From Opitutus sp. (lineage in GTDB: Bacteria > Verrucomicrobiota > Verrucomicrobiia > Opitutales > Opitutaceae): a stretch of 64,000 nt of DNA. Position 1 is the stretch's first letter; every line of letters begins with the position of its first letter. The notes below the pieces were generated by a model. The model did not search any database. It was not told the DNA's origin and was given only the letters and a program-made list of their open reading frames with translations. This document shows positions 1 to 64,000 of the stretch, piece by piece. The stretch spans positions 124,001-188,000 of the forward strand of contig JANPZY010000001.1 in NCBI GenBank assembly GCA_024707325.1. Reading direction: 5' to 3'. The translations under genes were made by a program, and so were the position numbers.

Positions 1-1000
1 GGTGCGCCGCGCCCGCGAGCGCGATGAGCAACACCGCCGTCCAATCACCCACGCTCGTCGCCGCGAAGATCGGCACCACGCAGAGCGCGAAGATGAACAT
101 GCCGGTCTTGCGCGCCCGCGTGACCGACCAGCCACGACTCGCGAAATAACCCGTGATCCATCCGCCCACCACGCTCAGCGCGGTGATGATGAGATAAATC
201 GTCACGAGATGCACCCAGCTCTCCTTCAACTGCAGACCGCGCGTCTGTTTGAAATAGTCAGGCAGCCAGATGAGAAAAAACCACCACACCGGGTCGGTGA
301 GAAACTTCGCCACGATAAACGACCACGTCTGCCGGTAGCGCAGCAACGCGCTCCACGGCACGCGCGCCTTCGCGACATCCGTCGGCGTCGGCTCGGTCGT
401 CGCCGGCTCCGCCGGTTCGCGATAACTCCGCAGCCAGATAATCAACCACAGGAAGCCCGCCGCACCCGCGAGCAGGAACGCCGCCTGCCAACCCCACATA
501 TACGCGACCACCGGCACAAGCGCCGGCGCGACCACCGCACCGACATTGGCGCCCGAGTTGAAGAGGCTCGTGGCAAACGAACGCTCCTGCGGTTTGAACC
601 ACAGCGTCACGACCTTGATCGCCGCCGGGAAATTTCCGCCCTCGCTCACGCCGAGCGCGGCGCGCGCGGCCACGAAGCCACCGACGCTGCCCACCATCGC
701 GTGCGCCATCGCCGCGAGGCTCCACGCCGCGATCGACACCGCGTAGCCGATCTTCGAACCGAAGCGGTCCACGAACCAGCCGAACCACAACAACCCGAGA
801 CCATACGCGCCCTGGAACGCGGTGTTCATCAGGCCGAACTGCTCGTTCGTCCAATGCAGCTCCTCATCGAGCAGCGGCTTCAGCAGCGCGAGAATCTGCC
901 GGTCGATGTAGTTGATCGTCGTCGCGAAGAACAACAATACGCACACATACCAACGAAAATTCCCGAGCGGGTTTGTCTCTGCGGTGTTTGGGGTAGCCAT
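1..1000 (-). CDS. MFS hexuronate-type transporter (ExuT-like), 3' end outside window
   Basis: Translation from the ATG at complement 998-1000 gives about 333 residues of a major facilitator protein; the C-terminus runs off the left edge. The N-terminal segment contains NYIDRQILALLKP and later GVSEGGNFPAAIK, both typical of the anion:cation symporter (ACS) branch that includes ExuT, and several hydrophobic membrane spans follow. ACS members move hexuronates or other organic anions with protons across the inner membrane. It lies downstream of kdgK and eda on the same strand, which supports uptake of galacturonate or glucuronate. The substrate is inferred from this context. An approximately 400-bp gap holding a repeat array and an inverted-repeat element separates it from kdgK, so it may have its own promoter. 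Confidence 0.82.
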   Translation of the reverse strand, partial: MATPNTAETNPLGNFRWYVCVLLFFATTINYIDRQILALLKPLLDEELHWTNEQFGLMNTAFQGAYGLGLLWFGWFVDRFGSKIGYAVSIAAWSLAAMAHAMVGSVGGFVAARAALGVSEGGNFPAAIKVVTLWFKPQERSFATSLFNSGANVGAVVAPALVPVVAYMWGWQAAFLLAGAAGFLWLIIWLRSYREPAEPATTEPTPTDVAKARVPWSALLRYRQTWSFIVAKFLTDPVWWFFLIWLPDYFKQTRGLQLKESWVHLVTIYLIITALSVVGGWITGYFASRGWSVTRARKTGMFIFALCVVPIFAATSVGDWTAVLLIALAGAAH

Positions 1001-1076
1001 GATGGGGAAATCGATTTTGCGAGCCTTAGCCTGCGCGGGAGTGCACGCGTGAGTGCGGACAATTCGCCTCCTGTTT

Positions 1077-1193
1077 TGTCATTCTGAGCGAAGCGAAGAA
1101 TCCACTTGGAGTTTCGCTGCCACGCCGCGCGACGAAGCGCACACTGGATGTCAGGCTAGCCTTCGGCTGAACTTCGCTGCGCTCAGAATGACA
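1077..1193. repeat. MITE-like inverted-repeat element, copy 1
   Basis: The two ends are near-perfect inverted copies of TGTCATTCTGAGCG followed by AGCGAAG, with one mismatch over 22 bp. The interior carries GAAGCGCACACTGGAT, also found inside the second copy at 10843-10938. There is no coding capacity. It sits between the 22-bp array after kdgK and the start of the ExuT-like gene. Such short palindromic elements are usually non-autonomous mobile or REP-like sequences; no transposase is visible in the window. Confidence 0.75.
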
Positions 1194-1235
1194 GAGAGAA
1201 GAACGTTCCCGATTGCGGCTCAGTCCGCACACGGT

Positions 1236-1405
1236 CGTGACGCGGTTCGCACCATGTCCCGACTCAGGCCGCACTTGGGCTCGACGTGGTGCGCACTCTG
1301 TCGCGACCCGGACCGCACCTTGGCGCGACCTTGTCCGCACTGGGGCTCGAGTCGGGACGCACTCGGTCCCGACTCGGTGCGCACACTGTCCCGAGTCGGT
1401 CTGCA
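1236..1405. repeat. 22-bp tandem repeat array A, 3' of kdgK
   Basis: From 1260 the sequence runs in strict 22-bp register (starts 1260, 1282, 1304, 1326, 1348, 1370, 1392); a looser 24-nt unit precedes it at 1236. The plus-strand consensus begins CGACCCGGTGCGCAC and ends in a variable 7-nt tail. The kdgK stop codon (complement 1406-1408) lies inside the last unit, and the register continues at 1414 in the kdgK coding end. No intrinsic terminator is seen after kdgK. Together with the MITE-like element this fills most of the 1001-1405 gap. Confidence 0.85.
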
Positions 1406-2503
1406 TCAGCGCACGACCCGGGCGCTGCCGCCCGCGATGAGTTTTTCCACTTCCTTGCGCGTCGCCATCGAGGTGTCGCCGGGCGTGGTCGAAGCGAGTG
1501 CGCCGTGCGCCGCGCCGTAGTCCACGGCTTTTTGCGCATCGTCGAATTCAAGGAAACCGAACTGCAGGCCCGACGCGAAACTGTCGCCGCCGCCGATGCG
1601 GTCGAGGATCTCGAGTCCAGGATACGCGCGGCTCTCGTGGAATTTTCCGTCGTGCCAGAGGATCGCGCTCCAGTCGTTCTTGGTCGCGGTGATCACGCGG
1701 CGGAGCGTCGTCGCGGCGACCTTGAAATTTGGATACGCCTGCACCGCGGTGCCGATCATGCGCTTGAACGCATCGGCCTCCACGTGCGCGAGGTTGGCAT
1801 CGACGCCCTCGACTTCGAAACCAAGGCACGCGGTGAAATCCTCCTCGTTGCCGATCATCACGTCGACGTAACGCGCGATCTCACGGTTGACCTCGCGCGC
1901 CTTCGCGAGTCCGCCGATGGACTTCCAGAGCGAGGGACGGTAATTGAGATCGTAGGAGACGATCGTGCCGTGACGTTTCGCGGCCTGCACGGCCTCGATC
2001 GCGAGCGCGGCCGTGCTCTCCGAAAGCGCGGCAAAAATTCCGCCGGTGTGAAACCAGCGCGCGCCGAGTTTGCCGAAAAGATGATCCCAATCGAAGTCGC
2101 CGGGTTTGAGCTGCGATGCGGCCGAGTGTCCACGATCGGAAACACCCACGGCACCGCGCACACCGAAACCGCGCTCGGTGAAGTTGAGCCCGTTGCGCAC
2201 GGTGCGGCCGATGCCGTCGTCGTCGCGCCAGCGGATGAAATCCGTGACGACGCCGCCCTGCATGATGAAATCCTCGATGAGGTGCCCGACCTCGTTGTCG
2301 ACGAGCGCGGTGCACACGGCGGTTTTCAAGCCGAAGCACTTTCTCAGACCGCGCGAGGTGTTGTATTCGCCGCCGCCTTCCCAAGCGGTGAACGAACGCG
2401 CGGTGCGGATGCGGCCCTCGCCGGGATCGAGGCGAAGCATCACTTCGCCGAGGGAAATCTGTTCGAAAGCGCAGGAACCGCGGGGACGAAGAGGAAGCGA
2501 CAT
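1406..2503 (-). CDS. kdgK: 2-dehydro-3-deoxygluconokinase (PfkB family)
   Basis: A 365-residue PfkB-family sugar kinase. The C-terminal signature IGGGDSFASGLQFGF carries the GxGD motif with the catalytic aspartate, and the N-terminus has the sugar-binding GEVMLRLDPGEG stretch. It phosphorylates 2-keto-3-deoxygluconate to KDPG, the last step before aldol cleavage. The start at complement 2501-2503 was preferred over an upstream in-frame ATG at 2569 because it leaves only 8 nt after the eda stop and matches the family N-terminus. Neighbouring eda and the ExuT-like transporter fix the pathway as uronate degradation. The final codons (RVVR) fall in the register of the downstream 22-bp array, so the C-terminal tail may have been altered by repeat invasion. 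Confidence 0.9.
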   Translation of the reverse strand: MSLPLRPRGSCAFEQISLGEVMLRLDPGEGRIRTARSFTAWEGGGEYNTSRGLRKCFGLKTAVCTALVDNEVGHLIEDFIMQGGVVTDFIRWRDDDGIGRTVRNGLNFTERGFGVRGAVGVSDRGHSAASQLKPGDFDWDHLFGKLGARWFHTGGIFAALSESTAALAIEAVQAAKRHGTIVSYDLNYRPSLWKSIGGLAKAREVNREIARYVDVMIGNEEDFTACLGFEVEGVDANLAHVEADAFKRMIGTAVQAYPNFKVAATTLRRVITATKNDWSAILWHDGKFHESRAYPGLEILDRIGGGDSFASGLQFGFLEFDDAQKAVDYGAAHGALASTTPGDTSMATRKEVEKLIAGGSARVVR

Positions 2504-2511
2504 GGAGAAAA

Positions 2512-3147
2512 TCAGACAGCCTGCGCCGCGGCGACGAACTCGCGCGCGCGTTGCGTGATCGCCGCCCAATCGCGCGCCTTCAGCGCAGCAGGCGACACGA
2601 GCGCCGAACCCGCAGCGGTGGCGAAGGCGCCGTTTTTCAGAAACGTGCCGATCGTCTCCGGCGTGACGCCGCCCGTCGGCATGAGCTCGATCGCAGGGAA
2701 CGGCGCTTTCAGCGATTTGATGTAAGCGGGACCGAAGAACTCGGCGGGAAAAACTTTCACGACGTCGGCGCCCATTTCCCAGGTGGCGTGCACTTCGGTC
2801 GGCGTAAGCGCGCCGCCGAGCACCGCGACATCCGCCGCGCGGCAGGTCGCAATCACTTCGGGCCGCACCGCAGGCGTGACGATGAAACGCGCGCCGGCGC
2901 GAATCGCTTCGGTCGCCGTCGCGGCATCGAGCACCGTGCCGAGACCGAGCGTGACCTCGGGCAACTCACGGGCGACGCGTGCGCACAGCTCGATCGCATT
3001 GGGCGTCGTCATCGTGAGTTCGATGCACGACAAGCCGCCGGCGACGAGCGCGCGGGCGCAATCGACGAGGCTGTCCGCACTGTCCGCGCGAATCAAAGCG
3101 ACAACGCGAGCGGCGCGGAGGCGTTCGAGGATTTGCTTCTTCGACAT
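2512..3147 (-). CDS. eda: KDPG / 4-hydroxy-2-oxoglutarate aldolase
   Basis: A 211-residue class I aldolase of the KDPG/KHG family, normal in length. Seen are the Schiff-base lysine motif VKVFPAEFFG, the glutamate in CIELTMTT, and the GLGTVLDAA and GARFIVTPA strands of the TIM barrel. It cleaves 2-keto-3-deoxy-6-phosphogluconate into pyruvate and glyceraldehyde-3-phosphate. It is the first gene of a minus-strand operon with kdgK 8 nt downstream. The likely promoter region is 3148-3464, which contains a near-perfect palindrome at 3217-3230. Confidence 0.93.
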   Translation of the reverse strand: MSKKQILERLRAARVVALIRADSADSLVDCARALVAGGLSCIELTMTTPNAIELCARVARELPEVTLGLGTVLDAATATEAIRAGARFIVTPAVRPEVIATCRAADVAVLGGALTPTEVHATWEMGADVVKVFPAEFFGPAYIKSLKAPFPAIELMPTGGVTPETIGTFLKNGAFATAAGSALVSPAALKARDWAAITQRAREFVAAAQAV

Positions 3148-3216
3148 GGGGTAGAGAGCGAGTGTGCCGCGTGCGCGAAGGGAGTCGAGTTGCGCGGTCC
3201 GTCGGAGCGCGACATT

Positions 3217-3230
3217 ATTGTTCGAACTAT
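3217..3230. promoter_or_regulatory. Candidate operator palindrome upstream of eda-kdgK
   Basis: ATTGTTCGAACTAT is an inverted repeat centred on TTCGAA with one mismatched pair, about 70 nt upstream of the eda start, in the 3148-3464 region between divergent eda and the pyruvyl transferase-like gene. It could bind a uronate-responsive repressor. No regulator gene is present in the window, so the assignment is tentative. Nothing else is recognisable in this 317-bp gap. Confidence 0.3.
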
Positions 3231-3464
3231 TGCATCGCGGTGTCGTTTCAAGCTGGGACGTTTTTCAGCGCCCCGCCCTCCCTAGGTAAATCTCCCGCAG
3301 GAATGCGCTCGAGAGTCAGTGTCCGCCCGATGACGCAATGGTGCGTTCCGGGGGGGAATTGTGCCTTTTAGGAAACACGGGGCCCTATTTTCTTTTCTTG
3401 GAAGCTCCCGCCGCGTGCGCGACGGGACCCTCCTCCGCACCGAAGCTCTCCGAACCACGACATC

Positions 3465-4484
3465 ATGAATGTTGGCGCTTTTGATCGCTCCTCTCCTGCG
3501 TCGCCGCGCACCGATTCCGTCACCGGCGTGGCGCCCCGCGTGGAGCCGTTTGCGGTTCGCATCGAAGCCGCGGAGATCGAACCGCTGATGGAAACGCTCT
3601 CCGCGCTGCCGGGACGCAAACTCGCGCTGCTGCTCAATCTCGGCAATCGCGGCGACGGCGTGATCCACCTCGGCGCGCGACAGCTGCTCTCGTCGATGGA
3701 TTTGACGTGGCAGGAAATCCGCGAGGCGGAGGCGCCCGCGAAAATCAACGCCGAGGTGCTGCTCGTGACCGGCGCGGGCGCGTTCAGCCGCGGCACCCAT
3801 ACCCTGCCGGATCTCGTCGAGGCGTATGCACCGCAGGTGCAACAGGTCGTGATTCTGCCGTCATCGTTCGACCTCGAGAGCGCGCGTGTGCGGCGCTTCG
3901 TGCAGACATGGGACAACAAATACACGGTCTTCTGCCGCGAAAAAGTGAGCTACGGCCAGCTCACGCGCGCCGGGCTGAAGGCAAAGAACATTTACCTCTC
4001 GCATGATCTCGCGTTTTGGAACGACCTCCAGTCGTGGGCTCTCATGTCGCACGCGGGCACCGTCGGAATTTTCCGGCGCGACCGTGAGGCGGTTTTTGAC
4101 CGCCGCCCCCTTGATCTACCGGGGATGGATATCTCGCGCGGTCCGGACACCCAGCCGGAACGCCTGCTGGATTACGTCGCCCGTTTCTCGGTGGTGCACA
4201 CCGATCGGACCCACGCCGCGATCACTGCGGCCATGATGGGCCGCGAGGTGTGGTTCTACCGCAATGCGTATTTCAAGAACCAGGCGATCTACGAACACAG
4301 CCTGTCTCATCTCCAGCACGTGCGCTTCATCGGCAAACAGCCCGTCTCGCTGCGGCAACTCGTCGCAGTCGCGTTCACCCGCTACGTGCGGCGCAACGCC
4401 TACGTGCTGCGCCAGCGTTTGCGCAACGTGCTCTCTCGTCGGTCCGCCTCTTCCGGCGCGTCCACACTCCTTCACCACTCGTGA
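3465..4484 (+). CDS. Polysaccharide pyruvyl transferase family protein
   Basis: A 339-residue cytosolic protein with the pattern of polysaccharide pyruvyl transferases (ExoV/CsaB-like): LLNLGNRGDGVIHLGARQLL near residue 45, VLLVTGAGAFSR, the central QQVVILPSSF, then TVFCREKVSYGQL and LSHDLAFW, with a late SVVHTDRTHAAI segment. The family adds pyruvate ketals to surface sugars. The next gene, a family 2 glycosyltransferase, overlaps it by GTGA, so the two are translationally coupled and probably modify the same surface glycan. There is no wider exopolysaccharide cluster here, so the acceptor is unknown. A family-level assignment only. Confidence 0.7.
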   Translation: MNVGAFDRSSPASPRTDSVTGVAPRVEPFAVRIEAAEIEPLMETLSALPGRKLALLLNLGNRGDGVIHLGARQLLSSMDLTWQEIREAEAPAKINAEVLLVTGAGAFSRGTHTLPDLVEAYAPQVQQVVILPSSFDLESARVRRFVQTWDNKYTVFCREKVSYGQLTRAGLKAKNIYLSHDLAFWNDLQSWALMSHAGTVGIFRRDREAVFDRRPLDLPGMDISRGPDTQPERLLDYVARFSVVHTDRTHAAITAAMMGREVWFYRNAYFKNQAIYEHSLSHLQHVRFIGKQPVSLRQLVAVAFTRYVRRNAYVLRQRLRNVLSRRSASSGASTLLHHS

Positions 4485-5605
4485 TCTCGAACCCTTCCGC
4501 TCCGCTCCATGAGTCAGAACTGTCACAGCCGACCTCCTCGCTTACGACGAAGACGCCGGCTTTGTCCGTCATCATGCCCGCCTACAACGCCGGCAGTTAT
4601 CTTCGGCCCGCGATCGAGAGCATTCTGAATCAAACTTGGAAAGACTTCGAATTTATCATCATCGACGACGGATCCACCGACGGCACGCGTGAGATCATCG
4701 AAGACTACGCCGCGCGCGATCCGCGCATCCGGAGTTGTCCCAACGAGCGCAACATGGGCGTCACGCGAACGCTCAATCGCGCGATCTCGCTTGTCCGCGC
4801 CGACTGGATCGCGCGCATGGATGCCGACGACCTCTCGCTGCCGCATCGTTTCGAGAAACAGATGAAGGTCGTGCGCGAGAACCCGCGCGTTGGCCTCGTC
4901 ACCAGCCCGTTCGATCTCATCGATTCGCAAAATCGCCGGAAGCCGGGCTGGCGCGGCATTTGTTACCAGCGCGAGACGCTCCCGTTTTTCCTGCTCTTCT
5001 ACAACCGGCTCAATGCGCACGGTCAGGTCATCTACTCGACCAAGCTCGTGCGCCAGCTCGGCGGCTACCGTGAGCAATACCATCTCAGCGAGGCCACCGA
5101 GCTGTGGCTGCGCATGGTGCGCGCGACGCGGTCGGCGATCGTGCCGGAGCCGCTTTATCTCTGGCGCGTCGACAATCCGAACTCGGTGACGAAACAAAAC
5201 AAGTTTCGCTACGCCGATGGCAGTCTCCTCGCCTGCCGCGAAGAGATCGAGCGCTCCTGCGGACTCCACGTCTCGCGCGAGCAGATGATCCTCCTGCGGG
5301 ACTTCTGGCTGCGGTATCCGCTCACGCCCGCGGAGTCGCGTGAAGCCGACGAATTGCTCACGGAGATCGCGCGGCGATTTCGTCCCGAACAACCGGTCTC
5401 GAGCTGGAGCCGGCGCGTCGCGGTGGCGCTCGGTTGTGCGTGGCTGTCGCACGCGGTGCTGCAGGCCAAGCGTCGGCGGATGGGCGAGGCTCTGGAGCAT
5501 TTCGGGCGATCCGCCCGCGCCGCAAAATGGTGGCTTCCGCTCGCGATGGGACAGTTCACGTGGGAATCGGTCGCCGTCGGCGGTCAGCTTTCTCGACGGG
5601 CGTAA
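4481..5605 (+). CDS. Family 2 glycosyltransferase (GT-A fold)
   Basis: A 374-residue GT2 enzyme. The N-terminal domain has LSVIMPAYNAGSYLRPAIES, the nucleotide-binding FIIIDDGSTDGT and the metal-binding MDADD. The C-terminal part is helical and basic, without clear membrane spans. The GTG at 4481-4483 is chosen because it overlaps the preceding TGA as GTGA; the longer open frame from 4250 only reads the neighbouring gene out of frame. It probably transfers a sugar from a nucleotide donor to a surface polysaccharide together with the preceding pyruvyl transferase-like protein. The donor and acceptor cannot be read from sequence. Confidence 0.85.
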   Translation: MISNPSAPLHESELSQPTSSLTTKTPALSVIMPAYNAGSYLRPAIESILNQTWKDFEFIIIDDGSTDGTREIIEDYAARDPRIRSCPNERNMGVTRTLNRAISLVRADWIARMDADDLSLPHRFEKQMKVVRENPRVGLVTSPFDLIDSQNRRKPGWRGICYQRETLPFFLLFYNRLNAHGQVIYSTKLVRQLGGYREQYHLSEATELWLRMVRATRSAIVPEPLYLWRVDNPNSVTKQNKFRYADGSLLACREEIERSCGLHVSREQMILLRDFWLRYPLTPAESREADELLTEIARRFRPEQPVSSWSRRVAVALGCAWLSHAVLQAKRRRMGEALEHFGRSARAAKWWLPLAMGQFTWESVAVGGQLSRRA

Positions 5606-5655
5606 ATGCTACGCATCTCGCGGGGCAGCAATCACTCCCGTTTCACGGCGAGCGA

Positions 5656-5732
5656 TGGTGGACGCTACTGGACTCGAACCAGTGACCCCGTGCGTGTGAA
5701 GCACGTGCTCTAACCAACTGAGCTAAGCGTCC
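5656..5732 (-). tRNA. tRNA-Val (anticodon CAC)
   Basis: The minus strand folds as a 77-nt tRNA. The acceptor stem is GGACGCT/AGCGTCC, the D arm contains AGCTCAGTTGGTTAGAGC, the anticodon stem CGTGC/GCACG encloses loop TTCACAC (anticodon CAC, reading GUG), and the T arm has GGTTCGAGTCC. Discriminator A and the 3' CCA are encoded (CCA complement 5656-5658). The flanks 5606-5655 and 5733-5887 show no gene. Confidence 0.97.
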
Positions 5733-5887
5733 AAAACAGGGGGCGCACGGTGCCGCTCCGCCTGGCGAAAATCAACCCTTCTTTTTTTGCGAGTCGCGCA
5801 GGGGGCAAACACCGCCGGAGCGGTCCGTTTTCCCGCTGCCTTTCGGCCCCGCTGCGCCGGGAAAATCCGGCCGCGGGGAACGAAAGC

Positions 5888-8800
5888 TCAACGCTGAATG
5901 GGAATTTCCACCCGCACGCGACGGAGGTTCGGATTGGGCCGCAGGCTCAGCACGCCCTCAAGGCTTGCAGGCACGCTGGCACTCGTCGGCGCCTGTAGGA
6001 CATAAGTGAGAGTCACACGATCCTTCGGCGCCTGGCTCCAGGTCCACGCAAGCAGCCCCGTGTCACCAGGAACCGGATACAAACGCGCGCCGCCCATGCC
6101 GCCGGAGATGTATCTCCAGCCCGCTGGCAGCAGGAGTTCCTGCACGAGTTCGTCGGCCGAACCGGCGACACGCAGAGTCTGGGTGACAATCACCACACCG
6201 CCGCCGACGGACTGGGCGGTCGCAGAAACATCGACGACGGCCAGCTCGATCGTCGGACCGTTCTTCGTGCCGGAGCGTTCGATCGCGACCGCATCGTAGG
6301 CGCCCGCGTCGGTGAGCTTCACCGCGGAGAGTTTCAGTTTCGACGACGTCGCACGCGCGAGCGGCGCGTCGTCGCGGAACCATTGGAAGAGCGCGGTGCT
6401 GCCACCGACCTGCGCGTCGAGCGTCACGGCGTTGCCGACTTTCGCCAGTCGATCGAGTGAAGCGCTGCCCGAGCTGCCGGACGTTCCGCTCGATTTCGGT
6501 GCGTCGGCCGACTTGGTCGTCACGTTCGACTTCGCCTTCGCGGTCACCGCGACACGCACGGTGAACGTGGTGCTGGCGGAGAGTTTTCCGTCGCTCACCG
6601 TGATCTTGATTTTCGCCGAGCCGGTGCGATTCGTCGCCGGGGTCACCGTCACAGTGCGATTGGCGCCGCTTCCGCCCAACACGATCCGGGAGGTCGGCAC
6701 GAGAGTCGTGTTCGAGGAGGACCGCGTGAGTTTGAGTTTCTTCGTCGAGGTTTCGGCGTCGCCGATCTTGAACTTCAGCTTCGCGGTGCGGCTGTTCTTC
6801 GCGATCGTTTGATCCGCGATCTTGGTGATTGTGGGCGCGTCGTTGACGGCGGTCACCTTGACCTTGAACGACTCGGTCGCGGTGAGAGAGCCATCGCTCA
6901 CCTTGATCTTGATCGTGGCCGTGCCGGACTGGTTCTTCGCGGGCTTGATCTTCACCGTGCGCTTCGAACCGCTGCCGCCGAGCACGATGCCCGACGTGGG
7001 AATGAGTTCCTTGTTCGAGGAGCTGCGCGTGAGCTTGAGCTTCGATGCGCTCGTCTCCGCGTCGCCAATGGTAAACGAAATCGTCTTCGTTTTGTCTTCC
7101 TTGATCGTCTGATTCGCGATCGCACTGATCGTCGGAGCATCATTCACCGCCTTGACCGTGACGGTGAACGAGCGGCTCGCGGAGAGTGTCCCGTCGCTCA
7201 CAGTGAGCTTGATCGTGGCTTTGCCCGACTGGTTCTTGGCGGGCTTGATCGTGACCGTTCGCTTCGAACCCGATCCGCCCAGCACGATCCCCGAGGTGGG
7301 AATGAGTTTCGTGTTCGAGGAGCTGCGGGTGAGTTTGAGCTTCGACGCGCTCGTCTCCGCATCGCCGATGGTAAACGAAATCGCTTTCGAGGAGGTGTCT
7401 TCCTTCAACGACAGATTGGCGATGGCGCCGATCGTAGGCGCGTCGTTCACCGCGCGCACGGTGACCTTGAAGCTTCGTGTCGCCGTCAATTTTCCGTCGC
7501 TCACCGAAAGCTTAACGGTCGCCGTGCCGGAGAGATTTTTCGCGGGCGTGATCTTGAGCGTGCGCTTCGAGCCTGAGCCGCCCAGCACGAGACCGGACGT
7601 GGGCAGCAACGTCGTGTTCGACGAACTGCGCGTGATCGTGAGTCCGCTCGATCCCTGCTCGGCATCGCTCACGGTGAAAGAGACGGTTTTCGGCGTATCT
7701 TCATCGAGCGTCTGATCCGCGATCGTGCCGATCGTCGGCGCGGTGTTGGGCGGAGCCACGGAAAGCCCCATCGGCGCGGAAACTGCGGCGCCGCCGGAGT
7801 TCAGGAGCACCGCGCGATATTTCCAGCCGTTCATCGCGGTGGTCACGCCGGTAAGCGTCAGCGTCGAAGTCGACGTGCCGGAGTAGTGGCCGCCGTCGGA
7901 GAGATCTTCCCACTCGACGCCATCGCGCGAAAACTGCCAGTGGATCGCGGTCGCACCGCCAGCCACGATGGAAAATTGCGCGCTGTTGCCGGCCAGCGTC
8001 GGACCCGCGGCGGCCGTTTTCACAACGACGGGCGCGTCTTCAACCGGCGCAGGCGTGACGACGCTCATCATCATCGGCCAGCCGTTATACACCTGCCAGA
8101 GATCGTCCGATCCGCCGATCGGCAGCGCGGCGTTGTCCGCCGACCAGCCCTCGCCGGAGCCGGTCGCGAGCTCGCTCAAATACCACCACTGCCACTGTTC
8201 GTCGTCCTCGTTGGAACCAGGCAACACCACCCAATACGACCCCGGCTCCAGCAACGGCGCCTCTTCCTCCGGCGCAAACACGACGTCCGCCGTCTGCGTC
8301 GCGCTCATCGCCGTGACCTGCGTGAAACGCGCGATCGACGCGCCCGGCCGGCCGTTGACGTCGATGCACAGATCGACCGCGAGCGATCCGCTCGAGCCCT
8401 CGCGCGTGAGACGTAGGATAATTTCGGATACGAGGCTCTGACGCGAGAGTTGGAATTTCTGCGCGAGCGACGTCGAGCGATCCATCATGCCCTGCGGTTC
8501 GCCGTGCATTGTCGTGAATGCCACCGGCGTGCCGCGTCGAAGCGTGCGATTGTAGGTGTCCGCCACCCAGAGATAGCCCTGTCCATCGATGGCTGCGGCG
8601 GCTGGTCCGCTGAACTGCGCGGCTACGCCGACGCCATCCGCCGAACCCGCGACGAACTCGGTGCCGCCCACAACCTCGGCGTCTCCGTCCGGCGAAAGTC
8701 GCACGATCGCGTGGCTCGACCACGAGGTCGCATAAACATCGCCCGCTGCTCCAACCGAAAGCTGCTGCGGACTCCACAGGAGATCTGCGCCGGCGGTCAC

Positions 8801-10516
8801 TGTGCTCACCACGCGGCTGGGCGAAATTTTCCGCAGCACCGCATCTTCCGCCACGAACACGTTTCCGGTGCGATCGACCGCGATGCCATACATCTCCCCA
8901 AAACTCGCCTTGTCGGCGGCGCCGTCGTCGAAACCGTCGACGCCTTCCTGGCCCGCCCACGTCGTCACCTTTCCGTCCGGCGCAATGCGGCGCACGAGAC
9001 GATTGCCGCTGTCGGCGACAAAAACATTTCCGTCGAGGTCCACCGCGACGGCGCTCGGCGAAGAAAACGCCGCGTTGGCGCCCGAGCCGTTTGCAAAACC
9101 CGCGACGCCCTTCCCCGCCAGCGTGCTCACCGCGCCAGAACGCGAAATTTTCCGCACGAGATGATTACCCGTGTCGGCCACATACACATTGCCCGCCACA
9201 TCCGACGCCACCGAGCGCGGCTCGCGAAAACGCGCTTTCGCACCCGTGCCGTTCGCGTTGCCGGGCTCGCCGGCCGTGCCGGCAAACGTCGTCACCACGC
9301 CTTCCCGCGTGACCTTGCGGATCACGTGCGCCGTGGCGTCGGCGACGTAAACATTGTCCCAGTAATCCGGCGCGACCGCCACCGGTTCGTGAAACCTGGC
9401 CGCCGCTCCGGTCCCGTCGACCGTGCCGATGCTCGCGGAGCCGGCGATCGTCGTCACTGCCCCACCCACCGCGAAACGTCGCACTTGGTTGTTCGCCATC
9501 TCGACGACTGCGACGCTTCCGTCCGCCGCCCGCGCGAGTGCGGTCGGCTGACGCAACCGCGCCGCTCCGCCCACGCCGTTGATCGCACCAGGAGTTTCGA
9601 TTTTTCCCGCGACCGTCGTCACCACGCCGCCCGCGAGTTTGCGCAGCACGTGATTGCCAAAATCGGCGATCAACAGATCGCCGGCGCCATCGAACGCGAG
9701 CGCCGCCGGCCGCCGAAAACGCGCCACTGCCGCCGCGCCGTCGGCGCTGCCGGGTTCTTCCACCGCGCCCGCCACCGTCGTGACCACGCCCGAGGTTGAG
9801 ATTTTGCGGATCGTTTCGTTCTGCGTATCCGCCACATAGATACTCCCATCGTTCGCGATCGCGACGCCTTCGGGGAAATTGAAGCGCGCGTCCACCGCGT
9901 CTCCATCCGCGCTGCCGGTGTCCCACGCTAGCGCCGAGCCGGCGACCGTGGTGACCAGTCCCGTGGGCGACATGCGACGAATCGCCGCCGCGTCCGCGAT
10001 GTAGAGATTATCCTCGGCATCGATCGCCAGACCGGTCGGCAGCGTGAAACGCGCCGCCGTGCCCTGCCCGTCCACCTGATCCCACTCGTCCGCCATGCCG
10101 GCGACCGTCGTCACAGTGCCGTCGAGCGCGATCTTGCGAATCGTGGCGCTGAAGTAGTCGCTGACGAAAACCTCGCCCGCGCTGTTCACCGCGACACCCC
10201 ATGGCGACGTGAAGCGTGCGACATCACCCGGACCATCGTCCGAGCCCGGCACGCCCGGTCGGCCCGCGATCGTTGTCACCGCCCCGGCCGGTGTGATTTT
10301 GCGGATCGTGTAATTGTCCGTGTCCGCCACGTAGAGATTTCCCGCGGCATCGTAGGCCGCACCCGACGGATTGCGGAACTGCGCTGCGGCACCCGTGCCG
10401 TCTGCATCGCCCGCGGCGAGACCCGCGACCGTCTCGAACTTCCATGCCGGCGTCGCACCGACGGCCGCCACAACCCCCAGGAGAACGAAGAGACAAAGAT
10501 GCAGGAAATTTTTCAT
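5888..10516 (-). CDS. Giant secreted protein: NHL repeats, Ig-like and about 97-aa tandem repeats
   Basis: A 1542-residue protein starting with a signal peptide (MKNFLHLCLFVLLGVVAAVG); the ATG at complement 10514-10516 is chosen over a start 21 codons upstream for this reason. About eleven NHL-type beta-propeller repeats of the form NLYVADTDNYTIRKI...TTIAG fill residues 25-690. A jelly-roll-like segment follows (about 690-820), then an Ig-like domain, four tandem repeats opening with N(D/T)APTI and containing VLGGSGSKRT, a second Ig-like domain, and a C-terminal domain of about 100 residues ending VEIPIQR. The last three parts are shared with the RCC1-type protein at 11183-14923. It is probably exported and surface-associated; ligand unknown. 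There is no LPXTG or obvious PEP-CTERM end. Confidence 0.8.
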   Translation of the reverse strand: MKNFLHLCLFVLLGVVAAVGATPAWKFETVAGLAAGDADGTGAAAQFRNPSGAAYDAAGNLYVADTDNYTIRKITPAGAVTTIAGRPGVPGSDDGPGDVARFTSPWGVAVNSAGEVFVSDYFSATIRKIALDGTVTTVAGMADEWDQVDGQGTAARFTLPTGLAIDAEDNLYIADAAAIRRMSPTGLVTTVAGSALAWDTGSADGDAVDARFNFPEGVAIANDGSIYVADTQNETIRKISTSGVVTTVAGAVEEPGSADGAAAVARFRRPAALAFDGAGDLLIADFGNHVLRKLAGGVVTTVAGKIETPGAINGVGGAARLRQPTALARAADGSVAVVEMANNQVRRFAVGGAVTTIAGSASIGTVDGTGAAARFHEPVAVAPDYWDNVYVADATAHVIRKVTREGVVTTFAGTAGEPGNANGTGAKARFREPRSVASDVAGNVYVADTGNHLVRKISRSGAVSTLAGKGVAGFANGSGANAAFSSPSAVAVDLDGNVFVADSGNRLVRRIAPDGKVTTWAGQEGVDGFDDGAADKASFGEMYGIAVDRTGNVFVAEDAVLRKISPSRVVSTVTAGADLLWSPQQLSVGAAGDVYATSWSSHAIVRLSPDGDAEVVGGTEFVAGSADGVGVAAQFSGPAAAAIDGQGYLWVADTYNRTLRRGTPVAFTTMHGEPQGMMDRSTSLAQKFQLSRQSLVSEIILRLTREGSSGSLAVDLCIDVNGRPGASIARFTQVTAMSATQTADVVFAPEEEAPLLEPGSYWVVLPGSNEDDEQWQWWYLSELATGSGEGWSADNAALPIGGSDDLWQVYNGWPMMMSVVTPAPVEDAPVVVKTAAAGPTLAGNSAQFSIVAGGATAIHWQFSRDGVEWEDLSDGGHYSGTSTSTLTLTGVTTAMNGWKYRAVLLNSGGAAVSAPMGLSVAPPNTAPTIGTIADQTLDEDTPKTVSFTVSDAEQGSSGLTITRSSSNTTLLPTSGLVLGGSGSKRTLKITPAKNLSGTATVKLSVSDGKLTATRSFKVTVRAVNDAPTIGAIANLSLKEDTSSKAISFTIGDAETSASKLKLTRSSSNTKLIPTSGIVLGGSGSKRTVTIKPAKNQSGKATIKLTVSDGTLSASRSFTVTVKAVNDAPTISAIANQTIKEDKTKTISFTIGDAETSASKLKLTRSSSNKELIPTSGIVLGGSGSKRTVKIKPAKNQSGTATIKIKVSDGSLTATESFKVKVTAVNDAPTITKIADQTIAKNSRTAKLKFKIGDAETSTKKLKLTRSSSNTTLVPTSRIVLGGSGANRTVTVTPATNRTGSAKIKITVSDGKLSASTTFTVRVAVTAKAKSNVTTKSADAPKSSGTSGSSGSASLDRLAKVGNAVTLDAQVGGSTALFQWFRDDAPLARATSSKLKLSAVKLTDAGAYDAVAIERSGTKNGPTIELAVVDVSATAQSVGGGVVIVTQTLRVAGSADELVQELLLPAGWRYISGGMGGARLYPVPGDTGLLAWTWSQAPKDRVTLTYVLQAPTSASVPASLEGVLSLRPNPNLRRVRVEIPIQR

Positions 10517-10842
10517 GAAGAGACGCGATTTCACCCAACCCGCCGAAGCCGCGTGGGAGCCGCGGAAATTCACCTGCACGCAAATGAACTTGGGAAACGC
10601 GGACGCGACTTCGGTGCATCGTGTATCGGCTGCCGCACGCGCGAGCGCGCGAGGTGCAGATTTTTTTAACGAAACTCTTCGTGTCGCGGCGGAACCACCG
10701 GCCCGTTTTCAGGTAAACCCCGCAACTCCAGAGAAAGGTGAGTGTAATGAAATCGTGAATACACACGGACGCTACGTCCTCCCTGCGTCGTTGCGCCTGC
10801 TACCGCCAGAGCGCGCCCCCTTCCCTCCCAAGTCACTCCCTC

Positions 10843-10938
10843 TGTCATTCTGAGCGGAGCGAAGAATCCAGCTGGACTTTCGAAGCATGCAGCCGCTGCG
10901 AAGCGCACACTGGATTCTTCGCTCCGCTCAGAATGACA
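10843..10938. repeat. MITE-like inverted-repeat element, copy 2
   Basis: A 96-bp element whose terminal 28 bp are perfect inverted repeats beginning TGTCATTCTGAGCGGAGC. It is closely related to the copy at 1077-1193 and shares the internal GCGAAGCGCACACTGGAT. As in the first copy, it lies just beyond a 22-bp array when viewed from the upstream minus-strand gene. The rest of the 10517-11182 gap outside this element and array B shows no gene; it presumably contains the promoter of the NHL-type gene. Confidence 0.8.
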
Positions 10939-11033
10939 GAAGCTCACCTTCCGCTGCGCGTTACTCGTTTCGCCCCCAGTGTCCGCGATTTCCCTCTCCC
11001 GTGATCGATCTCGATCGTATGCGCCCCTCGTCG

Positions 11034-11182
11034 CGACCATGTCCGCACTGGGTCTCGACCGTGTCCGCACGTTGGCTCGACGCGGTGCGCACCTTGGCTC
11101 GACCCGGTCCGAACAATGGCGCGGCCCGGTGCGCCCTCAGGCGCGAACCGGGCCGGACATGGGCTCGACTGAGGCGCCGCGC
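11034..11182. repeat. 22-bp tandem repeat array B, 3' of RCC1-type gene
   Basis: Units start at 11034, 11056, 11078, 11100, 11122, 11144 and 11166 in exact 22-bp register. The best match is 11078, which begins CGACGCGGTGCGCAC and ends TTGGCT. The stop codon of the RCC1-type gene (TAA, complement 11183-11185) lies in the last unit. Orientation relative to the upstream gene is the same as in arrays A, C, D and E. Confidence 0.85.
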
Positions 11183-14100
11183 TTACTTCAGCGGGATCTC
11201 AACCAGCAGCTGTTTTTCGCCGCCGGGCTGTTGGGCGCGGAGCACGCCCTCGAGCTTCGCGGGCAGCACCGTGCCAGCGGGGAGGCGCAGCGTGTAAGTC
11301 AGCGTCAGCGGTTTTTGCGGCGGCTTCTTCCACGACCACGCGAGGAGTTTCTTGTCACCGGATTTCGGATACGTGGCGTCCTTCAGCGCGGTGCCTTCCT
11401 TGTAGCTCCAGCCGGTCGGCAACAGGAGTTCGAGCGTGAGATCGGACGCGTCGCCCGCCACTGCGAGCTTTTGCGTGATCGTGATCGTCTTTCCACTGCT
11501 GCCGGCACGTGCCGAGGCGGAGAGATCGACCACGGCGACTTCCGCCGTGCGGCTCGTGGTCGTGCCGCTGCGGCCGGCGAGGACGGCGTCGTAGCCGCCG
11601 ACGTCGGTGAGTTTGATCTTCGAGAGTTTCAGCTTCGAGGCGGTCGCGCCCTCGACGGGCTGGTCGTCGCGGAACCACTGCACGGCCGCCGAGGAGTCGC
11701 TGGTGCGCACTTCAAGCGTCAGGTCGTCCCCGACTTTCACAAAGCGATCTTCCACTTGCTGCGTGATGATCGGCCCGGCCGAGGCCACGGCCTTCGTCTT
11801 GCTGGCGGCCTGCACCTTCACTTTGAACTTCATGCTCTTCTTCTTTTTGCCGTCGCTGACGGTGAGCGTGATCGTCGCCGTGCCCGTTTGGTCTTTGGCC
11901 GGCGTGATCTTCACCGTGCGATTCTTGCTGCTGCCGGCGAGCTTGATGCCCGAAGTCGGGATCAGCTTCTTGTTGGAACTCTTGCGCGTGACTTTGAGTT
12001 TCTTCGACGAGGTCTCCACGTCGCTCACCTTGAACTTCAGCTTCTTGGTGCTGCTGTTCGCGGTGATCGTCTGATTCGCAATCTTCGAGATCGTCGGTGT
12101 GTCGTTCACCGCCTTGAAATTCACTTTGAAGGTCAGCTTCTTCGATTTGCTGCCATCGCTGACCGTCACGGTGATTTTGACGGTGCCGTTTTTGTTCTTC
12201 GCCGGTTTGATCGAAAGCGTGCGTTTCGAGCCGGTGCCGCTGAGCTTCAGGCCGGATTTGGGCACGAGCTTGGTGTTGGAACTCTTGACCGTGACCTTGA
12301 GCTTTTTGGTGGAGGTCTCGACGTCGCCAATCGTGAACGTGACTTTCTTCGTCTTATCCTCAGTCGCCGACTGAGTCTTGATCTTCGAGATCGTCGGCGT
12401 GTCGTTGACCGACTTCACGGTTACGGTGAAAGAGCGCGTCGCCGTGCTCACGCCGTCGGTGACCGTGAGCGTGATCGTGGCGGTGCCGTGTTTGTTTTTC
12501 GCCGGCGTGATCTTCACGGTGCGCTTCGCGCCGGAGCCACCGAGCACGATGCCCGCGGCGGGAACAACGCTCGTGTTGGAGCTTTTGGCGGTGATCGTGA
12601 GCTTGCTGGTGGACGTCTCCGCGTCGGCGATCGTGAAGGGAATCGCCGCGGTCGATTTGTCCTCGGAAATACTCTGCGCGGCGATCGCGCTGATCGTGGG
12701 CGTGGCGTTGACGGTGATCTTCACCGTGGAACTGGTGACCGTGCCGGCAGCATTGACGGCTTCGAGGCGGTAGCTGCCGGTTTGCGCGGTGACCGAATAG
12801 GGCAGCACGAGCGTGGGATTGCGCGCCCAAGCGATGGGTTGGCCGTCCTTATACCATTGATACGCGATCGGCTGCGTGCCGGTTACGGTGGCGGAAAGCG
12901 TGTGCGCTTTTCCCGGGACCACGATCGCGGCCACCGGCTGCTTGGAAATCTTCGGCGCCGTGCCGTGACCGGGCGTCTGCAAATACACGGCCCAACCATT
13001 CGCCGAGCCGGATACGTCGAGCACGCCGCCGGCGACTTCCCGCGCGCTGCCGAGCGTGCCGTTGACGCCTTCGCGGTAACGAAGAATCCCATCCGATCGC
13101 AGATAAAGCGTGCCCTCACCCGTGCCCGCAAATGCGGTCGGCGCAGCGTCGACGAGCGCGGCCGGGCCCGTGGAATTGTGCCAGCCATCGCCGCGCGTCC
13201 AGAGTTCGTTGTTGGTTTTCTGAATGAGCTGCTGGCCCGTGTTCGCGAACGCGGCCTTCACACCGGTCTCGAGTTGCACGGGGGCCGTAACGGCGTTGGC
13301 GACGGTCGCGCCCGGAAGAAGTCCGGCAGCGGTCGAACCCATGCCCCACAAGGTATCGTCGCTGCGCACGAAGAGCAGATGATTCGCCGCCGCGGAAACG
13401 GCGACGACCTGCTCCGCGATTTTCACGTCGGCAGTGCCGGCGCCGAACTCGATCTTGCCGGCGGTTTTTCCATTTCCCCACAGGGTGCCGTCGCTTTTCA
13501 GGAAAACATAATAGCCGATGCCCGCGCCCGCCGAGACGACGTCGGAAGCGAGCTGCGTGGCGGTGTCGTTGGCGGCGAGGCGCCATAGCGTGCCGTCGCT
13601 TTTGAGGAAGAGATGGATGCCTGCGTTGCTCGCGACCCACGCGCGCGTGACGTCACTGACGTTCGCAACTTTAGTCACCGCCGCGCCCTTCTGCCGCCAG
13701 AGCGTGCCGTCGCTTTTGACGAGAAGATTGGCGTGCTCGGCCGCCGTGCCGGCAGAAATCACGTCGTCCGCGAGCGTCGGCAGAGTCGGCGTCTGTTGGG
13801 CATCGCCGAGCTGTCCGTAGTAATTAAGGCCCGCGCCATACATCACGCCTTTCGTCGTGACGTAGAGCGTGAACTGGCTCGTCGCGACTTCGGCGACGCC
13901 GGTGGTGATCTTCGCGGGCGTGTTGCGGATCTGGTTGAAATTGGGCTCCGCGAGCGCGCCATCCACATCGGTGCCCATGCCCCACAGGGAGCCATCTTTC
14001 TTGATGAACAAACTCTGCCCCGCGCCCGCATCTGCGCGCACGACATCGGTGGCGACCTGCACCGGCGTGGTGCGCACGGAATACGAACCGTCGCCGAGCT

Positions 14101-14923
14101 GCCCCGTTTCGTTGCCGCCCATCGCCCAGAGCGTGCCGTCCGTTTTCACGAACAATCCATGGCGCATGCCGCACGAAACGGACGCGACACCCGTCGCGAC
14201 TTGCGCCGGCGTGCTGCGATTGGTGCGCGTGCCGTCGCCGAGCTGGCCGACGAAGTTTTCGCCGGTCGACCAGAGCGTGCCATCGCTCTTCAGGAAGTAG
14301 GTGAAATTGGAGTTGGGTCCTGTCGCGATCCCGACCACGTCGTCGGCGATCTTCACCGGCGAAGGCCGGTTCGTCTTTGTGCCGTCGCCGAGCTGGCCGA
14401 CCAAATTTCCGCCGACGCCCCAGAGCGTCTTGTCGGTTTTGATGAACAAGGTGTGCGTCATGCCCGCGCTCACGTCGGTGACGTCGGTCGCCACCTGCAC
14501 CGGAGTGGAGCGCGAAGTGGTCGTGCCGTCGCCAAGCTGGCCGACGTGGTTGGCGCCCATCGCCCAGAGCGTGCCGTCGGTTTTCACGAACATCGTGTGC
14601 TCCATGCCGGCGGAAACTTTGGCCACCTGGGTCGCCACCTTGACGGGCTTGGTGCGCGTAACCGTCGTGCCGTCGCCGAGGCGACCATGCTCGTTGAAAC
14701 CCATCGTCCACAACGTGCCGTCGGTTTTGATAAATGCCGAATGCGCCACGCCCGTCGCGACGAGTTTGACCGAACCCGCGATCGGTTTCGGTTCATGCAA
14801 ATTCACCAGAAAACCGGACCCGCCGAACGGCTGCGCCAGTCCCGGAGTGTCAGCCGAGAACCCGCGAGACGCGGAGAAAAGAAGCGCAACAGCACATGCC
14901 AGATGCAGCCCATTCGTGCGCAT
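11183..14923 (-). CDS. Giant secreted protein: RCC1-type propeller repeats, Ig-like and about 97-aa tandem repeats
   Basis: A 1246-residue protein with signal peptide MRTNGLHLACAVALLFSASR. Residues about 45-650 hold many RCC1-like blades of the form FIKTDGTLWTMGFNEHGRLG, some divergent (FLKSDGTLW only). Next come an Ig-like domain (YQWYKDGQPI), three tandem repeats starting N(A/D)TPTIS with AGIVLGGSGAKRTVKITPA-type cores, a further Ig-like domain (VQWFRDDQPV), and a C-terminal domain of about 100 residues ending LLVEIPLK. The repeats and C-terminus are paralogous to those of the NHL-type protein downstream, while the propellers differ. It is probably exported. Its binding partner cannot be inferred. 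It has its own 3' array, so it is probably a separate transcript. Confidence 0.8.
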   Translation of the reverse strand: MRTNGLHLACAVALLFSASRGFSADTPGLAQPFGGSGFLVNLHEPKPIAGSVKLVATGVAHSAFIKTDGTLWTMGFNEHGRLGDGTTVTRTKPVKVATQVAKVSAGMEHTMFVKTDGTLWAMGANHVGQLGDGTTTSRSTPVQVATDVTDVSAGMTHTLFIKTDKTLWGVGGNLVGQLGDGTKTNRPSPVKIADDVVGIATGPNSNFTYFLKSDGTLWSTGENFVGQLGDGTRTNRSTPAQVATGVASVSCGMRHGLFVKTDGTLWAMGGNETGQLGDGSYSVRTTPVQVATDVVRADAGAGQSLFIKKDGSLWGMGTDVDGALAEPNFNQIRNTPAKITTGVAEVATSQFTLYVTTKGVMYGAGLNYYGQLGDAQQTPTLPTLADDVISAGTAAEHANLLVKSDGTLWRQKGAAVTKVANVSDVTRAWVASNAGIHLFLKSDGTLWRLAANDTATQLASDVVSAGAGIGYYVFLKSDGTLWGNGKTAGKIEFGAGTADVKIAEQVVAVSAAANHLLFVRSDDTLWGMGSTAAGLLPGATVANAVTAPVQLETGVKAAFANTGQQLIQKTNNELWTRGDGWHNSTGPAALVDAAPTAFAGTGEGTLYLRSDGILRYREGVNGTLGSAREVAGGVLDVSGSANGWAVYLQTPGHGTAPKISKQPVAAIVVPGKAHTLSATVTGTQPIAYQWYKDGQPIAWARNPTLVLPYSVTAQTGSYRLEAVNAAGTVTSSTVKITVNATPTISAIAAQSISEDKSTAAIPFTIADAETSTSKLTITAKSSNTSVVPAAGIVLGGSGAKRTVKITPAKNKHGTATITLTVTDGVSTATRSFTVTVKSVNDTPTISKIKTQSATEDKTKKVTFTIGDVETSTKKLKVTVKSSNTKLVPKSGLKLSGTGSKRTLSIKPAKNKNGTVKITVTVSDGSKSKKLTFKVNFKAVNDTPTISKIANQTITANSSTKKLKFKVSDVETSSKKLKVTRKSSNKKLIPTSGIKLAGSSKNRTVKITPAKDQTGTATITLTVSDGKKKKSMKFKVKVQAASKTKAVASAGPIITQQVEDRFVKVGDDLTLEVRTSDSSAAVQWFRDDQPVEGATASKLKLSKIKLTDVGGYDAVLAGRSGTTTSRTAEVAVVDLSASARAGSSGKTITITQKLAVAGDASDLTLELLLPTGWSYKEGTALKDATYPKSGDKKLLAWSWKKPPQKPLTLTYTLRLPAGTVLPAKLEGVLRAQQPGGEKQLLVEIPLK

Positions 14924-15089
14924 CCGGCCCAGCGGGGGTAGCTTTGAAGATCATTTGGCCCCCACGGACAGCACTCGCGCCGGAGTGCGTCCCCGCACCC
15001 GCCGCTCAGCGCCCTGATCCCGCCATCGGGGCGCCCCTTATGCTTTCCTTGGGATGTGCAGATGGCCCAAATCACTGGGCACCAAGGTT

Positions 15090-15221
15090 CGGCCATGTCC
15101 GGACCTTGGCTCGACCCGGTGCGCACCTCGTAGCGACCCCGTCCGCACATTGTCCCGACCCGGGGAGGACCCTGGCTCGACGCAGTGCGCGCTGCGGTGC
15201 GCCGCAGGCCGAACCATGGCA
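15090..15221. repeat. 22-bp tandem repeat array C
   Basis: Units start at 15090, 15112, 15134, 15156, 15178 and 15200; the clearest (15112) begins CGACCCGGTGCGCAC. It lies about 120 bp beyond the nth stop and upstream of the RCC1-type gene. The remainder of the 14924-15340 gap has no recognisable gene; a small inverted repeat (GCCC...GGGC near 15064-15080) is visible just before the array. Confidence 0.75.
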
Positions 15222-15340
15222 CCACTCGATCCGGAGTCCGTGTCAGCACGCTCACCCGGCCTCCCCCTCCTCCGGCGTTTCCGCGATGTCCTCCTCTTCC
15301 GGGCGTCCGTGTTTGGTAATTGAGCCGCAGGCGACGCGAC

Positions 15341-16021
15341 TCAGCCGCGGGTTTTCACAGCGCGTTTGCGTTCAGGAAACAATGTGCGGCAAATCTCGCA
15401 CACGGTGCCGTCGCAGCCGCGCGCGGAACAGTGTTCGCGTCCGTAGTAAATGATGCGCAGGTGAAGTGCGTTCCAATGCTCGCGCGGGAAGAGTTTTTCA
15501 GGTCGGCCTCGGTCTGCTCGACGCTGCGGCCGTTGGTGAGCTTCCAGCGCTGTGCGAGACGGTGGATGTGCGTGTCGACGGGAAACGCCGGCACGCCGAA
15601 CGCCTGGCTCATCACGACGCTCGCGGTCTTGTGGCCGACGCCGGGCAACTCCTCGAGTTCCTCGAACGTGCGCGGCACTTGTCCGCCGTGTTTTTCGACC
15701 AGAATGCGCGAGAGGCCGGCGATCGCTTTCGATTTCGCGGGGGAGAGTCCGACCGGACGGATGATACGCTGAATCTCCTCAACCGGCACGTGCATCATTT
15801 TCTCGGGCGTGTCGGCGAGCGCGAAAGAGTTCGGGAGTGGCTTTGTTGACGGATTTATCCGTGGTGTGGGCCGAAAGCAGCACCGCCACGAGCAGCGTAA
15901 ACGCGTCCTTGTGGTCGAGCGGGATCGCGGGCGCGGGATAAAGTTCGGCGAGCCGCCGATCGATATACGCGGCGCGCTCGACACGCGTGCAGAACGGTTT
16001 GGGAGAGTTGGCTGAGTCCAC
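15341..16021 (-). CDS. nth: Endonuclease III, interrupted by two single-base frameshifts
   Basis: A complete endonuclease III can be read only by changing frame twice. The N-terminus from GTG at 16021 reads [14 protein letters not shown]...[19 protein letters not shown]. An extra T near 15836 shifts the frame, after which [14 protein letters not shown], the HhH motif [12 protein letters not shown] (catalytic Lys) and VDTHIHRL (catalytic Asp) follow. A missing A in a short A run near 15510 restores the frame for [17 protein letters not shown], a four-cysteine cluster likely to hold the 4Fe-4S centre, ending at TGA 15341-15343. The enzyme removes oxidised pyrimidines and nicks abasic sites. The shifts sit at homopolymers and the motifs are intact, so sequence error is more likely than decay. 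Confidence 0.85.
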
Positions 16022-16137
16022 CGGAAGGCCAAACGGAGAGAGCTTCGGGCGTGGTTCTCAACCGCAAATGCGTGCGCGGCCAAATCGCCATTGCACGGCG
16101 CGCAGGCGCACCGCTACGGTGGGCCAAAATCCTCCTC

Positions 16138-19044
<2,907 letters not shown>

Positions 19045-19099
19045 GGTCATCGGCGGGCCGGCTGGATTCGCCCGAAGCGCAAGCGTTTTGTGCCCCTCC

Positions 19100-19124
19100 A
19101 GCCCCGCCATCCGCGGGGCTTTTT
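19100..19124 (+). terminator. Intrinsic terminator of gcvP
   Basis: AGCCCCGC and GCGGGGCT form an 8-bp stem with loop CATCC, followed by TTTT, 55 nt after the gcvP stop. This is a clear rho-independent terminator. Confidence 0.9.
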
Positions 19125-19247
19125 ACGGCCCCTTTCGTCGAGGCGTGGCCTCAGCCCGACGATCCGTGCCGCCTGGTTCGGCCAACCGTCGCGCTGCTAT
19201 CCGAGCCCCACTCGCCGAGAAACGTTTCCCATTCTTTTCAGAATCTT

Positions 19248-19601
19248 TCATGGCGCTGTTCCCAACTCGGCAAGTATCCGGTCAGCGACCTCGAGCAAAA
19301 CTGGCCCGTCATTTTGCACCGCATCCCAAAGCACCTCGTGTTCGATGACATCGTAGCCGTGGGCCAAACGATCGCGCGTTCCCGCGATTTCCTTCCACGG
19401 CACTTGCGGGCAACGATCGCGCAGATCGGGTGGTAGCCTTTTCACCGCTTCGCCAATTATCTCCAAAAAGCGCTCGAGTGCGGCCGTGGCCTGCCAATCA
19501 ATCAACAACAGCTCGAGGGTTTTGCCCGCGCAAATTTCCTGTGCACGAGCAGCAGCTTCGCGCATCTGCCGCAAAGTAGCGCGCGGATCACGGACACTCA
19601 T
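19248..19601 (-). CDS. HepT-like toxin / RNase (DUF86), type VII TA
   Basis: A 117-residue helical protein of the HepT (DUF86) family. The hallmark RX4HXY is seen as RDRLAHGY, and EIIGEAVKRLPP is typical. Members are HEPN-fold RNases or toxins neutralised by MntA through polyadenylylation of the tyrosine in this motif. The gene overlaps the upstream mntA-like gene by 14 nt, so they form one transcript. It lies between gcvP and a type III restriction-modification system, a defence-rich context. Toxin activity is inferred from the family. Confidence 0.85.
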   Translation of the reverse strand: MSVRDPRATLRQMREAAARAQEICAGKTLELLLIDWQATAALERFLEIIGEAVKRLPPDLRDRCPQVPWKEIAGTRDRLAHGYDVIEHEVLWDAVQNDGPVLLEVADRILAELGTAP

Positions 19602-19899
19602 AGATCGTGAGCGCCTCGCGCCGGATCGCGGTATCGAAGTGAGGGCTGAGCCGAGAAAAGAAATCCACCCTACATCCCAAAATCTCGGTCAACTGATCGC
19701 CGTAGCCGAAATAGCGGAATCCCAGCCCGCGCAACGCCCCGGGCTCGAACTCCGCCAATACATCCACATCGCTGCGCTCGGGATCAAAATCATCACGCAA
19801 CACGGAGCCGAACAAACTCAGCTTGCGAATCCCCCGAGCACGGCAGAACTCCGCGACTTTCTCGCGATCGATCCGAATCGGCAGCTCGGTGATGCTCAT
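19588..19899 (-). CDS. MntA-like minimal nucleotidyltransferase antitoxin
   Basis: A 103-residue nucleotidyltransferase with the signature GSVLRDDFDPERSDVDVL, a GS followed 11 residues later by DVD, close to the GSX10DXD pattern of MntA antitoxins (one residue longer). The downstream HepT-like gene overlaps its end. In characterised pairs the antitoxin transfers AMP to the HepT tyrosine. The operon order antitoxin then toxin matches that family. Start at complement 19897-19899. The 71 nt to the res stop contain no gene. Confidence 0.85.
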   Translation of the reverse strand: MSITELPIRIDREKVAEFCRARGIRKLSLFGSVLRDDFDPERSDVDVLAEFEPGALRGLGFRYFGYGDQLTEILGCRVDFFSRLSPHFDTAIRREALTIYECP

Positions 19900-19970
19900 G
19901 CCGCCAACCTATCTGCCTGCCCGCTTCCCGCAAGCTTGGAGCCTTCCAGTAGCTTTCCAAAGGCCCACCG

Positions 19971-22421
19971 CTACACAAAAGCCGCAGCCGCACTCAGCCT
20001 AAACACCGCATCCAACTCATTTTTGTCTCTTTGTTCGTCATAGCGCACAGTCATCCATCGATCGAACGCTGCTTCATAGAAAAGAATCACTGTTGCACCG
20101 TAGGAATCGTGCTTCACGACGGTTTTCACTTTTGCGTTCAGGTCGTCATTGATCGCGCGTTTGGTGTCAACGAGCAGAACATTATCCGCCGTGCGGCGCC
20201 CTCGAATTCCGACAAGAAAATCTGGGAAGAACTGATGCCCATTCGGCAACGTCGTCGCAACCGACCATGGCTTGTGCGGCTCGTTACGATGCCACCAGAG
20301 GACATGCCCATCCGGATCGAGATCGAGCAGGTTCGCGAACCTACGTTCCCAGTCATTCACTCCTGGCGGAAGCACGCCGTAGACATTGTGGCGGGAGGAC
20401 GGCAGCTCTGCTTCAGCATAAATCGCATCCGGCAGCGTGCCGGAAGGCAGCGTCTCCGCATAGCCGGCTAAAGCCTCACGCTCCGCCGCACGTAGTAGCT
20501 TCGGATTCTGCACTAGAATCAGCGCCAAAGCCGACTCCAATGCGTCATCGTCTCCTGCTATGGGCAGTCCCGCACGCTGATATTCGTCACGCAGTCTCTT
20601 GATGAGCTCCGCGTGTAGTTCGCGCGGATCAATCATACCAAACTCCAACAACATTCGTTGTGCCTGGTCCTCGGCTTGCGCCAGATCGAGCGCGGCCTGG
20701 ATGCGTGCCACAGGATCTTCCTTGGCCTCAAAAACATCCTGTTCACGGCGCAATACATGCACCTGCTCTCGTGTGCCCGCCAGCAACGCATGATCATCAA
20801 ATCGGATACGCTGAGCTACCGAGCACGCGAGACCGTCCGTGATCGCCCGAATACGTTGCGTCATGAAGCGCTGCGGAACTCCCTCGCGCAGCGGATAACG
20901 TTTGCCTGCATTCAACGGTCCAGCAACCGCCGCCACAAACACTGGTGAGGCTTGAGGAAGCGTCTGGCCCGTGGTGCCATCCAGCAGTCCAAACCATTCA
21001 TTTTGGATAATGTCCGAGACTGTTGCGGCAGGTATTCTCTCGACCACTCCCGCGGTGGACACCGGCAACGCAGACGGAGGAAACAGCACCGTCTGACCGT
21101 CCTTGACAACCTGCAGCTGATTCGCGCCCGCGACGCTGACCACAAGCGCGTAGGGCGAAACCTGGCCAAACTCCGTTTTGATTCGATTCACCTTCTGTGC
21201 GGCCGTGGTCAAACCTGCCTGCATTTCACAATCGGCGAGAAACACGTAAGCATTACGCAACAGCGGCGACAGCGCGCGTCCTCTACAACGAGGGTGCACT
21301 CGAAGAATACGCCCGACGATTTGTGTGCCAAAGTCAGGGTCCACCACACCGCGCATCGAAACCAATGTGAACGCGCGGGGCGCATCAAACCCGAGCGCCA
21401 CGGCCATCTTGAAGATCAGGACTTCTTTCTCCTCATCGACTGCAAGCGCCAGCAAGTTTGCGTCCGGTTCGTTGGTTGTATGTGTCGCGATTTGATTCTC
21501 CGCAAACCCCAAGCTCACCAGCTTGGCCCGCACACGCTGCTCGCTGTCTTTGCTCGAATCCACCTGCACTAACATCAATGGCACGAGGTCGATTTCATGA
21601 GCCATAAGCTCGGCCTTGATACGCTGGTGCATCAAGGTGCCCTGCGAGAGCGCAGTGCTTTCAAAATCTACGATTTTGCTCTGATTTGCTTGCTCGGCTA
21701 CGAAAGCGATCGAACGAACACTCGGCTTGATGAGCCCTTCGGCAACCGGCTCGTCTCGACCAATTGTGACTCGTCGTAAGTGCATAATCCCAGCCGCTCG
21801 CTTAAAATCCTCAGCGTCTTCGTCGTCCGGCGTCGCCGTTACCAGCAGTGTGAACTCAGGCCGCAATATCGTTCTGAAAAACTCCAAAGCCTGTGTGCCA
21901 TGCCCGAAGCCGTGATGGGCCTCGTCGATAATAGCCCCGACCTGAAACCCCTCTTCACGCAACGCCGCTACCATCGAATCGATCGATAGTGTGGCTTCGG
22001 CATCCGCTCGAAGTTTACGGGCATCAGCATCGCGCGCGGCTACCGACTGCCAAGTGGCAACCCACGTATCGCCGCTTCTGGTCCCCTCCGGCTGCCGGTC
22101 TGTCCTGATTGGCCGAATCCGCAGCCCCGGAAATTTCTCCCGCAACGAAGACTCACTCTGCCCAATCAATCCTTTGAACGGGGCGAACCAAAACCAAACG
22201 ACCTTCATTCCACGATCACGGCTCAACGCCTCGGCGACACTTCCCGCGATCACAGTCTTTCCCGAACCAGTCGGTGCATTCAACAGCACCGCCCCGTTGT
22301 GAGCAATCGCTCCGGCACGGTCCTCCGAGGTCGTAAGCACCCGCAGTTGCCCTGCGAGATATCGGAAACTCTCGAGGATTTGGTCCCGTGCAGTCTCTTG
22401 ATAGGGGCGCAATGAGATCAT
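19971..22421 (-). CDS. Type III restriction endonuclease, Res (helicase-nuclease) subunit
   Basis: An 816-residue superfamily 2 helicase-nuclease. Walker A is NAPTGSGKTVI, motif II is IIDEAHHGFG, motif III LLVTATP, and motif VI lies in GTQIVGRILRVHP. The C-terminal region PDFLVGIRGRR...LLVDTK fits a PD-(D/E)XK nuclease. Type III Res works with Mod, translocating on DNA from unmethylated head-to-head sites and cleaving about 25 bp away. The ATG at complement 22419-22421 overlaps the mod stop (ATGA), so the longer upstream frame was not used. The length is at the short end of the family, but all motifs are present and no frameshift is seen. Confidence 0.88.
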   Translation of the reverse strand: MISLRPYQETARDQILESFRYLAGQLRVLTTSEDRAGAIAHNGAVLLNAPTGSGKTVIAGSVAEALSRDRGMKVVWFWFAPFKGLIGQSESSLREKFPGLRIRPIRTDRQPEGTRSGDTWVATWQSVAARDADARKLRADAEATLSIDSMVAALREEGFQVGAIIDEAHHGFGHGTQALEFFRTILRPEFTLLVTATPDDEDAEDFKRAAGIMHLRRVTIGRDEPVAEGLIKPSVRSIAFVAEQANQSKIVDFESTALSQGTLMHQRIKAELMAHEIDLVPLMLVQVDSSKDSEQRVRAKLVSLGFAENQIATHTTNEPDANLLALAVDEEKEVLIFKMAVALGFDAPRAFTLVSMRGVVDPDFGTQIVGRILRVHPRCRGRALSPLLRNAYVFLADCEMQAGLTTAAQKVNRIKTEFGQVSPYALVVSVAGANQLQVVKDGQTVLFPPSALPVSTAGVVERIPAATVSDIIQNEWFGLLDGTTGQTLPQASPVFVAAVAGPLNAGKRYPLREGVPQRFMTQRIRAITDGLACSVAQRIRFDDHALLAGTREQVHVLRREQDVFEAKEDPVARIQAALDLAQAEDQAQRMLLEFGMIDPRELHAELIKRLRDEYQRAGLPIAGDDDALESALALILVQNPKLLRAAEREALAGYAETLPSGTLPDAIYAEAELPSSRHNVYGVLPPGVNDWERRFANLLDLDPDGHVLWWHRNEPHKPWSVATTLPNGHQFFPDFLVGIRGRRTADNVLLVDTKRAINDDLNAKVKTVVKHDSYGATVILFYEAAFDRWMTVRYDEQRDKNELDAVFRLSAAAAFV

Positions 22422-24247
22422 GACTTTTGACCGAAACGTTCGAGCAGACACTGAGGAACAGGGCGCACGCTGACCGCCTTCGAAACATGCTGCGCGACCA
22501 GTTCTGGCTGCCAGGCATAGATGGTTGCGTGCGCAGTGTGTAAGCGCCTGCCGTTGAGCTCGGAAAGCGTCGCGGCATCTGCCTTCGGAAGATAGATCAA
22601 TCGGTCTTCTTCGCTCCCGGCCTCCCAAATACCTCCGGCTGGTTGCGCTGGATTGATCTGCTTGCAGTGAAGCATCTGCAGGGCCGTCCAGATGCGCCCA
22701 TGCGACAAACGTGTCAGCACCTTGCCGCGTGGAATCCTTTTCGTCCGAAGGTAGATGAAGTCTCCGGGAACACCCTCGACGTGCTTGAGCTTATCCTTGG
22801 TCCGATAGTCGTAACCGGAAATCACGCGCGCCAAGCGAACCTGGCAAACATCGCGGCAAACGTTCTTGTCTAGCTCGTCGACAGTTTCCTCCGTGCTGGA
22901 CACCAAGATGAATCGCCGATTGCCGCCATCCTCCGCATTCAAAGCGAGCACCGCATGGCCCGTGGTCCCGGAACCCGCAAAGAAATCGAGCACGATATCG
23001 TCCGGCCCGGTCGCCTGAGCCAGCAAGCCTTGGATCAGGGACAACGGCTTCGGATACGGAAAGTTCTTGTTTCCGAGAATCTGCTTCAGCAAGGCGGTGC
23101 CTTCGTTTGTTCCACCAACCTCCAGCGAAGACACATCCTCTGGAGCCTCCTCTTTATCCGCGCTGGGCCGGATCCACGTCGAGAAGGGCTTCTCCGTGCG
23201 CTTTACTTCGGAGAGGTGGCGCTTGTAGCGCGGCTTGCCATAGCCGATTGTCTTTCCCACCCAGAACTCCAAGTCGGGAATATCGCGCCGCAGGTTGCGC
23301 GGCGCCGTGCCGGCATCAATCGCCGCCAGCAACTCCTCTAATGTGTTGTAGCGAACCGTTCGAGTATCCCCGGGCCACAATACCTTCCCCTCACGAATCA
23401 GTTGCTCCATCGGCTTCGCACGGAGCTTCTGCCCGGGCTTCAGTTTCTTTTCCGATGCGAAACGCCAGACGCTATCAGGATCGGGAGCATACCAAACGTC
23501 GGTTTCCGGATTGTAGACCGGATAGAAGGCATCGGCGCGTTGGTGGCGATTATGTGCCTTCACTAGGTTATCATTTAACCAAGGTCCGCGCGGATCATTG
23601 TCCGGATTTGTATATTCCGAGGCATCCTTCGCCTGGCCACCAAACGAAAACCCGGGTCTCGCGTAGCACAGCACGTATTCGTGATCGATGCTTCGAAAAT
23701 ACTCACGCGAATCGTTCGCGCCGGAACGGGTTCTCCACACAAACGTGCCGACCTTTTGCCCGGGAAACACTTGATCCATCAGGCACGCAAGACGGTGAAC
23801 TTCCTCTTCACCTATGCAGACGAAAATCACTCCGTCGTCGGTAAGAAGTTCTTTCGCCAGCTGGAGGCGTTGGAACATGAACTCCAACCAAACCGAATGC
23901 CGATAGCGATGTTCTCGATCGAGAAAGCGATCGTTGTAAATGAAATCGCCTGAACCAGTGTTGTAAGGCGGATCGATGAGGATGCACTTGATGCGTCCCT
24001 TATGCGAAATACTGAGGGCGCGCAGGGCATCGTAATTGTCACCCTCGATCAGGATGTTGTGCCATGGCCCCGCCCCAACGGAGAGTTCTAAGTCCGCCTC
24101 AAGGGCGACAAAATCATCGTTCAGCGAACCATCGACCCCAATCAACGATTTGTCCCTCTCCCAGACTAAGCCGAACCGTCGCTTGTCCCGGGCCTGCAGC
24201 AGGGCAATCAGCTGCTCTCTCGAAAGGTCATCATAGTTACGAGCCAT
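22418..24247 (-). CDS. Type III DNA methyltransferase, Mod subunit
   Basis: A 609-residue beta-class methyltransferase: DPPY (ILIDPPYNTGSGDF, about residue 90) precedes the AdoMet motif DFFAGSGTTGHAVLAL (about residue 430), with a target-recognition region between. It methylates adenine or cytosine in an asymmetric site and gives specificity to the coupled Res. The start at complement 24245-24247 (MARNYDDLSREQL) is chosen over an ATG four codons upstream. The final ATGA overlaps res. A small XRE gene diverges from its promoter region (24248-24342) and may regulate it. The target sequence cannot be read from the protein. Confidence 0.92.
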   Translation of the reverse strand: MARNYDDLSREQLIALLQARDKRRFGLVWERDKSLIGVDGSLNDDFVALEADLELSVGAGPWHNILIEGDNYDALRALSISHKGRIKCILIDPPYNTGSGDFIYNDRFLDREHRYRHSVWLEFMFQRLQLAKELLTDDGVIFVCIGEEEVHRLACLMDQVFPGQKVGTFVWRTRSGANDSREYFRSIDHEYVLCYARPGFSFGGQAKDASEYTNPDNDPRGPWLNDNLVKAHNRHQRADAFYPVYNPETDVWYAPDPDSVWRFASEKKLKPGQKLRAKPMEQLIREGKVLWPGDTRTVRYNTLEELLAAIDAGTAPRNLRRDIPDLEFWVGKTIGYGKPRYKRHLSEVKRTEKPFSTWIRPSADKEEAPEDVSSLEVGGTNEGTALLKQILGNKNFPYPKPLSLIQGLLAQATGPDDIVLDFFAGSGTTGHAVLALNAEDGGNRRFILVSSTEETVDELDKNVCRDVCQVRLARVISGYDYRTKDKLKHVEGVPGDFIYLRTKRIPRGKVLTRLSHGRIWTALQMLHCKQINPAQPAGGIWEAGSEEDRLIYLPKADAATLSELNGRRLHTAHATIYAWQPELVAQHVSKAVSVRPVPQCLLERFGQKS

Positions 24248-24342
24248 GGACCTTTCCACTTCGCACTACCGATGCCGTGGTGTCCAGCATTCACTACCTT
24301 TGGTGAGGTGTTCCCTCCGTTTACCACCCGCTATCTTCGCGC

Positions 24343-24645
24343 GTGGCAAACGACACGGCGAAGCGCCTGCTGATGCGCATCAGAACCCTCCGGGAAGCCC
24401 ACGGCTTCACCCAGGAGTCCTTCGCCGAACGCGCCGGTCTCACCTACAAGCACTATCAGCAGGTGGAAGCCGGCCGGAAACCCGACATCCGTCTTTCTAC
24501 GCTCATCAAGATGGCCGAGGGCCTCGGTCTCACCCTGAGCGAATTGGTCGACTTGGACGCCGCACTTCCGATCGCCGCCGAGTCTCAGCAAAAATACGGA
24601 TCGAAGTCCCGCCGGCGTAAAGTCGCCCCTCGGCCCAACCGCTGA
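24343..24645 (+). CDS. XRE-family HTH regulator, probable controller of the type III RM operon
   Basis: A 100-residue protein from GTG 24343 with a lambda-Cro/XRE helix-turn-helix: LREAHGFTQESFAERAGL (HTH), YKHYQQVEAGRKPDIRLSTL, then a basic tail KSRRRK. An internal ATG at 24373 is a possible alternative start. It is divergent from mod across about 95 bp, the common layout of controller proteins that delay restriction after entry of an RM system. Regulation of mod-res is inferred from position; no operator was identified with confidence. Confidence 0.8.
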   Translation: MANDTAKRLLMRIRTLREAHGFTQESFAERAGLTYKHYQQVEAGRKPDIRLSTLIKMAEGLGLTLSELVDLDAALPIAAESQQKYGSKSRRRKVAPRPNR

Positions 24646-24798
24646 GACGCATCTTGAATCGTCTTCGCTGACACGGTTCGCGCTGCATTGGGGTGCGCGA
24701 CGACGTATCCACTTTGGCACGACACCGGGTGCGGGTTTGCCGTCCAGCGTCAGCCTGCCCCCGACGCACCGGTGCGGATGAATTTTCCTTCGCTCGGC

Positions 24799-24812
24799 TT
24801 GATCTAGATCAA
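24799..24812. promoter_or_regulatory. FNR/CRP-type binding site upstream of nrfHA
   Basis: TTGATCTAGATCAA matches the FNR consensus TTGAT-N4-ATCAA exactly, and the palindrome extends one base on each side. It lies 72 nt before the nrfH start. This places nitrite ammonification under an oxygen- or nitrogen-oxide-responsive CRP/FNR regulator. No regulator gene of this type is in the window. Confidence 0.8.
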
Positions 24813-24883
24813 GGGTTTGTCACCTTTCCCTTCCAGCGGCCTTCCGCGGATCGCATTTTTTCGCAGATCAACCCCTACCCTGC

Positions 24884-25360
24884 GTGAGACTCCCCACCAC
24901 CCGCGTCCGCATTCTCCTGTTGCTCGCCCTCGCGAGCACGCTGGGACTTTTTGCGGGTATCGGCAGCTACACGTTCTACTACGCGCACGGGCTGTCCTAT
25001 TTCTCCAATGATCCCGCCGCGTGCGTAAACTGCCACATCATGCGCGAGCAGTATGATGGCTGGCTCAAGTCGCCGCATCACGCCGTCGCCACCTGCAATG
25101 ACTGCCACACGCCGCACGATTTTCTTGGGAAATACATCACCAAAGCCGAAAACGGCTACTGGCACTCGAAGGGTTTCACCCTCCAGGACTTTCACGAGCC
25201 GATCATGATCCGGCCCAAGAACCTCGTCGTGCTGCAGAAGAACTGCGTCAGCTGTCACCAGCAGATCGTCTCCGGCATCAACACCCACACCGGCAACCGT
25301 CGCGAAATGCTCGACTGCATGAGCTGCCACCGCGACGTGGGCCACGGCCCCGTGAACTAG
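24884..25360 (+). CDS. nrfH: Cytochrome c nitrite reductase small subunit NrfH
   Basis: A 158-residue NapC/NirT-family tetraheme cytochrome. One N-terminal membrane anchor (ILLLLALASTLGLFAG) is followed by four CxxCH sites: CVNCH, CNDCH, CVSCH and CMSCH. NrfH oxidises menaquinol at the outer face of the inner membrane and feeds electrons to NrfA. The start is GTG at 24884. nrfA follows after 43 nt, and a perfect FNR-type site lies 72 nt upstream. All heme sites are intact. Confidence 0.95.
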   Translation: MRLPTTRVRILLLLALASTLGLFAGIGSYTFYYAHGLSYFSNDPAACVNCHIMREQYDGWLKSPHHAVATCNDCHTPHDFLGKYITKAENGYWHSKGFTLQDFHEPIMIRPKNLVVLQKNCVSCHQQIVSGINTHTGNRREMLDCMSCHRDVGHGPVN

Positions 25361-25403
25361 CGTATTCAATTTTCGGTTACGTCATCGTCTTCCTGAACTC
25401 GCC

Positions 25404-26873
25404 ATGAAAACGTCTCCTCTCTCGAGCCAACGCGGCGTCGCCCTTTGGATTTACATCCTCGCTCTCGCCGGCGTGGCGGTCGCCACCTTCCTCGTGCTGC
25501 TGCTCCAGCAGAACATCGTCGAACGCAAGGCCGAGGCCACGCAGCACGTCTTCCGCGTCGTGGACGTCGACGAAAACACGACCGATCCCGTGCTGTGGGG
25601 CAAAAACTACCCGCGCCAATACGACAGCTACCGCCGCACCGTGGACGTCATCGAAACGAAATACGGCGGCAGCGAGGCGTTCCAGCACCTCGACCGCGAT
25701 CCGGCGTGGCGCCGGATTTTCGCCGGTTACGCGTTCGCGATCGACTACCGCGAGGAGCGCGGCCACGCCTACATGCTCAGCGACCAGCGCGAGACGGAGC
25801 GCGTGCACAAGTTCAAGCAGCCAGGCTCCTGTCTGCAGTGCCACGCCTCCGTCATCCCGACCTATATCGAAGCCGGCCTCAAAGCTGGCGCGCGTCCGGG
25901 CAAGGAACACCGCGAGGAACAGATTCAGAAGGGCTTCGAGGTCATCTGCCCGATGCCTTACACCGAGGTCGAAAAACTCGTGCAGCATCCGGTCTCGTGC
26001 ATCGACTGCCACGACGCCGAAACGATGAACCTGCGCGTTTCCCGCCCGGCGTTTCTCAACGGCATCCGCGCGCTAGCGAAATCCGATTATCCCACGCCGC
26101 ATCTCCCCAGCATCGAGCGCTGGCGCAAGGAAGGCCGCCGCGGCGAATACCAACCCAACACCGAAGCGACGCGCCAGGAGATGCGCTCGCTCGTCTGCGC
26201 GCAGTGCCACAACGAGTATTATTTCAAGGGCGAGCAAAAGCTCGTCACCCACCCGTGGAACAACGGTCTGCGCGTCGAACAGATCGAGGCCTACTACGAC
26301 GAAAACAACTACAGCGACTGGACGCACAAGGAGACCGGCGCGCCCGTCCTGAAAGCACAGCATCCCGAGTTTGAAATGTGGAGCCAGGGCATCCACGCGC
26401 GCAGCGGCGTGTCGTGCGCCGACTGCCACATGCCGTATCAGCGCGAAGGCGCGATCAAGGTCAGCAACCACCACGTGCGCTCGCCCCTCCTCAATGTCGC
26501 CGCCGCCTGCCAGACGTGCCATCGCATCCCGGAGGAAGAACTGAAGACGCGCGTCGAACTCGTGCAGGATCGCAATCGCGCGCTGCTCGACCGCGGCCAG
26601 GATGCGATCGTGCAACTCATCACCGCCCTCTCCGCCGCGCGTGAGGCCGGCGCGAACGACGCGGATCTCGCCGCCGCTCGCGAACTGCAGCGCAAGGCCC
26701 AGTGGCGCCTCGATTTCGTTTACGCGGAAAACTCCATGGGCTTCCACGCCTCGCAGGAGGCCGCCCGCATTCTCGCGGAAGCGATCGACTACGCGCGCCA
26801 GGGCGAACTCGAACTCGCCAAACGACCCGCAACTGCGAAAGCCGTTTCGACCGCAGCGGCTGGCGCGCCCTGA
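25404..26873 (+). CDS. nrfA: Ammonia-forming cytochrome c nitrite reductase NrfA
   Basis: A 489-residue pentaheme nitrite reductase that reduces nitrite to ammonium in the periplasm. The five heme sites are CLQCH, CIDCH, CAQCH, CADCH and CQTCH. The first, which should bind the catalytic heme, is CxxCH rather than the CxxCK of E. coli; CxxCH types are known in other NrfA lineages. CHNEYYF holds the active-site tyrosine, and LKAQHPEFEMW the histidine and Ca-ligand Lys/Gln positions. The N-terminal hydrophobic segment (WIYILALAGVAVATFLVLLL) seems uncleaved, so NrfA may be membrane-anchored with NrfH. The gap 26874-26982 holds no gene. Confidence 0.95.
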   Translation: MKTSPLSSQRGVALWIYILALAGVAVATFLVLLLQQNIVERKAEATQHVFRVVDVDENTTDPVLWGKNYPRQYDSYRRTVDVIETKYGGSEAFQHLDRDPAWRRIFAGYAFAIDYREERGHAYMLSDQRETERVHKFKQPGSCLQCHASVIPTYIEAGLKAGARPGKEHREEQIQKGFEVICPMPYTEVEKLVQHPVSCIDCHDAETMNLRVSRPAFLNGIRALAKSDYPTPHLPSIERWRKEGRRGEYQPNTEATRQEMRSLVCAQCHNEYYFKGEQKLVTHPWNNGLRVEQIEAYYDENNYSDWTHKETGAPVLKAQHPEFEMWSQGIHARSGVSCADCHMPYQREGAIKVSNHHVRSPLLNVAAACQTCHRIPEEELKTRVELVQDRNRALLDRGQDAIVQLITALSAAREAGANDADLAAARELQRKAQWRLDFVYAENSMGFHASQEAARILAEAIDYARQGELELAKRPATAKAVSTAAAGAP

Positions 26874-26982
26874 CGCCCAGGCGATTTCCGCCACACAGTC
26901 GGATCGCGATTTCGAGCCGGACTGTCGGTCGGCGTCGCTTCTCGAAGTTTGCACGTCGCGTGCCGCCGGGTGAACTGGCGGG

Positions 26983-28224
26983 ATGTCATCGCGCTCCGCG
27001 CTCGATTCCGCTCCTCCCCTCTCCTCTGCAACCGTGTCGGTTCCGCGCACGGTCATGCCCGTCATCTGGGCGTTGAGTCTTTCGCATCTGCTCAACGACA
27101 CGATCCAGGCGCTGCTGCCTTCGATCTATCCGCTGCTCAAGGAGAGCTACGGACTTTCGTTCACGCAGATCGGTTTCATCACGTTCACTTTTCAAGTCGT
27201 GGCTTCGCTGCTGCAACCGGTGGTCGGCGGCTACACCGACCGGCGACCGATGCCCTACTCGCTCGCGACTGGGATGGCCGTGACGCTCATCGGCCTCGTG
27301 CTGCTCTCCCGCGCCGAAACCTATCCGGTGATTCTCGTCGCCGCCGTGCTGGTCGGTGTGGGCTCGTCGATCTTTCACCCTGAAGCGTCGCGGATCGCGC
27401 ACCTCGCGGCCGGTCGGCGCCGCGGTCTCGCGCAGTCGCTGTTTCAGGTTGGCGGCAATTTCGGTTCGTCGCTCGGGCCGCTCGCCGCCGCGCTCATCAT
27501 CGTGCCCCACGGACAGCGCTCGATCCTGTGGTTCACCGTGGCCGCGACGGCGGGCATCTACATTCTCGGACGCGTGGGCCGTTGGTATCAGGCTCATCTC
27601 GACGAACGCCGCACGCAGTCGCGCAGCGTTCCCCACCCTGCGTGGCAACCGTCGCGCCGCCAGGTCGTGGCGTCGCTCGCGATCCTCATCGCGCTGATCT
27701 TCTCGAAATACTTCTACCTCGTCAGCCTCACCAACTATTACACGTTTTACCTCATCGATCGCTTCGGCGTTTCGGTGCAAGGCGCGCAGTTTTACCTCTT
27801 CGTCTTTCTGTTCGCCGTGGCAGCCGGCACGATTCTCGGCGGCCCGCTGGGCGACCGCTTCGGACGCAAATACGTGATCTGGTTTTCCATCCTCGGCGCC
27901 GCGCCGTTCGCCTTGATTCTTCCGCACGTGGGACTCGCCACGACCGTGGCGCTAAGCGCCGTGATCGGCGTGGTGCTGGCCTCGGCGTTTTCCGCCATCC
28001 TCGTGTATGCGCAGGAGCTGGTGCCCGGTAAGGTCGGGCTCGTGGCGGGGCTCTTCTTCGGCGTGGCGTTCGGCGTCAGCGGCATCGCATCCGCCACGCT
28101 CGGCCGGCTGGCGGATCATGTCGGCATCGGGCAAGTGTTTTACCTTTGCAGCTTTTTCCCTCTGATCGGGCTGCTCACGGGTTTTCTGCCCAACCTCGAA
28201 AAGAAACCGGCCCCCTCCGCATGA
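26983..28224 (+). CDS. MFS transporter, fosmidomycin-resistance (Fsr) type
   Basis: A 413-residue major facilitator protein with 12 predicted spans. The segment SHLLNDTIQALLPSIYPLLK near residue 35 and GGYTDRRPMPYSL after helix 2 are characteristic of the Fsr efflux family, whose E. coli member exports fosmidomycin. The stop overlaps the next start (ATGA at 28221), so it is translationally coupled to a bicupin protein. That pairing suggests export of, or tolerance to, a compound the cupin acts on or senses. The natural substrate is unknown. Confidence 0.85.
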   Translation: MSSRSALDSAPPLSSATVSVPRTVMPVIWALSLSHLLNDTIQALLPSIYPLLKESYGLSFTQIGFITFTFQVVASLLQPVVGGYTDRRPMPYSLATGMAVTLIGLVLLSRAETYPVILVAAVLVGVGSSIFHPEASRIAHLAAGRRRGLAQSLFQVGGNFGSSLGPLAAALIIVPHGQRSILWFTVAATAGIYILGRVGRWYQAHLDERRTQSRSVPHPAWQPSRRQVVASLAILIALIFSKYFYLVSLTNYYTFYLIDRFGVSVQGAQFYLFVFLFAVAAGTILGGPLGDRFGRKYVIWFSILGAAPFALILPHVGLATTVALSAVIGVVLASAFSAILVYAQELVPGKVGLVAGLFFGVAFGVSGIASATLGRLADHVGIGQVFYLCSFFPLIGLLTGFLPNLEKKPAPSA

Positions 28225-29237
28225 ACGCCCTCGCCCTGCACGAGATCGCCGAGAACGAGCAACGTTCTCCTTCCGGCAAGTTTCACTCGTTCGCCCGCAA
28301 CATCTCCATCGCGCTCGGCTGTATTCGAAATCTGGGGACGTGGGGCGGCGGCCATCCGTTCGACGTGCAGATCCGGCGCATCCCGCCGGGCGCCGCCGTG
28401 TGTCCGTTTCACGCGCATCTCAATCAGTGGGAGTTTTTCCTCGTGCGCTCGGGCACCGGCAACGTGCGCACGGCTCACGGCCACGACCCCGTGCGGCCGG
28501 GAGATTTCTTCCTTCACCCTCCAGGCGAGGCCCATCAGCTCATCAACAACGGCACCGACGATCTCGAAGTGCTGATCGTCGCCGACAATCCGCAGCTCGA
28601 CGCGTTCTACTATCCCGACTCCGACAAATGGGGCCTGCGCCCGCCGGACGTCTTTTTCCGTCCCACGCCTGCGCATTACTTCGACGGCGAAGAGGTGTTT
28701 GATCCATCGGCGACGCCGCGCGGTCTTCTGCCTTTGCCGGAGCCTGCGCTCCCTTGGTCGCAGCGAAAACTCAACCTCGACGACGTGCCGTGGGAAACCT
28801 GGTCCTCTCCCAAAGGAACGTTCCGCGGCAACAGCAAGGAGCTCTCGATCGCGCTCGGCGCGAAACGCAACACGGCCACCGGTCTCGGGGGGCATCCGTT
28901 CGACGTCGAATTCGGCCGACTCGCGCCCGGGGAGTGCGGCTGCCCGTTTCATAGCCACGCCGCGCAGTGGGAGCTGTTCATTTTCCTCAGCAGTCGCGCG
29001 ACCGTGCGTGCCGATAGCGAGACGCACGAGTTTCCCGCCGGCACCATCGTGCTGCATCCGCCCGGCGAAGCGCACCAGTTTCGCAACTCCGGCTCCGAAC
29101 CGCTCGACTATCTGTTGATCGCCGACAATCCGCTCGTGGATTACTGGCACTATCCCGACTCGAACAAATGGGGCGTGCGCACGCCGCGGAAATATTTCCG
29201 CATGACGGAGGCCGACTACTACGACGGCGAGGAATAG
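28221..29237 (+). CDS. Bicupin protein of unknown function
   Basis: A 338-residue protein made of two homologous cupin halves. Each half has FARNISIALG/FRGNSKELSIALG, a (G)GHPFDV(Q/E) strand, CPFHAHLNQWEFF or CPFHSHAAQWELF (HxH plus Glu metal ligands), LHPPGEAHQ (third His), and ends with a YYPDSDKWG or YWHYPDSNKWG motif. Both halves keep metal ligands, so both may be active or binding. The ATG overlaps the stop of the Fsr-like transporter. It has no signal peptide. It is not urate oxidase and not AllE. Function unknown; dioxygenase, isomerase or sensor are possible. Confidence 0.8.
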   Translation: MNALALHEIAENEQRSPSGKFHSFARNISIALGCIRNLGTWGGGHPFDVQIRRIPPGAAVCPFHAHLNQWEFFLVRSGTGNVRTAHGHDPVRPGDFFLHPPGEAHQLINNGTDDLEVLIVADNPQLDAFYYPDSDKWGLRPPDVFFRPTPAHYFDGEEVFDPSATPRGLLPLPEPALPWSQRKLNLDDVPWETWSSPKGTFRGNSKELSIALGAKRNTATGLGGHPFDVEFGRLAPGECGCPFHSHAAQWELFIFLSSRATVRADSETHEFPAGTIVLHPPGEAHQFRNSGSEPLDYLLIADNPLVDYWHYPDSNKWGVRTPRKYFRMTEADYYDGEE

Positions 29238-29313
29238 GCTTTTACAGAAAACTCACGCGAGACTGCGTCCGCGCGCGCAACTCTCGCGCCGAAATGGGTC
29301 TGTGGCGCTCGCG

Positions 29314-29478
29314 ATGAACGCCCCGACCTCCCGTCCTCCGTTCGCGGTTCAAGAAAACGAAAACGCCACCGTGCCATCCCCCGGCCCGGTGCCGACCACT
29401 CCGCATGAGTGGCTCCTCGTGCTCGGGTTCCCCTCGGAAATCGCCGCCAGCGCTCCGACGTCGCAGGTCGCATCGTAA
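29314..29478 (+). CDS. Possible small ORF, 54 residues
   Basis: An open frame MNAPTSRPPFAVQENENA ... ending SAPTSQVAS, with GC-rich third positions like neighbouring genes. It is Pro/Ala-rich with no recognised domain, and no Shine-Dalgarno sequence is seen. It lies in the 29238-29652 gap between the bicupin and array D. It may be chance; apart from this and array D, nothing else is visible in the gap. Confidence 0.2.
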   Translation: MNAPTSRPPFAVQENENATVPSPGPVPTTPHEWLLVLGFPSEIAASAPTSQVAS

Positions 29479-29545
29479 CGCCCGCTCGTTCTCTTTCACG
29501 AAAACGCGCACGGTCGAGAAAGAGAAAGAGAAACGAGAATGATCG

Positions 29546-29652
29546 CGACGCGTTCCGCACCTTGCCGCGATCCGGTCCGCACCTTGGCTCGACTTGGGAC
29601 GCACTCAGTCCCGACTTGAGCCGCACTCTGACGCGACTCGAGCCGGACAGGG
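29546..29652. repeat. 22-bp tandem repeat array D, 3' of xdh
   Basis: Units start at 29546, 29568, 29590, 29612 and 29634. The second begins CGATCCGGTCCGCAC and ends TTGGCT. The xdh stop codon (TGA, complement 29653-29655) is the end of the last unit. The region lies between the convergent bicupin and xdh genes, and no intrinsic terminator is present. Confidence 0.85.
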
Positions 29653-32600
29653 TCACGGCACGAGGCGTTGCTGGATCGCGCTGAGGATCGCTTCGCCGGT
29701 GGCGGGAGACGCGAGCGCGACTTCGCCCTGACCGCCGAACGAAGCCACCGCATCGCGAATCGCTTCACGCACGCAGAACGCCAGCATCAGCGGCGGTTCA
29801 CCCACGGCCTTGCTGCCGTGAATCGTGTTCGGCTGATTCGCTTTCGGCAGCAGCGTGACATTGAACTCGATCGGCGCGTCGCTGATCGCGGGGATTTGAT
29901 AGGTGCTCGCGCTGTGCGTGAGCAGCCGGCCTTTGGCGTCCCACTTCAACTCTTCGCTCGTGAGCCAGCCCATGCCTTGCACGAAACCGCCCTCGATCTG
30001 TCCGCGGTCCACACCGGGGTTCAGCGAATCGCCGACGTCGTGCACGATGTCCACGCGCACGACGCGCGTCATGCCGGTGTAGCCGTCGACTTCCACTTCC
30101 GCCACAGCCGCGCCGCATGCGAAGTAGTGAAAGGGACGACCCGACGCGGTCGTCCAATCCCAGTGAATTCCGGGTGTCTTGTAATAACCCGTCGCTGCGA
30201 GACTGATGCGCTCCGCGTAGGCGCGGCTGCACAGTTTTCCGAACGGCACCTTGTTCTGCGTCTCGCGCTCGCAGGCGAAACCGTCCGCGAACTCCACCTT
30301 GTCCGCCGCCACGCCGAGCATTTCGGCGGCGATCGGCCGCAGTCGCTCGCGCAACTCCGCACACGCCGCCGCGACCGCCGCGCCGTTGAGATCCGCGCCG
30401 CTCGATGCCGCGGTCGCCGAGGTGTTGGGCACTTTGTCGGTGCTCGTCGGCATCATGCGAATGGCGTCGGCAGTGAGGCCGAGTTCGCGCATCGCGACGC
30501 CCACGATTTTGGTGTGCAGGCCCTGTCCCATCTCGGTGCCGCCGTGGTTCACCTGCGCGGTGCCATCGGAGTAAAGCAGCACATACGCGCCTGCCTGATT
30601 GTAGTGCGTCAGCGTGAAGGAAATGCCGAACTTCACCGGCGTGACCGCAAGGCCGCGCTTGATCCGAGCATGTCCGCGATTCCATGCGTCGATCCGCGCG
30701 CGACGCTCGGCGAACTTCGAATCCGCCAGCACGCGTGTCCAAATTTCCTGGATACGGTTGTCGCCGATGTCCTCGAGATAATGCGTGCGGTTGGTTTCGC
30801 CGGTGCCGCGGTAGAGATTGCGCTGGCGCACGACTTCCGGCGGCAAACCGGTGCGACGCGCGACGCGGTCGATGATTTCCTCGATCACCATCAATCCCTG
30901 CGGTCCACCGAAACCGCGAAACGCCGTGTGCGAGGTCACGTTGGTCTTCGCCGCGCGTCCGCTGAAATCGACCGCGGGAATATAATAGGCGTTATCGAGA
31001 TGGAAGAGCGCGCGGTCCACGATCGGTTGCGACAAATCGAGCGACCAGCCACCGTCGCCGGTGAGCTCCACCTTCACCGCCTGCAACAGGCCGTCGGCGT
31101 CGTGTCCCACCGAGAATTTCGCGTGAAACGGATGCCGCTTGCCCGTGAGACTCATATCGAGATCGCGGTCGAGCTGCACGCGCACCGGCCGACCGGTCTT
31201 CGTCGCCGCGAGCGCGACCAGCGCCGCCCACGCGTTGCCCTGTGTTTCCTTGCCGCCGAAACCGCCGCCCATGCGGGGTGACTGCACGACGACTTTGTGC
31301 CGAGCGCAGCCGAGCACTTCCGACACGATCGCCTGGATCTCCGAGGGATGCTGCGTCGAGGAGTAGATCTGCACCCCACCATCGTCCGCGGGCTCGGCCC
31401 ACGCGGCATGCGTCTCGAGATAAAAATGCTCCTGTCCGCCAAACGAAAACTCACCGTCGAAGCGCAACGGCGCACGAGCGAGCGTGGCCGCGCAATCGCC
31501 GCGCCGGATCGCGTGCGGATCGGTGTGATAACTGCCGGCCGCGATCGCCGCAGGTAATCCGACGATCGCAGGAAGTTCTTCGTAGTCGATCTCCACCAGC
31601 GCCGCGGCCGCGCGACAGTGCGCAATCGACTCGCCGACAACCACGGCCACGACCTGCCCGTGAAACAAAACTTCGTCGCGCGCAAGGAGCGGTTCGTCGT
31701 GGCGCGCGGGACCGGTGTTGTTTTCGCCGGGAACGTCCTCGGCCAGCAAAACGGCGACCACGCCCGGCGCATGGCGGGCTTTGCTGATATCGCGGCGGAG
31801 GATCTTCGCACGCGCGTGCGGCGACATCACGGGCCAGAGCGTGAGCATCGGGCGGCGCTGCGCGATATCATCGACGTAGCGCGCGCCACCCGTGACGTGA
31901 CCAACTGCACTTTCGTGACGCAGCGTGCGCGTGGCGTCGTCGATCGGCCACGGCTCGCTGCCGGCAAACTCCGGCTTCGCATCGATCGCGAGACTGGCGT
32001 CGCCCGCGACGAACTTTTCCCACAGCGCAACAACGAGCGCTTTGCGATACCCGGCGCGCGCGCGCACGTCGGAGATCGGCGAAAACTCTTCGCGCAACGC
32101 GTCGCGCACCTCGTCGAGCGATTCCGCGAGCGTTCGTCCGAGCAAACGCCGCTCCGCCTGCAACGCACGCATCGGCTTCACCGCCACGCCACCGTAGGCG
32201 ATGCGCGCGTGCAGCACGACGCCCTGCGCATCCGTCTCCACGCAGAACGCGCCGGCCACGATGCTGATGTCGAGCTCACGGCGGTGGGACACTTTCTGAA
32301 ACTCTGTGCGCCGCACACCGCCGGTCACCGATGCGATCCGCGGCAGCACGATCTCCTTCATCACTTCGTCGGCCCGGAGCTGCGTCTGCCGGTAACCGAC
32401 GAAAAATTCGGAGAGCGGCACCGTGCGTTCGCCGCCCGGACTCGCAAGCACGACGGAGGCATCGAGCGTGAGCAGCACCGGCGCGCTGTCGCCAATCGGC
32501 GAGGCGGTCACGAGATTGCCGCCGAGCGTCGCGCGGTTGCGGATCTGCCGCGACGCAAACACCGAGAACATTTTCGCGAGCGAGGGATACTCCCCGGCGA

Positions 32601-33450
32601 GCGCTTCCTCGATTGCGGTGATCGGCGCGGCAGCACCGATGCGCCATTCGGACGCCGTCGCGCGAATCTGCGTAAGCTCCGCCACCGCTTCGACCGAGAT
32701 GAGCTGCGGAAACGTTTTGAACTTCTTGTTGAGCTCCACGCCGAGCTCGGTCGCACCGGCGACGAGCTTCGCGTCCGGGTGCTTTGCGCGGAACTCGAAC
32801 AGCTCCGCGAGCGAGACCGGGCGGAGAAATTTTTCGTCACGTGTCTCATACGCCAGCGGTGGCACCGCTTCGGCCGGCGCTTGCAGTCGCTGCGCAAACG
32901 GATCGCACGCATCGCGCTCGGCGCAGCGGTGATTGTTGGCCGCATGCGCGGCGTCGCGGATCGCACGATAGCCGGTGCAGCGGCAGAGATTACCACAGAG
33001 TTGATCGGCGATGGCGCCGGGCGCGCGGTTATCGCCGCGATAGTAGCCCTCGAACATCGACACGACAAACCCCGGTGTGCAGTAGCCGCACTGCGAGCCG
33101 TAGTGATGCACCATCGCGTGCTGCACCGGGTGCAGGCCACCGCCGCGCGCGAGACCCTCGACCGTGACGAGCTCGCGGCCGGCAAACATCGGCAGAAACG
33201 CGATGCAGCTGTTGATCGCGCGATAGGCGGCCTCGCCCTTGGCGTTGCGATCGACGAGCGCGACGGAGCACGCACCACAATCGCCCTCCGCGCAGCCACA
33301 TTTGCTGCCGGTGCGTCCGCTCGCGCGCAGCCAGTCGAGCAACGTGGTCGTCGGGGGGACATTCTCCACGCGCACGCGCTCGCCGTTGAGAACGAACTCG
33401 AACGAGTTCGCCGCCCGGGACGAAGGAGTTTCGACGATGGAACCACTCAT
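29653..33450 (-). CDS. Xanthine dehydrogenase, single-chain (XdhA-XdhB fused)
   Basis: A 1265-residue protein combining all domains of xanthine dehydrogenase, as in eukaryotic enzymes; many bacteria split them. Residues 1-165 carry two 2Fe-2S clusters (CGCAEGDCGACS; CGYCTPG; CGNLCRCTGY). The middle has the FAD domain (KLVAGATELGVELNKKF, RNRATLGGNLVTASPIGD). The C-terminal 750 residues bind molybdopterin (RMGGGFGGKETQ) and include the catalytic glutamate in GEPPLMLAF. It oxidises hypoxanthine and xanthine to urate. Start at complement 33448-33450. It is the last gene of the purine operon, 46 nt after allE. No xdhC maturation gene is seen in the window. Confidence 0.93.
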   Translation of the reverse strand: MSGSIVETPSSRAANSFEFVLNGERVRVENVPPTTTLLDWLRASGRTGSKCGCAEGDCGACSVALVDRNAKGEAAYRAINSCIAFLPMFAGRELVTVEGLARGGGLHPVQHAMVHHYGSQCGYCTPGFVVSMFEGYYRGDNRAPGAIADQLCGNLCRCTGYRAIRDAAHAANNHRCAERDACDPFAQRLQAPAEAVPPLAYETRDEKFLRPVSLAELFEFRAKHPDAKLVAGATELGVELNKKFKTFPQLISVEAVAELTQIRATASEWRIGAAAPITAIEEALAGEYPSLAKMFSVFASRQIRNRATLGGNLVTASPIGDSAPVLLTLDASVVLASPGGERTVPLSEFFVGYRQTQLRADEVMKEIVLPRIASVTGGVRRTEFQKVSHRRELDISIVAGAFCVETDAQGVVLHARIAYGGVAVKPMRALQAERRLLGRTLAESLDEVRDALREEFSPISDVRARAGYRKALVVALWEKFVAGDASLAIDAKPEFAGSEPWPIDDATRTLRHESAVGHVTGGARYVDDIAQRRPMLTLWPVMSPHARAKILRRDISKARHAPGVVAVLLAEDVPGENNTGPARHDEPLLARDEVLFHGQVVAVVVGESIAHCRAAAALVEIDYEELPAIVGLPAAIAAGSYHTDPHAIRRGDCAATLARAPLRFDGEFSFGGQEHFYLETHAAWAEPADDGGVQIYSSTQHPSEIQAIVSEVLGCARHKVVVQSPRMGGGFGGKETQGNAWAALVALAATKTGRPVRVQLDRDLDMSLTGKRHPFHAKFSVGHDADGLLQAVKVELTGDGGWSLDLSQPIVDRALFHLDNAYYIPAVDFSGRAAKTNVTSHTAFRGFGGPQGLMVIEEIIDRVARRTGLPPEVVRQRNLYRGTGETNRTHYLEDIGDNRIQEIWTRVLADSKFAERRARIDAWNRGHARIKRGLAVTPVKFGISFTLTHYNQAGAYVLLYSDGTAQVNHGGTEMGQGLHTKIVGVAMRELGLTADAIRMMPTSTDKVPNTSATAASSGADLNGAAVAAACAELRERLRPIAAEMLGVAADKVEFADGFACERETQNKVPFGKLCSRAYAERISLAATGYYKTPGIHWDWTTASGRPFHYFACGAAVAEVEVDGYTGMTRVVRVDIVHDVGDSLNPGVDRGQIEGGFVQGMGWLTSEELKWDAKGRLLTHSASTYQIPAISDAPIEFNVTLLPKANQPNTIHGSKAVGEPPLMLAFCVREAIRDAVASFGGQGEVALASPATGEAILSAIQQRLVP

Positions 33451-33496
33451 GGCTGCGGCCTCAGCATTAACCGGGCCCACCGCCTCGGCAAACGAC

Positions 33497-34240
33497 TTAC
33501 AACGCGGCGCGGTTAACGTCCTTGTAATAAAGGTAGCTCGCCGGCGTTTTACCCATCGCGACAAACCACTGCGGGCAATACGGTGCCATCCAGATCACAT
33601 CGCCCGCGGCCACCGGATACCACGAATCCTCGAGGCGATACACCCCCTGCCCCGCCAGCATGAGCAAGCCGTGCTCCATGATGTGCGTCTCGACAAACGG
33701 CAGCGTCGCACCCGGCTGATACGTGAAGATGTTCATCGCCAGATCGTAGGCCGGCTCGTCGGGCAACAGCACCTGCAGACGCGCATCGGGATCGCCCATG
33801 AACGGCTCGCCCTTCACGTCACTCGCGTGCGCGATGATCGGCTGCGGGGCGGCGACACCGCCGAGCGCGACAAACTTTTTCTGAAACAACGTCAGCCGCG
33901 TGCCCGGCTCGGGCGACTCGATCGTGCACGCCTCGCCGACAGGCGCGAAGAAGTAGCTGCCTGCACGCACCGTGTGGCGTTTGCCCGCGAGCGTCAGCGT
34001 CGCGCCACCCGTTTCGAAATAGCCGGCGGTCTCGATGCCGGGTGACGCGAGCTCGGCGCGACCGTTGGCCTCGAAGGTCACCAGCAGTTGCGCGACGTTG
34101 GCCCCCATGCCTTCCGAAATGAGGATCACGGTCGAAGCGCCGGTGATGCCCGGGACGTTGCTCTTCACGTGTCCATCGGGCGCGATGAGCGCGTGTCGAG
34201 CGGCGATGCGAGTGCGGGTTTGGCCAAAGGGCAGGTTCAT
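33497..34240 (-). CDS. allE: (S)-ureidoglycine aminohydrolase (cupin)
   Basis: A 247-residue bicupin of the AllE/YlbA family beginning MNLPFGQTRTRIAARHALI, with SNVPGITGASTVILISEGMGA and the Mn-binding FVETHIMEHGLLMLAGQGVY. It releases ammonia from (S)-ureidoglycine to give ureidoglycolate. In the sequence as given it is in frame with allB: no stop separates them, giving an apparent AllB-AllE fusion. Losing one base from the five-C run at complement 34254-34258 would instead create a TGA overlapping this ATG (ATGA), the junction style used elsewhere in the operon. It is therefore listed as a separate gene. Confidence 0.85.
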   Translation of the reverse strand: MNLPFGQTRTRIAARHALIAPDGHVKSNVPGITGASTVILISEGMGANVAQLLVTFEANGRAELASPGIETAGYFETGGATLTLAGKRHTVRAGSYFFAPVGEACTIESPEPGTRLTLFQKKFVALGGVAAPQPIIAHASDVKGEPFMGDPDARLQVLLPDEPAYDLAMNIFTYQPGATLPFVETHIMEHGLLMLAGQGVYRLEDSWYPVAAGDVIWMAPYCPQWFVAMGKTPASYLYYKDVNRAAL

Positions 34241-35613
34241 GACGTAGCGGATTGGGGGTGAAAGTAACTGGGGTTGGAGTGGTGAGTCCACGAGTCGGCC
34301 ATCGGACCAGACGGCGCGGCCGCGAACCAGCGTATGCATCACGCGCACGCGACTCCGGCGACCAACATACGCGGAGATCGGATGGCGCGTGAGCAACTCC
34401 GACGCCGCGATCTCGCGGGGCTCGGACGGCGTCACGATCGCGAGGTCGGCGTCGCTGCCGACGTCGAGCGAACCTTTGGGACGACCGAGTCGGAAACGCC
34501 GCGCGACATTGCGGCTCAACAGCGCCGACAACAACGGCCAGTCGCGTTCCGCCGACTCGAGAGTTTCGGAAAACAGCAGCTCGAAACCGTGCTGCACGCC
34601 ACCGATGCCGCCCCAGATCGCAAAGAAATCGTCGCCCGTCTTCATCGTGCCGGGCGCGGGCGAATGATCGGAACCGATCGTATCCAAAATTCCCGCACGC
34701 AGCGCCTCCCACAACGCACGGCGGCGTGCTTCGTCACGGATCGGCGGCGCGCATTTCGCGGGCGCGCCGATGCGCACGACGTCGTCTTCGTTGAACAGCA
34801 GATAGTGCGGACAGGTTTCGGCGGAGACGTTGAGGCCGCGTTTCTTCGCGTCTGCGATGAGCGCCAGCCCTTCCGGCGAACTCACGTGCACGATGTGCAG
34901 TGCGCAGCCGGTCTCCTGCGCAAGCGACAACGCCTCGCGAATCGCAGCGAGTTCCACCTCGACCGGGCGCGATGCGAGATACGCGCGCGCGTCGCGAGCC
35001 GTGGCTTTTTTTCCGCGGTGTGTCGCGCAGCGAGGCTGTTGTCCTCCGCGTGCACCGCGACAATCAGTCCGAGCTGCGCCGCCGCCTGCATGCCGGCGCG
35101 CAGCGAGGGTTCGTCCACGCGCTCGAAGCTCGCGATGCCGCTCTCGGACATGAATGCCTTCAGGCCGATCGCGCCGGCGTCGCGCAGTTCGGCGAGGCGG
35201 TCGAGATTCGCCGGCGTCAATCCACCCCACAGCGCAAAATCGGTGTGCGATTTTTCGCGCGCGAGCGCTTCTTTTTCGTGAAACCGCACCGCGTCGAGCA
35301 CCGGCGGCTCGGAGTTGAGCGGCATGTCGAAAAAGCACGTGCCACCGCCAGCCGCGAGCGCAGCCGAGCCGCTGCCGAGGCCCTCCCAGTCCGCGCGACC
35401 GGGCTCGTTGAAATGCACGTGCGCGTCGATGAAACCGGGAAAAACGTAGCTGCCGCTCGCGTCGATCACCTGCGACGCGTCGCCGGCGAGATTCGCCAAC
35501 CGCGCGGCGACGCGACCGTCGGCAATCGCGAGGTCCTCGCGTCGCAAACCTTCGGGCGTCACGATCCATCCGCCGCGCACGATGATGTCGAATGTCGAAG
35601 CCATGGCACTCAT
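34241..35613 (-). CDS. allB: Allantoinase, one internal frameshift, in-frame junction to allE
   Basis: An amidohydrolase of about 458 residues that opens the allantoin ring to allantoate. The N-terminal part reads FPGFIDAHVHFNEPGRADWEG (metal-binding HxH), then KAFMSESGI (bridging Lys) and VAVHAEDN. A missing A in a run of seven (complement 35006-35012) shifts the frame; the second part continues LHIVHVSSPEGLALI, SAETCPHYLLF and GSDHSPAPG with the remaining metal ligands. The start at complement 35611-35613 overlaps the allC stop as ATGA. All catalytic motifs are present, so sequencing error is favoured. The end is uncertain because no stop precedes allE. Confidence 0.85.
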
Positions 35614-36863
35614 GCGTGTTCGGCCGCGAGCCGCTGCAACAAATCGACGACCACCTCGAGCGCAACGCCGAGATCCTTCGGCGACGCAAATTCGTCAGGG
35701 TGATGACTCAACCCTTCACGGCAGCGCACGAACAACATCGCGACCGGCGCGATGCGCGACACCACCACCGCATCATGCCCCGCCCCACTCACGAGCACAG
35801 GACACGGTCCCTGCACGGCGCGCACACTGGCAGCGAGTGCGCGGTTGAGCTCCGCGTCGCAGGGCGTCGCGGCGTGCGACATGGTTTGCTCCCAGACGAA
35901 GCCGAGTTTGCGGCGGCGCGCGATTGTCTGCGCGTGTTGCACGAGGTCCTTCACCGCGCGCGCGCAGGTCGCGTCGTCGGGATGCCGCACGTCGAGCGAC
36001 ACGATTGCTTCGCCGGGAATCACATTGGCCGCGCCACCGGGGACCTGCGCCGTGCCGACGGTCGCCACGAGATTCCTGGTCGCACGTCCAAACGCTTCCA
36101 CCGCGAGCACGAACTCGGCGGCACCCGCAAGCGCATCGCGTCGCAGCGACATCGGCGTCGTGCCCGCGTGTCCGGCCTTGCCGCGAAACGTGATTCGCCC
36201 GCGCGTTTGACTCGCGATCGCCGACACCACACCGACGGCGAGTCCTTTGTCTTCGAGCACCGGTCCTTGCTCGATGTGAACTTCCACGTAGCCGAGCAGA
36301 TTTTTTCGCGCATGCGCGGCACGCGGCAGCACGAACGGCCGGCCCGCGTGCGCCTCGATCACTTCGCGCAAGGTGTTGCCACGTCCATCGCGTAACTTGA
36401 GGTCCGCCGCGCGCAGCGTGCCTGTGTAGGCTTTGCTGCCGATGTAGGCGCCGGCGAAGCGCACCGCTTCCTCCTCGGAGAAACCAAGCACCTCGACCGC
36501 AAACGGCAGCTCCACATCGCGCCGTTTCAACTCAGCGAGCGCGACGATCGGGAGCACGACGCCGAGCGCGCCGTCGAAGCGTCCGGCATTGCGCACCGTG
36601 TCGAGATGCGAGCCGAGCAGGAGTGTTTTCGCGGCCGCGTTTTTCGGTTCGAGCCGTCCGATCAAGTTACCGGTGTCGTCCTCGCGAACGCTCATGCCGG
36701 CTTCCTTCATCCAATCGCCGACCACCAGGTTCGCCTGCTCCATCGCCTGCGAAAGAAACGTGCGCGTCAGTCGACCCGGTTCGTCGGTCACGCGACCGAG
36801 TTCGTCGAGCCGGCGCGCGAGCAACGCGGTCGCCGCGGCAATCGTGGTTTTGGGCGAGCGCAT
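35610..36863 (-). CDS. allC: Allantoate amidohydrolase (M20/hydantoinase-carbamoylase family)
   Basis: A 417-residue dizinc amidohydrolase. Visible are the metal-ligand motifs LLGSHLDTVRNAGRFDGALG and GFSEEEAVRFAGAYIGS, the HIEQGPVLE segment and the dimerisation region RGRITFRGKAGHAGTTPM. The family hydrolyses carbamoyl or allantoate amide bonds; the position between uraH and allB assigns allantoate, giving ureidoglycine, CO2 and ammonia. N-carbamoyl-amino-acid hydrolase is the alternative by sequence alone. Start and stop overlap both neighbours (TGATG with uraH, ATGA with allB), showing tight coupling. Confidence 0.87.
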   Translation of the reverse strand: MRSPKTTIAAATALLARRLDELGRVTDEPGRLTRTFLSQAMEQANLVVGDWMKEAGMSVREDDTGNLIGRLEPKNAAAKTLLLGSHLDTVRNAGRFDGALGVVLPIVALAELKRRDVELPFAVEVLGFSEEEAVRFAGAYIGSKAYTGTLRAADLKLRDGRGNTLREVIEAHAGRPFVLPRAAHARKNLLGYVEVHIEQGPVLEDKGLAVGVVSAIASQTRGRITFRGKAGHAGTTPMSLRRDALAGAAEFVLAVEAFGRATRNLVATVGTAQVPGGAANVIPGEAIVSLDVRHPDDATCARAVKDLVQHAQTIARRRKLGFVWEQTMSHAATPCDAELNRALAASVRAVQGPCPVLVSGAGHDAVVVSRIAPVAMLFVRCREGLSHHPDEFASPKDLGVALEVVVDLLQRLAAEHA

Positions 36864-37207
36864 CAGCTTCCTCGATACGTGCTGTAGGCCCAGGGTGTCA
36901 CGAGCAGCGGCACGTGATAACCGGCGGTCGCGTCGTCGATCGCGAACCGGATCGGCACTTCGTCGAGAAACTTACTCTCCATCGAGCGGCCCGCGAAATA
37001 CGCTCGCACGTGAAACACGAGTTCGTAGTCGCCCGTCGCCATCTGCGTGGCGTCGAGCAGCGGCGCATCGGTGCGGCCGTCGCTGTTGGTGATCACGGTC
37101 GCGATGCGCTGCGGCGTTTCGCCACGACGCCACAATTCGATTTTCATCCCGGCGGCCGGTCGGCCGATCGTGAGGTCCAGCACGTGCGTGGAAAGCTTGG
37201 CAGGCAT
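36863..37207 (-). CDS. uraH: 5-hydroxyisourate hydrolase (transthyretin-like)
   Basis: A 114-residue protein with the family hallmarks: N-terminal [17 protein letters not shown], the central [12 protein letters not shown] and the C-terminal tetrapeptide YRGS. It hydrolyses 5-hydroxyisourate to OHCU in the second step of urate breakdown. It starts 9 nt after uraD and overlaps allC. No signal peptide is present, so it is cytoplasmic. Length is normal and active-site His, Arg and the C-terminal motif are present. Confidence 0.96.
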
Positions 37208-37216
37208 GAGTCGGGC

Positions 37217-37723
37217 TCAGGGGTTGACTACATCCAACAACCGCAGCTTCGCGATCTTTTCTATCTCGGCGAGCGCGGTGGCGAATTCCTGTTCGGGTGA
37301 GTTAGGCAGACGCGTCTGCATCGCGCGGAGGATCGCGTCTTTCGCATTCAGCCGCGCGCAGATGATGAAGGGGAAACCAAAACGTTCGCGATACTCCGCG
37401 TTGATGCGCTGAAACTCTGCGAGCTCCGCATCTGAGAGTGCGTCAAGACCGGCACCCGCCTGCTCGCGCGTGGATTCCTGCGTGAGTTTTTTCTGCTGCG
37501 CGAGACGACCCGCCAAATCCGGGTGAGCCACGATGAGCGCGAGCTGACGTTCGCGTGACGCCGCACGCATCGTGGCGCACAGCGCGGCGTGCAATTGCTC
37601 GACATCGCGAAACGGTCGCTGCGACCACGTCTCCTCCGCGACCCAAGGCGAATGCTCGAACAGATGTCCGAGCTTCGCCATGAAGCCGGCGCGATCGAGT
37701 GCGTTGATCGAATCGAGCGTCAT
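37217..37723 (-). CDS. uraD: OHCU decarboxylase
   Basis: A 168-residue 2-oxo-4-hydroxy-4-carboxy-5-ureidoimidazoline decarboxylase. It shows LGHLFEHSPWVAEETW, HPDLAGRLA (catalytic His region), LTQESTREQAGAGL, and the FGFPFIICARLNAKDAIL signature. It yields S-allantoin. It lies between aceB (3 nt) and uraH (9 nt). Note that uraH and uraD act after urate oxidase, which is not present in the window. Confidence 0.96.
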   Translation of the reverse strand: MTLDSINALDRAGFMAKLGHLFEHSPWVAEETWSQRPFRDVEQLHAALCATMRAASRERQLALIVAHPDLAGRLAQQKKLTQESTREQAGAGLDALSDAELAEFQRINAEYRERFGFPFIICARLNAKDAILRAMQTRLPNSPEQEFATALAEIEKIAKLRLLDVVNP

Positions 37724-37726
37724 CGG

Positions 37727-39316
37727 TTACGGCAGCAGCTCGTAAGCAGGCAGCGACATGAACTCCGCGAACTCCTCGCTCTTCACCATGCGCATGAAGA
37801 GTTCGGTCGCCTGCGGAAAATGTCCGCCGTCGAAAACCTCTGCACCATATTCGCCGCGAATGACCGCGAGTTCTTCCTTCAGCAAGCGCTCGTAAAGTTC
37901 GAGCGTGATCGGACGCCCGTCGTCGAGCTTCGCGCCGAAGCGCAGCCATTGCCAGAGCTGCGAGCGCGAGATCTCCGAGGTCGCGAGGTCTTCCATCAAA
38001 TAGTGAATCGGCTCCGCACCCGAGCCGCCGAGCCACGCTTCGAGATAGCGGATACCGACGTGGATGTTCCATCGCACGCCGGCCTCGGTGATCGGACCGG
38101 AGGGCGGCGCGAGCAGATCGGCGGCGGTGATTTTCTCGTCGTGCAAACGATGCAGCTGATTCGGCCCCTTCATGTGTTCGGCAAACGCATCAAGCGCGGT
38201 TTGCACGAGGCCCGGGTGCGCGACCCACGTGCCGTCGAAACCGTCCGTCGCTTCGCGCACTTTGTCGGCGCGCACTTTCGCGAGCGCGGCTTCGTTGGCC
38301 TGCGGATCGTTGCGAATCGGAATCTGCGCGGCCATGCCGCCCATCGCGTAGGCGCCGTGACGGTGGCAGACGTTGATCACGTGTTTGCAGTAGGCGCGCA
38401 GGAACGGCACCGTCATCGTGATCAGCGTGCGGTCGGGGAAAAGGTGCGTCCGGTGATTCCGGAATTTTTTCACCATGCTGAACATGTAGTCCCAGCGCCC
38501 GCAGTTGAGGCCCGACACGTGTTCACGCAATTCGTGGAGAATTTCCTCGGCCTCGAAACAGCCCGTGATCGTCTCGATCAACACCGTGGCGCGGATCGTG
38601 CCGCGCGGGATGCCGAGTGCGTCTTGCGCGTGGATAAACACGTCGTTCCACAAGCGCGCCTCGAGATGGCTCTCCATTTTCGGCAGGTAGAAATACGGAC
38701 CGCTGCCGCGCGCGATGAGCGTCTTCGCGTTGTGGAAAAAGTAGAGACCCCAGTCGAAGAGCGACGCGGAGATGCGCTCGCCCTCGAGCAGCACGTGTTT
38801 CTCCTCCATGTGCCAGCCGCGTGGACGCGCGATGATCGTCGCGATCTTGTCCTTCAACGCGTAGGATTTTCCCTCGGGCGACGTGTAGCTGATCGTGCGG
38901 TTGGCCGCATCGCGCATGTTGATCTGGCCCTCGATCACGTTGCTCCACGTCGGTGAGTTCGCGTCCTCGAAATCCGCCATCCAGCACTGCGCGCCGGAGT
39001 TGAGCGCGTTGATCGCCATCTTGCGTTCGACGGGGCCGGTGATCTCCGTGCGACGATCGACGAGATCGGGCGGCACAGGCGCGACTTTCCAATCGCCGCC
39101 GCGGATGTGCGCCGTTTCCGGCAGAAAATCCGGCAGCACGCCCGCATCGATCGCCGCCTGGCGCTCGACGCGTTTCGCCAACAACTCGCGACGGCGCGGA
39201 CCGAAGCGGCGACACAGCTCGGCCACAAACGCGCACGCGGCCGGCGTGAGGATTTCCGCATAGCGCGGATTCATCGGCCCGACGATTTGCAGGCCGGAGA
39301 TCAGGACGGAGGGCAT
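37727..39316 (-). CDS. aceB: Malate synthase A
   Basis: A 529-residue malate synthase of the A type, close to the usual length. Motifs include [47 protein letters not shown] and the acetyl-CoA-binding [10 protein letters not shown] stretch. It condenses glyoxylate with acetyl-CoA to malate. The start at complement 39314-39316 is preferred; an ATG 18 codons upstream adds unrelated sequence. No isocitrate lyase is nearby; instead it heads the purine operon, so its likely job is to use glyoxylate from ureidoglycolate. It is divergent from guaD across 97 bp. Confidence 0.95.
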
Positions 39317-39413
39317 GGAGAAACGGGTGGCGTGAAGCAGATGATTATCGATTTGCGAAGCGGCATGCAACTAGCTCGCTTGCACTCTCCGCTCTGCAAA
39401 AATCACGCCACAT

Positions 39414-39884
39414 ATGAGTCACGAAAACTACATGCGCGAAGCGATCCGTCTGGCCGAGCAAGGCATGCGCGGGGGACGCGGCGGACCGTTTGGCTGCGTG
39501 GTCGTGCGGCGCGGCGAGATCGTCGGGCGCGGCAACAATCGCGTGACCTCCACCAACGACCCCACCGCGCACGCCGAAGTCGTGGCGATCCGCGACGCCT
39601 GCGCGAAGCTCGGCACATTCCAGCTCGACGATTGCGAACTCTACACCAGCTGCGAGCCCTGCCCGATGTGCCTCTCCGCGATTTACTGGGCGCGCATCCC
39701 GTCGATTTTCTACGGCAACACGCGCACCGACGCTGCCGCGATCGGCTTCGACGACGATTTCATTTACCAACAAGTCCCGCTCCCGCCCGAGCAGCGCACG
39801 CTCAAGATGGAGCTCTTCCTCCGCGACGAAGCGCAAGTTGCCTTCCGCGAATGGGCGGAAAAAACCGACAAGGTCCGTTACTGA
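39414..39884 (+). CDS. guaD: Guanine deaminase (CDA superfamily)
   Basis: A 156-residue zinc deaminase like B. subtilis GuaD. It has HAEVVAIRDA (zinc His and catalytic Glu) and CEPCPMCLSAIYWARI (zinc cysteines). It converts guanine to xanthine, the substrate of the XDH at the far end of the divergent operon. tRNA adenosine deaminase is less likely because of the purine context and the C-terminus. The stop codon is followed at once by array E. A shared divergent promoter region at 39317-39413 could couple it to the purine operon. Confidence 0.88.
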   Translation: MSHENYMREAIRLAEQGMRGGRGGPFGCVVVRRGEIVGRGNNRVTSTNDPTAHAEVVAIRDACAKLGTFQLDDCELYTSCEPCPMCLSAIYWARIPSIFYGNTRTDAAAIGFDDDFIYQQVPLPPEQRTLKMELFLRDEAQVAFREWAEKTDKVRY

Positions 39885-40047
39885 CCCGAGTCGGGACAAA
39901 GTGCGGCTCGAGTCGGGACTGAATGCGGACCGGGTCGAGCCATTGTCCGGACCGGGTCGAGCCAAGGTGCGTCCACGGTCGAGCCAAGGTGCGGACCGGG
40001 TCGCGACACGTTGCGGACCGGGTCGGGACCACGTGCGGACAAGAGCT
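39885..40047. repeat. 22-bp tandem repeat array E, 3' of guaD
   Basis: This is the cleanest array. Starting one nucleotide after the guaD stop, 22-nt units end at 39893, 39915, 39937, 39959, 39981, 40003, 40025 and 40047. In gene orientation the core is AGCCAAGGTGCGGAC followed by CGGGTCG, the reverse complement of arrays A-D, which follow minus-strand genes. It fills most of the gap to clpP. Confidence 0.88.
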
Positions 40048-40097
40048 TGCCACAGTCCACTTGCCAATCTGAGAGAGCCCGCACACTTTCGCGGCCT

Positions 40098-40748
40098 ATG
40101 CATTTCGCCAATCTTCAGCCCGGACTCGCCGCTCCCGCTCCCCGTCTCGACGACGACGATGACGACGAGCAGGAAGACAAGCAGGCGAAGAAGAACGCGG
40201 CCCCGGTCGCGATGCTGATCCAGAAGAAGTTTCTCGAGCAGCGGAAAATTTTCCTGTGGGGCGCCGTCACCGACGAATCCGCCAAGGATCTCACGGAGAA
40301 GCTCCTTTATCTCGAAGCCACCGATCCCGGCAAAGAGATCACGTTTTACATCAACTCGCCCGGCGGCTCCGTGACGGCCGGCATGGCGGTTTACGACACG
40401 ATGAAGCTCATCACCTCGCCGATCACGGTCGTGGTCACGGGCATGGCCGCGTCGATGGGTTCGATCCTGCTCTCCGGTGCGCCGAAGGGTCGCCGTCTGC
40501 TCTACCCGCACTCGCGCGTGTTGATTCACCAGCCGCTCATCTCGGGCCGCATGGTGGGTCCGGCGACCGACATCAACATCCAGGCCAAGGAAATGGAAAA
40601 GCTCCGCCAGGAGTTGAACCAGATCCTCGCCGATGCGTCCGGACAGCCGATCGAGCGCATCAATCAGGACACCGATCGCGATTTCTATCTCAACGCCAAG
40701 GAAGCGATCGCCTACGGCCTCGCGGACCGGATCGTGGACAAGGTCTGA
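40098..40748 (+). CDS. clpP: ATP-dependent Clp protease proteolytic subunit
   Basis: A 216-residue ClpP. ITFYINSPGGSVTAGMAVYD precedes GMAASMGSILL (catalytic Ser) and YPHSRVLIHQP (catalytic His); the Asp lies in INQDTDRDFYL. The N-terminus carries an acidic stretch (LDDDDDDEQEDKQ) not found in E. coli ClpP, which may be a propeptide or linker. Start at ATG 40098. clpX is not adjacent. The gene ends in a clear intrinsic terminator. Confidence 0.93.
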   Translation: MHFANLQPGLAAPAPRLDDDDDDEQEDKQAKKNAAPVAMLIQKKFLEQRKIFLWGAVTDESAKDLTEKLLYLEATDPGKEITFYINSPGGSVTAGMAVYDTMKLITSPITVVVTGMAASMGSILLSGAPKGRRLLYPHSRVLIHQPLISGRMVGPATDINIQAKEMEKLRQELNQILADASGQPIERINQDTDRDFYLNAKEAIAYGLADRIVDKV

Positions 40749-40771
40749 GTCGGACCAGCACTCTCTCGCGA

Positions 40772-40802
40772 AAGGCGGACTCTGCGGAGTTCGCCTTTTT
40801 TA
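40772..40802 (+). terminator. Intrinsic terminator after clpP
   Basis: AAAGGCGGACTC and GAGTTCGCCTTTT form a long stem (one mismatch) around TGCG, followed by a T run. It ends at the stop codon of the convergent TIGR03790-type gene and could act in both directions. Confidence 0.9.
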
Positions 40803-42431
40803 TTTCTCGGATTTCGCCGGAGCGTCTTCGACCTCGGTCCACTGCGCCGTGCGTTTCACGTCGGCGGCATCGGAAGCCGTCTGGCGCGCCTGACGCATCC
40901 ACGCCGAACGCAGCGCCCGCGGCACATCGAGCGCGAGCAGACGATCGAACGTCTCGAACGCGAGATCGGAGCGGCCGTTTTGCGCGAGCAACTCGGCCGC
41001 GCGCGCGACAAGCGCGCCTTCGGCCGGTTCGACGCGGGTGAGAAGCGGAACGAAGCCCAGCGCACGCGCCACGCCTTCGGTGTCCCCCGCCCTGTGGAGG
41101 CGTTCGGCAAGCGCGAGCGCGACGACGAGCGACGGCGTGTCTTTCTGCACCTGCCGCGCGAGGGCGAGCGCATCGGCGGCGCGTCCGGATTGCTCAAGCT
41201 CGATCATGCGCCGCACGACCAGATAAGCCGCGCGCGATGACGGCAGCTGCTCGCGCTCGCGCCATTGTTCGGCGAACGATTTGGCGAAGGGACGATAGAG
41301 CGGATCGCCGATGGCGACCGTCTGCCAACTGAGCACCGGCGCCGAATAGGTCGCGGCCTGGCCAAAGGTATCGCCACGCGCGAGCGACTTCAGGAGCAAA
41401 TCGGGACGATGCGAAAGCTGCAGATAAGGCTCGAAGACATTTCCCACCGTGGCCGTAACGCCGCGCGCGACGAGCGGGCCCACCCAGTTGGAACCGGGCG
41501 AGCGCACGGTCGACGCGGAATAGCTGTGGATGTGCACGGCAATCGCGCCGGTCGGGAAACGAAACTGCGGGAGCTGAAACGGGCCGTTGAGCGAGGCCGC
41601 ATACCAGCCGAGATAGAGCACGGGGGCATCGAAGCGCGCGCCGAGAGCGAAGGTGGATTTGGCGCGATCCACCGTGAGATCGAAGCGAAGCTGCTCGATT
41701 TGTTTCACGGCGGCTTCGAGCCAGCGATCGCCGTCGGGATGCACCCCGCCGATGTCCACGTAGGCGCGCCCCACCAGTCCGGTGCGCTCGGCCTCGATGG
41801 CGCGATCGATCAACCCGATCGCACTCTCGACTGTGGGACCGTCGAGCCGGGTCACGCGGACGATCTTGGCGAGCTCCAGGCGCGAGGGCTGGTCGCGGCG
41901 GAAGAGCGGATTACTGACGTATCCGGTGGTCGAATACGGCGACTGCGGCAGCAGCGCGAGTTCCGAGTCCACGGACGCGTTGTTGACGCGGAAGCTCGCG
42001 TTGAGCTTCGAACCGGCCGGGCCGACGAATTTGGCGTCGTGATTGATCCGAAGCGGCACACCGCGACAGATCACGAGATAGGCGATGCGATGGCCGGAGA
42101 TCGCGTATTTGCGACGGCCCATGTCGTCGTGCGCGCTCATCGGGATCGCATCGATCCACGCGTCGGCGACCAGTCGCTCGAGCAGCGGCGACCAGAGCGT
42201 TTCCACGAACTCCGTCCACGAAATCGACTCGTGCGTGGAAAGCGGGAGCGAAACGAGATTGGCCGGCGGCACGCCGCGCTGCTTCACATAGTGGCGCGCG
42301 ATCTGAAGCGAGCCGGGGTCCTTGCTGTTGGCGAGGACGATGACGCGATCGGCCTCGGACGCGGCGCGGAGAAGCGGCGCGAGCAGGCACAGTCCCAGCA
42401 GCAGCGTGCGGAATCTCCTCGGGAAACGCAT
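40800..42431 (-). CDS. TIGR03790-family exported protein
   Basis: A 543-residue protein with a signal peptide (FRTLLLGLCLLAPLLRA). It matches the TIGR03790 pattern known in Verrucomicrobia and relatives: IVLANSKDPGSLQIARHY, YLVICRGVPLRI, VLYLGWYAASLNGPF, AVHIHSYSASTVR and ATVGNVFEPYL. The C-terminal third is helical and TPR-like. The family has no established function. Start ATG at complement 42429-42431, with a GTG directly upstream as an alternative. It follows the S1/P1-like gene by 58 nt and is the last gene of the minus-strand run. Confidence 0.75.
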   Translation of the reverse strand: MRFPRRFRTLLLGLCLLAPLLRAASEADRVIVLANSKDPGSLQIARHYVKQRGVPPANLVSLPLSTHESISWTEFVETLWSPLLERLVADAWIDAIPMSAHDDMGRRKYAISGHRIAYLVICRGVPLRINHDAKFVGPAGSKLNASFRVNNASVDSELALLPQSPYSTTGYVSNPLFRRDQPSRLELAKIVRVTRLDGPTVESAIGLIDRAIEAERTGLVGRAYVDIGGVHPDGDRWLEAAVKQIEQLRFDLTVDRAKSTFALGARFDAPVLYLGWYAASLNGPFQLPQFRFPTGAIAVHIHSYSASTVRSPGSNWVGPLVARGVTATVGNVFEPYLQLSHRPDLLLKSLARGDTFGQAATYSAPVLSWQTVAIGDPLYRPFAKSFAEQWREREQLPSSRAAYLVVRRMIELEQSGRAADALALARQVQKDTPSLVVALALAERLHRAGDTEGVARALGFVPLLTRVEPAEGALVARAAELLAQNGRSDLAFETFDRLLALDVPRALRSAWMRQARQTASDAADVKRTAQWTEVEDAPAKSEK

Positions 42432-42489
42432 CACGCCGCGCAGCGTGGACAGCGTGGCGGAGCTTTTCGAGTCGCAATCGCGGCGCGCG

Positions 42490-43518
42490 TTACTGCGCCG
42501 CGGCGGTCTGGCGCTTGATCAACTGCGCGCGCAGATACGTATCCGGACCGGCGGTGCGCCAAGCGGTGATCCAAAGACTGGCGAGCATCTCGCCGCCGTT
42601 GAGAAACTGGCCCGTCATGAAATCCACCGCGACGGGGTCGGCAGGCGTTTTCTTGCGATCGAAGTGACCGTCCTTCTCGAGCTGATACAGCGGCTCGACC
42701 TGCGTGTGCTGGCGGAGCAGATAATCGAGCACGGCCTCGAAGATCGGATCGCGTCCCGTGGTGCTCCGAGTCGTGGCAAGGAGCGCACCGGGTCGGGCCT
42801 GCGGACGCAACGTGTCGATCCCGATGCCGGCGTGGCCGATGAAGCCGCCGTCGATCCACGCGTGAAATCCGTTCCAGCGCGTGTAGTTGTTGGGGTTGTC
42901 GCCGACCCAACCGTTGAAGTGCTCCGTGGTGTGCAGCGGCTGCGCGAGATCGCCGACGTAGTGGCCCATCACGCCCATGATGTAGAGGATGTTGGCGCGC
43001 GCGTTTTCCACCTCCTCGGGCGTGCCGAGATCCTCGAGCGCTTTCAGGTAAGAGAAACCGGATTTCAGCTTCCCGAACATCTCCGTGATCATCCACGGAG
43101 CGAAACCGCTCCACTCCTGCGAGTGATCCGTGTTCTTCGCGGGATTGATCGGCGCGAAGGCGTCCGCGTTGGCGGCACGACCGGCGGCATACTCCGCGAC
43201 GAATTGATAACGCAGCGGGCTGATCGTGCGGTGATCGAGACCGGCCTTGGCGAGGTATTCGAAGTCGCAGTAGTGATCGAGGCCGTTGCCGTGCTTGATC
43301 GGCAGATCCTGCACGTTACGCCAGCGATCGGGTTCGCCGGCGAGAAACGCGATACGCTCGGCGGCCGCGGGCTCGCGCACGAACGCGGGAAAATCGTCCG
43401 GCAGCCCCGCCAGCCCGAGCTGGTTCACGATGCGATGGCCTTCGTAATCCCACGCGAAAAGCGAGCTGCCCAGCGTGGCGGAAAGAACGACGACGGAGAA
43501 ACGTATCCAGTTTTTCAT
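42490..43518 (-). CDS. S1/P1 nuclease-like (zinc phospholipase C-fold) exported protein
   Basis: A 342-residue protein with a signal peptide (WIRFSVVVLSATLGSSLFA). The mature end would begin at or near AWDYEGHRIV, recalling the N-terminal Trp that binds zinc in S1/P1 nucleases. Further candidate metal ligands occur in GLDHYCDFEYL, MGVMGHYVGDLAQPLHTTEHF and NPNNYTRWNGFHAWID. The order of His/Asp groups fits the zinc phospholipase C/P1 fold. Nuclease, phosphatase or phospholipase activity in the periplasm is possible. Lies 12 nt after the amidase gene. Confidence 0.65.
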   Translation of the reverse strand: MKNWIRFSVVVLSATLGSSLFAWDYEGHRIVNQLGLAGLPDDFPAFVREPAAAERIAFLAGEPDRWRNVQDLPIKHGNGLDHYCDFEYLAKAGLDHRTISPLRYQFVAEYAAGRAANADAFAPINPAKNTDHSQEWSGFAPWMITEMFGKLKSGFSYLKALEDLGTPEEVENARANILYIMGVMGHYVGDLAQPLHTTEHFNGWVGDNPNNYTRWNGFHAWIDGGFIGHAGIGIDTLRPQARPGALLATTRSTTGRDPIFEAVLDYLLRQHTQVEPLYQLEKDGHFDRKKTPADPVAVDFMTGQFLNGGEMLASLWITAWRTAGPDTYLRAQLIKRQTAAAQ

Positions 43519-43530
43519 GACAGACGGGAA

Positions 43531-44670
43531 TCAGCGATGCGACGCCTCGATCGTCTTGGCGTATTTGACGATGCCGTCGGCGAGCGCGGCGGCGATCTGC
43601 TGGCGGTAAGCGGGCGTCGCAATCTTGCGCGCTTCTTCCTCGTTGGAGAGGAAGCCGGACTCCACGAGCACGCCGGGGCAATCGAGGCCGCGCAGCACGC
43701 CGAAGTGCGCGATCTTCTGGCCGCGATCGAAAACCTTCAGCTGCTCGATCACTTCCTGATGAATCCCGTGCGCGAGCGCGGAGCTCCACGCGTCGTAACG
43801 ATTGACCGGAGCGGCGGCGCGCTCGGTGTCGTCGGCCTGCGACGGGCCCCACGAGTTCGTCGAGCGCTGATACTGCGGCGCAAACGTGAAAATCTCGGCG
43901 CCCCGCGTGCGCGCGTCGTTGGGCAGCGAGTTGAAATGAATGCTGACGAAGAGGTCGGCGTTGGCGCGATTGGCGATGAGCGCGCGCTGGGCGAGTTCGA
44001 GTTTCACGTCCTCCGTGCGCGTGAGAACCACTTTGAAACCACGCGCCTCAAGCAGGCGCTCGAGTCGTTTCGCGACGTCGAGCGCGAAGCCCTTTTCTTC
44101 CAGGCCAAGCTTGGGATTGCGTGTGCCGCGGTCCACGCCGCCGTGGCCGGGATCGATCGCGATGATGCGCGGTTTGACGAGACGCGGACGCACCAAGTCG
44201 GGACGCAGAATCGGCAGGAGCCGGCGTTCGTAGTCGATGCGCGAGAGATGGAGCTTGCCCGAGCGCACCAGCACCGGTTCCCCCAGAAACATGCGCAGTC
44301 CGTCGACCGTGACCTCGCGGCTGCCGCCGTTGAGCTCCACGCGATGCCCGCGCCCGCTCAAGACCGACGGACGATTTCCGGAAGCGGCCGAATAGGTGAA
44401 GCCGAGCCGCGAAGCGATCTCGGGCAGACTGAGCAACGCCGTGGCGCTGGCCTCGGCGGAGGCGGCGGTCGATTTCTTTTTCGTCGCGGCCGCAGACGAC
44501 GATTTCTGAGGCGTGGTTGCGGGGCGGGATGGCGTCGCGGCCGGTGCCGAAGGCGTCGCCCCGGGGCGCGTGGGAGCAGCGCGGACGGGTTGTTGCGCCT
44601 GCGCGTCGAACGTCAGTCCCGCGCCGATGAGCGCAAGAACCACGGCGAACCGCGCGGCCATGGTGCGCAT
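43531..44670 (-). CDS. N-acetylmuramoyl-L-alanine amidase (Amidase_3)
   Basis: A 379-residue exported amidase. After a signal peptide (AARFAVVLALIGAGLTFDAQA) comes a low-complexity Pro/Ala/Thr/Ser linker to about residue 70, a small region with LPEIASRLGF and then the catalytic domain: IIAIDPGHGGVDRGT (zinc His), EKGFALDVAKRLERLL (Glu), VSIHFNSLPND (His) and GVLVESGFLSNEEEA (catalytic Glu). It cleaves amide bonds between muramic acid and peptide during cell separation. It starts 10 nt after infC; a second ATG three codons on (44661) is possible. Confidence 0.9.
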   Translation of the reverse strand: MRTMAARFAVVLALIGAGLTFDAQAQQPVRAAPTRPGATPSAPAATPSRPATTPQKSSSAAATKKKSTAASAEASATALLSLPEIASRLGFTYSAASGNRPSVLSGRGHRVELNGGSREVTVDGLRMFLGEPVLVRSGKLHLSRIDYERRLLPILRPDLVRPRLVKPRIIAIDPGHGGVDRGTRNPKLGLEEKGFALDVAKRLERLLEARGFKVVLTRTEDVKLELAQRALIANRANADLFVSIHFNSLPNDARTRGAEIFTFAPQYQRSTNSWGPSQADDTERAAAPVNRYDAWSSALAHGIHQEVIEQLKVFDRGQKIAHFGVLRGLDCPGVLVESGFLSNEEEARKIATPAYRQQIAAALADGIVKYAKTIEASHR

Positions 44671-44680
44671 GTCGCCCGCC

Positions 44681-45331
44681 TCAGCTCTGAGATTCTTCGG
44701 GCGCGGCCTCTTCGCCTTCGCTCTCTCCGTCCTCGTCGACGTGGAACTTGGGCTTGCGCTTGTTCTCAGGCAGCGGCGAAAGCATCACGTTGATGTTGCG
44801 GCCGAGGAGGCGGGCCTCCGAGTCGGGATGCCCCATGCCGGAGAGTTCGCTGACGGCGCGCTTGATGACGTCGAAACCGATCTCGGTGTGCGCCATCTCG
44901 CGACCGCGGAATTTGAGGCGGAGCTTCACCTTGTTGCCATGGGAGAGGAACTCCTCGGCGTGGCGGAGCTTGGTGTAGAAATCGTTCTGCTCGATGCGCG
45001 CGCTGAACTCGATCTCCTTGATCTTGCTCGCCGTGGCCTTCGAGTGGGAGCTCTTCTTCTGCTCCTCGTAGACATATTTGCCGAAGTCCATGATGCGGCA
45101 CACCGGCGGCGTGGCATTGGGCGCGACTTCGACGAGGTCGAGACCGACTTCGAGGGCGAGATTGATGGCCTTGGGAGTGTCGAGGACGCCGAGCTGCTTG
45201 CCCTCGGGAGAAATCACGCGCACCTGCGGAACTTTGATGCGGTGATTGCGGCGGATGGCCGCGAACGGATCGTTGTTGCGGCGATAATACGAACCGGGGC
45301 GTCCCCCGGATGAAGAAAACGAATTGGCCAT
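44681..45331 (-). CDS. infC: Translation initiation factor IF-3
   Basis: A 216-residue IF-3. The N-terminal domain has NHRIKVPQVRVISPEGKQLG and LDLVEVAPNATPPVCRIMDFGKY, and the C-terminal domain KVKLRLKFRGREMAH. An N-terminal Gly/Ser/Arg extension and an acidic C-terminal tail (EDGESEGEEAAPEE) are lineage additions. It starts with ATG, whereas many infC genes use AUU or AUC. rpmI and rplT do not follow; the amidase gene does. A 7-bp hairpin lies 28 nt upstream. Confidence 0.96.
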   Translation of the reverse strand: MANSFSSSGGRPGSYYRRNNDPFAAIRRNHRIKVPQVRVISPEGKQLGVLDTPKAINLALEVGLDLVEVAPNATPPVCRIMDFGKYVYEEQKKSSHSKATASKIKEIEFSARIEQNDFYTKLRHAEEFLSHGNKVKLRLKFRGREMAHTEIGFDVIKRAVSELSGMGHPDSEARLLGRNINVMLSPLPENKRKPKFHVDEDGESEGEEAAPEESQS

Positions 45332-45358
45332 CAATAAGGTTGGGTCTGGTGACTTAAG

Positions 45359-45385
45359 TCGGAGGGCTTTTCTCGCGTCCTCCGA
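45359..45385 (-). other. Leader hairpin upstream of infC
   Basis: In the minus-strand transcript TCGGAGG and CCTCCGA pair as a 7-bp stem with a 13-nt purine-rich loop, 28 nt before the infC ATG. No T run follows, so it is not an intrinsic terminator. It might affect infC translation or simply be structured leader. Confidence 0.3.
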
Positions 45386-45453
45386 ATGAAGACAATCTCT
45401 ATTTAGCAGGCGGAGCCGGAGAGGCGCGTCAGGGAACTTCCCTAACCGCGTGG

Positions 45454-45867
45454 TCAGACGCTGAAGCTTTCGCCACAGGAGCAGCTCGCCTTCGCGTTGG
45501 GATTGGAGAACTTGAAACCGCCCGAAACGAGCGCCGACGAGTAGTCCAAATGCGTGCCTTTCAGGTAGAGCGCGCTCTTGCTGTCCACCAGGACATCCAC
45601 GCCCGCCGTGCGCACGACGATGTCGCCACGCTTGGGCGTGGGGACGAATTTCATCTTGTAGCTCAGGCCGTTGCAACCGCCGCCCGTGATCGCGACCCGC
45701 AGGAAGCTGCCCTGCTGTTCGCGCGCGATGAGCGCCTCGACCTTGCGGCCGGCTGCGTCGGTGAGCCGGATGAGGTTTTCGTTGCCCGCACGGACGCCCT
45801 CCGGAAGCGCCGGAACGGCGGCAGAAACAGGTTCGGGAGTGGGAAGCGTGGCGGCGGAATCGGACAT
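45454..45867 (-). CDS. erpA: Iron-sulfur cluster insertion protein (A-type carrier)
   Basis: A 137-residue HesB/IscA-family carrier. The three conserved cysteines are in GGGCNGLSYKMKF and CSCGESFSV, with the typical VDSKSALYLKGTHLDY between them. An N-terminal extension of about 35 residues is Pro/Ala-rich. It delivers Fe-S clusters to target proteins. The name erpA is by analogy; iscA or sufA cannot be excluded because no isc/suf genes are near. Start at complement 45865-45867. It lies 11 nt after pdxA and 122 nt before infC. Confidence 0.85.
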   Translation of the reverse strand: MSDSAATLPTPEPVSAAVPALPEGVRAGNENLIRLTDAAGRKVEALIAREQQGSFLRVAITGGGCNGLSYKMKFVPTPKRGDIVVRTAGVDVLVDSKSALYLKGTHLDYSSALVSGGFKFSNPNAKASCSCGESFSV

Positions 45868-45878
45868 GAACCGCACGA

Positions 45879-46801
45879 CTATCGGCTACGTCGCGCTTTT
45901 ATCAAGCGCCGCGCCACGGAGACGGCGTTGGCGAAGCTCGTCGCGCTCGCCTTGCCCTGCCCCGCGATGCCGAATGCCGTGCCGTGATCCGGACTCGTGC
46001 GCACGAACGGGAGACCGAGGGTGACGTTCACCGCCTCGTCGAAATCCACCAGCTTCAACGGCGCGAGGCCCTGATCATGATAAAGCGCCACGATCACGTC
46101 GAACTCGCCGCGAGCCGCGCGCGCAAACAGCGTGTCGGCAGGTTGCGTGGACGAAACGCCGGGAAACTCCGCGCGAAGATGATCGAGCGCGGGATCGATG
46201 AAGCTCTTTTCCTCGCAACCGAGCAGCCCGCCCTCGCCCGCATGGGGATTGAGACCGCACACGCCGATCCGCGGCTGCGCGATGCCTTCCGCGCGCGCGA
46301 GCTGATCGGCCGCCGCGATCGTGCGGCGCAAGAGCTGCGGTCCGAGCAACTGCGGCACTTCGATCAACGGCACGTGCCACGTCGCGAGCACGACGCGAAG
46401 ACGTCCGCCGCAAAAAGCCATCACCGGCTCCCCGCCCCACCGCGCGGCGAAAAACTCCGTCTGGCCGGGAAACGCGTAACCGATGCTCGCGAGTTCGGCC
46501 TTGCTCACGGGACCGGTCACGACGCCGCAAAATTCTCCGCGCACGCAACCCTGCGCGGCGCGCTCCATCGCGGCCCACGCCACAAGCGCGCCTCCGGGGA
46601 GGGCTGGCCCGCGACCGGTTCGAACTCGTCGAGGCCAACGGCGATTTTCTCGGCCGCTGTATCCAGTTTTTGGATCCATCGGGCCGGACCGATGACCGCC
46701 ACATCCCGTGCCGCATCGCGGTTCGAGTCGAGCCACGATGCGATCACTTCCGGCCCAATGCCCGCGGGATCGCCGCAGGTGATGGCGAGCTTATCCGACA
46801 T
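45879..46801 (-). CDS. pdxA: 4-hydroxythreonine-4-phosphate dehydrogenase, one frameshift
   Basis: PdxA of the pyridoxal phosphate pathway, readable only with one frame change. The N-terminus (complement 46801) reads MSDKLAITCGDPAGIGPEVI. Near 46590 a missing G after CCGGAG moves the frame, and the protein continues CGVVTGPVSKAELASIG, CGLNPHAGEGGLLGCEE (metal-binding His) and VALYHDQGLAPLKLV, ending at 45879. All catalytic motifs remain, so sequence error is more likely than loss. It overlaps the lpxA end by 11 nt. Confidence 0.87.
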
Positions 46802-47555
46802 CCGCCTCCTCCAGCACCGCGTCGCGGCGGGGCCGTGCGATACCGCGCTTGCCCGTGGTGAAAAACTCCAGGAAACGCCGCGCCTGCTCGGACGAGTAGC
46901 GTCCCGATCCGAGCGCATCCGCTGCGATCGTGCGGATGTTGCCAGGCGTGAAATACACTTCGCGAAACGCGTCCTTCAGCTCGACGATCGTCGTGCGCGG
47001 AAAACCGCGACGGCGCAGGCCCACCAGATTGAGTCCGATGATTTCGTTGCGCTCGGCGGCCATCACGAACGGTGGCACATCCAGCGCGATTCGCGAACAA
47101 CCGCCCACCATCGCGCTCTCGCCCACGCGACCGCCCTGGTGAAACACCGCGCCGCCGCCAAGAAACGCGTTGGCACCCACGTGCACGTGGCCCGCGAGCA
47201 GCGCCGCATTGGCGATCACGACATTGTCGCCCACGACGCAATCGTGCGCGACGTGGCACGTGGCCATGAGAAAACAGTTCGCGCCCACCTGTGTCGCCGC
47301 GCCTTCGCGCGTGGAGCGGTGGACCGTGACGTGCTCGCGCACCGTCGTCCGCGCTCCGATGCGCACGGCGCTGTTCACGCGCGGATCGAAACGCAGGTCC
47401 TGCGGATCGCCGCCGAGCACCGCGTAGGGATGCACGACCACGCCGTCTTCGAGGACGCAGTGCCGCCCGATGAACGCACCGGCACGAATGTCGCAATCCA
47501 CACCCAGTTGCGCGCCGTCTTCGACGATCGCGGCGGGATGAATCTTCGTAGCCAT
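46791..47555 (-). CDS. lpxA: UDP-N-acetylglucosamine O-acyltransferase
   Basis: A 254-residue left-handed beta-helix acyltransferase. Hexapeptide repeats fill residues 5-190 (IHPAAIVEDGAQLG, VVIANAALLAGHVHVG); the catalytic His is in CHVAHDCVVGDN. The MVGGCSRIALDVPPFV and LVGLRRRGFPR segments separate LpxA from LpxD. It adds the first acyl chain of lipid A, showing that the organism makes lipopolysaccharide. It lies 3 nt after an unknown 211-residue gene and overlaps pdxA. Other lpx genes are not in the window. Confidence 0.94.
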   Translation of the reverse strand: MATKIHPAAIVEDGAQLGVDCDIRAGAFIGRHCVLEDGVVVHPYAVLGGDPQDLRFDPRVNSAVRIGARTTVREHVTVHRSTREGAATQVGANCFLMATCHVAHDCVVGDNVVIANAALLAGHVHVGANAFLGGGAVFHQGGRVGESAMVGGCSRIALDVPPFVMAAERNEIIGLNLVGLRRRGFPRTTIVELKDAFREVYFTPGNIRTIAADALGSGRYSSEQARRFLEFFTTGKRGIARPRRDAVLEEADVG

Positions 47556-47558
47556 GCT

Positions 47559-48194
47559 CTAGACTTTGGGGCGACGCGTCGCCGCGACCACGCGGTCCGG
47601 AAACATGTCGAGTTGGGCATCCTTCAGGAGATCGTAGTTCTTGAGGATGCGCATGACCTGGAGCGTGTCGCTCTTGGTGTAGTTTTGGTTCACTTCGATC
47701 TTCTCGAGCAAATCGAGCAGCATGGAGCGAAAGGAAATGATGGCATCGACACCGTTCTGCTTGAGCAACTCCACGCTCTGCGAGCGAAACGGCTCCGCGG
47801 TCGGCAGGCTCGGCAGCACGAGGATCTTGGTCAGCTCGGCCTCGCCTTCGCCGTCGGCCGTCGCGGGAAACAGCCGCGTCGCCTCCTTCAACACCTTCTC
47901 TTCGAGGAAACGAAAAATCTCCGGGCTGCTCTTCAGTATGCCCGGGGAGAACACGTTCGTGTGCCACGGCTTCACCGAGACGACCGCCCGCTGGATGAAC
48001 GGCAGCTCCGTCGAAAACAGGAAGAAATCCGGCCGCCGCGACCCGCGCTCCCACGCGGGATTGTAGACCAGCAGATCGATCTCCTCGTCGCCGCTCTTGC
48101 GGCGCGCGGTGACCTGATACTTGCGCACCTGGCGGACGAGAAAACCATTTTGCTCGAAATACTCGCGCACGATGCCTTCGTCGATGGCGGACAT
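47559..48194 (-). CDS. Conserved-looking protein of unknown function, 211 aa
   Basis: A soluble 211-residue protein without a signal peptide: MSAIDEGIVREYFEQNGFLV at the N-terminus, then KSGDEEIDLLVYNPA, RAVVSVKPWHTNVFSPGIL and a C-terminal helical part (MRILKNYDLL). The EEIDLLV...VVSVKPWH arrangement recalls PD-(D/E)XK nuclease-like folds (D-x-n then V-K), but this is tentative. It sits between aroB (62 nt) and lpxA (3 nt) on the same strand, so it is part of a housekeeping run. Not recognised as a named family. Confidence 0.6.
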   Translation of the reverse strand: MSAIDEGIVREYFEQNGFLVRQVRKYQVTARRKSGDEEIDLLVYNPAWERGSRRPDFFLFSTELPFIQRAVVSVKPWHTNVFSPGILKSSPEIFRFLEEKVLKEATRLFPATADGEGEAELTKILVLPSLPTAEPFRSQSVELLKQNGVDAIISFRSMLLDLLEKIEVNQNYTKSDTLQVMRILKNYDLLKDAQLDMFPDRVVAATRRPKV

Positions 48195-48256
48195 GCAGTG
48201 ACACTATCGCGGAAGCGCCTGCGAACGAAAGCGCGGATTTTTCGGGTGGCTGTGGC

Positions 48257-49342
48257 TTACGCCGCACCGACCTCGCGGAAGCACTCCTCCGCCAGCGTGG
48301 TCGGGATACCGTCGCGTGTAATGGCTTCACCAATACGCGCCATCACCACGAAACGCAGCACCCCGGCGCGGACCTTTTTATCACGGGCGGTCGCAGCCAT
48401 GAGTTCGGTCACCGCGAGAGGCTCACGCAGCCGGGACGGCAACGCATGAGCTTCGACCAGACGCTCGACCCGGCCGATCTCGCTCGCGTCGAGCAAGCCC
48501 AACCGATGCGAGAGACGCGTCGCGGCATTGAGGCCGATCGCCACCGCCTCTCCGTGCAAATAGGTGCCGTAGCCGGCGACCTGCTCGATCGCGTGCCCGA
48601 AGGTGTGGCCGAGATTGAGCAGCGCGCGGCCGCCCTCCTTCGCGAGTTCGCGCTCGTCGGCGGCGACGATCGCAGCCTTTTGCGCGCAGCAGCCGCGGAT
48701 AACTTCACCCAAGTCCGCACTCGTCGGTGTGAGGGGCTCCCGCTCGAGCCGCGCGACCAACGCCGCGTCACCGAGCAGCCCATACTTGATAATCTCAGCC
48801 GCGCCTGCCGCGAATTCGCGCGGCGGCAGCGACGAGAGGAAACGGGTGCCGATAAAAACCGCACGAGGTTGGTGAAAGGCGCCAACGAGGTTCTTGCCTG
48901 CCGTGATGTTGATGCCCGTTTTTCCACCGACCGAGCTGTCAACCATCGCGAGCAGAGTCGTCGGCACTTGGTAAAATTCGATTCCGCGCAGCCACGAGGC
49001 CGCCGCGAAACCCGCGAGATCGCCGATCACGCCGCCACCGACTGCCCATAGGGCACCCGTGCGGTCGATCCGATGCTCAGCCAGAAAATCCATAATGCGG
49101 CCAAATTCGGCCAACGACTTTGAGGACTCGCCCGGCGCGATCGCGAGCAGCGGCACATCGGCCCCGAACAGCTCCCGCAGCCGCGTTTCGTGCGCGGAAA
49201 GGACATTTTGGTCCGATACAACCGCGATTTTACGCCCTCCAGCCTGGAGGTCTGCGACCGTCTGCGCCGCGGCCGCGATGGCATCCACTTCAATGGAAAT
49301 GGGATAACTCCGCGTGCTTAGTGAAACCTGCAAAACGGGCAT
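48257..49342 (-). CDS. aroB: 3-dehydroquinate synthase
   Basis: A 361-residue shikimate-pathway enzyme converting DAHP to 3-dehydroquinate with NAD and zinc. Motifs are WAVGGGVIGDLAGFAAASWL, PTTLLAMVDSSVGGKTGI, GAAEIIKYGLL, LLNLGHTFGHAIEQ and LHGEAVAIG, including zinc ligands Glu, His and His. The length is normal. It is the first gene of the minus-strand run, and a divergent region of about 135 bp separates it from a TonB receptor gene. Confidence 0.97.
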   Translation of the reverse strand: MPVLQVSLSTRSYPISIEVDAIAAAAQTVADLQAGGRKIAVVSDQNVLSAHETRLRELFGADVPLLAIAPGESSKSLAEFGRIMDFLAEHRIDRTGALWAVGGGVIGDLAGFAAASWLRGIEFYQVPTTLLAMVDSSVGGKTGINITAGKNLVGAFHQPRAVFIGTRFLSSLPPREFAAGAAEIIKYGLLGDAALVARLEREPLTPTSADLGEVIRGCCAQKAAIVAADERELAKEGGRALLNLGHTFGHAIEQVAGYGTYLHGEAVAIGLNAATRLSHRLGLLDASEIGRVERLVEAHALPSRLREPLAVTELMAATARDKKVRAGVLRFVVMARIGEAITRDGIPTTLAEECFREVGAA

Positions 49343-49388
49343 GTCGCGTTAAACCGTTTGAAACCAAGCACGTCAATCATGTGTTTTA

Positions 49389-49411
49389 TTGAGACTGAGA
49401 TACCGTCTCAA
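49389..49411. promoter_or_regulatory. Fur-like operator upstream of the Fiu-type receptor
   Basis: TTGAGAC and GTCTCAA form a perfect 7-bp inverted repeat with a 9-nt spacer; the inner 19 bp have the geometry of the classical Fur box. A second related palindrome, TGAGATCGAGTCTCT, lies at 49426-49440. Both are within 90 nt of the receptor start at 49478. Iron repression by Fur is inferred. Confidence 0.5.
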
Positions 49412-49477
49412 CTTTCCTGTTGTAATGAGATCGAGTCTCTGCATCAAAGAAACCCTTCATTTCCCGCCTTACTACCA

Positions 49478-51727
49478 GTGAACAAACCGTCCGCATCTCT
49501 TCCCTCTTTCCTTCCCACGTCGGGTGCCCGCACGGCGCTCGCGGCCGTATGCGTCGCGCAGACTCTCGCCGGAGTGGCTCACGCCCGAACCGAGGAGACC
49601 GTCGGAGAGCCGACGCGGCTCGACCGCCTCACCGTGCAGGACCAGAAAGCGGACCGCCTGGCCTCTCCTAAATTCACCGAGCCGCTCCGCGATACGCCGC
49701 AAACGATCGCCGTGATTCCGAAGTCGGTTTACGTGGAGCAAGGCGCCACGTCCCTGCGCGATGTGTTGCGCAACACGCCGGGCATCACGTTCCAGGCCGG
49801 CGAAGGCGGCAACGCTCCGGGCGACAATCTCTTCATCCGCGGCTTCGGCGCGCGCAACGACGTGTTCATCGACGGCGTGCGCGACCCCGGCGTGCTTGCG
49901 CGCGACACGTTCAACGTCGAATCCGTTGAGGTCGCGAAGGGTCCGACGGGGGCCATCGCGGGTCGCGGCACCACCGGCGGCGCAGTTAATCAGGTGACGA
50001 AAAAACCGCATCTCGGCGACACGCGCGAAATCATCGCGACGGCCGGCAACGCCAGCTACGGCCGCGCGACCCTCGACGTGAACGAGGAACTCGCCCGCAG
50101 CCCGATCAAGGGCACCGCGGTGCGCGTCAACGCCGTGTGGACCGACGCAGGTGTCCCAGGACGCGATGTGATCAAGAACACCAACTGGGGCGTCGCGCCG
50201 TCGCTCGCGTTTGGTCTCGGCACACCGACCACGCTCACGCTCGGCTATGTGCACATGTCGCAGGACAACATCCTCGACCACGGTTTGCCGGGCACGCTGC
50301 CCGAGCGCGCACTCGCGGAAGGCAAAACCATTCAGGACCTCGATTGGTCGAACTTCTACGGTCTGCGTTCGCGCGACTACGAGAAGGTCGAGACCGACGC
50401 CGCGACCGCGATCATCGATCACACGATCAATTCCGATGTCCGTCTGCTGAACACCACGCGCTACGGTCGCAACCGTCGCGATGCGGTCGTCACTTCGCCT
50501 CGCGCCGCCACCCCGCTCAATGCCGCGACCGACCCCGGCTACGATCCGACCGTCGCGCAAATTCGCCGCACGGATGCGAAGTATCAGGAGCGCGCTGACG
50601 AGGTCATCGCGAACCAGACCAATCTCACGGCCAAATTCGATACCGGCACGGTGAAGCACACCGTCGTAACGGGCATCGAAGTGTCCCGCGAAGAACAGAA
50701 GAGCTGGGCTCGCACCGACACCTACGCCAATGGTCGCCCGCCCGTCACGGATCTCTACAACCCGAATCCGAACGACGCTTACCAACCTTCGATTGTGCGC
50801 ACCGGTGCACGCACGAGCGCTGTCGCGGACTCCGGCTCGGTCTACGCTTTCGACACGATCAAGTTCGGGTCGCAGTGGGAACTTTCCGGCGGCGCCCGCT
50901 GGGAGGTTTTCGATGTCGCCTACAAGTCCGTCCCCGCCACCGGCGCAGGCACGCCCGTGCAACGATTCCAGCGCTCCGACGACATGGTGAGCTGGCGAGC
51001 CGCGCTCCTCTACAAACCCGCGAAAAACGGCAGCGTTTACGCCGGCTACGGCACGTCCTTCAATCCCTCGGCTGACGGCTCTCAAGGCCTCACGCTCAGT
51101 GCAACGGGCAACAACAGCGCGAACCTCGCTCCGGAAAAGAACGACAGCGCCGAAATCGGCACGAAGTGGGATCTGCTCGGTGGCCGTCTCGCGACCACCG
51201 CCGCACTTTTCCGCACGGAGAAGACGAACGCTCGCACCACCGACTCCCTCGGCAACACCGTGCTCGCCGGCGAACAGCGCGTCGACGGCGTGGAGTTTGG
51301 CGTCACGGGCAACATCACCGACGACCTGACGGTGTTTAGCGGCTACGCCTACATGGACGGCGAAGTGCAATCCTCCGGCGTCCCTCAACAGGTCGATGCC
51401 GCGCTGCAATACGTCCCGCGTCAGACTTTCAACCTCTGGGCGACCTACCGCCTGCCCGCCAACTTCACGATTGGTGCGGGCGCGCAGTTTACCGATGGCT
51501 ATTTCTACGCGCTGCCCTCGGCGACGAATCCGACTCCGAACGAAGGTCTCGGCACGCGCTACTGGCTCTACAACGCCATGGCGTCCTACCAAGTGAACCG
51601 GCAGCTCACGCTGCGGCTCAACGTCAACAATCTCGCCAACGAGCGCTACATCGACCGCGGCAACGGCGGCCACGTGATCCCCGGCCCCGGTCGCAGCGTC
51701 CTCGTCTCCGCGACGCTCAACTTCTGA
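49478..51727 (+). CDS. TonB-dependent catecholate siderophore receptor (Fiu/PiuA type)
   Basis: A 749-residue outer-membrane receptor. GTG 49478 gives a signal sequence (ARTALAAVCVAQTLAGVAHA); the longer open frame upstream lies in the regulatory region. The plug domain contains LRDTPQTIAVIPKSVY, GDNLFIRGFGARNDVFIDG and VEVAKGPTGAIAGRG, and the barrel ends with SVLVSATLNF (terminal Phe). It is followed 15 nt later by a PiuC/YbiX-type hydroxylase, the same pairing as E. coli fiu-ybiX and Pseudomonas piuA-piuC, which supports a catechol-siderophore role. A Fur-like site lies upstream. Confidence 0.9.
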   Translation: MNKPSASLPSFLPTSGARTALAAVCVAQTLAGVAHARTEETVGEPTRLDRLTVQDQKADRLASPKFTEPLRDTPQTIAVIPKSVYVEQGATSLRDVLRNTPGITFQAGEGGNAPGDNLFIRGFGARNDVFIDGVRDPGVLARDTFNVESVEVAKGPTGAIAGRGTTGGAVNQVTKKPHLGDTREIIATAGNASYGRATLDVNEELARSPIKGTAVRVNAVWTDAGVPGRDVIKNTNWGVAPSLAFGLGTPTTLTLGYVHMSQDNILDHGLPGTLPERALAEGKTIQDLDWSNFYGLRSRDYEKVETDAATAIIDHTINSDVRLLNTTRYGRNRRDAVVTSPRAATPLNAATDPGYDPTVAQIRRTDAKYQERADEVIANQTNLTAKFDTGTVKHTVVTGIEVSREEQKSWARTDTYANGRPPVTDLYNPNPNDAYQPSIVRTGARTSAVADSGSVYAFDTIKFGSQWELSGGARWEVFDVAYKSVPATGAGTPVQRFQRSDDMVSWRAALLYKPAKNGSVYAGYGTSFNPSADGSQGLTLSATGNNSANLAPEKNDSAEIGTKWDLLGGRLATTAALFRTEKTNARTTDSLGNTVLAGEQRVDGVEFGVTGNITDDLTVFSGYAYMDGEVQSSGVPQQVDAALQYVPRQTFNLWATYRLPANFTIGAGAQFTDGYFYALPSATNPTPNEGLGTRYWLYNAMASYQVNRQLTLRLNVNNLANERYIDRGNGGHVIPGPGRSVLVSATLNF

Positions 51728-51742
51728 TCCGGAGCTTCCACG

Positions 51743-52423
51743 ATGATTCTCGCCATTCCAGACGTTCTCAAACCGGAGCAACTCGCGGAGGCGCGCCGCC
51801 TCCTTGAGGCCGCCGAGTGGGTCGACGGCAAGGTCACCGCCGGCCACCAGGGCGCTCGTGTGAAGGACAATCAACAGATCCCCGCCGAGCACCCCGTGGC
51901 CCGTCAGGTGGGCGAAATGCTCCTGCGGGCTTTGAGCCAGAATGCGCTCTTCATGTCCGCGGCGCTGCCGCTGCACATCCTGCCGCCGATGTTCAACCGC
52001 TATTCGGGCGGCCAACAGTTCGGCACGCACGTCGATGGATCGATCCGCCAGATTCCGGGCACGCCGCACCGCATCCGCACAGACGTTTCCTGCACGTTCT
52101 TTTTCGCCGGCCCCGAGGAATACGACGGCGGTGAACTGGTGATCGAGGATACCTACGGCGCGAAGAGCGTGAAGCTCCCCGCCGGTCACATGATCCTCTA
52201 TCCGTCGACGAGTCTGCACCACGTCACGCCGGTGACGCGTGGCACGCGCCTCTGCTCGTTCTTCTGGCTGCAGAGCATGATCCGCGAGGATGCGCGTCGC
52301 GCGCTCCTCTTCGATCTCGACGTCGGCATCCAGCGCGTGGGCGCCTCCCAGCCCGGCCACCCGGGCGTGGTCCAGCTCACCGGCGTTTATCACAACCTGC
52401 TCCGCCAGTGGGCGGAGATGTAA
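51743..52423 (+). CDS. piuC: PKHD-type Fe(II)/2-oxoglutarate hydroxylase (PiuC/YbiX)
   Basis: A 226-residue dioxygenase of normal length. It shows [10 protein letters not shown] (HxD iron ligands), [19 protein letters not shown], and the distal His and 2OG-binding Arg in [14 protein letters not shown]. Homologues accompany siderophore receptors; their substrate is unknown. Coupled to the receptor upstream by 15 nt and to the TPR gene downstream by 22 nt. Confidence 0.92.
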
Positions 52424-52445
52424 CCGCGCCGCCCATATCCGGAAA

Positions 52446-53478
52446 ATGGATACAGCAGACATCGTCAATTCGGCCACGCTGTGGCTGCGCCGCGGCCGCG
52501 AGGCCGAAGCGCAGGGAACCGAGTTTGGCCTGTCTGCCGCTCTCCATTGCTACGAACAGGCGCGCGCAACGGTTCTCGGAGGTTCGCAGCCCGCTGCGCT
52601 CCGCCTGCACGCCCTTGCCTGCATGAACTGCGGCAACGTGCTCCAGCGGTTCGCCGATTCCGGCCGCCAGCAGGCTGCGATCAGCGCTTACGACGAAGCG
52701 ATCGCCGGCCTGACGAGGCTCGCCGTCGACGCCGAACCCGAAGTGCGCAATCAGCTCGGCGCCGCCTGGCTCAACCGCGGCCACGCGCTCCAGCAACCGG
52801 GCCCGATTGCCAATCCCGCCGAGGCGGTCCGCAGTCATCGCGAGGCGATCGCGGTGCTCGCCACGCTGCCGCGCGATTCCGCGCTCCCCTATCGCGCCAA
52901 TCTCACCGGCGCGTGGATCAATCTCGCGGACGCGCTGCTCGCCTTGCAAAGCGACGATCATCTCGTCGAAGCGCGCTCAGCCGCCGAACAAGCGCTCGCA
53001 CTCGCCGCCGACGAAGCCGAGCGCAGCGCGTTGTTCGCCGAACTTTCGCTCATGGGGCGACGCGCCCAGTTGATGGCCCTCGCCCGCCTGTTGGTCGTGC
53101 GGCCGCAACCCGAACTCGTCGGCCTGACCAGCGATGCGATCGACGAGGGCCTCGCGCTGGCCCGCCATTGGGAAATCGCCGGTGTGCAACCGCTGCGTCC
53201 GTTCGCCGTGCGGTTGTTTCGTGTCGGCGTGGGTTTTTACCGGCGCCACCAGCCTCACTTTCTCGCCGAGTTCATCCTCGAGACCATCGGCTCCGATGCT
53301 CCGCCCGCGTGGCAGCAAGACTCCGATCTCACCGAGATCGCTCGCCAAACCATCGAAGCCACGCTCCGCGATCTCTCGGAAGCCCGCGTGCTCGTCGCCG
53401 GCGAGATTACGACCGAGCGACTGCTCGAGACGCGTCGCGCTCTCAGCGATGCCGCGGCCCGCCTTTTTCCAGATCTAG
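52446..53478 (+). CDS. TPR-like helical protein, apparent run-on into the next gene
   Basis: About 344 residues of helical repeat: ATLWLRRGREAEAQG, GNVLQRFADSGRQQAAISAYDEAI, AAWLNRGHALQQ, WINLADALLAL, typical of TPR-like units. No stop exists in this frame before the following receptor, whose start and signal peptide begin at 53481. If the five-T run at 53464-53468 had four T, the frame would end at TAG 53476-53478, just before that start. A frameshift error is therefore more likely than a fusion with an internal signal peptide. Cytoplasmic; function unknown, possibly accessory to PiuC. Confidence 0.6.
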
Positions 53479-53480
53479 TC

Positions 53481-55611
53481 ATGAAACCCAACCCGTCCTC
53501 CTCTGCGTCGAAATTCGCAGGCGTCCGCCACTCCGCGGCCCTTGCCCTGCTCGCCGTCTTCTGTCTCGGCGCGGTCTCTGCGACCGCTCAGTCAGACGAC
53601 GCTTCGGTGGTGCTCGAGAAATTCGATGTCACCGCGAAGCGCGAGCACCGCACCTCCAAGGGTGCGACCAATCTCCCGCTGACGATCAAGGACACGCCTC
53701 AGACGATCAGCACGATCGAACAAGACGTCATGCGCGACTTCGCGACGACCGACGTCAATGAAGCGCTGCGACTCGGCACCGGCATCACCGTCGATGCTTG
53801 GGAAACCAACCGCACGTCCTACAGCTCGCGCGGTTTCGACATCATGCTCACGCAGGTCGACGGCCTCGGCATGACCAACGACTGGGGTCTCGTCGTCGGC
53901 CAGCAGGACACCTACCTTTTCGACCGCATCGAGCTGATCCGCGGCGCCAACGGTCTCCTCACGGGCGTCGGCAATGCCTCCGGCACGATCAACTACGTGC
54001 GCAAGCGCCCGATTAACTACAACCGCGGCGAGATCATCGTCCGCGGCGGCTCGCACGATCTCTGGCGCGCCGCGCTCGACTACAACCAAGTCCTCACCGA
54101 GTCCGGCACCTGGGCCGGTCGCGTGGTCGTCGCGCACGAAGACAAGGATTCCTACCTGCGTGGTTTGCAGGATCGACGCACCACCGTCTATGGCGTGGTC
54201 GAAGGCCAAGTCGGCACCGCCGGCGCACTCACCGTTGGTTTCTCCTACGCCGATTCGCTGCAGCGCTCGCCCATGTGGGGTTCGCTGACACTCATGCGGG
54301 CCGACGGCACGCAGCTCGAATTCGATTCGTCCGCTTCGACTTCGCAGGACTGGGCCCGTTGGGACCTGAAGTCCGCGAACGCCTTCGTCGAGTATGTGCA
54401 CACGTTCTCCCCCGACTGGGAAGCCAAGCTCACCTACAATCACCGCACTGGCGACGAAGGCGTGAAGCTCTTCTACGCCTACACGTTTACCGGCTACCTC
54501 AATAACGACAACACCGGCCTCGTCGGCTGGCCCTATCGCAGCGATTCCGAATCCAAGGCCGACATCGTCGACGCCAACGTCGTCGGTCACTTCAACGCCT
54601 TCGGGCGCCGTCATGAGCTGATCCTCGGTCTCGCGCTCTCGAAGCAGGACACCTACTCCGAAGCCTACAACATCGTCAGCGCTCCCAGTTCCGATCTTCC
54701 CGCCTTCCCCTACAACGGCGCCGTCTACGCCGAACCGGTTTGGGGCGACACCTACGTTTCCGCGGACGGCGAACAGAAGCTTGCCCGCGTCTACGCTGCG
54801 ACCCGCCTCGCGCTCACCGACCGCCTCAAGGCCATCGCCGGCCTCAACGCCATCAACCTCAAGCGCGACGGCACCTCGATCTACGGCGGCGGCGTCAATC
54901 TCGACAACGAAACCACCGAAAAGGTCAGCCCCTACGCCGGCCTCACGTTCGATCTCACCTCCGACGCGCTCGTTTACGCCTCCTACTCCGACATCTTCGC
55001 GGCTCAGGACCAGCGCGACGTAAACGGACGTTTTCTCGCCCCGATGAAAGGCGTCAACGTCGAGGTCGGTGCGAAAGCCGAGTGGCTCGATCGCCGCCTT
55101 CTCACGACGGTCGCGTTCTTCAACGCGGAGCAAAAAGGGCCTCGCCACCGAAGCCGGCTTCGACCCGATCGCTCAGCAATCCTACTACGAGCCCAAGGAC
55201 GTGAAGTCGCGCGGCTTCGAGCTGGAAGTCATCGGCCGCATCGGCGCCAACACGAACCTCTCCGCCGGTTTCACCCGCATGGAGCTCACCGGTCCCGACG
55301 GCAACGACATCTACGAATGGATCCCGCGCACGATCTTCAGCCTGCGCGCCGACACGCGTCTGCCCGGCTTGCCCAAGCTCAAGTTCGGCGCCGGCCTCCG
55401 CTGGCAATCCGACGTCTTCAAAATCGGCAGCGTCCGCCAGGATTCATACCTGCTGGTCAACGCGTTCGCCGCTTACGAGCTGACGAAGGACGCCACGATC
55501 CGCCTCAACGTCGACAACATCACCGACGAGAAATACCTGCGCACCGTCCAGTTTGGTGCCATCTACGGTGCGACGCGTCAGTTCTCAGTCGCGTTGGAAT
55601 ACAAACTCTAA
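53481..55611 (+). CDS. TonB-dependent siderophore receptor, one frameshift
   Basis: A receptor of about 709 residues. Signal peptide HSAALALLAVFCLGAVSATAQ, then plug motifs LPLTIKDTPQTISTIEQ, SYSSRGFDIMLTQVDG and FDRIELIRGANGLLTGVGNASGT, as in ferric pyoverdine/coprogen-type receptors (FpvA/FhuE). After FFNAEQK near 55135 one extra A in a run of five shifts the frame; the C-terminal strands continue in the other frame (GLATEAGFDPIAQQSYYEP ... QFSVALEYKL) to the stop at 55609-55611. The terminal residue is Leu rather than Phe. Followed by a PepSY-TM gene, likely a ferric-siderophore reductase. Confidence 0.87.
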
Positions 55612-55682
55612 ATAGTCATCACACTCCCTCCGGTCTCCCGCAATCCGTCGCGGGGGACCGCTCCGTTTCCCACCTCCCTTCC

Positions 55683-56807
55683 ATGCGCAAACGTCTCTGG
55701 CAAATTCACTCTTGGGCCGGGCTCATCGCCGGCCTCGGCCTCCTGCTCATCGGCGTGAGCGGCAGTTTCCTGGTGTTTCACGAGGAGTTGGAAAACGTCT
55801 TCAATCCTTCTCTCGCGCTCGTCGAGCCCACCGAAGCCGGACGCCTCCCGCTCGACACGCTGCTCGCCGACGCAAAACGCCAGCTGCCCGATCACGAAAT
55901 CACCGGCTGGCTGCCGCGCTACGAAGAGCCTCACTCCGCCGACGTCCTCTACGTCATAGAGCGCGACGACAACAAGTGGCTGATCGCCACACTCAATCCC
56001 TACACCGGTCAGCTGCTCGCCTCTCCGCGACTCGGCACCACGACTTTCACCGGCTGGATGCTCGATCTGCACTACGCGTTTTTCGCCGACCACGTCGGCA
56101 TGATCGCGGTGGGCCTCCTCGGCCTTCTCCTCTGCGTGCTCGGCGTCACCGGCGTGTGGATCTACCGCGAGTTTTGGAAGAACTTCTTCACCTTCCGCTG
56201 GGGACGCGGTGCGCGTATCCTGTTTTCCGATACGCACAAGTTCCTCGGCATCACCTCCGTCGTGTTCAACCTCATCGTCGGCTTCACCGGCGCATATTGG
56301 AATATCACCCACGTCCTCTTCGAATTCATCAACGGCGAATACGAACAATCGAAGATCGAGACCCGCCTTTACTCCGACAGCCTTTCGCTCGACGCCCTTG
56401 CCGCCGACGCCGCGCAGCGCCTCCCCGGTTTCCGCGGCAACTACATCTCCATGCCCTTCGATCCCGCCGCGGCCGCGATCACATTCTGGGGCGCGATTGA
56501 GCCGCGCGGTCCGTTCACCGGTCCCTATGGCAGCACGGTCGTTTACGACCCGCAGACCGGCGAACACAAGTCGACGACCGACCTCCGTGCGCAGGGCTGG
56601 TGGACGCGCTTCGCCGATACGTTCACCCCGCTGCACTATGGCACCTTTGGCGGGCTCACCGTGAAAATCCTCTGGTGCATCGGCGGCCTCACGCCGGGCG
56701 CGCTCGGCGTCTCCGGCTTCTGCATCTGGTGGCTCCGCCAGCGTCGGCGCGCCGCGCAACCGCTCGCGGCGAAACAACCCGAACTCGTCGCGGAGGAAAT
56801 CGCCTGA
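55683..56807 (+). CDS. PepSY-TM protein, putative ferric-siderophore reductase
   Basis: A 374-residue inner-membrane protein: WQIHSWAGLIAGLGLLLIGV (helix 1 with His), a periplasmic PepSY-like domain (LYVIERDDNKWLIATLNPYTGQ), then VGLLGLLLCVLGVTGVWIYR and two further spans, with conserved His in DLHYAFFADH, DTHKFLG and PLHYGTFGG. Such proteins (FoxB, FhuF-like partners) accompany siderophore receptors and may reduce imported iron via heme-binding histidines. Start ATG 55683, 71 nt after the receptor. One of three paralogues in this region. Confidence 0.8.
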   Translation: MRKRLWQIHSWAGLIAGLGLLLIGVSGSFLVFHEELENVFNPSLALVEPTEAGRLPLDTLLADAKRQLPDHEITGWLPRYEEPHSADVLYVIERDDNKWLIATLNPYTGQLLASPRLGTTTFTGWMLDLHYAFFADHVGMIAVGLLGLLLCVLGVTGVWIYREFWKNFFTFRWGRGARILFSDTHKFLGITSVVFNLIVGFTGAYWNITHVLFEFINGEYEQSKIETRLYSDSLSLDALAADAAQRLPGFRGNYISMPFDPAAAAITFWGAIEPRGPFTGPYGSTVVYDPQTGEHKSTTDLRAQGWWTRFADTFTPLHYGTFGGLTVKILWCIGGLTPGALGVSGFCIWWLRQRRRAAQPLAAKQPELVAEEIA

Positions 56808-56826
56808 TCGATCCCGCGGCTTCGCC

Positions 56827-57636
56827 GTGTTTTCGCCGACCTCCACGTCTTTCGCGCATGCGCAGGAAATCCTTCCCGGCCTGACGCTGTATTGGCGTGA
56901 GGCCGGATTGCCCGAACTGCAGGGCGACAGCGCCGCGAACTTTCTTTTTCAACTCTCTCCCCACGGAGGGCGCATGACGCTGCATCGCTCGCCCACCTCG
57001 TGGGATGCGGCCGATTTCGAGTTTCACGCCGCCATCTCGCTCTCCGGCGAAGCGCTCGCGCGGCAGCTCGATTCCGACGCCAGTCCGGGCGCCGAGGAGC
57101 TCCGGCGATTCGTTTCCGGCCCGGCCGACGACACGCCTCTCGAGCGTAGTCTCACTCCCACCGCACGGCTCGCGCTCGAGTCGATTCGCCGCTGCCCCTT
57201 CGTCGGCGCCTGCCGCACCTTCGCGCTCTCCGCGCGCGCCAACGACCTATTGGTCGAGTTTCTGTCCACGCTGAGCATCGCGCCCGCGCGTCCCGCCCCG
57301 ACACTCGCCACCCTCACCGCGCGCATCGAAGCCGCCGCCGCGCGACTACGCGAAGAAATCGAGCATCCGCCTTCGCTCACCGCTCTCGCCCGTCACGTCG
57401 GACTCAGCGAATCGACGCTCAAGCGCGGCTTTCATCAGGTTTTTGGCACCACGCCTTTCGGCTATCTGCGCGCGCGCCGCATGGACCGCGCCCGCGAGCT
57501 CCTCGAAGCCGGCACCGCCACCGTGCTCGAAGCCGCTGCGCTCGTCGGCTACAGCAACCCCTCGAATTTCGCCGCCGCGTTCCGCGCCCAATTCGGCCTC
57601 AACCCCAAAGAATACCAACTCAGCGCGCGCACCTGA
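56827..57636 (+). CDS. AraC-family transcriptional regulator (PchR type)
   Basis: A 269-residue regulator starting at GTG 56827. The C-terminal DNA-binding domain has two HTH motifs: LTALARHVGLSESTLKRGFHQVFG and VLEAAALVGYSNPSNFAAAFRAQFG, then NPKEYQL. The N-terminal half resembles PchR-like siderophore sensors (FLFQLSPHGG...). It lies 19 nt after a PepSY-TM gene and probably activates the neighbouring receptor genes when ferric siderophore is sensed. That role is inferred from context. Confidence 0.88.
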   Translation: MFSPTSTSFAHAQEILPGLTLYWREAGLPELQGDSAANFLFQLSPHGGRMTLHRSPTSWDAADFEFHAAISLSGEALARQLDSDASPGAEELRRFVSGPADDTPLERSLTPTARLALESIRRCPFVGACRTFALSARANDLLVEFLSTLSIAPARPAPTLATLTARIEAAAARLREEIEHPPSLTALARHVGLSESTLKRGFHQVFGTTPFGYLRARRMDRARELLEAGTATVLEAAALVGYSNPSNFAAAFRAQFGLNPKEYQLSART

Positions 57637-57683
57637 TTCGACCGGGCGGCCGACGCTTTCCGCCCTGCTTTTTCTCACTCACG

Positions 57684-58841
57684 ATGCCTCTTCGCCGAAT
57701 CGTTTTCTGGATCCATCTGCTCGCCGGCCTGATCGCGGGCGTTGTCATCGCCATCATGTCGGCGACCGGCATCGCGATCGCGTTCGAGGAGGAGATCCTC
57801 GCGTGGATCGATCGCGATGTCAGTCGGATTGAGGCGCCCGCCACGCCCGGCGCAGCATCTCTGTCGATCGCCGAACTCACGCAACGCATCGCGGCCGAGC
57901 GGCCTGATTTCGCGGTCAACGCCGTCACGGTTTCGAGCGATCCGCTCGCAGCCTACGAGTTTCACGCCGGACGCGACGGATTGCTTTACGTCGATCCCTA
58001 CACCGGCGCGATGCGCGAGAGCGAAGCGCACGCCGCGCACGACTTCATCCACAAACTCGAGGAATGGCATCGCTGGTTGGGCGCGAAGGATGGACTCAAC
58101 TCCACCGCGCGACTCGTCACCGGCGTCTGCAATCTCGCGTTCGTCGTGCTGTGCGTGACCGGACTCTATCTCTGGTTTCCGCGTCGCTGGAGTCGTCGCG
58201 CACTGCGGCCGCTGCTCGGGTTCGTGCGCGGTTACCGCGGCAAAGCGCGCGACTACAACTGGCACACCGTTTTCGGCTTCTGGTCGCTGCCGGTGCTCTT
58301 CGTGCTCGCTGTCACCGCGGTCGCGATCTCGTTCGAGTGGGGACACCGTCTCGTCTTCATCCTCACCGGCGAAGAGCCACCAAAGGCCCGCAACTACGGC
58401 ATGATGGCCGTGCCTCCGCCGGTCGTTCCCCTGCCCGTGCCCGACGCCGCTCCGCTCGCCGCGGAAGCTTGGATCGTGTCGCTGCGCCGCGAGTTTCCCG
58501 AGTGGCAAAAAATCCAGATCCGATTGCCTGCGGAAATTTCTCTCACCGCGCCCAAGCCGATCAACGGTGGCGTCACGTTGCCCGACTACATGCCGAGCCG
58601 CGCCTACGTGCCGGTCGCGCTCGATCCGTTTACGGGCGAGGTGCTGCAGGCCGTGCGTTTCACCGATCGCAGCGCGGGCCTGCAGGCGCGCGTTTGGATT
58701 CGTTTTCTCCACACCGGGGCCGCGTTCGGTTTGCCCGGAAAGATCATCGCTACGCTCGCGACCGCCGCGTCGCTCGTCCTCGTGTGGACCGGCTTCGCGC
58801 TGAGCTGGCGCCGTTTCTTCAAACGCCGCGCGACGGCCTGA
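57684..58841 (+). CDS. PepSY-TM protein 2
   Basis: A 385-residue membrane protein of the PepSY_TM family: FWIHLLAGLIAGVVIAIMSATG (helix 1), periplasmic PepSY domain with GLLYVDPYTG, FIHKLEEWHRWLG, TGLYLWFPRRWS, NWHTVFGFWSLPVLFVLAVT and a last helix LATAASLVLVWTGFAL. Conserved His residues could ligate heme. Very similar in plan to the gene at 63147. It follows the AraC regulator by 47 nt and ends in array F. Likely part of iron uptake. Confidence 0.82.
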   Translation: MPLRRIVFWIHLLAGLIAGVVIAIMSATGIAIAFEEEILAWIDRDVSRIEAPATPGAASLSIAELTQRIAAERPDFAVNAVTVSSDPLAAYEFHAGRDGLLYVDPYTGAMRESEAHAAHDFIHKLEEWHRWLGAKDGLNSTARLVTGVCNLAFVVLCVTGLYLWFPRRWSRRALRPLLGFVRGYRGKARDYNWHTVFGFWSLPVLFVLAVTAVAISFEWGHRLVFILTGEEPPKARNYGMMAVPPPVVPLPVPDAAPLAAEAWIVSLRREFPEWQKIQIRLPAEISLTAPKPINGGVTLPDYMPSRAYVPVALDPFTGEVLQAVRFTDRSAGLQARVWIRFLHTGAAFGLPGKIIATLATAASLVLVWTGFALSWRRFFKRRATA

Positions 58842-58845
58842 GTCC

Positions 58846-58955
58846 CAACCCGGTGCGGACCTTGACGCGACCCGGTGCGGACATGGTCGCGACCGTGTCT
58901 GCACATTGTCCCGACCCGGTGCGCATCATGTCCCGACTCGCGCCACACACGGGCG
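58846..58955. repeat. 22-bp tandem repeat array F, 3' of a PepSY-TM gene
   Basis: Units start at 58846, 58868, 58890, 58912 and 58934; the second begins CGACCCGGTGCGGAC. It begins 4 nt after a stop codon. Unlike the other arrays, its orientation relative to the upstream gene is inverted. The rest of the gap to 59073 shows no gene and probably holds the promoter of the next receptor. Confidence 0.82.
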
Positions 58956-59072
58956 CGACCGCCGACAGGTAGTTTTTGAACGACAGCGGGTAGAATCCAG
59001 CGACGTGCAATTGAGATACTGGCCGTTCGCCGCTTCCGGTCGTGTGTCGACGAGGAAACGGCGGCCTCACCT

Positions 59073-61082
59073 ATGCACTCCTCTAGTCAAACCGGTTGCC
59101 GTATTCTTGCGCTCGCCACGTTGTGCGTGGCGGCCTCGCCGTTCGCCGTCGCGCAGACGCCTGCGCCCGAGACGAACGCCGCGCCAAGCTCCGTGGTGCT
59201 CGACGCCGTGGTGGTCGCCGCGGAACGCGAGCCCGGAAACTTCATTCTCGACGCGGCAGACATCGAGCGCACCAACGCGGTCGATCTTTCCCAACTCTTC
59301 GCCAATCTCTCCACGCTCGCGGTGGGCGGAGGTGCTCCACACGCGCAGAAGATCTACGTGCGCGGTTTCGAGGACGTTCTCCTCAACGTCACGATCGATG
59401 GCGCGCCCCAGGCCGGCGAACTTTACCACCACCAAGGTCGACTCCAGCTCGAGCCCGAGTTCATCAAGAGCATCCAACTTGATGCCGGTGCGGGCGCGGC
59501 CACAGCCGGCGCGGGCGCACTCACGGGCGCGTTGAGCGTCACGACGAAGGACGCGTTCGATCTCCTCGAGCCGGGCCAGCGCTTCGGTGTTTCGACGCGC
59601 GCGTCGGTGAGTGTCAACGGCGACAACGCCTGGCAGGGCGTCGGCTCTGTTTACGGCAAACTCACGGACAACGTCGGCCTCGTCATCGGTTTCTCGCGCC
59701 AGAGTGGCGACGATTACGAGGACGGACACGGCGATCTCGTCACCCCGACGGGATTCGAGCACGAGCGCGGCTACGCGAAGCTCAACGGTCGCTTCGGCGA
59801 CCACGCTGCGAGCCTCGCTTACGAGCGCGTGCACGACACCGGCACGTATTACGAGCGGCCCAACTTCGTGAACTTCACGGGCACCTACATCCTCTCCGAT
59901 CACCAGGTGAACCGCGAGACCGTCACCTACAACCACCGCTTCAATCCCGCGAACGAACTCATCGACGCGCGCGCCACCGTATTTTGGACCGCGAACGATT
60001 TCGAGAATCACCGCAACACCACGGGCGCGCTCTACGGTGCGGGCGATTTCAAGAGCATCGGTCTCGATCTGCGCAACACGTCGCAGTGGGAACACCACGC
60101 TGCCACCTACGGCATCGAGTATCGTTCCGACGATGCCTTCGGTCGCCAGCAGGCGACGCCGCCCCCGTTCTGGGGCTTCAGCGAGCAAAACGCGTCCGTC
60201 CTCGGACTCTACGCGCAGGACAACTGGAAAGTTTCTTCGACCGTGACGCTGTCGGCCGGCCTGCGCTTCGACAGCTACGAACACGATGTCGATCGCGGCG
60301 TCGGAGCCGGCGTGAGCAACAGCGACTCGGGCTTCAGTCCCAACGCCAGCCTCGAGTGGGAAGCGCTGCCCGGTCTCACGCTCCGCGCGTCCTACGCGCA
60401 GGCCTTCCGCGGCATCACGATTCGCGAGGCGTTTTTCAGCGGGCTCTACATCCATGACGGCGGCCTCGATCCCGAAAAGGCCGACAACCTCGAGTTCGGT
60501 TTTTCCTACGAGAAAAACGGCTTCTTCCTCCGCGGAACGCTCTACCGCCAGAAGATCGAAAACTACATCAACGCCGTTTACGTCGGCACGCCTGTCTGGG
60601 GTTACTGGCGCAACACCGGCGACGCCGAAGTCGAGGGCTACGAAGCCGAGATCGGCCACCGCTGGCGCACCGTCAATCTGAGCCTCGGCGTGTGGGAGGC
60701 GGACAACTCCTTCAACGGCGTCGCGCTCACCGACGCCGACCTCGGCCTCGGCACCAGCATCGGCCGCACATGGATCGCGCGCCTCGACTGGTCCGCCACG
60801 ACTCACTCCGAATTCGGCGTGCGCGCCCGCCACGTGGAAGCCGAGCCCAACGCGATCGCGCCTTCGGCGCCCGACAAACCCGCCTGCACCACGGTGGACC
60901 TGCACGCGCACTGGCGTCCGTTCGACAACCGTCGCCTCACGCTCTCGCTCTCGATCAACAACGTGTTCGACGAGTTCTACTACGACCACGCGACCTACAG
61001 CTATCACAGCGGCACCGGCAAATACATCGGCTTCCCCGCCAAAGGCCGCGAGTTCGTGCTCTCCGCGTCGGTGAAGTTCTAG
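59073..61082 (+). CDS. TonB-dependent receptor
   Basis: A 669-residue outer-membrane receptor with a signal peptide (ILALATLCVAASPFAVAQ). The plug includes QKIYVRGFEDVLLNVTIDG and a glycine/alanine-rich turn (AGAGAATAGAGALTGAL); the barrel ends FVLSASVKF with terminal Phe. The plug is shorter and differs from the two siderophore receptors upstream, closer to cobalamin/heme/metal types, but the substrate cannot be fixed. An intrinsic terminator follows. Together with the PepSY and Dps genes it belongs to the iron/metal region. Confidence 0.88.
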   Translation: MHSSSQTGCRILALATLCVAASPFAVAQTPAPETNAAPSSVVLDAVVVAAEREPGNFILDAADIERTNAVDLSQLFANLSTLAVGGGAPHAQKIYVRGFEDVLLNVTIDGAPQAGELYHHQGRLQLEPEFIKSIQLDAGAGAATAGAGALTGALSVTTKDAFDLLEPGQRFGVSTRASVSVNGDNAWQGVGSVYGKLTDNVGLVIGFSRQSGDDYEDGHGDLVTPTGFEHERGYAKLNGRFGDHAASLAYERVHDTGTYYERPNFVNFTGTYILSDHQVNRETVTYNHRFNPANELIDARATVFWTANDFENHRNTTGALYGAGDFKSIGLDLRNTSQWEHHAATYGIEYRSDDAFGRQQATPPPFWGFSEQNASVLGLYAQDNWKVSSTVTLSAGLRFDSYEHDVDRGVGAGVSNSDSGFSPNASLEWEALPGLTLRASYAQAFRGITIREAFFSGLYIHDGGLDPEKADNLEFGFSYEKNGFFLRGTLYRQKIENYINAVYVGTPVWGYWRNTGDAEVEGYEAEIGHRWRTVNLSLGVWEADNSFNGVALTDADLGLGTSIGRTWIARLDWSATTHSEFGVRARHVEAEPNAIAPSAPDKPACTTVDLHAHWRPFDNRRLTLSLSINNVFDEFYYDHATYSYHSGTGKYIGFPAKGREFVLSASVKF

Positions 61083-61121
61083 ACGCGACTCGCACGTCGC
61101 CTCGTTTCTCTCTTCGAGCAA

Positions 61122-61148
61122 CGGCGCGCCCGCCAGCGCGCCGTTTTT
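61122..61148 (+). terminator. Intrinsic terminator after the TonB receptor
   Basis: CGGCGCGC and GCGCGCCG form an 8-bp GC stem with loop CCGCCA, followed by TTTTT, 40 nt after the receptor stop. Confidence 0.92.
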
Positions 61149-61445
61149 GTGCGTGCACCGCGCGCGACTCCGCACAGCGGAATTCGTCGTCCCCGCGGAC
61201 TTGTTGCGCAGACGCTTGCTCCAACGGCCCGGCCAGGTCGCCGGGCTCCACCTTTTCCGTCGCATTCTCTCACAACGACGCGGGGCCAATTCTCAGAATC
61301 CGCGGTTTGCGCCTTTTCCGTGCTTTCGTGTTTTCGTGCTCACCCCTCAGCTGCCGCACGCGCTTCACGCCTGACCGCCAGCAAGCAGGAATAGGCCGCG
61401 CGCAGGTGGAAAATCGTCCCGCCAATCGGCGACAATGGCAGCGTC
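61149..61445. other. Non-coding stretch
   Basis: Between the terminator and the next start I see no convincing gene, repeat array or structured RNA. It presumably carries the promoter for the 61446 gene. Confidence 0.4.
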
Positions 61446-61853
61446 ATGAAAGGCGATTCGCGCTCCCCTCTTTCCATTCCTTCCGAGCCTTCGCGCGCGC
61501 AGCCGAAAACCAACGACGCGCTCGTCTGTGAAATCATTTCGCCAGCGCCCGCTCCGGCCGCCGCACTCGCCGAAATCGCGGTCACGTGTGCCGACGACGT
61601 GGGCCTGCCGCTCGCGGTGCGCACATTGCACGTGGGGCGGCCCGTGGCTTCCGAGCCGACACTCACACTGCACCTGCCGCTCTCGCTCGCGTCGAGTCAG
61701 CACCAGGTCTGGTGCCTCGCCTGCCGGCTTGCCTGCTTCTGTCCGGACGCCCGCGTGAGCGTGCTCGTGCTCGGCGAAGCCGCGTTTCGCTCCGGCTCCG
61801 TCCGCACCGCGGACGGCAACGATTCCCTTCACGATCTCCGTCGCACCGCATGA
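61446..61853 (+). CDS. Hypothetical protein, 135 aa
   Basis: A 135-residue protein with no recognised domain. It has an Ala/Pro-rich stretch after residue 25 and a cysteine cluster CLACRLACFC near residue 90. No signal peptide. Its stop overlaps the start of a small membrane protein (ATGA), which argues that it is a real coupled gene. It may belong to the iron region by position only. Confidence 0.5.
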   Translation: MKGDSRSPLSIPSEPSRAQPKTNDALVCEIISPAPAPAAALAEIAVTCADDVGLPLAVRTLHVGRPVASEPTLTLHLPLSLASSQHQVWCLACRLACFCPDARVSVLVLGEAAFRSGSVRTADGNDSLHDLRRTA

Positions 61854-62026
61854 TCGCCATGAACCGCACGGACCGCGAGACGTGGCATTTTGTCAGCGAA
61901 CTGGCGCTGGCCCTTGCGCTGCTCGCTGTCCTTTGGGCATATTCGCACTCGGGCGAGGTTGCCCGCCCGCGAACAGGCACCGCTCCGGCCGCCGCCGGTC
62001 AAATCTCGTTCCCAACCAAACCCTGA
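61850..62026 (+). CDS. Small single-span membrane protein, 58 aa
   Basis: A 58-residue protein, MIAMNRTDRETWHFVSELAL..., with one hydrophobic span (ALALALLAVLWAYS) and a Pro/Ala-rich tail. Its ATG overlaps the upstream stop (ATGA). An internal ATG four codons on is an alternative start. Charge distribution suggests N-terminus inside. Function unknown; dps follows after 36 nt. Confidence 0.5.
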   Translation: MIAMNRTDRETWHFVSELALALALLAVLWAYSHSGEVARPRTGTAPAAAGQISFPTKP

Positions 62027-62062
62027 GTTGCGAAACATCCTCCGCGTTCCATACTTAAAGCC

Positions 62063-62545
62063 ATGAAAGCCACCGCTCCTGCCGATTCCAAAACCAAGAC
62101 CGATTCCACCGTTGTCGCCGCGCTCAATCTTTACCTCGCCGACTCCTACGCGCTGATGGCCCTCACGCATCATGCGCACTGGAACGTCGAAGGTCCCGGC
62201 TTCTTCTCGCTGCACAAGGCCTTCGAGGAGCAATACGACCATCTCTTTGAAACGATCGACGAAATCGCCGAACGCATCCGCGCGCTCGACGCCTACGCGC
62301 TCGGTGGCCTCCGCGCCTTCGCCAAGGAAGCCGGCATGGAGGAGTTCCCGACCGGTCCCCTCGCCGCCAAGGATTTTGTCGCCGGCCTCGTGGTTGCCCA
62401 CGAAAAAGCCCTCGCCGACGCCGTCGCGCTCCGTGACGCGGCGGGCAATGTCAACGACTTGGAAACGCAGGACATGGCCATCGGCTGCATCCAGTGGCAC
62501 CAGAAAACGAGCTGGATGCTGAAGAGCTACCTCAAGGCCGTGTAA
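62063..62545 (+). CDS. dps: Dps-family ferritin-like DNA-binding protein
   Basis: A 160-residue Dps. The ferroxidase-site residues are in THHAHWNVEGPGFFSLHKAFEEQYDHLFETIDEIAERIRALD split across two subunits: HWNVEG gives the His, and the DEIAER segment the Asp/Glu. A lysine-containing N-terminal tail may bind DNA. It oxidises and stores iron using peroxide, protecting DNA. Followed by an intrinsic terminator. Its place in an iron-uptake region fits iron homeostasis. Confidence 0.93.
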   Translation: MKATAPADSKTKTDSTVVAALNLYLADSYALMALTHHAHWNVEGPGFFSLHKAFEEQYDHLFETIDEIAERIRALDAYALGGLRAFAKEAGMEEFPTGPLAAKDFVAGLVVAHEKALADAVALRDAAGNVNDLETQDMAIGCIQWHQKTSWMLKSYLKAV

Positions 62546-62573
62546 AAAGCCTACGTCGTTGCACGTTCTTCTT

Positions 62574-62600
62574 GCGCCGACTCCGGTCGGCGCCTTTTTT
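62574..62600 (+). terminator. Intrinsic terminator after dps
   Basis: GCGCCGAC and GTCGGCGC form an 8-bp stem with loop TCCG, followed by C and six T. Confidence 0.92.
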
Positions 62601-62610
62601 GAGGTCTCAC

Positions 62611-62625
62611 TGAGAATGAGTTTCA
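62611..62625. promoter_or_regulatory. Candidate Fur box upstream of the zinc-ribbon/PepSY pair
   Basis: TGAGAATGAGTTTCA matches the 7-1-7 Fur pattern TGAGAAT-N-ATTCTCA at 12 of 14 fixed positions. It lies between the dps terminator and the start at 62646, where a promoter is expected. Because an in-frame ATG at 62616 falls inside the site, the start at 62646 is preferred for the next gene. Confidence 0.55.
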
Positions 62626-62645
62626 CTCCCGTTCGCAATAACACG

Positions 62646-63101
62646 ATGTCACCCAGCCTGCTTCCCTCCGCCGAGGTCGCCTCCGACTCGGCCTGTTTGC
62701 TCAACAGCGGCCTGTTCGTGTGCGACCAGTTGCTGGCGGCCGCCACGCGGGAAAACGACCCGGCCGCGCTCGACGCGGCGCTGGATTTCAGACTGGTTCT
62801 CGCGCGCCGGTCGGCGTCGCCGGAGACGATCATCCGCGCGTTTCTGATTCTGCGCGACGTCGTGCAGGAGCGCCACTACCTCGCCTGTTACCGTCTGCGC
62901 CGCTGGCTCGAGAGTCAGTTTCATGCGCGCGTGCAATGCGGCCGCTGCGGCGAGCCGATTCGCGTGGCGCTCCGCCTCGACCTGCCCTGTTTCGAAGCCA
63001 TTTGCGACCGTTGCCTGTCCGCCGCCCTGGTGAGTCCGACGCGAGGCCGCCTCACGCAGCTTCACTTTGTCCGAGCCGCCGAAGAGCAGCTCGTTTTCTG
63101 A
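62646..63101 (+). CDS. Hypothetical protein with two CxxC pairs
   Basis: A 151-residue protein from ATG 62646. The N-terminal part is helical (LDFRLVLARRSASPETIIRAFL); the C-terminal part carries VQCGRCGEPIRVAL and AICDRCLSAAL, two CxxC pairs that probably bind zinc or an Fe-S centre. No membrane span. A Fur-like box lies just upstream and a PepSY-TM gene begins 45 nt downstream, so it is likely iron-regulated. Not recognised as a named family. Confidence 0.6.
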   Translation: MSPSLLPSAEVASDSACLLNSGLFVCDQLLAAATRENDPAALDAALDFRLVLARRSASPETIIRAFLILRDVVQERHYLACYRLRRWLESQFHARVQCGRCGEPIRVALRLDLPCFEAICDRCLSAALVSPTRGRLTQLHFVRAAEEQLVF

Positions 63102-63146
63102 TAACTGCCCCAGCTCGCGGAGCGTCATGTCCAGCTCCAGCTTTCC

Positions 63147-64000
63147 ATGACGTTTCGTAAATTCCTTTTCTGGCTTCATCTCGCAGCCGGCCTCATCGCC
63201 GGCCTCTCCATCGCGATCATGTGCTTCACCGGCACGGTGCTCGCGTTCGAGAAGCAAATCGTCGCATGGTCCGAACGCGACGCGCGCCTTGTCGAGGTGC
63301 CCGCGCCCGGCACGCCGCGCCTGAGCCTCGATGAACTCTCCGCCGCGGTCCGCGCGCACTCCCCCGACGCGAAGCCCACGGCGATCACCGTTTCCGCCGA
63401 TCCGCGCGCGGCGGTGACGTTTGCCCTCGGCCGCAACGGCGCGCTCTACGCCAATCCCTACACCGGCGAGATCCGCACGCCCGCGTCGACCAAGGTCCAC
63501 GACTTCATGCACGTCATGGAAGACTGGCACCGGTGGCTCGCGCTCTCCGGCGACAATCGCCCGATCGGCAAAGCGATCAACGGCGCGTGCAACGTCGCCT
63601 TCTTCGTTCTCGCCGTCACCGGCCTCTATCTCTGGATGCCGCGCAACTGGTCGTGGCGCAGCGTGCGCGCCGTTGCGCTTTTCAACCCCTCGGCCAGTGG
63701 CAAAGCCCGCGATTTCAACTGGCACAACGTGATCGGCCTCTGGAGCGCTCCGATCCTGATCGTCCTCACGCTCACCGCCCTGCCGATCTCCTACCGCTGG
63801 GCCGGCAATCTCATCTACACCCTCGCCGGCGAGGAAGCTCCCGCGCCCGGTCCTGGCGGCATGGCAGGCGCGCCAGTGCAGGTGCCCACTCCGCCCGCTG
63901 GCGTCCGCCCGCTCGGACGCGACGAACTTCTTTCGCGTATCCAGATTTCGCATACAAGCTGGACCGAGATCACGCTCCGCCTCGCCGCCCCCGGTCGCGG
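63147..64000 (+). CDS. PepSY-TM protein 3, truncated by window end
   Basis: The first 284 residues of a PepSY_TM membrane protein, cut by the right edge. FWLHLAAGLIAGLSIAIMCFTG (helix 1), GALYANPYTGEI in the PepSY domain, FMHVMEDWHRWLAL, TGLYLWMPRNWS and NWHNVIGLWSAPILIV align closely with the protein at 57684, including all His positions. Probably an inner-membrane redox partner in siderophore iron release. Cotranscribed with the CxxC protein upstream. Confidence 0.85.
   Translation, partial: MTFRKFLFWLHLAAGLIAGLSIAIMCFTGTVLAFEKQIVAWSERDARLVEVPAPGTPRLSLDELSAAVRAHSPDAKPTAITVSADPRAAVTFALGRNGALYANPYTGEIRTPASTKVHDFMHVMEDWHRWLALSGDNRPIGKAINGACNVAFFVLAVTGLYLWMPRNWSWRSVRAVALFNPSASGKARDFNWHNVIGLWSAPILIVLTLTALPISYRWAGNLIYTLAGEEAPAPGPGGMAGAPVQVPTPPAGVRPLGRDELLSRIQISHTSWTEITLRLAAPGR

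Follow-up and report, generated by a model that had tools for sequence, protein, structure and literature searches.

Degenerate 22-bp tandem arrays dispersed at gene ends in Opitutus sp.: candidate docking sites of a putative sequence-specific protein

We found that the genome of Opitutus sp. contains hundreds of degenerate tandem arrays, most of them between genes, in which 22-bp units drawn from one shared profile abut in strict register. The reading that we favour, with a confidence slightly better than even, is that the arrays are cooperative docking sites of a putative sequence-specific protein of this lineage and serve as dispersed chromosome-organising (anchor or boundary) sites at gene ends.

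The window, a stretch of 64,000 nucleotides, corresponds to C3:124001-188000 of a genome of 4,042,972 bases in 4 contigs. A sequence-only reading of the window had claimed six 22-bp arrays. All six were present where it had placed them, five on the plus strand and the one at 39885-40047 on the minus strand. The arrays and the neighbours discussed below are:

1216..1413, plus strand: array A, nine units in 22-bp register in a gap between convergent genes (earlier given as 1236-1413)
11012..11176, plus strand: array B, seven units (11012-11165, the first weak) plus a half unit (earlier given as 11034-11187)
11183-14923, minus strand: RCC1/Ig-domain gene, with array B just beyond its 3' end
15090..15221, plus strand: array C, six units, the last two weak, in a gap called divergent whose right-hand gene call is a short ORF
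29546..29655, plus strand: array D, five units in a convergent gap, sharing 3 bp with the 3' end of a minus-strand gene
39414..39884, plus strand: deaminase gene (dCMP_cyt_deam_1), left of array E
39885..40047, minus strand: array E, six strong units at 39894-40025 with weaker units at the ends
40098..40748, plus strand: Clp protease gene (ClpP), right of array E
58846..58955, plus strand: array F, five units, 4 bp beyond the stop of a PepSY_TM gene

Array E begins immediately after the TGA of the deaminase gene. When scored with a profile built from the 36 window units of the arrays, these units gave about 9-30 bits each. Four or five sites of at least 10 bits were found in the window outside the arrays, compared with 3-9 in five Markov-shuffled windows, and the six arrays are far above chance expectation. 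Two other repeats were noticed in the window: a 303-bp tandem repeat in a long minus-strand ORF (6914-7642) and a 144-bp repeat in the RCC1-repeat protein gene (14379-14728).

A genome scan with the unit profile, proposed in the sequence-only reading, gave hundreds of loci, beyond chance hits outside the window. In the whole genome an exact one-unit pattern matched 638 times (6 for the reversed control) and a two-unit pattern allowing at most 2 mismatches 1,084 times (0 for the control). Reading 1.264 Mb directly (31% of the genome) yielded 106 arrays, a count that leaves out eleven lone units of the first 864 kb; by extrapolation there are ~339 arrays genome-wide, or about one per 12 kb on average. 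Copy number ranged from 2 to 12 with a mode of 7, 82 of the 106 arrays having 5-8 units, and 612 units scored above 14 bits compared with 9 on the reversed sequence. We also used a motif-free lag scan that omitted lags divisible by 3. The main recurring class was lag 22 together with 44, 88 and 110, and on C3 the peaks at lags 88 and 110 all fell at arrays. The sole other recurring class, at lags 64-68, came from a CRISPR-like array elsewhere in the genome; the remaining lags gave single matches, except for two at lag 128. This long CRISPR-like array lies outside the window and spans ~10 kb (G000:C3 about 659500-670000), with repeats about 64-68 bp apart that end in GGATTGAAAC.

The unit consensus is C G A C n n n G T S C G S A C n n n G K C n. 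It is built of two 11-bp halves that resemble each other, S-S-A-C being followed in both by three less constrained bases and then G-K-S (SSAC NNN GKS). The whole unit is almost symmetric about its centre, so that many units score on both strands. In 253 units, columns C1, G2, A3, C11, G12, A14, G19 and C21 were about 90-97% conserved, and in the first 864 kb strong word-like dependencies were found within the unit at columns 20-22, 6-7 and 9-10 (e.g. GGCT, GTCC and GTCG at 19-22). Half units tend to open and close the arrays. The register often continues into the adjoining stop codon, where TGA can replace the CGA of the unit. The claims of an exact 22-bp register and of units without spacers were both borne out: 492 of 500 neighbouring unit pairs lay at multiples of 22 bp and 454 of the 500 distances were exactly 22 bp, with register unbroken in 103 of the 106 arrays. 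Indels are common in intergenic DNA, and loss of register appears to have been purged from the arrays.

Adjacent units were 64.3% identical and units of different arrays 62.7%, in agreement with the suggestion that units diverge as much within arrays as between them. Further, 400 of 418 units had distinct sequences, and ungapped whole-array identity (mean 0.636, maximum 0.827) was close to that of arrays rebuilt from shuffled units (0.628 and 0.828). All these comparisons cover the first 864 kb, in which 67 of 69 arrays are in register and were used. That adjacent units are hardly closer than distant ones and that most units are distinct is unlike a copied repeat family; the units look as if drawn independently from a single profile. 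Kinship among units would be expected of a satellite grown by recent local duplication or of an element spread by recent copying; none was seen. A neutral tandem satellite was rejected on the ground that neighbouring units were no closer than distant ones.

We then placed the arrays relative to genes, which were called by a simple codon-usage script, so that their edges are approximate. Among the 106 arrays, 52 lay in tandem gaps, 33 in convergent gaps, 10 in divergent gaps and 11 inside called ORFs. An array was found in 33/143 of the convergent, 51/482 of the tandem and 10/157 of the divergent candidate gaps (convergent against divergent, P 5e-5). Within tandem gaps, 26 of 52 arrays were no more than 30 bp from the upstream stop and 3 of 52 equally close to the downstream start; 25 of the 33 arrays in convergent gaps, and 51 of all 106, were within 30 bp of a stop. 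TGA accounted for 30 of the 35 stops lying 6 bp or less from an array, compared with 707 of 1,144 among all stops (P 0.002). With respect to tandem genes, 22 arrays had the same orientation and 30 the opposite one. Relative to the closest gene 3' end no more than 60 bp away the numbers were 21 and 39 (P 0.027), a mild antisense bias.

Closely spaced arrays were scarce. For the 94 gap arrays, 1 distance between gap centres was below 3 kb and 16.5 were expected under a null that draws equal numbers of gaps at random by class and does not model transcription-unit ends. On C1 there were 0 such spacings against 5.4 expected (P 0.0017), and on C3 there was 1 against 11.1 expected, with 0 of 3,000 draws as low. 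When arrays in ORFs were included, 2 of 104 spacings were shorter than 3 kb and 11 shorter than 5 kb; a run of 864 kb gave 2 spacings below 3 kb against 13.7 expected. Spacing was regular on C1 (CV 0.49, null 0.91). On C3 it was not more regular than chance save for the short-range scarcity (CV 0.88, null 0.97, P 0.23). The scarcity of short spacings might partly reflect how transcription-unit ends are spaced. The largest array-free stretch is 66 kb long (G000:C3:473775-539895); its G+C content of 59.5%, compared with 63.5% for the C3 stretch, suggests a later-acquired genomic island. Replication-linked polarity, as in KOPS/Chi-type motifs, was also considered. Among the matches listed on C1 and C3, orientation looks regionally one-sided (e.g. 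mostly minus on C3 beyond 1.9 Mb); in the stretches tested, a runs test was not significant (P 0.31 and 0.08).

The sequence-only reading had stated that no array is inside a gene body. This held in the window, where edges merely overlap gene ends, and failed genome-wide, where 11 of 106 arrays lie in called ORFs and two were verified inside conserved genes. Three of the eleven are in ORFs of 288-336 bp. Two arrays (C1:100858 and C3 relative 247320) are near the called start, which may be wrong in both ORFs, and the row at C3 relative 478511, with two strong units only, may be chance. The array-bearing esterase ORF at C1:302179 had no homologue at E 1e-15, and a 2,021-residue ORF with seven strong units had no Pfam domain. 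The two verified cases are:

L174:12709-12796: four-unit array on conserved coding sequence of a glycerate kinase (386 residues)
L054:14803-14912: five-unit array on conserved coding sequence of an M48 peptidase

The glycerate kinase aligns without gaps across the array region with 8 homologues and retains the invariant residues. In the M48 peptidase, the array units score 7, 21, 29, 28 and 13 bits in the source genome, and the homologous codons range from -0.6 to -30 bits in Opitutus terrae and two further relatives, the second unit being not scorable there because of a gap. Two extra codons at the array are missing in six more distant homologues, and the proteins stay alignable. The closest homologues (96% and 88%) have both extra codons and most of the array-encoded residues, and their genomes therefore probably carry the array too. 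Judged by the M48 peptidase, none of the family genomes searched is closer than O. terrae. Proteins P0001 and P0121 (96%), P0122 (88%) and P0002 (78%) nevertheless indicate that public data include close relatives. The two in-gene arrays were most likely written in place by substitution, and substitution toward a binding-site profile in a working gene implies selection on the sites.

For intergenic arrays the evidence differs. We compared 119 gene pairs that are adjacent both in the source genome and in a sampled 800 kb of O. terrae. All four conserved pairs with an array were longer than in O. terrae, by +264, +131, +179 and +196 bp for arrays of 132, 110, 154 and 176 bp, while 0 of the 115 pairs without an array were longer by 100 bp or more. 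In the first of the four, the extra DNA exceeds its 132-bp array. The extra 131-264 bp indicate that the intergenic arrays came with a gain in length and not by substitution alone.

Among the genomes searched, the arrays were restricted to the source genome or nearly so. O. terrae, the sole other Opitutus among the 252 family genomes searched, had no match to the two-unit pattern in its whole genome. It gave 10 one-unit matches, where the control gave 8, and, in 800 kb, 8 units against 12 on the reversed sequence. The motif-free lag scan found no peak at lag 11 or 22 in these 800 kb and no array at either lag in 80 loci of relatives (628 kb). For the other relatives the whole-genome searches used the array consensus only, so that a differing consensus is excluded only in the DNA covered by the motif-free scan. 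The two-unit pattern was absent from 250 of 252 family genomes, the exceptions being the source genome and G060, with one weak match, and from 386 of 387 phylum genomes, the single matching one being the source genome. A further profile (R1), with 55 candidates scored per genome, had matches in 6 of 115 relatives, source genome included: at least 105 in the source genome and 1-2 weak matches (E 0.001 or worse) in each of the other five. Such a lineage restriction fits any recently evolved system.

The Clp protease gene to the right of array E served as bait for 80 Opitutaceae loci, in 24 of which it is within 2 kb of the deaminase gene. The gap between the two is 213 bp in the source genome. 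In the 24 relatives it is 44-101 bp in twelve, 182 and 191 bp in two and 987-1,924 bp in ten, and array E is absent from the corresponding loci. The match in G060, a member of another genus of the family, lies at L051:3973-4070 and is a four-unit 11-bp array of GACTTRGTCC plus one base. It adjoins a 12-bp array, GTGACTGGTGCC, and recalls a half unit of the Opitutus sp. arrays; it may be an unrelated cousin.

Several results bear on whether the arrays act as RNA. Words 8-11 and 19-22 looked reverse-complementary (AGCC/GGCT, GGAC/GTCC), and an RNA hairpin was considered on this basis and rejected, the conditional counts being not above shuffles. Complementary word pairs were not in excess in a test for palindromic covariation (8 of 104 in the best candidate class, shuffled mean 10.8). 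Folding was weak on both strands of three arrays (z-scores -1.3 to -2.2), and no Rfam match at E 0.1 was found in 501 bases around array E. Terminator-like sites, called by a simple hairpin finder, were found beside 12 of 33 arrays in convergent gaps (43 of 102 other gaps) and beside 14 of 51 in tandem gaps (65 of 402 other gaps); as this is about as frequent as in other gaps, the terminator reading was rejected. The use of both orientations, the lack of covariation, the ordinary folding, the lack of an Rfam match for array E and the coexistence with terminators argue for action at the level of DNA.

No named bacterial repeat of this form had come to mind in the sequence-only reading, and searches of known families with array E or its consensus likewise returned no meaningful match. 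Array E had no match among plasmids and a single chance match among phages (E 0.5), and the two-unit pattern had none in viral contigs. The arrays fail a defining test of every repeat family tested. The units abut directly, without the unique spacers of a CRISPR. Homology across the whole element, as in a MITE or IS-borne repeat, was not found, array-array identity being at the shuffled level. The R6K plasmid has 22-bp iterons, and plasmid iterons are like the Opitutus sp. arrays in being contiguous direct repeats of ~22 bp, set at two helical turns in groups of 5-8. Unlike iterons, which are near-identical direct repeats, the arrays number hundreds, are chromosomal and are far more degenerate (adjacent units 64% identical). 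No Rep_3 initiator accompanies them: the genome gave 0 matches, and the same search was positive in 2 of 14 control genomes. Like REP/BIME elements, the arrays are dispersed, intergenic (95 of 106 outside called ORFs), often at gene 3' ends and present in hundreds of copies. REPs are small palindromes, mostly of 20-50 nt, in the cited part of PMC12306157, whereas the Opitutus sp. arrays are direct and in register, some of them in genes, with no sign of copying and no palindromic hairpin unit with compensatory change.

Five explanations were weighed. The strongest rival holds that a repeat family, mobile or copied and of a REP/BIME-, MITE- or satellite-like kind, spread in the lineage, expanded in tandem and then decayed. 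Net insertion at four of four intergenic pairs (+131 to +264 bp, with 0 of 115 pairs without an array reaching +100 bp), the lack of array E in relatives, and edges that touch the stop codon, with TGA in 30 of 35 stops within 6 bp, all speak for it. We nevertheless consider it unlikely: arrays resemble one another about as much as shuffled units do, adjacent units are no closer than distant ones, two arrays occupy homologous codons in conserved genes, 492 of 500 steps stay in register, and mobile DNA offered nothing better than the phage match of array E at E 0.5, with no match to plasmids for that array or to viral contigs for the two-unit pattern. Gyrase or another topoisomerase might instead dock at the arrays, as at E. 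coli BIME-2, where gyrase wraps 11-bp phased arrays, 110-200 bp long, downstream of genes. We find this improbable, since gyrase is near-universal while the arrays are lineage-restricted, and since their base identity goes far beyond a G/C phase in specificity. In length, helical phasing and position at 3' ends the arrays do resemble the extended gyrase motif, which, according to the cited part of PMC6379681, has phased 10-bp G/C variation, with cleavage sites enriched in BIME-2 and downstream of operons.

Operator arrays of a large regulon, through which one transcription factor would control the neighbouring genes, are very unlikely. The sites are specific and look cooperative, as operators would, but they are rare in divergent promoter gaps (10/157) and sit nearer 3' ends: of the 52 tandem arrays, 26 are at most 30 bp from the upstream stop and 3 come that close to the downstream start. 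We give marginally less credence still to transcription terminators or 3'-UTR RNA elements. The position at gene ends, the modest folding z-scores (-1.3 to -2.2 on both strands of three arrays) and the mild antisense bias (39/60) would suit them; against them stand the use of both orientations, terminator-like sites about as common beside arrays as in other gaps, no covariation and no Rfam match around array E.

The docking-site reading comprises three steps. A putative sequence-specific protein of the lineage would bind the 22-bp sites as DNA. Its binding would be cooperative along the array, two helical turns per unit, with proteins touching on one face. The arrays would then serve as anchor or boundary sites at gene ends, in nucleoid or topological organisation and not in single-gene control. 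We infer all three, protein binding, cooperativity and the nucleoid or topological role, and hold the organising role to be less certain than cooperative protein binding. The exact 22-bp register (two helical turns) argues for proteins contacting along one face. A repeated protein on one DNA face had already been suggested from the sequence, and the register, the exchangeable units and the arrays on coding sequence speak for DNA sites bound by a protein. Placement at gene ends, away from divergent promoters, together with few close pairs, fits organising sites better than operators. Against the docking-site reading, the orientation bias at gene 3' ends (21 against 39) is not what one would expect of a purely symmetric DNA site, and the binding protein is putative, Rep_3, the one candidate family sought, being absent. 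The spacing on C3, no more regular than chance beyond the dearth of close pairs, and the length gain at intergenic arrays also count against it.

Known DNA-binding systems offer partial parallels. Repeats of parC are 11 bp long, and BldC and ParR-parC act at promoters or one centromere, unlike the ~339 Opitutus sp. arrays across the chromosome. To our knowledge Noc, SlmA and MatP use single sites and no arrays, and these are not placed at gene ends. The likeness to BldC and ParR-parC is cooperative binding to direct repeats, putative for the Opitutus sp. arrays; the cited parts of the respective papers describe BldC (PMC5859096) and ParR (PMC9426499) as coating such repeats. Noc, SlmA and MatP recognise sequence-specific dispersed chromosomal sites for organisation and division, as set out in the cited parts of PMC4726725 and PMC3116907. 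The Opitutus sp. sites are likewise dispersed over the chromosome and possibly of similar service, but they are in arrays at gene ends. A search of the open-licence literature found no fitting printed precedent.

A bolder claim, which we put forward only tentatively and hold to be doubtful, is that ~339 arrays arose de novo for a lineage-specific organising protein, mostly >3 kb apart and point-mutated even into conserved enzyme genes, and so form a domain-boundary system undescribed in bacteria. The usual explanation of dispersed bacterial repeats is copying; here hundreds of arrays have a profile and an exact 22-bp register in common without sign of descent from one another, and in two genes the array was composed within existing codons. 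Together this suggests that selection for a protein-DNA lattice has been strong, recent and genome-wide. Should that be so, the marking of chromosomal domains in a bacterium could be approached directly from sequence, and the genus would offer a natural example of the birth of a new architecture system.

As a minor observation on base composition, GGCC was scarce in the units in 1.264 Mb, with 37 occurrences in arrays against 199 expected and 7,862 against 12,641 in all.
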